Positions 1-26,675 of a stretch of DNA of 26,675 bases are shown in pieces. Each line of letters begins with the position of its first letter. Within the stretch, counting starts at the first letter, position 1. Location of the stretch: positions 1 to 26,675 of IMG/VR virus record IMGVR_UViG_3300022602_000352. One strand, given 5' to 3'. This DNA is from a virus. The notes beneath the pieces were generated by a model, which was given only the letters and a program-made list of their open reading frames with translations, was not told the DNA's origin and searched no databases. The position numbers were made by a program, and so were the translations under genes.

Positions 1-169
1 CTAGTCCAACTAGCCCAAGCGTACATACTACAACCAGTGATCCAAACGGGATAAAGCTCAAGAAGCGGAGGGTTGGGTACAGTGAGCGCCATTGTAATAC
101 TACAGCCAATGCTGATAGCCCAAGCCATAAGCTCGACGCAAAAACGAAAACTGTTAGATCTAAAGTCAT
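1..169 (-). CDS. Small membrane protein, N-terminal part, cut by the window edge
   Basis: This frame opens with ATG at 169 and stays open to the left edge, giving 56 codons. It begins MTLDLTVFVFASSLWLGL and is almost wholly hydrophobic, with two likely membrane segments (about residues 5-25 and 36-56) separated by a short Arg-containing turn. An in-frame ATG upstream at 180 is followed at once by TGA and cannot be used. A sigma70-like promoter at 221-248 points into it. No family is recognised. A small inner-membrane phage protein is the likely class, but a holin role cannot be argued from this fragment. Confidence 0.55.
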   Translation of the reverse strand, partial: MTLDLTVFVFASSLWLGLSALAVVLQWRSLYPTLRFLSFIPFGSLVVVCTLGLVGL

Positions 170-220
170 CTCGGATCCATTCAAGGGTAGGTTTAAAAAA
201 AGTATCGATCATATAGTATA

Positions 221-248
221 ATTATACACTGACTGTGAGTCTAGTCAA
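221..248 (-). promoter_or_regulatory. Sigma70-like promoter for the leftmost membrane protein
   Basis: On the minus strand TTGACT (243-248) and TATAAT (221-226) are separated by 16 bp. The promoter lies just after the terminator of the gene at 292-582 and about 50 bp upstream of the ATG at 169. Confidence 0.7.
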
Positions 249-274
249 AGAAAAAGGCTACTTGCGTAGCCTTT
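247..274 (-). terminator. Intrinsic terminator after the 292-582 gene
   Basis: A 9-bp perfect stem (AAAGGCTAC / GTAGCCTTT, arms 253-261 and 266-274) with a 4-nt loop is followed on the minus strand by a T-rich run (TTTTTCTTT including the stem end). It sits about 20 bp after the stop of the upstream gene and overlaps the next promoter. Confidence 0.85.
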
Positions 275-291
275 AATCAACTAATCACAGA

Positions 292-582
292 TTAGATAGC
301 TTTGATTGTTTCAACTGTGAAACCAGCTTGTTTAGCCGCATAGCCCAATGCTACGATTTCACGGCTTGGACGACCTAAGCTGTAAGTAGTTACAGTAACA
401 CCATTACCTGCTTTACTTGTGTTAGAATAAACAGCATGACCACCAGCACGTAGGCGTGATGCTTCTGCTGAAATGTTCTTGATACCAAATTTCTTCTCAG
501 CTTGTGCTTGAGTAAATGTGCTACCTGCCTTAAGTGCTTCTAACAATTTGTAGGTCTTAGTTTCTGGATTAAAATATTTCAT
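292..582 (-). CDS. Small HTH-like phage protein
   Basis: The product has 96 residues. A GAGGA ribosome site lies about 10 nt before the ATG. The first half has a winged-helix look: a helix ending in LLEALKAG, then FTQAQAEKKFGIKN, then AEASRLRAGGHAVYSN, like a turn followed by a recognition helix and wing. The second half (LGRPSREIVALGYAAKQAG) is another short helical unit. It is a single-gene transcription unit with its own promoter (630-658) and terminator (247-274), as expected for an independently regulated early factor. A DNA-binding regulator is the best guess, from fold impression only. Confidence 0.7.
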   Translation of the reverse strand: MKYFNPETKTYKLLEALKAGSTFTQAQAEKKFGIKNISAEASRLRAGGHAVYSNTSKAGNGVTVTTYSLGRPSREIVALGYAAKQAGFTVETIKAI

Positions 583-629
583 TGTGTTTTTCCTCTTTTA
601 GATTATGCTGAAAATGATCAGCTGTTTCT

Positions 630-658
630 ATTATAGTATAATACTAGTTACTTAACAA
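630..658 (-). promoter_or_regulatory. Sigma70-like promoter for the HTH-like gene
   Basis: On the minus strand TTGTTA (653-658), a 17-bp spacer and a perfect TATAAT (630-635). The -35 element matches four of six consensus bases. It overlaps the end of the upstream gene at 648-1007. Confidence 0.65.
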
Positions 659-1007
659 GCTCTTTGGCTGGATTGTCTCGACTAATTGTGCCAAAAAATG
701 TTTGTTCGGGAAAACGTTCGCTCACTATTCGAGTAAGTGATGCCAGATCCGAGGCTTGACCCAAAAACTGCCCAGTGTCTTTGGCATAAGCATACAGTTG
801 ATCGCCCACACGTTCGATAGACATTTCTGTGCCTTCTTGGGGCTCTACTTCATCTCTAATGTCTTTGACCCGGGCCACAAGTTCTGCCATAGCTTCTGGG
901 TTATTCAGCATCTGCTGGCTGACTTTGTAAAAGCCCCAATGTTTGCCCACTTGAAAACAAACATAGGCAAACAACAACAAAGGAAGTAAATCTAGTAAAT
1001 CGTTCAT
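648..1007 (-). CDS. Membrane-anchored protein of unknown function
   Basis: The product has 119 residues. Residues 3-20 (LLDLLPLLLFAYVCFQVG) form one membrane segment. The rest is a charged cytoplasmic or periplasmic domain with a helix (NPEAMAELVARVKDIRDEVEP) and then a compact beta-containing part (RVGDQLYAYAKDTGQFLGQASDLASL). That second part resembles small domains that describe themselves by YAYxKDTGxFLxQ, which I cannot assign to a named family. It is the last gene of a run of close-packed minus-strand genes, 4 nt after its upstream neighbour. Confidence 0.75.
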   Translation of the reverse strand: MNDLLDLLPLLLFAYVCFQVGKHWGFYKVSQQMLNNPEAMAELVARVKDIRDEVEPQEGTEMSIERVGDQLYAYAKDTGQFLGQASDLASLTRIVSERFPEQTFFGTISRDNPAKELVK

Positions 1008-1011
1008 AGTA

Positions 1012-1341
1012 TTATTTAATCAGTTCAAGGTTAATAATCTTAGTTACTCTAGCGCCAACATCTTCACCACTAGGAATAACATAAGTTTGGTTTTCATGAC
1101 GATCGTTGCGTTGGTCATATCTGCGCACATTAAGAATACGCCCGCCTACTGCTGATGTAAGTTCAAATGTAATACGATCCATGCCCTCTGCTGAAGCACG
1201 TTCTAATACTGCCGCTTGTCCTATTGCCATTTTGGTACTTTCCCTTAACCATTGTGTTGATTGTTCATAGTGTTCGTATTTGTGGCGGTTGTCCCACATA
1301 TCTCTAACTTTGAGATACAACCATTTATCAAAAAATTTCAT
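1012..1341 (-). CDS. Small phage protein, unknown function
   Basis: The product has 109 residues, starting from ATG 1341 with AGGA upstream. The N-terminal half is basic, aromatic and helical (KWLYLKVRDMWDNRHKYEHYE). The C-terminal half looks like a small beta sheet (ITFELTSAVGGRILNVRRYD) ending in alternating hydrophobics. Its stop is 4 nt before the next gene and its start overlaps the preceding stop by a few bases, so it is translationally coupled. No family recognised. Confidence 0.7.
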   Translation of the reverse strand: MKFFDKWLYLKVRDMWDNRHKYEHYEQSTQWLRESTKMAIGQAAVLERASAEGMDRITFELTSAVGGRILNVRRYDQRNDRHENQTYVIPSGEDVGARVTKIINLELIK

Positions 1342-1613
1342 TGTAGTGTCCTTGGGTTTGCTTCAGCCGCTAGTGCATTGCTGATTGACTCTTTGATTTC
1401 ATCGGGCAGTTCATCCCAATCTTCTTCAGTGAGTTCTTGTCCAGATTCAAGTAGTTCACCAGATTCAATCATAGCTTCTATCTGTGCAATAGCCGCATCT
1501 AGTTCTTCTTGAGTGCCGTCAAAGTGATCAAATGCACCAGGTGCAAATACAACCTTCACACGACCGTTTTCATCTTCTTCGACGGTGGCCATACCTTCAA
1601 TTTTTTTAGTCAT
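1338..1613 (-). CDS. Acidic small protein, unknown function
   Basis: The start was placed at ATG 1613 (MTKKIEGM) because AGGA lies about 6 nt upstream. Reading further upstream to 1643 would overlap the previous gene more. The 91-residue product is strongly acidic, with a beta-like N-terminus (VEEDENGRVKVVFAPGAFDHF) and a long acidic helix rich in Glu. It overlaps both neighbours by a few bases. Acidic small early phage proteins are often anti-host factors or DNA mimics, but nothing here proves that. Confidence 0.7.
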   Translation of the reverse strand: MTKKIEGMATVEEDENGRVKVVFAPGAFDHFDGTQEELDAAIAQIEAMIESGELLESGQELTEEDWDELPDEIKESISNALAAEANPRTLQ

Positions 1614-1839
1614 TTTGTTTCCTAGGAGCGGTGCAACTATCACTCCAAAGTTCTTGGGCTTGCTTTTGATATTCAGCTAGCTCAGTGTCTCGGCGTTCCT
1701 GTTCTTCTAACCATAGCATCTTTTGGTGTGCATACATTTCCTCTGTAAGTCCATGCCAACCAATACACTTACCTGTTGGGCTACGTCCACACCCACATTT
1801 ACCAAACTCTTCTGCGTTTTCTTTAGCTCTTACTTGCAT
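1606..1839 (-). CDS. Small Cys/His protein with CDGSH-like motif
   Basis: The product has 77 residues. The N-terminal part carries C15-G-C17-G-R-S-P-T-G-K-C25-I-G-W-H29, that is three Cys and one His. This ligand set and order are those of CDGSH iron-sulfur domains (CxC...CxGxH), with the S-to-C gap one residue shorter than the consensus I know. The remainder is a charged helix (MLWLEEQERRDTELAEYQ). A small 2Fe-2S or zinc-binding protein is plausible. Start ATG 1839 has AGAGG upstream, and the gene overlaps neighbours at both ends. Confidence 0.7.
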   Translation of the reverse strand: MQVRAKENAEEFGKCGCGRSPTGKCIGWHGLTEEMYAHQKMLWLEEQERRDTELAEYQKQAQELWSDSCTAPRKQND

Positions 1840-2005
1840 GTCTAATCCTCTCTATAATTTCTTGGGCCTGGGGCCATTCTTTACGTTCAAGTTGTGCTTC
1901 AATGGCAGTTTCAACTGCTTCCTGCATAGATCTCAAATAGGGACGCTGATACTGAGTAGCATATGGTTGTGTCCATTTAATAGTGTAGAGGTACTTACGT
2001 TCCAT
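1823..2005 (-). CDS. Short basic/aromatic protein, unknown function
   Basis: A 60-residue product beginning MERKYLYTIKWTQPYATQY. A short beta-like N-terminus is followed by helices (SMQEAVETAIEAQLERKEWPQAQEIIERIR). AAGGGG lies before the ATG. It overlaps the next gene by 17 nt and its ATG overlaps the stop of the preceding gene, so it belongs to the same co-translated run. No family recognised. Confidence 0.65.
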   Translation of the reverse strand: MERKYLYTIKWTQPYATQYQRPYLRSMQEAVETAIEAQLERKEWPQAQEIIERIRHASKS

Positions 2006-2310
2006 TATCTACCCCTTGGCACTGGAAACAATTCTTCCCTAGGTATTACAGGTTGATAGGCAATACTGTATTCCTCACGCAATACGCGAATCATTTCAAG
2101 TCTAGAACACTCTGATACGCTATAATCGTAAGTAGTTTTGGCACAGTAATTAATGTTAGCCCGTGCCATAGTATCTAGTACATCTTTTAATAGTTCTTCA
2201 GCCAATGCTTGTACGGCATTTTCACTAAAAGTATAGACAACACCTAATTTGTCATCTTCGCCTCTACGGTTTGCCCAAATATTGGCTAGCTTTATGCTTT
2301 TTTCTTTCAT
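2005..2310 (-). CDS. Small helical protein, unknown function
   Basis: The start was set at ATG 2310 (MKEKSIKLANIWANRR) because GGAG lies 5 nt upstream. The open frame continues upstream to 2397 but that part overlaps a small membrane-protein gene and looks non-coding. The 101-residue product is mostly helical (ENAVQALAEELLKDVLDTMAR) and ends with Pro-rich sequence (FPVPRGR). Unknown family. Confidence 0.7.
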   Translation of the reverse strand: MKEKSIKLANIWANRRGEDDKLGVVYTFSENAVQALAEELLKDVLDTMARANINYCAKTTYDYSVSECSRLEMIRVLREEYSIAYQPVIPREELFPVPRGR

Positions 2311-2312
2311 AC

Positions 2313-2402
2313 TTACTCCAATGCTATGAATATAAATGTAATGATCAAGGCACAGACTAGGTGGCCCATAAGTACTAACGCTACAGGTACTAACCAACGC
2401 AT
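2313..2402 (-). CDS. 29-residue single-pass membrane protein
   Basis: ATG 2402 to TAA 2313 encodes a peptide starting MRWLVPVALVLMG and continuing hydrophobic almost to the end (…FIFIALE). It is one membrane segment with a positive N-terminus and an acidic C-terminus. It fills exactly the space between the promoter at 2432-2460 and the gene at 2005-2310, whose ATG lies 3 nt after this stop and whose GGAG overlaps this stop region. Position, hydrophobicity and the promoter support a real gene. The function is not visible. Confidence 0.6.
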   Translation of the reverse strand: MRWLVPVALVLMGHLVCALIITFIFIALE

Positions 2403-2431
2403 ATTGATCTTTCTTAATTTATGATGTAGTT

Positions 2432-2460
2432 ATTGTACTATCTTTTTGACTTAGAGTCAA
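2432..2460 (-). promoter_or_regulatory. Sigma70-like promoter before the 2313-2402 gene
   Basis: On the minus strand TTGACT (2455-2460), 17-bp spacer, TACAAT (2432-2437). It overlaps the last codons of the upstream gene and would restart transcription of the run from 2402 downwards. Confidence 0.7.
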
Positions 2461-2773
2461 GCTCGTGACCCCACTTGATCCACCAATAGGTATAGTTTTT
2501 GGGCGATAGTTCTGCTTGAATTGAATAAGCATAGCCATAAGACTGCGGATCAGGAGTCCTATGCCAACTAGGAGTTTGGACAGCGTTGGCCATTACCCAT
2601 TGGCCCATTTCACTCGTCTGCCATTGCCAAAGCGGTTCACCTGCGTATAAGTCTGGGTCTTCTACATCACCCATTCTAAATCTATGAACTACTACAGTTA
2701 ATGGGCCATGCCGTTCAATATGCTCTACTGTGGTAAAGTCTCCGTTGGGTAAAGGTAGTACTGTATCGTTCAC
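2438..2773 (-). CDS. Conserved-looking phage protein, unknown function
   Basis: The product has 111 residues and is rich in Trp and Tyr. It has a short beta N-terminus (FTTVEHIERHGPLTVVVHRFRMGD), an acidic Pro stretch (VEDPDLYAGEPLWQWQ), a helix (SEMGQWVMANAV) and a C-terminal strand (YTYWWIKWGHEL). This is a compact globular protein, not a shadow, and the reading frame is unambiguous. It overlaps the preceding gene by 4 nt. I do not recognise a named family. Confidence 0.75.
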   Translation of the reverse strand: MNDTVLPLPNGDFTTVEHIERHGPLTVVVHRFRMGDVEDPDLYAGEPLWQWQTSEMGQWVMANAVQTPSWHRTPDPQSYGYAYSIQAELSPKNYTYWWIKWGHELDSKSKR

Positions 2774-3120
2774 AGGGTTAATTTTCCTTGTGCTATCAAA
2801 CGTTTTACTGTTCTTCGTTTAAAACCTGTTTCGATTACATAGTTATTAATACGACGGTCTAGATCGCTAGTAAAGCCGTGAGAGTCGATAGCATTTTGTA
2901 TATTGTGCTGTATAAAAACGTTTCCAATCTCATAGTGTCCAATATCATCTTTCCTACTGAGTACATATGGCGCTCCTGGCAAGACTCCAAAGTCATTCCA
3001 AAGCTGACACCATTCTTCATAAGATAGTCGCATTTCTATAGGCTGTCCATTTTTGTCAACCCTACCTTTGGTGGAAGAAATTTTTGAAATATACTTCCTT
3101 CTCATGATTCTATCAGTCAT
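2770..3120 (-). CDS. HNH-like phage protein lacking a clear HNH core
   Basis: The product has 116 residues. The centre reads LSYEEWCQLWNDFG, then YVLSRKDDIGHYEIGNVFIQ and HNIQNAIDSHG. The order 'EEW..LW', 'L.R.DD.G.Y..GNV.IQ....N..D' is that of a small phage family related to HNH nucleases, in which the GNV-x-IQ-x-x-x-N part matches the second half of the ββα-metal fold. A classical His-Asn-His triad with Zn-binding Cys pairs is not present, so activity is uncertain. ATGA-type overlaps lie at both ends. Confidence 0.65.
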   Translation of the reverse strand: MTDRIMRRKYISKISSTKGRVDKNGQPIEMRLSYEEWCQLWNDFGVLPGAPYVLSRKDDIGHYEIGNVFIQHNIQNAIDSHGFTSDLDRRINNYVIETGFKRRTVKRLIAQGKLTL

Positions 3121-3413
3121 TCTGGAAACATCATCCTGTACATTGTGTATAGTTTATCATCGCGGAACATAAAAACAAATTGTCTATTAACACTAACTCC
3201 GCCTGCTTGGAAGTCTAGTTCAGCACCATACCATTTACCTTCATTTGTAAAGTTACGAGGATCCCAAATGCTGTGCATCTGGCCAAATGTAGATTGGCAC
3301 CATTCAGCACGTTCCCTGCAATCTGTTACCGATAACTCGCATATATCATGTACCCAGCCCTGTTGCCTAAGTTGTAAGGCTATACGCATTTCATCTTTCA
3401 TTACGCTTGCCAT
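3117..3413 (-). CDS. FxLRW-like family member
   Basis: The product has 98 residues. The C-terminus (FVFMFRDDKLYTMYRMMF) fits the tail shared by seven small proteins of this cluster: a hydrophobic strand ending in Phe, a charged turn, then an aromatic strand like WFxLRW. The middle contains WCQSTFGQMHSIWDPRNF and YGAELDFQAGG. The gene starts 2 nt after its upstream neighbour, itself a family member, so the pair looks like a tandem duplication that has diverged. Confidence 0.7.
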   Translation of the reverse strand: MASVMKDEMRIALQLRQQGWVHDICELSVTDCRERAEWCQSTFGQMHSIWDPRNFTNEGKWYGAELDFQAGGVSVNRQFVFMFRDDKLYTMYRMMFPE

Positions 3414-3414
3414 A

Positions 3415-3606
3415 TTATGTTCTCAACTCAAACCACATCCAATCTCGCTCATCTCTGAAATAGATTTTATGTCCATGATAAAACCATCGCGATCCTGCGG
3501 GCCCAAACGTATCCTCTAGCCAATTGTATATGTCAGCCGGTACACCAGTAACTTCTACTACTGTATATTCATGTTCCAGTAACAGGCCTTCATGTAGCGG
3601 CATCAT
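3415..3606 (-). CDS. FxLRW-like family member, short
   Basis: The start was put at ATG 3606, which overlaps the stop of the preceding gene (ATGATG arrangement) and has GGAG about 11 nt upstream. A GTG at 3615 is possible but lies too close to that GGAG. The roughly 63-residue product reads IYNWLEDTFGPAGSRWFYHG and then KIYFRDERDWMWFELRT. This is a helix followed by two strands and the family's C-terminal F...WFxLR motif. Function unknown. Confidence 0.7.
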   Translation of the reverse strand: MMPLHEGLLLEHEYTVVEVTGVPADIYNWLEDTFGPAGSRWFYHGHKIYFRDERDWMWFELRT

Positions 3607-3971
3607 GTGCGGCACAACTCCAATAGTGTACAGTAATGTTGATAGGCTTTTTCCACAGCAGGATTGTTTAGTCTAACTACACGATCTCTTTCATATCTAG
3701 CCATTAGCTGGCGATCAGTTGTGTGTTTTTCTATTTCAGATTCTGCATATTTGATATAGTCAATAATAGTTTGTAGTCTATCTTTGGGCATGAGTATTTC
3801 TACGCAAGACACTTCTTCTGCGTATGCTTGATACATTAACTCGTCTGACATAGTAACATCCCATACATTTACCTTTGGTAATATTTGTTGTTTTAGCCTA
3901 CGCAATGGACGATTGCTATCTCTAACATGCATTTCCATTTGATTGTAGAATTCTTGATTGGTATCTTTCAT
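3603..3971 (-). CDS. Helical protein, unknown function
   Basis: The product has 122 residues, largely alpha-helical and charged, with a central helix (DRLQTIIDYIKYAESEIEKH) and a C-terminal helix (AVEKAYQHYCTLLELC). It has no signal peptide or metal-binding pattern. The ATG at 3971 lies 3 nt after the stop of a small membrane-protein gene. Unknown family. Confidence 0.7.
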   Translation of the reverse strand: MKDTNQEFYNQMEMHVRDSNRPLRRLKQQILPKVNVWDVTMSDELMYQAYAEEVSCVEILMPKDRLQTIIDYIKYAESEIEKHTTDRQLMARYERDRVVRLNNPAVEKAYQHYCTLLELCRT

Positions 3972-3974
3972 TAT

Positions 3975-4085
3975 TCAACTCTTAATTCCACGGTACATCG
4001 CCCAGCAAGCAAGCACCATTAAAACAGCCACGCCCAGCGCCACAACTGTTATAATACAATACATTATAAAATCTGGATATGTCAT
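3975..4085 (-). CDS. 36-residue single-pass membrane protein
   Basis: ATG 4085 overlaps the TGA of the preceding HFGVEE-family gene (ATGA), and TGA lies at 3975. The peptide starts MTYPDFIMYCIITVVALGVA, continues hydrophobic to about residue 30 and ends YRGIKS, so it is one membrane segment with a positive C-terminal end. The overlap at the start and the 3-nt spacing to the next gene place it firmly in the operon. A very similar arrangement exists at 4427-4525. Confidence 0.65.
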   Translation of the reverse strand: MTYPDFIMYCIITVVALGVAVLMVLACWAMYRGIKS

Positions 4086-4321
4086 TCTTCAACTCCGAAA
4101 TGTAGTATACCGCCCGGGCCATTATCAAAATGCTGTTCAATTCGCATAGCGTAATGGTCTCCTTCTTTGGTGCCATCCATCACAGAATTGATACATTCTA
4201 ATACAAGTAACTCGGCGAACTTTTCCACATCAATCACATAAATGTTTGTGCGGTCATCATTTAATTCTTCCTCTGTGTTAGGGCCAGCATCAATGGCAAG
4301 TTGTCGAATTCGTTCGTTCAT
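4082..4321 (-). CDS. MNERI/HFGVEE family paralogue 1
   Basis: The start at ATG 4321 is preferred over 4339 because GGAG lies 7 nt upstream and every paralogue begins MNE(R/K)I. The 79-residue product has an N-terminal helix (MNERIRQLAIDAG), an acidic linker, the shared core EKFAELLVLECI, then a Tyr/His-rich part ending HFGVEE-like (the last residues are …LHFGVEE). The family has five copies here (4082, 4522, 4972, remnant 5405, frameshifted 5849). Function unknown. It looks like a small helical two-part protein. Confidence 0.75.
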   Translation of the reverse strand: MNERIRQLAIDAGPNTEEELNDDRTNIYVIDVEKFAELLVLECINSVMDGTKEGDHYAMRIEQHFDNGPGGILHFGVEE

Positions 4322-4479
4322 AATGTTACTCCGATCCATCTTTTAACCTTATACATAAATGAATTTTTCTTTCGTTCTAATTTCAAATTCTCTTGGTAAT
4401 TAATAACCTCTATTGCTTCTGAAAAATCATTTCCTTGTCCTTTTCCAGATTCTAAACATATCCCAACATGCCAAGCCAA
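4318..4479 (-). CDS. Possible small protein with TTG start
   Basis: A frame without ATG near its beginning runs from TTG 4479 to TGA 4318, giving 53 residues. It overlaps the previous small membrane-protein gene and the ATG of the next gene (ATGA). The residues look protein-like (GICLESGKGQGNDFSEAIEV, then a basic tail ending WIGVTL), and the frame fills a region that would otherwise be empty (4322-4426). There is no convincing ribosome site, so it may be a decayed gene or be read by re-initiation. Confidence 0.3.
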   Translation of the reverse strand: MAWHVGICLESGKGQGNDFSEAIEVINYQENLKLERKKNSFMYKVKRWIGVTL

Positions 4480-4525
4480 TAGCGAACCATGCTATCAATA
4501 CTAACATTGCGATAATAGTGTTCAT
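4427..4525 (-). CDS. 32-residue single-pass membrane protein
   Basis: ATG 4525 overlaps the TGA of the preceding HFGVEE-family gene. The peptide reads MNTIIAMLVLIAWFAIGLAC and then a basic tail (WDMFRIWKRTRK). It is one membrane segment with a strongly positive C-terminus, topologically like the product at 3975-4085, and it stands at the same place relative to a HFGVEE paralogue. That repeated gene order supports it being real and suggests duplication of a two-gene unit. Confidence 0.6.
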   Translation of the reverse strand: MNTIIAMLVLIAWFAIGLACWDMFRIWKRTRK

Positions 4526-4818
4526 TCTTCAACTCCGAAATGTTCTTTTAAATCTTTAGCCAGATATTCGGCAACTCGTTTAACGGTGTTTAGGCACACA
4601 TCATCGAATCCATCACCTTCTTCAACATCGGTAATAACACCCATCAGTTCATAGGAGTGATGTTTATTGAGTTTGGCATATTCACGCACAATTAACTCGG
4701 CGAACTTTTCTAATTGTTCTTCTGGAGTATAGTTGTCTATCATTTCTCTGCCACTATCGTCCCAAAGTGTAAATCCTATACCAGCATCAAGGGCAAGTTG
4801 TTTAATCTTCTCGTTCAT
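4522..4818 (-). CDS. MNERI/HFGVEE family paralogue 2
   Basis: The product has 98 residues: MNEKIKQLALDAG, a variable part (FTLWDDSGREMIDNYT), the core EKFAELIVREYAKL, an acidic middle (VEEGDGFDDVCLNTV), and the tail LAKDLKEHFGVEE. This is the longest complete copy and shows the full plan: N-terminal helix, EKFAELIVRE helix, C-terminal helix with HFGVEE. Both ends overlap neighbours. Function unknown. Confidence 0.75.
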   Translation of the reverse strand: MNEKIKQLALDAGIGFTLWDDSGREMIDNYTPEEQLEKFAELIVREYAKLNKHHSYELMGVITDVEEGDGFDDVCLNTVKRVAEYLAKDLKEHFGVEE

Positions 4819-4975
4819 AGTATGGGTCCTGTGCTATACCTACATTAAGTTTGAACCAATCAATCTTAACTTTATTGTCTTGATATACTCTATCAACTTC
4901 AACACCGTTTTCTATTACTGTGGTCATATCGTCCCAGGTAATAGTAGCTCTATAGTTAATATCTTCTTCGTTCAT
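4802..4975 (-). CDS. 57-residue protein between two HFGVEE paralogues
   Basis: ATG 4975 overlaps the TGA of the upstream paralogue and TAA lies at 4802, inside the start of the next one. The product begins MNEEDINYRATITWDDMTTV, continues with alternating hydrophobics (EVDRVYQDNKVKIDWFKLNV) and ends in an acidic tail. It looks like a small beta sheet. Overlaps at both ends, the otherwise empty space and the residue composition support a real gene. Confidence 0.6.
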   Translation of the reverse strand: MNEEDINYRATITWDDMTTVIENGVEVDRVYQDNKVKIDWFKLNVGIAQDPYYERED

Positions 4976-5211
4976 TCTTCAACTCCAAAATGTTTCTTGA
5001 TATGATAACTTGGCCATTCAACTTTCATAGTCACTTGTGCCATGCCTTCATCAGCAACCTTCATACATTCCCTCACAATCAACTCGGCGAACTTTTCTTG
5101 AAAGTCATCTTCGAAAGTGTTTTCATAATCTTCGTCTCCGTCATGGTCGTTTGCCTTGTTCAAAGCATATTTTTCGGCTTCATATACCAGGCTTTTAATT
5201 CGTTCGTTCAT
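4972..5211 (-). CDS. MNERI/HFGVEE family paralogue 3
   Basis: The product has 79 residues: MNERIKSLVYEAEKYAL, an acidic middle (DHDGDEDYENTFEDDF), the core EKFAELIVRECMKV, and the tail YHIKKHFGVEE. The ATG overlaps the stop of the 5208-5408 gene and the stop overlaps the ATG of the 57-residue gene. The acidic middle is specific to this copy, while the N-terminus, core and tail are nearly constant across the family. Function unknown. Confidence 0.75.
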   Translation of the reverse strand: MNERIKSLVYEAEKYALNKANDHDGDEDYENTFEDDFQEKFAELIVRECMKVADEGMAQVTMKVEWPSYHIKKHFGVEE

Positions 5212-5408
5212 TGTACAAATCTCGGCATACGACCTTCGGTGCCATCGTATTGAAAGTTATCCAACATGGGCACAAGACTGGCCATGTCACTGGCAGGATG
5301 GCGATAAACTTCTTTTAAGTCAGCACCATCAATCAACATAAAATACAACTTGGTTGTACCTTCTTCAATCTGCGGTTTAAAAATGTATTCCAAATCTTCT
5401 AATATCAT
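5208..5408 (-). CDS. MTLEEL-family small protein, member 1
   Basis: The product has 66 residues: MILEDLEYIFKPQIEEGTTK, then a strand (LYFMLIDGADLKEVYRHP), a helix (DMASLVPMLDNFQYDG) and a basic end. The plan 'M(T/I)LE(E/D)L..(I/V)F, then Y(F/Y)(M/L/I)I.., then a short helix, then a closing strand' is shared with the genes at 8359-8601 and 8603-8836. The ATG overlaps the TGA of a 13-residue HFGVEE remnant. Confidence 0.7.
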   Translation of the reverse strand: MILEDLEYIFKPQIEEGTTKLYFMLIDGADLKEVYRHPASDMASLVPMLDNFQYDGTEGRMPRFVQ

Positions 5409-5446
5409 TCTTCAACTCCAAAATGTTGTTTAATTTGTTCGTTCAT
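5405..5446 (-). pseudogene. 13-codon remnant of the HFGVEE family
   Basis: ATG 5446 to TGA 5405 encodes MNEQIKQHFGVEE. The first six residues are the family's N-terminus and the last six its C-terminus; the whole middle, including the EKFAEL core, is missing. A GGAGAAG ribosome site is kept and the TGA overlaps the ATG of the next gene (ATGA). It therefore looks like an in-frame internal deletion that has kept its role in translational coupling. Confidence 0.65.
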
Positions 5447-5649
5447 TTTACTTCTCCGTGTAGGGCTTCGTAATCAGCGACTCGCTGACGCATTTCAGCA
5501 ATGGCTTGTTCTTGACTTGCAGGGTAACCACTGGCTGGACGATTGCGGTCAAGACCATCCAGCACCGACTTGTCCAAGGCAATTGTTGCGTGGTTGTTGA
5601 TGTTGGGGTCAGTCCCACGACCGATAATCTTTAAGTTGAGAAACATCAT
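5443..5649 (-). CDS. Small protein under a structured leader
   Basis: AGGAG at 5654-5658 supports ATG 5649 or the adjacent ATG 5646. The longer frame to 5682 would enter the stem of the leader RNA. The roughly 68-residue product starts MMFLNLKIIGRGTDPN, then has NHATIALDKSVLDGLDRNRP, and ends with a helix (EQAIAEMRQRVADYEALHG). A strand-turn N-terminus followed by a helix suggests a compact fold. It has its own promoter (5796-5824) and a conspicuous two-helix leader, so its dosage is probably regulated. Family unknown. Confidence 0.7.
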   Translation of the reverse strand: MMFLNLKIIGRGTDPNINNHATIALDKSVLDGLDRNRPASGYPASQEQAIAEMRQRVADYEALHGEVK

Positions 5650-5663
5650 TGAACTCCTATTCA

Positions 5664-5769
5664 CTATTACATCAGCGGGCATCCATTTCTGGTCACCGTA
5701 GTGGAAGTGCTATGCAACCTCTACCCGCTGATGTAATAGCCCCTAGATTCCGTTGTTACCTACTAGGGG
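5664..5769 (-). ncRNA. Structured 5' leader RNA, two adjoining helices
   Basis: The transcript from the promoter at 5796-5824 would contain a 7-bp perfect stem (arms 5763-5769 and 5740-5746, 16-nt loop) directly followed by a 16-bp perfect stem (arms 5724-5739 and 5664-5679). The two abut at 5740/5739 with no unpaired base and can stack end to end. The roughly 44-nt loop of the long stem contains a possible inner hairpin (TCCA…TGGA). The structure ends 5 nt before AGGAG of the downstream gene. I could not match it to a riboswitch class. Confidence 0.75.
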
Positions 5770-5795
5770 AGGTCCTTTAATCAATCAATACATGT

Positions 5796-5824
5796 ATTAT
5801 ATACCCAAAATCATTTTCTGTCAA
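5796..5824 (-). promoter_or_regulatory. Strong sigma70-like promoter
   Basis: On the minus strand a perfect TTGACA (5819-5824), 17-bp spacer and perfect TATAAT (5796-5801). The start of transcription should be near 5789, about 20 nt before the structured leader. Confidence 0.9.
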
Positions 5825-5848
5825 TTCAGTAGAAAGTATTACTTTTCT

Positions 5849-6094
5849 TCAACTCCGAAATGTTGTTTCAATCTCACGCATACAACTCAATACCACTTGT
5901 TCTTGTGTTGGCGGTACAAAATGTCTAATCTCATTTGCTCTGCTACAAGCCTCTAGACATTCTTTAACAAGCAACTCGGCGAACTTTTCTAAATCTGTTT
6001 CTTTACCATCCACAACAGGAACCATTGGATTGCTCATCAATTGAGTAAATCTCAAGCCAGCCTTTTCAGCAAGTTCTTGAATTCGTTTGTTCAT
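5849..6094 (-). CDS. MNERI/HFGVEE paralogue 4, frameshifted near its end
   Basis: Start ATG 6094 (MNKRIQELAEKAG) has GGAG about 8 nt upstream. The core EKFAELLVKECLEAC is present. In the current frame the product ends REIETTFRS at 5849. One base to the side, the same DNA reads KQHFGVEEK and stops at 5839, which is the family tail. A single extra G in this copy, or a programmed shift, or a sequencing error, explains it. With the shift the protein would be of normal family length. Confidence 0.7.
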   Translation of the reverse strand: MNKRIQELAEKAGLRFTQLMSNPMVPVVDGKETDLEKFAELLVKECLEACSRANEIRHFVPPTQEQVVLSCMREIETTFRS

Positions 6095-6345
6095 TACATC
6101 CACTCCAATAAAAACCAGTGTGCCATCTTCATGTTAGGGAATCGCATATAGTGTGGATAAGTGCTAGGGCGAATCATCTTGGCCTTGTACTTCTTTAGTA
6201 TCCTGTTAACTTCACGTTCATATCCATCATGCGGTAAGTCTTCGTCAATACTGTCTACTAGTTTGATCCAAGCAGGATGACAGTTGCGTTCAGCACCGTT
6301 ATCCCAGCAACTGATTGTAACCTTATCACCCCAGTCTTTGATCAT
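6094..6345 (-). CDS. FxLRW-like family member
   Basis: The start was set at ATG 6345 (MIKDWGDKVTISCWDNG), which overlaps the TGA of the preceding gene and has GGGGA 5 nt upstream. The frame extends to 6372 without a good site. The 83-residue product has a helical middle (YEREVNRILKKYKAKMI) and the shared C-terminus (YMRFPNMKMAHWFLLEW). Its stop overlaps the ATG of the next gene. Confidence 0.7.
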   Translation of the reverse strand: MIKDWGDKVTISCWDNGAERNCHPAWIKLVDSIDEDLPHDGYEREVNRILKKYKAKMIRPSTYPHYMRFPNMKMAHWFLLEWM

Positions 6346-6605
6346 TCTGTTCCCCAGCGTAACTTGAACCAATTAGCATCCTGTTGGCTTTCAAACATAA
6401 AGTCACGCCCACTATGTTCTACTGCAAACTTACAATTTTCTTCTATCCACATAGTAATATCAACAGCCTGTTTGTTACTACCTAGTGTAGGCAACATAAC
6501 ACGAGTCCAACCCATGCCCTCAAGCATACTCCACAGGATTTCTCTGTCAATTTCTTTAGCCATCCGGCTACCTAGTTTGTCGGCTATTTCATCTTCTAAC
6601 GTCAT
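6342..6605 (-). CDS. FxLRW-like family member
   Basis: Start ATG 6605 (MTLEDEIADKLG) overlaps the TGA of the preceding gene; a GTG at 6614 is less likely. The 87-residue product has helices (SRMAKEIDREILWSMLEGMG), a strand region (VDITMWIEENCKFAVEH) and the typical end DFMFESQQDANWFKLRWGTE, the clearest example of the motif. Function unknown. Confidence 0.75.
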   Translation of the reverse strand: MTLEDEIADKLGSRMAKEIDREILWSMLEGMGWTRVMLPTLGSNKQAVDITMWIEENCKFAVEHSGRDFMFESQQDANWFKLRWGTE

Positions 6606-6973
6606 GATGACCACTTCATTAAGAACATAGTAATATGTTTGTCGCTTTTAAATTCCCAAGTATTAAAACTCGTGCGTACTCCACAGTTACATTCCTTACT
6701 CCAATCTTGTATAGGATCCATGTCTGATTCACTGAGTCCACGTTCAAACCCACGAGGTTGTACCTCATCTACGTAGGCCTGTAGTTTCTTGCCAGGTAGT
6801 CGTTTCCATTTAATCTTTGGCTTAGGTGCTTTAGGCAACATTTGGAATTGGGTAATCATGCTGTTAACAAATGATTTGCCAGAGTTACGCCCTGTAATCT
6901 GTATTAAGCCTTTACCTTTGTACTGCGTCATACGTTTTAAGAGTTCTTGTTGGTAAGGATAGAGTCTAACCAT
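6602..6973 (-). CDS. Short P-loop protein with FxLRW-like tail
   Basis: The product has 123 residues. Residues 5-40 read YPYQQELLKRM, then LIQITGRNSGKSF with Lys33 in a GxxxGKS loop. This arrangement resembles the start of a terminase or helicase ATPase (Q-motif-like segment followed by P-loop). The rest of an ATPase is missing. The C-terminal third has KECNCGVRTSFNTWEF and ends ITMFLMKWSS, which fits the local FxLRW family. It looks like an ATPase N-terminus joined to the family domain. Whether it binds nucleotide is open. Confidence 0.7.
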   Translation of the reverse strand: MVRLYPYQQELLKRMTQYKGKGLIQITGRNSGKSFVNSMITQFQMLPKAPKPKIKWKRLPGKKLQAYVDEVQPRGFERGLSESDMDPIQDWSKECNCGVRTSFNTWEFKSDKHITMFLMKWSS

Positions 6974-7437
6974 GGCTTACATGCTTCCCAGGTACGGTAT
7001 TCATGTGCTTGCCCGCCAGCACTACGCCACTCATGACAGTTAGAGTGTCTATCATCAACCAGGATGTCTCCTGGGCGACAATGTTTGTATTTGTCAAAAC
7101 TGTATGGTCCAAAGAAAACAGGAATGCCTTCAAAATGCTTGTGTGCCCAAAACACTTTATCATAGGCGGCCCATTGTACAGCATCGTCATGTGGCAATGC
7201 TGTAAGGAATGCTAGTCCGTCTGCTTGTTTATTAGTCACTGCATCACGACAGTATTGTACAAGTTCATGTGCGCCTGCTTTCAATGGCAAGTCACGATAG
7301 AATCGTTGCTTGGCTTTAACCTTGTCCCAGTCGGCTTCTGGAATACGTTCACCGTACTCCCAGTTGCGGTTAACTATAGCACGGGCTGTAGCCATCCAAT
7401 CAGCTACAACATCATCCATATCTAAATATATAATCAT
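6937..7437 (-). CDS. 5'(3')-deoxyribonucleotidase-like HAD phosphatase
   Basis: The product has 166 residues. All HAD motifs are visible: motif I LDMDDVVADW with nucleophile Asp6 and Asp8, motif II Thr79 in FLTALP, motif III Lys118, and motif IV DILVDDR with Asp128/Asp129. The DMD..VADW signature and length fit the NT5C-type deoxyribonucleotidases, which remove the 5' phosphate from deoxynucleoside monophosphates. In a phage this would adjust the nucleotide pool during replication. The C-terminal 37 nt overlap the next gene in another frame. Confidence 0.85.
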   Translation of the reverse strand: MIIYLDMDDVVADWMATARAIVNRNWEYGERIPEADWDKVKAKQRFYRDLPLKAGAHELVQYCRDAVTNKQADGLAFLTALPHDDAVQWAAYDKVFWAHKHFEGIPVFFGPYSFDKYKHCRPGDILVDDRHSNCHEWRSAGGQAHEYRTWEACKPWLDSILTNKNS

Positions 7438-7438
7438 T

Positions 7439-7687
7439 TTATTTCTTTGCTAAGTTAGGAACTTCTAATTCAAATACATGGAACACACTATTATCTGTTG
7501 GAGTCATCTTTAAGATTTCCATTGTTCTGTGTTGTTCAGCTTCAAGCTGTGACCAAAAGAACCCTACACCCAAACTTGTACCTGCAATACTGTTTACCGA
7601 ACTACTGCTCGGACAAAAGTATGCACCAGTCTGCTTTAAAAGCATATAGACCTTTTGTGTATCGGGTTGTTCTATTGGTTTAGTCAT
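7439..7687 (-). CDS. Small protein, unknown function
   Basis: The product has 82 residues: a polar N-terminus, a helix-like YMLLKQTGAYFC, a Ser-rich loop, then GVGFFWSQLEAEQHRTMEIL and a final strand VFHVFELEVPNL. This resembles small proteins that fold as strand-helix-strand. It starts 3 nt before the previous stop and ends 2 nt before the next gene. No family recognised. Confidence 0.65.
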   Translation of the reverse strand: MTKPIEQPDTQKVYMLLKQTGAYFCPSSSSVNSIAGTSLGVGFFWSQLEAEQHRTMEILKMTPTDNSVFHVFELEVPNLAKK

Positions 7688-8148
7688 GGACTTCCGTAGG
7701 GTGTCGCCATCGATGTTTGGGGCATTTGAACTTCTGCGCCCGCATTATTGTGTTCTTCACCAATAATCTTATCAAGCATTTTAAAGTTTTCTACAGCCTT
7801 ATCAATGTCTCGATTCAAACGTTCTTCAGCATGTATGATAGCTTCATAGGCTTTCTTTAGGCTAGGATGCTCTTCACTACGGCGCTTCAAATACTCCAGC
7901 TCTTTTTGCTGTTCTTGTTCTTTGGTTTGTTTGTCACGTACCCAACTTAATACACTAGAGTCCATGCGTACTGTAGCATAACTGGAAGGCAAGTTGATCC
8001 AAGTAGTACCATCGAACGCTTGCAGATCAGATCCCGATATTCTAATCATACCCTGCATAGGGTTATTGTTGTTTTGGTTTATATAAGGTAAGCTCGTGTT
8101 GCCTCCATCTACAAAGACTCCATCAGAGCCTGTTATTCCTTTAATCAT
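7684..8148 (-). CDS. Phage protein with small structural N-domain and coiled coil
   Basis: The start was set at ATG 8148 (MIKGITGSDGVFVDGGNT); the frame continues to a TTG at 8157. The roughly 154-residue product begins with a Gly/Asn-rich beta region (NPMQGMIRISGSDLQAFDG, TTWINLPSSYATV) that resembles virion surface modules. A long charged helix follows (KQTKEQEQQKELEYLKRR to VENFKMLDKIIGE), likely a coiled coil, and the tail is Pro/Gly-rich. A structural or chaperone-like role is possible although it lies among early-type genes. Confidence 0.7.
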   Translation of the reverse strand: MIKGITGSDGVFVDGGNTSLPYINQNNNNPMQGMIRISGSDLQAFDGTTWINLPSSYATVRMDSSVLSWVRDKQTKEQEQQKELEYLKRRSEEHPSLKKAYEAIIHAEERLNRDIDKAVENFKMLDKIIGEEHNNAGAEVQMPQTSMATPYGSP

Positions 8149-8362
8149 CTTTTTCAACCTTTACAAAATGATCACTCCAGCGAAGTATAAACCATTCTCT
8201 GTGTGCTTCTTTTTTAAACGACCATAAACTTTCAGTCATGTTCATTCCTACGCCTTCAGCTTTGGCCCATGCTATTATTTCTTCATTTAACTCAGTAGGT
8301 AACTCACCTTTTTCAAACGAGATACCTGGCAAGTTAAACATTCCTACTTTTACATGCTTCAT
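8141..8362 (-). CDS. FxLRW-like family member
   Basis: The product has 73 residues: MKHVKVGMFNLPGISFEKGE, a helix (LNEEIIAWAKAEGVGM), then SLWSFKKEAHREWFILRWSDHF and a charged end. This copy shows the whole fold in minimal form: strand, helix, strand, FxLRW strand. It overlaps neighbours at both ends. Function unknown. Confidence 0.75.
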   Translation of the reverse strand: MKHVKVGMFNLPGISFEKGELPTELNEEIIAWAKAEGVGMNMTESLWSFKKEAHREWFILRWSDHFVKVEKDD

Positions 8363-8601
8363 AAAGGTTGGATAATTTCCGGTACAATAAACACTGGGCT
8401 ACGATCACGGAATGCATCAAATACATACCCGCCTTCATTTAATTGTGTTAGCAATCCATCAAAGTCTTTTACTGAATGTGTGCCTGGTACATTACGATTT
8501 TGTCCATTGATTAAAAAATACTCAAGAGTATCTTTTGGTTCGTAAGTATCTGTTTTAGTTGTTTGAAAACGGAATACGCTTTGTAGTTCTTCTAAGGTCA
8601 T
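8359..8601 (-). CDS. MTLEEL-family small protein, member 2
   Basis: The product has 80 residues: MTLEELQSVFRFQ, a polar loop, LEYFLINGQNRNVPGTHS, a helix (DFDGLLTQLNEGGYVFDAF), and RSPVFIVPEIIQPL. It is adjacent to member 3 with one base between them, a clear tandem duplication. Function unknown. Confidence 0.75.
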   Translation of the reverse strand: MTLEELQSVFRFQTTKTDTYEPKDTLEYFLINGQNRNVPGTHSVKDFDGLLTQLNEGGYVFDAFRDRSPVFIVPEIIQPL

Positions 8602-8602
8602 A

Positions 8603-8836
8603 TTATTTTGCCTTCTTTATAAATGATGGATCTGTAAAGATTGGCTCGCCTTGATCTGTATATCCTGCAAAAATAAAATGTGATTCTATTGATTCAAGTA
8701 AAGTTTCATCAACCTTATCAGTATCTACTACACCTGAACCATATGGAATGTAGTAGGTATATGTTGGAGGATAACCTCTTGGTCCTGGAACCACTGTTGC
8801 TTTGTTAAAAATTTCTTTTAATTCTTCTAGTGTCAT
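8603..8836 (-). CDS. MTLEEL-family small protein, member 3
   Basis: The product has 77 residues: MTLEELKEIFNKATVV, a Pro/Gly/Tyr-rich loop, TYYIPYGSGVVDTDKVD, a helix (ETLLESIESHFIFAGYTD) and EPIFTDPSFIKK. An AGGAG-type site stands before its ATG. The order of elements matches members 1 and 2 while the loop differs, so the copies have diverged mainly in one surface region. Confidence 0.75.
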   Translation of the reverse strand: MTLEELKEIFNKATVVPGPRGYPPTYTYYIPYGSGVVDTDKVDETLLESIESHFIFAGYTDQGEPIFTDPSFIKKAK

Positions 8837-8846
8837 TTATATCTCC

Positions 8847-9059
8847 TTAATATTCTGGTGCTGAATAATCTTTGTGTTTCTTGTATAATGCAAACCCATC
8901 TGCACCATACGCAGGACAAACTAGTACATATTGTTTCATACCATCTGCATCAACTTCGCCTGCTGTTCCGCAAATAAACGGACGATCAACTCCGTAGAGA
9001 CGTTGGAGCTCTTCTTTGAGTTTAGCGTTCTCTGTGCGTAGTTGTTCTAGTTCATCCAT
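8847..9059 (-). CDS. Small protein with N-terminal coiled coil
   Basis: The product has 70 residues. Residues 1-22 (MDELEQLRTENAKLKEELQR) have clear heptads and form a leucine-zipper-like coiled coil. The rest (PFICGTAGEVDADGMKQYVL, VCPAYGADGFALYKKH) is a short beta unit with two Cys. Dimer formation through the zipper is likely. Function unknown. Confidence 0.75.
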   Translation of the reverse strand: MDELEQLRTENAKLKEELQRLYGVDRPFICGTAGEVDADGMKQYVLVCPAYGADGFALYKKHKDYSAPEY

Positions 9060-9375
9060 TTAAGTACTCCGAAAACTTGAGTAAAAACATAGTGTACTTT
9101 CGCTCACTATAGAAGTCAAGACAAATGGCATGCTCGTTTATGTTCTCTCTATAGAACTTACGATCCTTTTCAGTATCATGCCAAATGTTATCACTACGGT
9201 CGTAATCTTCTAGCTCTTTAGTTGTTCTAGGTCTATAGCCCGTGTGCTCGCGTACAGTGAAACCCAACACACGTTTCATTTTATCACGGATCATGAACAC
9301 AGTCTTTGGGTGTTCTTTGTGTAGCTCGGCCCGAATTTTGCGCCACTGACTAGTGGAAAGCTTCAAAGTACTCAC
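9052..9375 (-). CDS. FxLRW-like family member, larger form
   Basis: GTG 9375 is preferred: AGGAG lies about 10 nt upstream, and the sequence from there (VSTLKLSTSQWRKIRAELHK) looks coding. The frame upstream to ATG 9450 is Thr/Ser-rich and overlaps the previous gene. The roughly 107-residue product contains VFMIRDKMKRVLGFTVREHT and ends CLDFYSERKYTMFLLKFSEYL, the family tail. The N-terminal part 'S..QW..IR..L.KE.P' is shared only weakly with the other copies. Function unknown. Confidence 0.7.
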   Translation of the reverse strand: MSTLKLSTSQWRKIRAELHKEHPKTVFMIRDKMKRVLGFTVREHTGYRPRTTKELEDYDRSDNIWHDTEKDRKFYRENINEHAICLDFYSERKYTMFLLKFSEYLNG

Positions 9376-9664
9376 TGTAGTCGTACTCCTCGTAGAGGTT
9401 AGTATCCGGATTCCAATGGCGTGTATCGTATATACGGAAATGGATTCCATAACCTAACACACCAATACCAAACTCAAAGCCAGCGTGATCTGTTCTGTGT
9501 GTCCAACGTAGTTCGAGATCAAACAACAAAGGACTGTAATAACTATGCTCTAGTTCCCACGCTTTGTATCGAGTTATCATGCTAGAAATACAGCCAAGGT
9601 TACGGAAGTAATCCCAACGATCAAATGGATTGGTTAGTTCAAAGCGTAGGTTTAGGATGTTCAT
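9350..9664 (-). CDS. Conserved-looking phage protein, unknown function
   Basis: The product has 104 residues and is rich in aromatic residues: MNILNLRFELTNPFDRWDYF, KAWELEHSYYSPLLFDLELR, HAGFEFGIGVLGYGIHFRIY. The alternating hydrophobic pattern suggests a beta sheet. The ATG overlaps the stop of the methyltransferase gene and the end overlaps the next gene by 26 nt. I recognise this as a type common in tailed phages but cannot name a function. Confidence 0.75.
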   Translation of the reverse strand: MNILNLRFELTNPFDRWDYFRNLGCISSMITRYKAWELEHSYYSPLLFDLELRWTHRTDHAGFEFGIGVLGYGIHFRIYDTRHWNPDTNLYEEYDYSEYFEAFH

Positions 9665-10572
9665 ACTTCCTCTTCAAACAGGTCCGGGTTAAGTTGTATG
9701 CCGTCGTCTTCTTCTGTTGCTACATTGTTTGGATCATACAAGTCTGTACGTTCTGCTGGAATCATAAAACGATCCATCATCTTCTTAACATAGCACCATT
9801 TAGGACCACGCACTACACCGTCTGCTGTTGTAATAACATAGTTACGGGTATTAAAGTAATCCATTAAGTCTTGTATAGTTTTACCAAACGCACGAGGCTG
9901 ATTCTCTACGCACTCTACTTGTACAATAGGACGGTTAGCGGCAATGGTATTTGACGCACCATCTAGTACATTGAGCTCATAACCTTCTACGTCAATTTTA
10001 ATAATGTCTACATCTGTAAAGTTATAGCTGTCTAGTGTGTGTTGCGGAACACTTACTCGTTGATAGCCTGTGTTAGTTTTAACAGTTCTACCTGTAGGAG
10101 TAGTATAGCCGTCATTAGCCACACGATTGTGTCCATCGTTCTTTTTAATGTGCATCTCTACTGTACTGGCTACAGGACCTAATGCTACATTGTAAGTTTG
10201 GATTTTAGCAGTAGGCAGTAGACTAGCCCAAGTACCATCTGCGTTCTTCCACCAGCCTGTGTTAGGATCCTGGTGTTGTAAGTTTAAGTTAATGTTATCT
10301 AATGCTACTTGATATGTTGTTGGCACTGGCTCAAAGCTGTGTACCTCTTGTGCAAAGGTAGCATACTCCCAAGTGTTCATGCCAATGTTCATACCTATGT
10401 CTAGCATCTTACGTGGGTTAGGACATAACTCACGCAAGTGAATAAGGTTTTGCTTTTGATATGGTCCTGCTTGTAGTCTTTGGGTATAGAAACTATCCGA
10501 ATCCCAAACCCACATCTGTCTGCCTATTTTGTTTGTAATTAGTATCTTTTGTGTTTGTGCCTGTACTGACAT
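9661..10572 (-). CDS. FkbM-family methyltransferase
   Basis: The product has 303 residues. Motif I (MLDIGMNIGMNT, residues 57-68) binds S-adenosylmethionine, followed by VHSFEPVPTTYQVALDN with the acidic residue expected for the ribose. IIKIDVEGYELNVLDGA is the FkbM family signature. FkbM enzymes usually methylate hydroxyl groups on sugars or small molecules, so the target could be a virion or cell-surface glycan, or a modified nucleotide; the sequence does not tell. It is the first gene after a strong promoter (10590-10618), with AGGAG before the ATG. Confidence 0.85.
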   Translation of the reverse strand: MSVQAQTQKILITNKIGRQMWVWDSDSFYTQRLQAGPYQKQNLIHLRELCPNPRKMLDIGMNIGMNTWEYATFAQEVHSFEPVPTTYQVALDNINLNLQHQDPNTGWWKNADGTWASLLPTAKIQTYNVALGPVASTVEMHIKKNDGHNRVANDGYTTPTGRTVKTNTGYQRVSVPQHTLDSYNFTDVDIIKIDVEGYELNVLDGASNTIAANRPIVQVECVENQPRAFGKTIQDLMDYFNTRNYVITTADGVVRGPKWCYVKKMMDRFMIPAERTDLYDPNNVATEEDDGIQLNPDLFEEEV

Positions 10573-10589
10573 ATTAATCTCCTGTGTAC

Positions 10590-10618
10590 ATTATATATGG
10601 TCGCAAGGTCGCAGTCAA
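10590..10618 (-). promoter_or_regulatory. Strong sigma70-like promoter for the FkbM gene
   Basis: On the minus strand TTGACT (10613-10618), 17-bp spacer, perfect TATAAT (10590-10595), followed by a short leader with AGGAG. Confidence 0.88.
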
Positions 10619-10632
10619 CACTAAAACTGATC

Positions 10633-11178
10633 TTAAATGTCCCATACTTGAAATAGGCTTTCCTCTGTTGAATTGCAAAATGGAATCATTCCATACTTGG
10701 CTTCATAGGCGCCCATTAATTGATCTTCTAGCTCATCAAACTTGTCTGTAATCCAAAAGGCAATCTCTACATCATCAAATGTAGTCAATCCCTTTTCTAG
10801 GCGCAGTTCTCTGTATTTGGCAAAGTTCTCTGTAGTACCTACACCTGCGTTCCATTTGTCTGTGCCATCCAATTTAACACCGTGCTTCCAAATACGATCG
10901 GTAATGTCTTTACCTTTACCAATGTAAAAGCCCTGTGGGAAAATGCTATCACGCAGAATATAGATACCTGGCTTGCCTTCTGTAATTGGGCAAGGGCGTT
11001 GTTCCAAAGACTCTGTTAAAGGAAGTTTGGCAAAGGTAGCAGTACCGCCGTACTTACGTGAACGCAAGCGCCAGCCGTTGTCTGTATGTGTACGCTCTTT
11101 GCTAGAACGATCCTGTTCATAATGCTCATAGACATCACCAACAAACTTATACCATTTAGTGCGATTTACTTTAGCCAT
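10633..11178 (-). CDS. GIY-YIG nuclease domain protein
   Basis: The product has 181 residues. GIY at 71-73 and YIG at 85-87 are 11 residues apart, followed by GKGKDITDRIWKH with Arg95, and an acidic helix around residues 148-153 (DELEDQL) that can supply the metal-binding Glu. This is the full GIY-YIG core. The N-terminal 65 residues are basic (SKERTHTDNGWRLRSRKYGG) and may bind DNA. It could be a homing-type or DNA-processing endonuclease. It sits 10 nt after its upstream gene in the run from the promoter at 11835-11863. Confidence 0.8.
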   Translation of the reverse strand: MAKVNRTKWYKFVGDVYEHYEQDRSSKERTHTDNGWRLRSRKYGGTATFAKLPLTESLEQRPCPITEGKPGIYILRDSIFPQGFYIGKGKDITDRIWKHGVKLDGTDKWNAGVGTTENFAKYRELRLEKGLTTFDDVEIAFWITDKFDELEDQLMGAYEAKYGMIPFCNSTEESLFQVWDI

Positions 11179-11188
11179 TTACTGCTCC

Positions 11189-11434
11189 TTACTTTAAACG
11201 AAATTTATTCAAAACACTTTCCGCTTCTGGAAAGTCAAAACCAAGCTCTGCTTCAACACGCAGTTCTTCTGCACGAAGTTGGAGCTCACGAGTGTACGCA
11301 TCCATCAGTTCCTGTGCATAGGCTTTGTCATCTTCGTCTGCTTGTGCAAACCAAGCCTTGAACTCATCGCCTTTAGTATTCAACAAGAACTCTAAGTTAT
11401 CACGATCCCATTCATTGTTAATCAAGCCACGCAT
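11189..11434 (-). CDS. Acidic helical small protein
   Basis: The product has 81 residues, nearly all helical and acidic: MRGLINNEWDRDNLEFLLN, DEFKAWFAQADEDDKAYAQE, LRAEELRVEAELGFDFPEAE. Overlap of 13 nt with the SWIM-protein gene indicates coupled translation and perhaps a shared role. No family recognised. Confidence 0.7.
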   Translation of the reverse strand: MRGLINNEWDRDNLEFLLNTKGDEFKAWFAQADEDDKAYAQELMDAYTRELQLRAEELRVEAELGFDFPEAESVLNKFRLK

Positions 11435-11799
11435 ACTAACTCCTTTACATGTTTACAAGTGCCACGGAATGTGTAACCAGGGCAAGTACAGGTGTTTTCA
11501 TCTGTGTTCACTTCGTACCAAGTGTTAGGTTTTGAACCCTGCACCTTCTTAATGAACGGCAATGGCTCAGCTACATCAATGTGTGCTTTGAGTAACTTGG
11601 CCCAATTGTTAAACGGATTGGGTTCAACTAGTTCAAACTTGCGTCCACGTTTGTCAAAGCCCTTGATTGGGCTCTTAAAGTAAAACGGTGTAGTTTCGCC
11701 CTGTTTAATATATGCAACTAGATTGTTACCGTCCAAAAGATAAGTATGATTTGGGCATTTTACATCGCCCCAATCTGTAGTTTCTAGAACTGCTTGCAT
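11422..11799 (-). CDS. SWIM zinc-finger protein
   Basis: The product has 125 residues. The C-terminus carries a SWIM-type zinc site CxC…CxH: Cys104, Cys106, Cys115 and His117 in CTCPGYTFRGTCKHV. The preceding part (FKSPIKGFDKRGRKFELVEP) is a basic beta-containing region suitable for nucleic-acid contact. SWIM domains bind DNA or protein partners in recombination and transposition proteins. This is the first gene of the longest minus-strand run, directly after a consensus promoter, so it is likely among the earliest expressed. Confidence 0.8.
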   Translation of the reverse strand: MQAVLETTDWGDVKCPNHTYLLDGNNLVAYIKQGETTPFYFKSPIKGFDKRGRKFELVEPNPFNNWAKLLKAHIDVAEPLPFIKKVQGSKPNTWYEVNTDENTCTCPGYTFRGTCKHVKELVCVA

Positions 11800-11834
11800 T
11801 ATGTGCCTTTCTTGTTTGCCTAATTTATGTGTAT

Positions 11835-11863
11835 ATTATAGCATCGTTTTAACTGGCTGTCAA
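11835..11863 (-). promoter_or_regulatory. Consensus sigma70 promoter, leftward
   Basis: On the minus strand perfect TTGACA (11858-11863), 17-bp spacer, perfect TATAAT (11835-11840). It drives the SWIM-protein run and is the left half of a divergent promoter pair. Confidence 0.92.
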
Positions 11864-11878
11864 CCTCACCAAAATACG

Positions 11879-11907
11879 TTGACTGCCAAACTTTTTGTAT
11901 ATATAAT
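11879..11907 (+). promoter_or_regulatory. Strong sigma70 promoter, rightward
   Basis: TTGACT (11879-11884), 17-bp spacer, perfect TATAAT (11902-11907). The -35 boxes of this and the leftward promoter are 15 bp apart. The leader to the ParB-like gene is about 70 nt. Confidence 0.9.
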
Positions 11908-11927
11908 AGGCACATGATCGGAAGTAA

Positions 11928-11972
11928 ATGGTTGAAAACGATCTAAACACAGCTGAATTGAGTAGGCGATAA
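11928..11972 (+). CDS. Possible 14-residue leader peptide
   Basis: In the leader of the ParB-like gene, GGAAG is followed after a short gap by ATG 11928 and a short frame (MVENDLNTAELSRR) ending TAA 11972, 10 nt before the main ATG and overlapping its ribosome-site region. It could couple or tune translation of the main gene. There is no regulatory codon run that would suggest amino-acid attenuation. Confidence 0.3.
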   Translation: MVENDLNTAELSRR

Positions 11973-11982
11973 AGGAAGTAAA

Positions 11983-13194
11983 ATGGCAACAATGACTCTC
12001 GTGGCTAAACAAGCCCGTAAGAATAGGGCTAAGCCTTATAATAAGAAACAAGCGATTGTATCGTTTATTAAAAAGTTTAACCATCCGTTTGAAATGAAGG
12101 ACGACAGCATCGACCTTCGCGAAATGGCTAAGAACTTCAATGATGGCCCAATACCTGTAGAAAACATTCACCAGGCAATTGTAACTGTGCTAGGCCCACA
12201 GTATCACAAACTAACATTTAATTACGACCCAAGTGGTGGTAACTATCTAGGCTATGCCGCAGGCAAACGTCCTAAAGAATACTTTGACTACATTGATTGG
12301 AATCAATTGTACCTATGGACAATCTTCCAACGTGACGTAGCACCTAACCATGTAGAAAAGATTTACAAAGACTTTGATGAGTCTAGTGTAATCGTTCCGT
12401 GTATTATTAAAATTACACTGACTGACGGTCGTGTAGTTTATTGTGTGTGGGACGGACATCACACAATTCAAGTATGCCGTTTGAAAGGCTACACCAAGTT
12501 CCAAGCATGGGTAATTGACTTGGATCAATTTACTACTGCTGAAATTGAAGACGCTGGCTTTGGTGACACTGACGAAGAACGCATTAAGTTTGGTTGCTTT
12601 ATTGCAGGCACAAACATGCGCCGAATTAACGGCTTGAACAAGCGTCCATTAGCTCCATATGACGACTTTATGATTGGGTTAGAAACTCGTGACCCTAAGT
12701 TTATTGCAATGAATAATATTCTTGCACAATATAGATGTATGCCACGTCGACATGGAGATCGTGATGGGTCCTGGACGCAGATTAAGTCAGGCATTGAATG
12801 TTTTGATTTAGAAGGCGCACAAGGTCCTAGTGTTGGTGCATTTTGGAGTCGTGCTATTGCGTTCCAACGTAATCATTGGAAGAAAGGACATTTAGTCTTA
12901 GAGATTTATCGTCCTATGGCATATTTGTATGCGTGGGCAAATGTGCAAGGCGCTTCATTGCCAGCAACATTTGATGCAGAGCTTGCCAAAATGTTAAGCA
13001 AGCGATGGGGTGACGCAGAGTCTGTACAAGAAGGCATCAAGGAAAGTTATTGGAATGCTGTTAACTCACAAACGATAGTCGGTGAACAGCCTCAGCATGA
13101 CAAGTTCCGTGTACTAAATGGAATTATTAACTTCTACAAACAATCAGGCGGCAAAGCCATATTGCCTGCTCCTACTTGCCAGTGGAAGGTATAA
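11983..13194 (+). CDS. ParB-like domain protein
   Basis: The product has 403 residues. Residues about 115-180 contain FQRDVAPNHVEKIYKDFD, then VPCIIKITLTDGRVVYCVWD and DGHHTIQVCRLKGYTKFQAW. The order 'R.....V..I...F', strand, 'DGHH......LKGY' is the ParB/Srx N-terminal fold, in which the DGHH segment corresponds to the nucleotide-binding GxxR-type box. The C-terminal 200 residues are helical and unlike ParB of plasmids. Roles for such phage proteins range from CTP-dependent DNA binding to nuclease or kinase-like activity. The gene has AGGAAGT before the ATG and opens the rightward transcript. Confidence 0.75.
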   Translation: MATMTLVAKQARKNRAKPYNKKQAIVSFIKKFNHPFEMKDDSIDLREMAKNFNDGPIPVENIHQAIVTVLGPQYHKLTFNYDPSGGNYLGYAAGKRPKEYFDYIDWNQLYLWTIFQRDVAPNHVEKIYKDFDESSVIVPCIIKITLTDGRVVYCVWDGHHTIQVCRLKGYTKFQAWVIDLDQFTTAEIEDAGFGDTDEERIKFGCFIAGTNMRRINGLNKRPLAPYDDFMIGLETRDPKFIAMNNILAQYRCMPRRHGDRDGSWTQIKSGIECFDLEGAQGPSVGAFWSRAIAFQRNHWKKGHLVLEIYRPMAYLYAWANVQGASLPATFDAELAKMLSKRWGDAESVQEGIKESYWNAVNSQTIVGEQPQHDKFRVLNGIINFYKQSGGKAILPAPTCQWKV

Positions 13195-13195
13195 T

Positions 13196-13597
13196 ATGAA
13201 AAAAGGTTATAAAGGTTTTTATGCCTTTAATGACCCGATGGGTGCTCCTGATTCCAAAGCAGGAATCACGGGGCACTTTGAAGTTCGTTTAGGTGTATAT
13301 CAAAATAGCTATAGCCGTAACAGTCATGTAGCATGTTTCAATGTGTTGTATGTCGGGCCCTCTAGAGCAATTGAAAACTTAGAGAAAGCAGTCAAACAAG
13401 AGTTTGATTGGAGCATCGAACGTGATGGCCGCGGACACTCTGAATGGATCAGCGGCTGGACTACTAAAATGCTTGAAACAGAAATCGATAAGATTATCGA
13501 TGGATATAAATTTAAAGTTCAAAAGGTTCCTAAGAAGTTCCTCCCATTAACAGTCGACAATGTCAAAGATATGTATGCTTGGCTTGAAGAAAATTAA
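13196..13597 (+). CDS. GIY-YIG-like (T5orf172/MUG113 type) protein
   Basis: Start ATG 13196 lies 1 nt after the previous stop, with GGAAGG upstream. The 133-residue product has KGFYAFNDPMGAPDSKAGIT, then NVLYVGPSRAIENLEKAVKQ and HSEWISG. This follows the plan of the T5orf172 branch of the GIY-YIG superfamily: a degenerate first strand, KxGIT as the YIG equivalent, 'Y.(R/S)', then 'A...E..(V/L)', and EW near the end. Catalytic residues are partly replaced, so nuclease activity is uncertain. Confidence 0.65.
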   Translation: MKKGYKGFYAFNDPMGAPDSKAGITGHFEVRLGVYQNSYSRNSHVACFNVLYVGPSRAIENLEKAVKQEFDWSIERDGRGHSEWISGWTTKMLETEIDKIIDGYKFKVQKVPKKFLPLTVDNVKDMYAWLEEN

Positions 13598-13600
13598 ATA
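13593..13600 (+). promoter_or_regulatory. Late-promoter-like ATTAAATA overlapping a stop codon
   Basis: ATTAAATA includes the TAA of the preceding gene. In T4 spacing, with the last A at -6, transcription would start at 13606, the A of the epimerase ATG. No ribosome site is close to this ATG. Confidence 0.45.
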
Positions 13601-13605
13601 GTTGC

Positions 13606-14424
13606 ATGAGAATACTAGTAACAGGGCATGAGGGATTTATAGGAAAGAATATGCTAGCCTGGCTCAATCAAGAGGAAGGCTGGCATATTGATGGATACGA
13701 ATGGCATCCAACAGAACGTCCAGATGTCAGTGGATATGATTGGGTAATACACTTAGGTGCTATTGCTGACATGACATACACTGATGTAGATCAAATCTTA
13801 AAACAGAACTTTGAGTTTAGCCAATGGCTATTCAACGAATGTAATCTGCACGGTGTTAATTTGCAGTATGCTAGTTCTAGTTCAGTATACGGCGACACCA
13901 AAGACTTTAGTGAAACAGCACATTGCCATCCACAAACTCCTTATGCTTGGAGCAAGTATCTATTTGATCGTTGGTGGCCTCAACAAGATGTACGTATCTA
14001 TGTACAAGGATTTCGTTACTTTAATGTCTACGGCAAATGGATGCACTTGCGTGGCAAACGTTCTAACGCTATTGTTAAATGGCGTGAACAGGCTCGTAAG
14101 GAAGGCAAAATTACTGTATGGGAAAATTCTGAGAACATCTATAGAGATTGGACATGGGTGGGCGATGTTTGCCGACTGCACATAGACTTTATTAAAGGAG
14201 TTTATGGCTCGGGCATTTGGAACTGCGGTGCCGGACTAGCACATAGCTTCTTAGACATTGCAGAAGAAATAGCCGAGCAAGAAGGTGTAGAGCTAGAGTT
14301 TGTACCTGTGCCCGAAGCAGAAAAAACACGTTTTAGACATAGAACTAAAGCAGATCTACGACACTTAAAAGAAACAATAGGCAAACGTAAATGGTTAAAT
14401 GTATTTGAGTTCCTAGCAGAATAA
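13606..14424 (+). CDS. NAD(P)-dependent sugar-nucleotide epimerase, HldD-like
   Basis: The product has 272 residues and an extended short-chain-dehydrogenase fold. MRILVTGHEGFIG (GxxGxxG) binds NAD(P), ASSSSVYG carries the catalytic Ser region, and Tyr113-x3-Lys117 lies in YAWSKYLF. FRYFNVYG and the C-terminal RDWTWVGDV are typical of nucleotide-sugar epimerases. The sequence most resembles ADP-L-glycero-D-mannoheptose 6-epimerase, which makes the heptose of lipopolysaccharide core. A phage copy might alter the host surface or supply sugar for glycosylation. The exact substrate is inference. Confidence 0.8.
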   Translation: MRILVTGHEGFIGKNMLAWLNQEEGWHIDGYEWHPTERPDVSGYDWVIHLGAIADMTYTDVDQILKQNFEFSQWLFNECNLHGVNLQYASSSSVYGDTKDFSETAHCHPQTPYAWSKYLFDRWWPQQDVRIYVQGFRYFNVYGKWMHLRGKRSNAIVKWREQARKEGKITVWENSENIYRDWTWVGDVCRLHIDFIKGVYGSGIWNCGAGLAHSFLDIAEEIAEQEGVELEFVPVPEAEKTRFRHRTKADLRHLKETIGKRKWLNVFEFLAE

Positions 14425-14427
14425 ATA
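14420..14427 (+). promoter_or_regulatory. Late-promoter-like AATAAATA
   Basis: AATAAATA overlaps the TAA of the epimerase gene. The predicted start is about 14433, 2 nt before the ATG at 14435. No ribosome site is seen. The stretch up to the ATG (ATAAATACATTACTATG) is nearly repeated before the hemA ATG on the other strand. Confidence 0.55.
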
Positions 14428-14434
14428 CATTACT

Positions 14435-15058
14435 ATGAAAACTTCTGAACTATTAAACGAATCTACCCCAACTAAAACACCTCCTAGCAAGCCACGTAAC
14501 TTCGTAGCTAAGAATGCTAAGGGCGGTGGCGCTGGCGCACACAAAGATAAGTCTAAGACTATTCCTCGTAAGGAAAAGCATAAGAAAGCTGAACCTATGT
14601 TTGAGGAACCAGAAGGAGATACTCTTAAAAATAGCCTACATACAATTATCCGTGTAGCAACAGAATTAGACAAACGTTTAGATGTTAACGATCAATTTCC
14701 AGAATGGGTAAGTGAAAAAGTTGGTGCTGTCCGTGAACTAATGGTTGGTGTAATGGATTATGTAATTAGTGCTCAAGAAATGCATGAATCACAACATCCA
14801 GTATGTGGACACTGTGGTCATAGACATGAAGTACAGTTAGACGAGCGAGGCAAGGCTAGTCGTAAATTATGTTTAAGTTCTAAGCCAGACAGTGAACTAG
14901 GTGCTAGCAATTTAGCATCATGCAAGTCACAAGGTCTACGTGCCCGAGAAGGTAATAAATCACACAAATTAGGCAAGAGCCCTAAGAGCCGTGTTAAGAT
15001 GGACGGACATAGAATTAAAGGCGCCAAGTACGGCGGACCACTTCCAGACTGGAGTTAA
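14435..15058 (+). CDS. Probable virion/internal protein with capsid-targeting-like N-terminus
   Basis: The product has 207 residues and begins MKTSELLNES, like the MKxxE(L/I)(L/I)xE tag described under findings. A basic, Gly-rich disordered segment follows (AKGGGAGAHKDKSKT), then a helical block (LKNSLHTIIRVATELDKRL, EWVSEKVGAVRELM, VMDYVISAQEM), a Cys/His pair (CGHCGHRHEV) that could bind zinc, and a basic tail ending GGPLPDW. The alternating basic and folded parts suit a DNA-associated capsid protein. Late-type promoter upstream. Function inferred, not shown. Confidence 0.65.
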   Translation: MKTSELLNESTPTKTPPSKPRNFVAKNAKGGGAGAHKDKSKTIPRKEKHKKAEPMFEEPEGDTLKNSLHTIIRVATELDKRLDVNDQFPEWVSEKVGAVRELMVGVMDYVISAQEMHESQHPVCGHCGHRHEVQLDERGKASRKLCLSSKPDSELGASNLASCKSQGLRAREGNKSHKLGKSPKSRVKMDGHRIKGAKYGGPLPDWS

Positions 15059-15059
15059 T

Positions 15060-15608
15060 GTGCGTGTATTTGAAATCATTAGAGAAGATGCCTTCCAAGA
15101 CTTTTTAGCTAGAGACTTGTCTGACATTGGCGGTGGCAAAGGAATACTTGGCGCACTTACTGGCAATAAAGACGATGCCAGTACTGGTGCAAGTCCTGAT
15201 GCCAGTTCCGGATCCAACACTAAAATTTCTGTAGGTAATACCCCTAATGACTCTGGCGGTATGCCTGTTAATGGAACAGTAACAAGCAAGTTTGGTTGGA
15301 GAATGAGAGGACACCATAATGGCGTAGACATTGCTGTTCCTGTAGGTACTCCAGTAAAGTCTCCACTAAGCGGAGTAGTTAGCAAAACAGGTTCAGATAA
15401 TATGAATGGAAACTTTGTTGCTGTTAAGAATGGCAATGAAGAAAACTTATTTTTACATTTGTCAAAGATTAACGTATCAAATGGACAGCAAGTTAAAAAA
15501 GGTGATGTAATCGGGCTATCTGGTAGTACAGGACATTCAACTGGTCCACATTTACATTGGGAAAAACGTGTCGCAGGCAATGCTGTAGATCCAATGACAA
15601 CCGCGTAA
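15060..15608 (+). CDS. M23-family murein endopeptidase with N-terminal tag
   Basis: GTG 15060 is the start: GGAG ends 5 nt upstream, and the next residues (RVFEIIREDAFQDF) match the neighbour's N-terminus. An upstream frame to 14991 overlaps the previous gene. The 182-residue product has the tag (1-26), a Gly/Ser/Asp linker, and an M23 domain with zinc ligands His86 and Asp90 (HHNGVD) and His166 in PHLHW, plus His133 and His164 for catalysis. M23 enzymes cut peptide cross-links of peptidoglycan. There is no signal peptide, so delivery is probably by the virion. Confidence 0.85.
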   Translation: MRVFEIIREDAFQDFLARDLSDIGGGKGILGALTGNKDDASTGASPDASSGSNTKISVGNTPNDSGGMPVNGTVTSKFGWRMRGHHNGVDIAVPVGTPVKSPLSGVVSKTGSDNMNGNFVAVKNGNEENLFLHLSKINVSNGQQVKKGDVIGLSGSTGHSTGPHLHWEKRVAGNAVDPMTTA

Positions 15609-15614
15609 CTAATT

Positions 15615-16196
15615 ATGAAAATTATAGATATTATTAAAGAAGATGCCTTCCAAGACTTTTTATCCAAAGACTTGTCGGATATTGGAGGCGGTTCTATTTT
15701 AGATAAAATTGCAGGAACAGACGGCAAAGATGATAGCAGTAACAAAACTTCTACTAGTTTTGTAAGCGCCGGCGGAGCAGTTAGTCCTAAAGAAATTAAG
15801 TCATACTTGTTGAGCAGAGGGTTTGATAATAATCAAGCCGCTGGACTAATAGTAAACATTAAATGGGAAAGTCATTTCAAACCAGGTGCGTATGTTAGCA
15901 GTGACAATCATCAAGGACCAAGCGGCGGACTAATGGGGTTTCATGATCCTAAGTCTGATGGACGAGGAAACTTTAGCGACATGGTTGCGTTCTGCGGTGG
16001 CGGCAATGCTTGGCAAACTGACTGGCAAAAACAATTAGACTTTGCATTAGGTAAACAACTTGGACAAAAGTACAAGGCTACTAAATTTAGTAATCCAGGT
16101 GAAGCAGCCGCATGGTGGGTTAAGAATTATGAAAAGCCTGCCAACATATCACAGCAAGCATCTGCCAGAGCTAAGGATGCCGCGCAGTACGCATAA
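15615..16196 (+). CDS. Phage tail-type lysozyme with the same N-terminal tag
   Basis: The product has 193 residues. Residues 1-26 (MKIIDIIKEDAFQDFLSKDL, then SDIGGG) repeat the neighbour's tag. The domain after about residue 56 follows the phage tail lysozyme plan (Phage_lysozyme2 type): SYLLSRGFDNNQAAGLIVNI, a candidate catalytic Glu85 in IKWESHFKPGAY, then GLMGFHDPKSDGRGNFSDM, and AAAWWVKNYEKP near the end. It should cut the glycan strand while the neighbour cuts peptides. The pair is 6 nt apart, without its own promoter. Confidence 0.8.
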   Translation: MKIIDIIKEDAFQDFLSKDLSDIGGGSILDKIAGTDGKDDSSNKTSTSFVSAGGAVSPKEIKSYLLSRGFDNNQAAGLIVNIKWESHFKPGAYVSSDNHQGPSGGLMGFHDPKSDGRGNFSDMVAFCGGGNAWQTDWQKQLDFALGKQLGQKYKATKFSNPGEAAAWWVKNYEKPANISQQASARAKDAAQYA

Positions 16197-16202
16197 TAAA
16201 TA
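16195..16202 (+). promoter_or_regulatory. Late-promoter-like AATAAATA
   Basis: It overlaps the TAA of the lysozyme gene. With T4 spacing the start would be at 16208, exactly the A of the next ATG, and no ribosome site is visible. Confidence 0.55.
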
Positions 16203-16207
16203 TCTGC

Positions 16208-16756
16208 ATGGAACTAATAGGTAATTTATTAATCGCACCCCCCGCCGTAAAATCTACATTCTGGCACAAATCTGTAATACTACTAACTGAACACCATGGA
16301 CAAGGCAGTGTTGGGCTTGTACTTGGTAGACGCAGTGATCTCACAGTAAAACAATTTGGAGCCCAGTTGGGATTTACTATCAATCAGCCAGGACATCTTT
16401 ATGTAGGCGGTCCTGTTAATAATCAAAGTCTAAGTTTTTTACACACTAACGAATGGGTTAGTAAAAATACTATGCAAATAAACGATAAGTTTAGTGTAAG
16501 TTCTGCAGAAGACATACTACCCAGAATGGCTATTGGTGATGTTCCAATCAAATGGCGATTATTTTTAGGCATGTGCGGTTGGGGAACTGGGCAATTAATG
16601 GGCGAGCTCAAAGGTAAAGCACCCTGGAATCATAACACAAGTTGGTGTACTGCTTCAGCTGATTTGGACTTAGTTTTTGACAATGATGGCAAAGATCAAT
16701 GGTGTCAAGCATTAGATCGTTCCGCTTCGGAATTTGCCCAAAATATACTGGCATAA
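16208..16756 (+). CDS. YqgE/AlgH family protein
   Basis: The product has 182 residues, as usual for the family. The start is MELIGNLLIAPPAVKSTFWH, followed by SVILLTEHHGQGSVGLVLGR and YVGGPVNNQSLSFLHT, which are the family's conserved blocks (L.G.(F/L)L.A.P, F..(S/T)V(I/V).(L/I).EH...G..G(L/I)(V/I).., (Y/F).GGPV). The C-terminal FLGMCGWGTGQLMGELKGKA and APWNHN match as well. Bacterial members (UPF0301) have an unclear regulatory role. A phage copy is unusual and stands between wall hydrolases and an HNH gene. Confidence 0.85.
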   Translation: MELIGNLLIAPPAVKSTFWHKSVILLTEHHGQGSVGLVLGRRSDLTVKQFGAQLGFTINQPGHLYVGGPVNNQSLSFLHTNEWVSKNTMQINDKFSVSSAEDILPRMAIGDVPIKWRLFLGMCGWGTGQLMGELKGKAPWNHNTSWCTASADLDLVFDNDGKDQWCQALDRSASEFAQNILA

Positions 16757-16762
16757 TGGTTC

Positions 16763-16791
16763 TTGACTTAAATACAAAGTGAGCGTATAAT
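16763..16791 (+). promoter_or_regulatory. Strong sigma70 promoter before the HNH gene
   Basis: TTGACT (16763-16768), 17-bp spacer, perfect TATAAT (16786-16791). It makes the HNH/DUF454 pair an independent, probably early, unit inside the otherwise late-looking region. Confidence 0.9.
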
Positions 16792-16840
16792 ATATACTTC
16801 ATAGGTTGGGTCTGTAAACACAACGAAAGAGGTAATCAAA

Positions 16841-17356
16841 ATGGCAGATACTCTGCTACTTAATGCTGACGGCTTGCCAGTAAGCTACATGCCATTAAGC
16901 ACATTAATTTGGGAAGATGCTATCAAGTACATGGTCTTAGATAAGGCTGATGTATTGCTATGGCACGAAAATTGGATTGTTCACTCAGCCAATTGGGAAA
17001 CCCAAGTACCTTCAGTAATGATGCTTCGTGAATATATGAAGCCAAAGGTTACAGTACGATTCAGCCGTCAAAATATCTATTTGCGTGATGGAGGTACTTG
17101 TGCCTACTGCTCAAAGCCTGTTGAACGTAAAGAAGCTACACTAGATCACGTAACTCCAGTTTCAAAGGGTGGTAAGACTACCTGGGAAAATTGTGTAACC
17201 GCGTGTGCTCCATGCAACTCTAACAAGAGTGACGCAACTAAGGGCTGGAAACCAAAATTCAAACCTTACAAGCCTGACTTCTACGAATTAGTAAATAAGC
17301 GTAAGAAGGAAGAATTCAACGTAAGGTTTAAAGAATGGAACCAATTTCTAAATTAA
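16841..17356 (+). CDS. HNH endonuclease
   Basis: The product has 171 residues. The N-terminal half (TLLLNADGLPVSYMPLSTLI … WHENWIVHSANW) is the domain that often precedes HNH in bacteria and phages. The nuclease core has Cys87/Cys90 (CAYC), LDHVTPVSKGG with Asp102-His103, Asn117 in ENCV, and Cys122-x2-Cys125 followed by NSNKSD. Both zinc Cys pairs and the HNH residues are present, so an active DNA nicking or cutting enzyme is expected. In phages such genes act as homing enzymes or help packaging. AGAGG stands before the ATG. Confidence 0.85.
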   Translation: MADTLLLNADGLPVSYMPLSTLIWEDAIKYMVLDKADVLLWHENWIVHSANWETQVPSVMMLREYMKPKVTVRFSRQNIYLRDGGTCAYCSKPVERKEATLDHVTPVSKGGKTTWENCVTACAPCNSNKSDATKGWKPKFKPYKPDFYELVNKRKKEEFNVRFKEWNQFLN

Positions 17357-17763
17357 AAAAAGCAATGTGGATGACTCTAGGCTTTCTATGCCTAGGGTTA
17401 GCCTACATAGGACTAATAACTCCGGGTATTCCTTGGAGTACTCCAACAGTAGGTGCCGCCTATTGTTTTAGCAAAGGCTCTGAACGTATGCACAACTGGA
17501 TCATGAATCATAAGATTTTTGGTCCGTTTCTGCGTGGCTGGGCAGAGAAGCGTGTGTTCCCAGTTAAGGCACGTTGGTTAATGGTCTTGACTATGGACAC
17601 TAGTTTAATTATTATGTGGTTCACTACACATAATTGGAAAGCAGTAGCCGGCACAGCCTTGCTAATGTTCCTAGTATGCGTATGGGCATTACGTTATCCT
17701 AAGAGCGTAGAAGATCACGACTCTCGAATAGCCAAAGGTAAAAAAGTAGGTTGGTTCAAATAA
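17335..17763 (+). CDS. DUF454 (YbaN-like) inner-membrane protein
   Basis: The product has 142 residues and overlaps the HNH gene by 22 nt in another frame. KKAMWMTLGFLCLGLAYIGL then ITPGIPWSTPTVGAAYCFSK is the family start, with GxxxPxLPT-like residues between the first two hydrophobic parts. PFLRGWAEKRVFPVKARW follows, then two more hydrophobic segments and ALRYP. Three to four membrane passes. The function of the family is unknown. In a phage it may alter the host membrane. Confidence 0.8.
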   Translation: MEPISKLKKAMWMTLGFLCLGLAYIGLITPGIPWSTPTVGAAYCFSKGSERMHNWIMNHKIFGPFLRGWAEKRVFPVKARWLMVLTMDTSLIIMWFTTHNWKAVAGTALLMFLVCVWALRYPKSVEDHDSRIAKGKKVGWFK

Positions 17764-17772
17764 AGGGTAAAT

Positions 17773-17800
17773 AGTAGTACTTTATTAAAGGAGTACTACT
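17773..17800 (+). promoter_or_regulatory. RBS hairpin before the secreted nuclease gene
   Basis: A perfect 9-bp inverted repeat (AGTAGTACT 17773-17781 / AGTACTACT 17792-17800) surrounds a 10-nt loop ending in AAAGG, with the G of AAAGGAG just before the second arm. It could hold the ribosome site of the gene at 17803 partly closed. GGTAAATA at 17766-17773 upstream is a weak late-promoter candidate. Confidence 0.6.
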
Positions 17801-17802
17801 CA

Positions 17803-18624
17803 ATGAAAAAATATCTATTAGGCTTGGTTTTAGCCTTAGTTGCATCTAGCAGTTTTGCCTGGACACAACGTCAACCATTTCCTCCAGCACAATGTCAAGC
17901 ACATGCACCATACGGCTTTCCACAAGCACAAGGTGTTCAGCCACTATGCCAACAAGCATATCTAGTTGGATATGATGCGGCTGCTAAATTACCAAAGTAT
18001 GTAACATATGAACTACTACCACAAAATGCTCTTGGCTGTGTAGCTCGTACTAACGCATTTGCCGCTAACCAATTTGTACCTAATGGAGCAGTTCCAGGTG
18101 ACTATGCTGGTACAGGATACGACAAAGGACATATGGCACCAGATGGGGATTTGTCCTGGGACCCACAAGTGGAATACGAATCATTCTTGATGACAAACAT
18201 GAGTCCACAGGCTGGGTCATTAAATCGTGGAATTTGGAAATTACTGGAAACTTCTGTCCGAGGCTGGGCAGTCCAACGCAATCAGAGCTACACAGTATAT
18301 GTGGGCGGGGTATATGGCGCTGGTGACAAGACAATTGGTAAAGGTGTAGTTGTTCCACACGGATTCTACAAGATTGTTATCAATAATGCTACAGGTGAAG
18401 TTGCAGGTTGGGCATTCCCACACGTTGCACCATATCCTAACCTAGGCAATGACCTAACTAAATTCCGTTTGCCAATTGCACAAATTGAACAAGCAGGTGG
18501 TGTTAAGTTTGCTTTCCCAGCTAATGCTAAAGAACTAGCACCTGGACAAGAATGGCCTGTAGATTTTGGAGCATTGACTCAAGCCAAGAGAAACAAGTGT
18601 GGAGCTAATGCTTCAGCTGACTGA
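17803..18624 (+). CDS. Secreted DNA/RNA non-specific endonuclease (NUC1 family)
   Basis: The product has 273 residues. Residues 1-19 (MKKYLLGLVLALVASSSFA) are a signal peptide with an AFA-type cleavage site. The catalytic block YDKGHMAPDGDLSW has Asp107-Lys108-Gly109-His110 (DRGH variant), followed by NMSPQAGSLNRGIWKLLE with Asn141 as magnesium ligand and Glu149. This is the ββα-metal nuclease family that degrades DNA and RNA. An exported nuclease could clear extracellular or periplasmic DNA, for example that of competing phages, or release nucleotides. Start with AAAGGAG in a hairpin loop. Confidence 0.88.
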   Translation: MKKYLLGLVLALVASSSFAWTQRQPFPPAQCQAHAPYGFPQAQGVQPLCQQAYLVGYDAAAKLPKYVTYELLPQNALGCVARTNAFAANQFVPNGAVPGDYAGTGYDKGHMAPDGDLSWDPQVEYESFLMTNMSPQAGSLNRGIWKLLETSVRGWAVQRNQSYTVYVGGVYGAGDKTIGKGVVVPHGFYKIVINNATGEVAGWAFPHVAPYPNLGNDLTKFRLPIAQIEQAGGVKFAFPANAKELAPGQEWPVDFGALTQAKRNKCGANASAD

Positions 18625-18709
18625 TCCAAACAACAATCCGGATAAATACCCTGTATATCCCGAAGATGATGGCTACGACACTCCAAAGAATCCTTACAGT
18701 CCTGTATGA
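18608..18709 (+). CDS. 33-residue acidic Pro/Tyr-rich peptide
   Basis: ATG 18608 lies inside the end of the nuclease gene in another frame, and TGA at 18709. The peptide contains DPNNNPDKYPVYPEDDGYDT and ends NPYSPV. The composition is unlike a random frame. It may be a small adaptor or simply a relic. There is no strong ribosome site, so expression would depend on coupling to the nuclease. GATAAATA at 18641-18648 inside it may serve the next gene. Confidence 0.4.
   Translation: MLQLTDPNNNPDKYPVYPEDDGYDTPKNPYSPV
18641..18648 (+). promoter_or_regulatory. Late-promoter-like GATAAATA
   Basis: This matches NATAAATA, about 100 nt upstream of the modular-protein gene at 18751. Its leader would be normal in length, unlike the leaderless cases. 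Confidence 0.4.
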
Positions 18710-18750
18710 GTGTCTAGCCCGTCTAGGGTGCGGATTAGGTGGATTACCAT

Positions 18751-20016
18751 ATGAAAACAACAGTACTAGAAGATAAGCTCTTCAAATCGTTTACAGAAAC
18801 ACTGGCTAATATCTGGAAAGATGACTTAATTGCCGAAGCTGGCAAGAGTCTACGCAAATCTAATCCTTGTTGGAAAGGCTATCACCCTGTAGGTACTAAA
18901 AAGAAAGGCGGCAAGACTGTTCCTAACTGTGTGCCCAACGAAGGTGTGGCGGAAGCAACTCCTCGTCACTTTGGTCCCAAAGGTGCTGGCACAGAATTAG
19001 CTAGGCAAATTCGTGCAAACGGTGAGTTAGATCGTAACAAACAACCAAAGCCAACAGGCATTCCTAAAAAGAATGAGTTCAACATTACTGAACCTAAAGC
19101 CAAGATTCAAGTTAAGAAAGACAAAGGTGTGGCGGAAGCTGTTCCGGTTATATCCGGTGGGGTTGATCCTAAAATTCAGTTCTTACAGCCAACAATCCAG
19201 TTTGCCGAAAAACTGGGATATCGAGTAACACTAAATCCACAAGGTCGTGTAGTGGCAAAGTTGGTTAATAAGCAACTGGGTCACACGGTTCATATTGGAA
19301 AGTTTCATCCAAGCGGAAAAGGATTTGAAGTTAGTATGGCGGACAATTTAGACTGGCAAACTAATGCGTGGTCGGCTAAAGAATTAGCACGAGACTTTAA
19401 GGAATGGTATAAACGAGCAGTCAAAGATCAAGATTTCAACAATGGCTACAGCGAAAAACCTCAACTTGAACAACAAGGTGTGGCGGAGGGTGAGTGGAGT
19501 AATGTTATCCATACCACTGATAGGTCTGCTGAAAAGGCTCAGCGTGAACAAGAACATAAAAAGCAAGCTGGCCTTGCCGCAAAGGTTCTTAAAAATCACT
19601 CCCAAGCACTTGACCCTAAAGAAATAGATTTACTAACAAGATATAACCTTCACCATAGAGGCAAACCTGGTGTTAGACTTGACAACTACGATGTTAAACA
19701 AGCACAACAATTGATTCAGAATGTGTTGAGATTTAACGAGCAAGGTGTAGCGGAAGACTGGAACAAAGTTAATCATCACGATCATACAGACGGGCTAAGT
19801 CAAAAAGCTGTTAATGCTTATCGTCATGAGCATCCAGGTAGCAAACTACAAACAGCAGTAACTACTAAACCTAGTAAATTAAAATCAGGCTCAAAAGATG
19901 CTAAACGCCGTAAGAGTTTTTGTGCTCGCATGTCAGGCAACAAAGGTCCTATGAAAGATGAAAAGGGACGCCCAACACCTAAAGCAAAAGCTCTACACAG
20001 ATGGAATTGCGAATGA
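18751..20016 (+). CDS. Modular, probably processed virion protein with GVAE junctions
   Basis: The start was set at ATG 18751 (MKTTVLEDKLF); the frame reaches 18739. The 421-residue product is built of blocks separated by DLIAE|AG (after residue 29), NEGVAE|AT, DKGVAE|AV, QQGVAE|GE and EQGVAE|DW. Block 1 has NPCWKGYHPVGTKKKGGK and NCVPN. Block 3 is a folded domain (FAEKLGYRVTLNPQGRVVAK … GKFHPSGKGFEVSM … ARDFKEWYKRA). Block 4 is helical. The last block is basic and ends SFCARMSGNKGPMKD, then a Lys/Arg tail to HRWNCE. The junctions resemble T4 prohead-protease sites. A packaged, cut protein is the likely nature. Confidence 0.7.
   Translation: MKTTVLEDKLFKSFTETLANIWKDDLIAEAGKSLRKSNPCWKGYHPVGTKKKGGKTVPNCVPNEGVAEATPRHFGPKGAGTELARQIRANGELDRNKQPKPTGIPKKNEFNITEPKAKIQVKKDKGVAEAVPVISGGVDPKIQFLQPTIQFAEKLGYRVTLNPQGRVVAKLVNKQLGHTVHIGKFHPSGKGFEVSMADNLDWQTNAWSAKELARDFKEWYKRAVKDQDFNNGYSEKPQLEQQGVAEGEWSNVIHTTDRSAEKAQREQEHKKQAGLAAKVLKNHSQALDPKEIDLLTRYNLHHRGKPGVRLDNYDVKQAQQLIQNVLRFNEQGVAEDWNKVNHHDHTDGLSQKAVNAYRHEHPGSKLQTAVTTKPSKLKSGSKDAKRRKSFCARMSGNKGPMKDEKGRPTPKAKALHRWNCE
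18941..18956 (+). repeat. GVAE-junction repeat, copy 1
   Basis: AAGGTGTGGCGGAAGC encodes GVAEA. It is identical to copy 2. GCG for Ala is used here although GCT, GCA and GCC dominate around it. Confidence 0.8.
19124..19139 (+). repeat. GVAE-junction repeat, copy 2
   Basis: The same 16 bases as copy 1, 183 bp away. Confidence 0.8.
19475..19490 (+). repeat. GVAE-junction repeat, copy 3
   Basis: AAGGTGTGGCGGAGGG, two bases different, encodes GVAEG. Confidence 0.75.
19742..19757 (+). repeat. GVAE-junction repeat, copy 4
   Basis: AAGGTGTAGCGGAAGA, two bases different, encodes GVAED. Confidence 0.75.
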
Positions 20017-20204
20017 GAGCCAGCGAGTTTACAGAAAACTTTGCCAATGGAAAACATCCAGAAGACAAAGGCGATAGTAAACGTTATCATGTACCAACTA
20101 AAGCCAGTGTAAGTAGTTTACGCAAATTTGCTAAAGGACACAGTGGACGTGCGGCACAGTTAGCGCATTGGATGGCTAATATGAAATCAGGACATAAAAA
20201 ATGA
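20013..20204 (+). CDS. Small basic protein with tag-like N-terminus
   Basis: ATG 20013 overlaps the TGA of the modular gene (ATGA). The 63-residue product begins MRASEFTENFANGKHPED, which again resembles the MKxxE tag, followed by a basic helical part (VPTKASVSSLRKFAKGHSGR, AAQLAHWMANMKSGHKK). It is likely a DNA-associated internal protein in the same co-translated set. The DNA-binding role rests only on charge. Confidence 0.7.
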   Translation: MRASEFTENFANGKHPEDKGDSKRYHVPTKASVSSLRKFAKGHSGRAAQLAHWMANMKSGHKK

Positions 20205-20581
20205 AAAGATTATTATTGATAGCAGTAGTAGCACTTAGTGGTTGTAGTACAATAATGGAACAGATACCTAGTCGTTGGGATGCCAATCAAAGTATAATTG
20301 TTACAGACATGCAACAAATGACTCGTCATATTGATTGCACAGCAGATTTAAAACCTCAGCTACATGATTTGTTTACAAAAGTAGAATGGTATGATATCTA
20401 TGCTACAACTAAAGGCACACACGACATGGCCAAGTTAGATCAAGTAATGCTAACAACAATTAAAGAGTTTCAAGAAAGAACAGACAAAGGACCAGTTAGT
20501 CCAATGTACTGTGATATGAAAAAGAAAGTGTTAGTACAACAAGCTGACATAATCGCAAAAACCGTACAAGGGAGATTCTAA
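20201..20581 (+). CDS. Small lipoprotein
   Basis: The product has 126 residues. MKRLLLIAVVALSGCSTIME has a lipobox LSGC with the acceptor Cys15, so it would be anchored by lipid, probably in the outer membrane (Ser at +2). The mature part is soluble and helical with two more Cys residues (HIDCTADL, MYCDMKK) that could form a disulfide. Its ATG overlaps the previous TGA. A spanin-like outer-membrane lytic partner is conceivable, but it is longer than typical o-spanins and not Pro-rich. Confidence 0.75.
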   Translation: MKRLLLIAVVALSGCSTIMEQIPSRWDANQSIIVTDMQQMTRHIDCTADLKPQLHDLFTKVEWYDIYATTKGTHDMAKLDQVMLTTIKEFQERTDKGPVSPMYCDMKKKVLVQQADIIAKTVQGRF

Positions 20582-20817
20582 TGAGCGATCAATTAATAGC
20601 AGTAGCAGGCAGTGGAGACCAATGGGCCGCAGAACGTGCTCAATATGCACTACAAGTGCATGATGCTGTAGTTAATGGACAAATAAGCAAAGAAGAAGCT
20701 TCTGAAGTATTGCAAGATATGATTAACACACAACAACTGCAAGAACAAGCACAAGCGGATCAAGTCAAAGCCGCTTTGTTCTTTGGTATTACACAGTTAA
20801 TCAGTATGTACGCTTAA
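20581..20817 (+). CDS. Small helical protein, unknown function
   Basis: The product has 78 residues: [37 protein letters not shown], then a more hydrophobic end [14 protein letters not shown]. Its first base overlaps the stop of the lipoprotein gene. The amphipathic helices and terminal hydrophobic segment suggest peripheral membrane association. The last 17 nt overlap the end of the oppositely directed hemA gene. Confidence 0.65.
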
Positions 20818-22003
20818 ACACATCAACTAGGGCTTGTACCAAGTCCTCAATCATACCATCATCATGAAACGGAGTAGGTGCAAAACGTAACCGCTCCGTT
20901 CCCACATCAACTGTTGGAAAATTTATGGGCTGGCAGTAAATATTGTAGTCATTTAGTAATGCATCGCTCATTGCTTTAGCCTTTTTAGCATCACCTACTA
21001 ACACAGGTACAATGTGACTAGTACTGCATTCCATAACAGGAATTCCTGCTACTTTTAATCTATGCTTTAGTTTACGAGCACGATCTTGATGCTTGTCTCT
21101 AACTTCAGGATGATCCTTTAACCATTTAATAGCGGCTAGTGCTCCGCTACAAGTTACAGGACTCATTGATGTTGTAAAAATAAACCCTGCGGCAATTGAA
21201 CGAATAGCATCTGCAACTATAGCATCACATGCTACATATCCGCCTTGTACGCCAAATGCTTTACCTAGTGTTCCATTGATAAAATCTATCTCTGATTCTA
21301 GTCCTAGATCTTCTACTTTTCCGCCACCATGCGGGCCGTACAAGCCTACAGCGTGTACTTCATCTATGTAAGTTATAGCTTTATATTTTTTAGCTAACTT
21401 GCATATTTCTTTAATATGCCCAACATCGCCATCCATTGAGTATACTGATTCAAATACAACGCATGGAGTCTTACCTTGCCCAAAACTAATTTTAAGTTTT
21501 TGTTCTAGATCATCTAAGTCATTATGTTTAAAGATAACTTTATCTGCACCACTATGACTGATACCTACAATAATTGAATTGTGATTATTAGCATCTGAGA
21601 TATATTCTATATTAGGTATAATCTTTTTAAGAGCAATAAGTGTCCATTCGTTGGCCACATAAGCAGAGCTGAATAGCACAGCTCGTTCTTTTTTGTGTAA
21701 AGTAGCAAGCTCGTGTTCTAGAGCTTTGTGATAATGACTAGTACCACCAATATTGCGTGTGCCGCCTGAACCCGATCCTGTATGGTCCAGAGCTGTATGC
21801 ATAGCATCTAGTACAACTTTGTTCTGACCCATACCTAAATAGTCGTTTGAACACCAATTAACAATAGTTTTAATATTGTACGGGCCGTACCAAATGGCAC
21901 TTGGAAACTTGCCTGTTTCGCGCACAATGTCGTTAAAAACACGGTATTTGCCGTTGTCTTTTAGTTCTTGTATAAGTTTTTCAAAAGGTTCTTTGTTTAT
22001 CAT
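20801..22003 (-). CDS. hemA: 5-aminolevulinate synthase
   Basis: The product has 400 residues when read from ATG 22003; the frame extends to 22030. The enzyme joins glycine and succinyl-CoA to 5-aminolevulinate, the first step of heme and tetrapyrrole synthesis in alphaproteobacteria. Family residues are all present: WCSNDYLGM (51-58), [13 protein letters not shown] (76-88, typical of this enzyme and not of KBL or BioF), His142-like region [30 protein letters not shown] with Asp214/His217, and pyridoxal-phosphate Lys248 in NGTLGKAFG. It is full length and apparently intact. It is the only minus-strand gene among plus-strand structural genes. Confidence 0.92.
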
Positions 22004-22010
22004 AGTAACG

Positions 22011-22018
22011 TATTTAAC
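22011..22018 (-). promoter_or_regulatory. Late-promoter-like GTTAAATA before hemA
   Basis: On the minus strand GTTAAATA is followed by CGTTACTATG, giving a start near 22005, 2 nt before the ATG. The 17 bases up to and including the ATG differ at only two positions from those before the gene at 14435. No ribosome site is seen. Confidence 0.5.
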
Positions 22019-22019
22019 G

Positions 22020-22027
22020 TATAAATA
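22020..22027 (+). promoter_or_regulatory. T4-type late promoter TATAAATA
   Basis: A perfect TATAAATA, about 65 bp upstream of the fibre-like gene at 22091, with AAGGAGAAAAT before its ATG. It is arranged back to back with the hemA late-type element. Confidence 0.7.
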
Positions 22028-22090
22028 CACATAGGAAACAACAATGTGGCGTACTAGCGCATGTCATCGAGTACTAGTTAAGGAGAAAAT

Positions 22091-24058
22091 ATGTCATTAA
22101 ACCCAATCACAGGGCATCACGAATCTAGTGCAATGCCACAACGAGTACGCGATGTACTTGGACGCTTAAAAGTATCACTACATCAAAACATTTACGAAGC
22201 TGACTTTGAATACGGTCCACAACCACTACGCTGGGAACAGTTAACAGCAGGTGCAGGTGCGATACTTCAAGTACCTAGTTCAGGCGGTGTACGTATGCGT
22301 GTTACTAACGCACAAGGCGATATTACAGTTCGTCAGTCACGTCCTTATCACAGATATCAACCAGGTAAGACCATGTTCATGGCAACGGCTGTTAACTTAG
22401 GTACAGCATTATCGGGTAACGTACAGCGTGTTGGATTCTTCGATGATTCAAACGGTGCTTTCTTTGAACAAGGACAGCCAACAGCAACCAACCCATACGG
22501 TATGTATGTTGTTGTTCGTACAGACGTAGGCGGTACACTAACAGAACATCGTGTGGGATTAGACAGTTGGAACGGAGATATAACTAATGTTCGTCAACTG
22601 GACTTTAGTCGTATTCAAATGTTCTGGATGGAATATGCATGGTATGGTGCCGGTGTAACACGTTTTGGATTTTATATCAACGGTGAACCATTCATTGCAC
22701 ACCAAGTAGGTTGGGGTAACTTACAATTAAACTTAGGTACACAAGCTCCGCAACAAAACCCTTGGGCACGTACAGGTAACTTGCCAGTACGCTACGAACA
22801 GCGTAACCTAGCAGGTACTACACAAACTAACGACATGTATCACTATGGTGTGTCAGTAGTTGTTGAAGGTCGTACAGATGACCAACGTGGTTTTACATAT
22901 TCATATGGTTTACCAAACACTGTACAAGTTCGTTCAGTAAGCTCAAGCACTAATCGTTATCCATTGCTAACAGTGCGTGGACGTCAGTTAGGTACACAAG
23001 AATACGGCACAGTATATGCATCAACAACTGGTAATGCTATTACATCGATTGGCTCTGCAAGTACATCAGTATTTGTTGGTAGCATTACAGGTACAACATT
23101 AACAGTCTCTAGCACAACTAGCGGAACTATTGCTATTGGACAACAGTTAACTGGTACAGGCATTGCATGGGGCACATTCATCACTGCTGGTAGTGGCTCA
23201 ACATGGACTGTAAGCAGTTATCAAACAGTTCCAGCAGGCACAACATTTAACGGATATGCCGTTACAATTACATTCCCAGCCGCTACATTTACCAGCGGAC
23301 AGTTTAATGGACGTATGATATTTTTCCCAGGACAAGGTGGAACAGGTGCAGATAAGAACGGTATCGTTGCACGTATCCTTGCTACAAATACTAACTCATT
23401 AATCATTACTGATCCAGTAACTGGTGGAGCATTGACTAGTACGCCAACTGTAGCCTCACAAGTTACACCAACTGCAAGTGCAGGTACTACAGGTGGTTAT
23501 ACATTTACAGTTTCAAATGCTAGCGGTATTACTGCTGGTATGGGAGTAACTGGTACAGGTATTCCTACAGGCAGTATTGTAACAGGTGTAAGTGGTACAA
23601 CTATCACAATCAACCAAGCACTAACAGCTAACAGTTCAGGTACTGCTACATTTAATACAGGTTACTGTATTGGATTGATTAACCGTGGACAACTACTGCC
23701 TAAGCGTTTAATGATTTCATCAGACACACGTTGCGTGGTTGAATTAATTTCAGGCAGTATCAGTAACCCAAGTGTAATAACTGGTGCTAACTTTGTTCCA
23801 ATGGCATCGATTGGATCTAGTAACAGTTTTGCTGAACGCGATGCAATTGGTACAGTTATTACAGGCGGTGAAGTTGTGTTTGCCTTTACATTGGCAGCAG
23901 GTTCAGGCTTACAAGATATTGACTTGAGCTACTTCTTTCCCTTGTATAACAATATTAGAGGATCACAAATTGATCAACTAACACTGGCAATTAGTACAGT
24001 AAGTGGTACTACTTCAGTGGTTGGTGGACACTTAATCTGTCAAGAGGCTATGAGTTAA
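22091..24058 (+). CDS. Large fibre-like structural protein with inserted repeat modules
   Basis: The product has 655 residues. The N-terminal half contains RPYHRYQPGKTMFMATAVNL, QRVGFFDDSNGAFFEQGQP, VVRTDVGGTLTEHRVGLDSW followed by NGD, and MEYAWYGAGVTRFGFYINGE. The same sequence of blocks occurs in the protein at 25424. Between about residues 315 and 525 lie Thr/Ser/Gly-rich beta modules (TGTTLTVSSTTSGTIAIGQQ; GITAGMGVTGTGIPTGSIVT) absent from the other protein. The C-terminus resumes the shared domain. It has no catalytic motif. A tail-fibre or capsid-decoration role fits, and the inserted modules look like exchangeable adhesion domains. Confidence 0.75.
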   Translation: MSLNPITGHHESSAMPQRVRDVLGRLKVSLHQNIYEADFEYGPQPLRWEQLTAGAGAILQVPSSGGVRMRVTNAQGDITVRQSRPYHRYQPGKTMFMATAVNLGTALSGNVQRVGFFDDSNGAFFEQGQPTATNPYGMYVVVRTDVGGTLTEHRVGLDSWNGDITNVRQLDFSRIQMFWMEYAWYGAGVTRFGFYINGEPFIAHQVGWGNLQLNLGTQAPQQNPWARTGNLPVRYEQRNLAGTTQTNDMYHYGVSVVVEGRTDDQRGFTYSYGLPNTVQVRSVSSSTNRYPLLTVRGRQLGTQEYGTVYASTTGNAITSIGSASTSVFVGSITGTTLTVSSTTSGTIAIGQQLTGTGIAWGTFITAGSGSTWTVSSYQTVPAGTTFNGYAVTITFPAATFTSGQFNGRMIFFPGQGGTGADKNGIVARILATNTNSLIITDPVTGGALTSTPTVASQVTPTASAGTTGGYTFTVSNASGITAGMGVTGTGIPTGSIVTGVSGTTITINQALTANSSGTATFNTGYCIGLINRGQLLPKRLMISSDTRCVVELISGSISNPSVITGANFVPMASIGSSNSFAERDAIGTVITGGEVVFAFTLAAGSGLQDIDLSYFFPLYNNIRGSQIDQLTLAISTVSGTTSVVGGHLICQEAMS

Positions 24059-24059
24059 T

Positions 24060-24365
24060 ATGAAAATAGCAGATATTCTACGCAAAGTAGCAGACAAAAT
24101 GGACGCTGAAGCAGGTGCCGACGAGCATCTAGGCGGAGAAATTGATCCTGCTAGTCATGTTCCACAAGAGCACGACAATCCAACAACTATGATTCCTCCA
24201 TTACAACAAAAGCTAGAACTGCTTAAAAAGGCCGCTGGCGAAGACAATGCTTTTGATGCACAAGATGAATTGACACATGATGGAGAACATGACGAGCTAG
24301 ATGATATCAAGCGTATTGCAGGACTAACTGTAATGATTGATGGCCCTCAGGGCGAGATGGGTTAA
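24060..24365 (+). CDS. Acidic phage protein with tag-like N-terminus
   Basis: The product has 101 residues, 1 nt after the previous gene. It starts MKIADILRKVADKMDAEAG and contains TMIPPLQQKLELLKKAAGED, and DELTHDGEHDELDDIKRIAG. The N-terminus resembles the shared MKxxE/DI(I/L) pattern but lacks the Glu at the usual cleavage place. It is acidic and helical. Possibly a scaffold- or capsid-associated protein, judged from context. Confidence 0.65.
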   Translation: MKIADILRKVADKMDAEAGADEHLGGEIDPASHVPQEHDNPTTMIPPLQQKLELLKKAAGEDNAFDAQDELTHDGEHDELDDIKRIAGLTVMIDGPQGEMG

Positions 24366-24369
24366 TTAG

Positions 24370-24441
24370 ATGGCTAATCATATTGGTAAGATTAGTGCCG
24401 CTCGTAGTGTAGCCTACATCAACTTCATCAACGCACAATAA
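24370..24441 (+). CDS. 23-residue peptide
   Basis: ATG 24370, TAA 24439-24441, encoding MANHIGKISAARSVAYINFI followed by NAQ. The stop is part of the AATAAATA element of the next gene. It occupies the only gap between two structural genes. The evidence is context and amphipathic sequence only. Confidence 0.4.
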   Translation: MANHIGKISAARSVAYINFINAQ

Positions 24442-24444
24442 ATA
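24437..24444 (+). promoter_or_regulatory. Late-promoter-like AATAAATA
   Basis: It overlaps the TAA of the 23-residue peptide. The predicted start is about 24450, within the ATG at 24449, and no ribosome site is visible. Confidence 0.5.
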
Positions 24445-24448
24445 CAAC

Positions 24449-24859
24449 ATGAAAGCAAGAGAAATACTAACCGAAAGCCTAAGCAAACAAGACACTTACG
24501 CAATCCTACACGATTTTGTAAAGTTTGCCGCCCGCCATTTAGAACTTAAATCTTTACCAAAGTTTGAATTTGTATTTGATAACAAACGTTCGGTAGAACA
24601 CAAGAGCTTTGGTGGATATATGCCCGGCGCAGAACATATTACTATTACTGTAAAGAATCGCCATATCAATGATGTGTGCCGTACACTAGCACACGAAATG
24701 GTACACTACTCACAAGACTTAAAAGATGAGTTAGAAGATGACGATGCAGGTGCTACTGGTAGCCCACAAGAAAATGAAGCCAATGCCAAAGCGGCTGTCA
24801 TTATGCGTAACTGGGGCAAGCGACATCCAGAGTATTTTGAAAAAGAATCAATAGCATAA
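24449..24859 (+). CDS. Zinc metallopeptidase (HExxH) with tag-like N-terminus
   Basis: The product has 136 residues. It begins MKAREILTESL, the clearest tag with the 14435 gene. After a helix (TYAILHDFVKFAARHLEL) comes a strand region and TLAHEMVHYSQD, with His82-Glu83-x2-His86 as the zinc site. ENEANAKAA (around Glu110) gives the third ligand in a gluzincin-like arrangement. Small enzymes of this type occur with SprT-like or minimal metalloprotease folds. If packaged, it might act on proteins in the head or in the infected cell. Its substrate is unknown. Confidence 0.8.
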   Translation: MKAREILTESLSKQDTYAILHDFVKFAARHLELKSLPKFEFVFDNKRSVEHKSFGGYMPGAEHITITVKNRHINDVCRTLAHEMVHYSQDLKDELEDDDAGATGSPQENEANAKAAVIMRNWGKRHPEYFEKESIA

Positions 24860-25004
24860 AGAAAAAGCACCCGAAGGTGCTAGTGAATGTTACGCTATTT
24901 TAGCAAATAATCCATTAACTGACTATCTTCTTGTTCTGATAAATACTATTATAAACATACTCTGCTTTTAGCACTCTCATTGTATGCCCGTTAAGGATAT
25001 TACA
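24860..25004 (+). other. Intergenic region with hairpin and late-promoter candidate
   Basis: A 6-bp hairpin AGCACC/GGTGCT with CGAA loop (24866-24881) has a T run only when read on the minus strand, so it would end leftward transcription better than rightward. GATAAATACTATT at 24938-24950 matches the extended T4 late promoter well. It is the likely promoter of the next gene, with a leader of about 50 nt and AAGGA before ATG 25005. No tRNA or longer gene is seen. Confidence 0.5.
24938..24945 (+). promoter_or_regulatory. Late-promoter-like GATAAATA (CTATT)
   Basis: GATAAATA is followed by CTATT, the extension known from T4 late promoters. It stands upstream of the two tail genes at 25005 and 25424. 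Confidence 0.6.
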
Positions 25005-25424
25005 ATGACTACTAGGAAATTAGATACAAAAGCAATAGCGACTTTGTACGCTAATTACATAGGTAGGCGAGGCGAAATATTCTATGATTCAGACACAACT
25101 ACACTGAGACTAAGTGACGGTGTTACACCCGGTGGTGTCAACATGCTTGGTGTACCAACCTATTCTACTAGATTAGTTAACACATCGACTTATGTTGCTA
25201 CAGCAAGTGATTATTATATTGGTGTAAATTATGCTGGTCCTGTGTCAATAACATTGCCTACAGTTTCTGATGGAAACCAGCTAATAATCAAAGACGAAAG
25301 CGGTAATTGTGCTAATAACCCTATCACGCTTGTAGGAACAGTAGACAATAACACCAACGTACAACTTGCATTCAACAATGGCTCGCTGACTCTAATTTAT
25401 AGATCGGGCTGGAGAATAATCTAA
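25005..25424 (+). CDS. Small tail-fibre-type protein
   Basis: Start ATG 25005 (MTTRKLDTKAIATLYANYIG) has AAGGA 7 nt upstream and is preferred to 24984. The 139-residue product has RRGEIFYDSDTTTLRLSDGV followed by TPGG, the 'GE..YD..T..LR.SDG.TPGG' block often found at the start of phage fibre or appendage proteins. A beta-rich remainder follows (YIGVNYAGPVSITLPTVSDG; ITLVGTVDNNTNVQLAFNNG). It probably joins or caps the fibre made by the next gene, whose ATG overlaps its stop. Confidence 0.7.
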   Translation: MTTRKLDTKAIATLYANYIGRRGEIFYDSDTTTLRLSDGVTPGGVNMLGVPTYSTRLVNTSTYVATASDYYIGVNYAGPVSITLPTVSDGNQLIIKDESGNCANNPITLVGTVDNNTNVQLAFNNGSLTLIYRSGWRII

Positions 25425-26629
25425 TGACATATCTAATCAACAACACCTTAACTAATGCGCAGGTAAACAGTCATAATAGACTACGTATTACCGATTATCA
25501 ATCTATTTGGTTCAATACATTTCAGTTTAGTAAAGAAACAGACAACTGGGACGAAGCTACAGTTACTGGCGGCAGTGCTACATGGAACGGCGCCAACAGT
25601 GGTGTGGACATGGCCACAACTACAGCCAGTGGTGCTAGTATTATTAGACAGACTATACGAGTTATTCCTTACATTCCGGGTCGCCCTGCACAGCTTAATC
25701 AGCAGATCAAGTTGGCAACCCCAATTGCCAACTTGACTCAGCGTGTTGGCTTGTTCGATGAAAATAACGGATTTTTCTTTGAACTAGTAGGCGCCAGCAC
25801 ACTCAATTTTGTAATTAGAACCAGCACCAGCGGCTCAATGCAAGAAACAAGGATAGCCAGATCCAGCTGGAACGGCGACAAGTTAGATGGCACAGGTGCC
25901 AGTGGTATCACTCTTGACTTAACTAAACAACAACTGATCAGTTTCGATTACGAATGGTATGGTGTCGGTGCTGTTACACTAGGGTTTATTATCAACGGTT
26001 CTATCATAAACTGTCATACTTATTATACTGCCAACATACAAACTACTGTTTGGTGTAGCACTCCTTTCCTTCCTATTAGATTAGAACTATTCAATACAGG
26101 TACAACCGCAAGTTCAAGCACAATGCGTCAAGGATCAAACAGCGTTACTTGTGACGGACCATTTAGCCCTAACTTAGGAGCGAACAATAGTTTCGCCACA
26201 CCTACGCCTATTACATTATCGCTTGGTACATACCTACCTATTATCAGTGTTAGACTGCAAAGTACAGCACTCAACGGTGTTTTGAGACCTACCTATCTAA
26301 CCACAGGTGCTACTACTGCCGCAGGTGCAGTCGTAGTGTGTGCATATAGAATTATTAAAAATGGTACGCTAACAGGTCCTTCTTGGACCAATAGTGTAAA
26401 CACAGGTAGCTTTGCACAAACGGATAGTGCTTCTACGGCTATAAGTGGCGGAACAATTATCAAACAGGCAATCGCGCCAGGCACGGCTGAAGATATCAGT
26501 AATATTGCTTTCCAACTAGGTCGTCAAAGTCTAGGAACTGTTAGCGATACTTATACTATCGCTATCGCACAATTATCAACAGGTACACAATACGGTCAAG
26601 CCAGTATGCAGTGGATTGAAAGTAGATAA
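25424..26629 (+). CDS. Fibre-like structural protein, paralogue of the 22091 gene
   Basis: The product has 401 residues. It shares with the 22091 product RLRITDYQSIWFNTFQFSKE-like opening blocks, then IPGRPAQLNQQIKLATPI, QRVGLFDENNGFFFEL, ETRIARSSWNGDKLDGTGAS, ITLDLTKQQLISFDYEWYGV and GFIINGS. The central insertion is missing, so this is probably the basic form of the family. The C-terminal part (LPIISVRLQSTALNGVL … IAIAQLSTGTQYGQASMQWI) is beta-rich. A virion surface fibre or head decoration role is likely. It ends just before a strong terminator. Confidence 0.75.
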   Translation: MTYLINNTLTNAQVNSHNRLRITDYQSIWFNTFQFSKETDNWDEATVTGGSATWNGANSGVDMATTTASGASIIRQTIRVIPYIPGRPAQLNQQIKLATPIANLTQRVGLFDENNGFFFELVGASTLNFVIRTSTSGSMQETRIARSSWNGDKLDGTGASGITLDLTKQQLISFDYEWYGVGAVTLGFIINGSIINCHTYYTANIQTTVWCSTPFLPIRLELFNTGTTASSSTMRQGSNSVTCDGPFSPNLGANNSFATPTPITLSLGTYLPIISVRLQSTALNGVLRPTYLTTGATTAAGAVVVCAYRIIKNGTLTGPSWTNSVNTGSFAQTDSASTAISGGTIIKQAIAPGTAEDISNIAFQLGRQSLGTVSDTYTIAIAQLSTGTQYGQASMQWIESR

Positions 26630-26632
26630 TAA

Positions 26633-26656
26633 AAAAAGGACCCGAAGGTCCTTTTT
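26633..26656 (+). terminator. Strong bidirectional intrinsic terminator
   Basis: A perfect 10-bp stem (AAAAAGGACC / GGTCCTTTTT) with a stable CGAA loop and T run in both directions, 4 nt after the stop of the fibre gene. Confidence 0.92.
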
Positions 26657-26675
26657 GCTTTTATAGTATCAGCCT

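Follow-up and report, generated by a model that had tools for sequence, protein, structure and literature searches.

In a virus record of 26,675 bases, hereafter the window (the whole stretch of DNA that was analysed), we have found a gene whose product is divided into modules by four copies of one short DNA repeat. Our reading, to which we give a probability of roughly 0.78, is that this gene is a string of T4-type internal-protein modules separated by predicted prohead-protease cuts, and that the DNA coding for the cut site is at the same time a recombination junction. The repeat keeps a single reading frame, modules are shuffled among phages with breakpoints at the repeat, the peptide that it encodes is under selection for hydrophobic-x-Glu, and its Glu stands in register with the leaders of stand-alone relatives. 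By analogy with T4 we infer that the modules would be cleaved, encapsidated and injected. The simplest account of how they are swapped would be homology-driven (annealing) recombination, rather than the action of a dedicated recombinase.

Layout of the polyprotein gene

The open reading frame spans positions 18739-20016 of the plus strand. Its parts are as follows, a bar within a motif marking the predicted cut.

18751..20016 (+): polyprotein gene, 421 aa from the ATG at 18751
18751..18837 (+): leader, residues 1-29, ending LIAE|, from the sequence
18838..18954 (+): module 1, residues 30-68, SLRKxNPCWKGY...NCVP type, plus GVAE
18941..18955 (+): junction repeat copy 1, exact 15-mer match, GVAE|A
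18955..19137 (+): module 2, residues 69-129, from the sequence
19124..19138 (+): junction repeat copy 2, exact 15-mer match, GVAE|A
19138..19488 (+): module 3, residues 130-246, mobile cassette with a match in locus L109
19475..19489 (+): junction repeat copy 3, 15-mer match with 1 change, GVAE|G
19489..19755 (+): module 4, residues 247-335, from the sequence; weak PHROG 35025 match only
19742..19756 (+): junction repeat copy 4, 15-mer match with 1 change, GVAE|D
19756..20013 (+): module 5, DUF6321, residues 336-421 (PF19846, E=4.5e-17)

The product contains one LIAE|A (residues 26-30, with the Glu codon at 18835-18837) and four GVAE junctions (residues 65-68, 126-129, 243-246 and 332-335), the next residues being A, A, G and D in that order, as an earlier note on this DNA had described. 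That note had envisaged a release of about five pieces; with five cuts the number would be six, one of them the 29-aa leader. Residues 1-29 are read as a putative capsid-targeting propeptide, and the stretch MKTTVLEDKLF...DDLIAE|A has the form of an N-terminal capsid-targeting leader ending in L/I-x-E.

The gene product has DUF6321 at its C-terminus and matches PHROGs 727, 10346 and 4689, which are of unknown function. No family match was obtained for module 2, and for the modules as a whole Pfam, PHROGs and PADLOC returned almost only DUFs or nothing, with none of the known effector domains of the polyvalent-protein class among the matches. PHROG matches of the 'head and packaging' category in related carriers hint weakly at a place in the virion head. 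The AlphaFold model of module 3 has a helix-four strands-helix arrangement; with a mean pLDDT of 61, it is too weak for a fold search.

The repeat and its predicted cut site

The four junctions read AAGGTGTGGCGGAAG with 0, 0, 1 and 1 changes, and the copies are spaced 183, 351 and 267 bases apart, each distance being a multiple of three. The window holds no in-frame copy of this 15-mer beyond the four junctions, and shuffled sequence gave 0.34 matches when as many as three mismatches were allowed. The junction DNA is nearly constant, as had been claimed, although the core measures 15 bp, not 16 bp, and no copy departs from it by more than one change, where two had been stated as the limit; across phages a weaker extended consensus, RAGCAAGGTGTGGCGGAAGGC, brings the repeat with its flanks to about 20 bp. 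Among the exact 15-mers, 176 of 187 lie in an open GVAE frame, and the remaining 11 are isolated chance matches or lie near gene ends.

The choice of codons is equally uniform. With one ascertaining copy removed from every ORF, the spelling GGTGTGGCGGAA accounted for 70 of the 112 GVAE that were left, compared with 0.45% expected from codon use, and in loci retrieved purely by protein similarity the same spelling was found in 18 of 28. Within the carrier ORFs, GTG accounts for 18% of Val codons and GCG for only 7% of Ala codons, which bears out the earlier remark that the GCG of the junctions is disfavoured. A synonymous 17-mer used as a control, which encodes the same peptide with commoner codons, gave 39 matches, each of them single; nearly all lay in unrelated proteins of ordinary kinds, and hardly any at junctions.

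At the protein level, the nonsynonymous/synonymous ratio per opportunity in 547 distinct repeat copies was 1.08 for Gly at P4, 0.37 for Val at P3, 0.48 for Ala at P2 and 0.03 for Glu at P1, and 35 of the 36 changes of the P3 Val led to Met or Leu. As read from these sequences, the substitution pattern is the signature of a hydrophobic-x-Glu site, like the (L/I)-x-E of gp21. LIAE is a perfect fit to the gp21 rule. In GVAE the P3 residue is V, which is a minority variant with respect to the L/I-x-E of T4, and its substitutions keep V/M/L and the Glu. Val likewise occupies P3 in 25 of 217 leaders.

Stand-alone DUF6321 proteins start with MRAYEFINE|DWNKVN, MKINEIINE|DWNKVN or MKIAELIAE|DWNKVN, and other stand-alone relatives of modules with MKAYEFITE|KWSQKYKSS, MIIDDLFE|ASQSCPHCGG or MKVREIISE|NFADG. 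The leader Glu was aligned exactly to the GVAE Glu in 18 of 40 distinct pairs, and since the two stand in the same register, the internal junction appears to replace the leader cut site of the stand-alone modules. A strict leader pattern was present in 50 of 141 repeat-bearing genes, and in 167 of the 1593 remaining genes on those contigs; some repeat carriers have no recognisable leader. In about 12 carriers (including L038, L065, L066, L344 and L363), the sequence E|xTTAGSVATVxxP follows the leader near the N-terminus, and it resembles a stretch of the capsid protein of the same group past its likely cut site, E|NATAGATxAGNVATLNRVILP.

A gp23-type capsid gene occurs in 9 of the 31 long repeat-bearing contigs, adjoined by a portal gene, a scaffold gene and a gp21-type protease gene (Peptidase_S77, E=7e-27), and the S77/gp21 protease profile matches 15 of 40 long contigs, nearly all of them repeat-bearing. 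The capsid precursors have a likely LxE|(N/S) site, in which P3 is Leu and not Val. In many repeat-bearing contigs, many of which may be fragments, neither gp21 nor gp23 was detected, and the 26.7-kb window itself holds no gp21-type protease gene. A 265-kb relative (G020; 73% identity in the neighbouring structural protein) has the leader of the window and the repeat, with neither a gp21 nor a gp23 gene detected, and a 194-kb relative (G046; 68% identity in the neighbouring structural protein) has both the gp23 and gp21 genes and no repeat. Taken together, the hydrophobic-x-Glu pattern, the register of the leaders and the gp21-type protease of many contigs argue for the proposal, made in the earlier note, that the junctions are probable prohead-protease sites.

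Among cultured phages, the nearest capsid proteins belong to the jumbo phages PA5oct, Phosso and Vibrio phage 2.275.O, and these three phages are without the repeat. Homing-endonuclease-like genes lie directly downstream of the capsid gene in several of the large T4-like phages that were analysed (L136, L140, L141 and L143), and an annotated Hef-like gene has the same position in PA5oct.

Module exchange and its possible causes

A scan of viral contigs for the exact 15-mer gave at least 120 stretches with at least 185 copies, at least 37 of these stretches having several; a single gene often has more than one copy, and the frame is nearly always that of GVAE. Scaling from a 23-mer version, which is found in 75 stretches of the full viral collection compared with 9 among the 120 listed 15-mer stretches, we estimate that the 15-mer is present in very roughly 1,000 viral contig stretches. 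The 31 long contigs hold about 125 repeats at up to 1 mismatch, and a reversed control gave 1. The cultured cyanophages searched are without the repeat; two cyanophage proteins carry similar modules after ...NE|. An origin as a cellular element was considered and rejected, since an 18-mer gave only 26 matches in 257 Gb of cellular genomes, all single, at a chance-like level, mostly in GC-rich DNA and in unrelated contexts.

Flank families were built from 494 distinct junctions, for which 40 aa to the left and 40 aa to the right were taken. The repeat links 343 left and 336 right families, and this makes the 15-mer a simple bait for new internal proteins. Almost every recurring family changes partners: two or more right partners were seen with 81 of the 84 left families, and two or more left partners with 83 of the 85 right families. 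Between loci with one common side, DNA identity falls at the repeat from about 70% to about 25-30%, and third codon positions are 84-100% identical in the repeat versus about 50-60% in the shared modules.

Breakpoints were taken from a blastn comparison among 251 carrier ORFs, and those internal match ends were counted that fell, in both sequences, on the repeat. They made up 124 of 161 at 95% identity or more (about 11 expected), 75 of 136 at 90-95% and 133 of 866 at 75-80%, against an expectation of about 5-7%, some of the counts not being independent because of near-duplicate contigs. In 51 pairs at 90% identity or more, the match was bounded by repeats at both ends. A 513-bp module is 100% identical in L094 and L365, where it has different neighbours, a 172-bp module is identical in L328 and L358, and one module is present twice in the single genome L111 at 99.4% identity. 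The window takes part in this traffic: the type of module 1 has four other partners (in L017, L046, L083 and L094), and the window's leader also stands upstream of different modules in L083. Module 3, for which 14 loci were retrieved by protein alone, has a 367-bp repeat-bounded match in L109 (94% identity, unrelated neighbours), and in two further contigs its end is 100% identical and different modules follow the repeat. The same short repeat thus stands between different blocks of related phages on a large scale, and unrelated DNA at the junctions of related phages was not seen. Partner swapping, the drop in identity and the breakpoints at the repeat all speak for the earlier suggestion of a recombination point.

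We propose that the N-terminal leader ending in LIAE would bring the chain into the core of the prohead, where a gp21-type prohead protease would cut it at LIAE and at every GVAE, each time after the Glu. These cuts would free separate small proteins, which would be packaged and probably injected with the DNA. Since it is the only sequence common to otherwise unrelated modules, the repeat could provide the homology at which crossovers gain, lose or replace entire modules without a shift of frame, both inside one phage and from phage to phage. An intact cut site would be rebuilt every time, selection would keep the sites cleavable, and the codon-level uniformity of the repeat would follow from the copying of an intact repeat in each successful exchange.

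Could the exchange be the work of an enzyme? A dedicated site-specific recombinase or a free-standing homing endonuclease might recognise the 15-mer, as integrases do with integron attC. Such an enzyme would suit the conservation of one exact 15-mer over about 1,000 contig stretches, the homing-endonuclease-like genes near several capsid genes, and the GIY-YIG-like and HNH genes carried by the window. However, homology alone is enough to account for crossovers at the sole shared sequence, and we consider a dedicated enzyme unlikely. If it were true, these phages would hold, within individual genes, an integron-like store of injected proteins, with a recombination site that simultaneously codes for a protease site. 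It is quite unlikely, in our opinion, that the repeat is a selfish or mobile DNA element, comparable to the Rickettsia palindromic elements, which is tolerated as an in-frame linker and has nothing to do with a protease. Extreme conservation at synonymous sites and wide spread could be expected of such an element, but there is no population of intergenic or out-of-frame copies, the Glu is almost fixed while P2 and P4 vary and P3 goes nearly exclusively to M/L, and the GVAE Glu coincides with leader cut sites.

The strong constraint on the protein and the ancestry common to many modules would also agree with genuine prohead-protease sites whose DNA is alike through recent common descent or duplication, with no role in recombination. 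This appears very unlikely, given that modules alike on one side differ completely on the other, that third positions are so much more conserved in the repeat than in the shared modules, and that very recent exchanges break at the repeat. Finally, every repeat-bearing contig found is a metagenome assembly, and assemblers might have fused unrelated modules at a short repeat. The k-mers generally used in final metagenome assembly are longer than the 15-23 bp of the repeat, hundreds of contigs have frames that run on open through the junctions, modules that recur at 58-94% identity have different partners, and the cut-site codons are under selection; an artefact of this kind is extremely unlikely.

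Known systems and other genes of the window

In phage T4, gp21 cuts after L/I-X-E, leaders target the internal proteins to the head, and replacement of the Glu of the IPIII leader by Asp inhibits processing (PMC9026906); IPI-IPIII and Alt have a capsid-targeting sequence cut by gp21 (PMC9026906, PMC3012670). T4 IP1-IP3 have anti-restriction roles and block host restriction enzymes (PMC12373910), and by analogy similar anti-restriction or anti-defence roles are suggested for the modules. The proteins described here share with the T4 internal proteins a leader of the form M..xIxE|, a cut after hydrophobic-x-Glu (predicted in our case), and a large set of unrelated small proteins in T4-type phages; T4 encodes gp21, and a homologue is encoded in many of the repeat-bearing contigs. 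The leader has 29 residues here and 10-19 in T4 (PMC9026906). Whereas T4 has one gene per internal protein and one leader cut, the modules described here are fused and their internal sites are encoded by the repeat. According to what Repoila et al. reportedly found in 1994, T-even internal-protein loci swap cassettes of encapsidated proteins via short flanking homologies. In those loci the homologies flank whole genes; in our case the homology is intragenic and is itself the code of the protease site.

The polyvalent proteins are multidomain phage proteins that have been likened to viral polyproteins and for which a possible recombination of cassettes has been suggested; they are released by embedded peptidase domains, and the portions of that work available to us report neither an inter-domain repeat nor prohead-protease sites (Iyer et al. 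2017, PMC5512222). The modules described here match none of the tested well-known polyvalent-protein domains. The adhesin modules of T4-like gp38 exchange protein segments by crossover at short stretches of repeated coding DNA. Similarly, in the domain movement of Type I HsdS, crossover at short repeated coding DNA swaps segments (PMC3077401). The gp38 and HsdS proteins stay whole, whereas the repeat described here also encodes a probable cut site. It is already known that T4 internal proteins are encapsidated and that their genes are shuffled; the new element is a fused, predicted protease-cut string of modules joined by one intragenic DNA repeat, which we did not find in the literature searched, where GVAEG in phage and DUF6321 also gave nothing. 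If our proposal is true, phages would build and quickly re-arm their head-packaged, probably injected proteins via exchangeable strings of modules, and one short sequence is both protease cut site and crossover point.

Four further genes of the window start with or contain T4-like leaders (14435-15058, 14991-15608, 15615-16196 and 24449-24859, all on the plus strand). These leaders are MKTSELLNE|S; (V)RVFEIIRE|D, followed by an M23 peptidase; MKIIDIIKE|D, followed by a phage tail lysozyme; and MKAREILTE|S, followed by a zinc-peptidase-like protein. The two lysis-type genes among these four have the start 'E|DAFQDFL.(K/R)DLSDIGGG' in common. The window also contains genes of cellular type at 13606-14424, 16208-16756 and 17335-17763 (plus strand), all under the NCBI family cut-offs, namely a heptose-epimerase-like SDR, a YqgE/AlgH-like protein and a DUF454 (YbaN-like) membrane protein. 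The HNH protein encoded at 16841-17356 (plus strand), which weakly resembles IscB and Cas9d in their HNH portion, is probably a stand-alone endonuclease. At 20801-22030 on the minus strand lies a phage-borne gene for 5-aminolevulinate synthase, of the haem/tetrapyrrole pathway, whose match to TIGR01821 (E=1e-167) is well above the cut-off.
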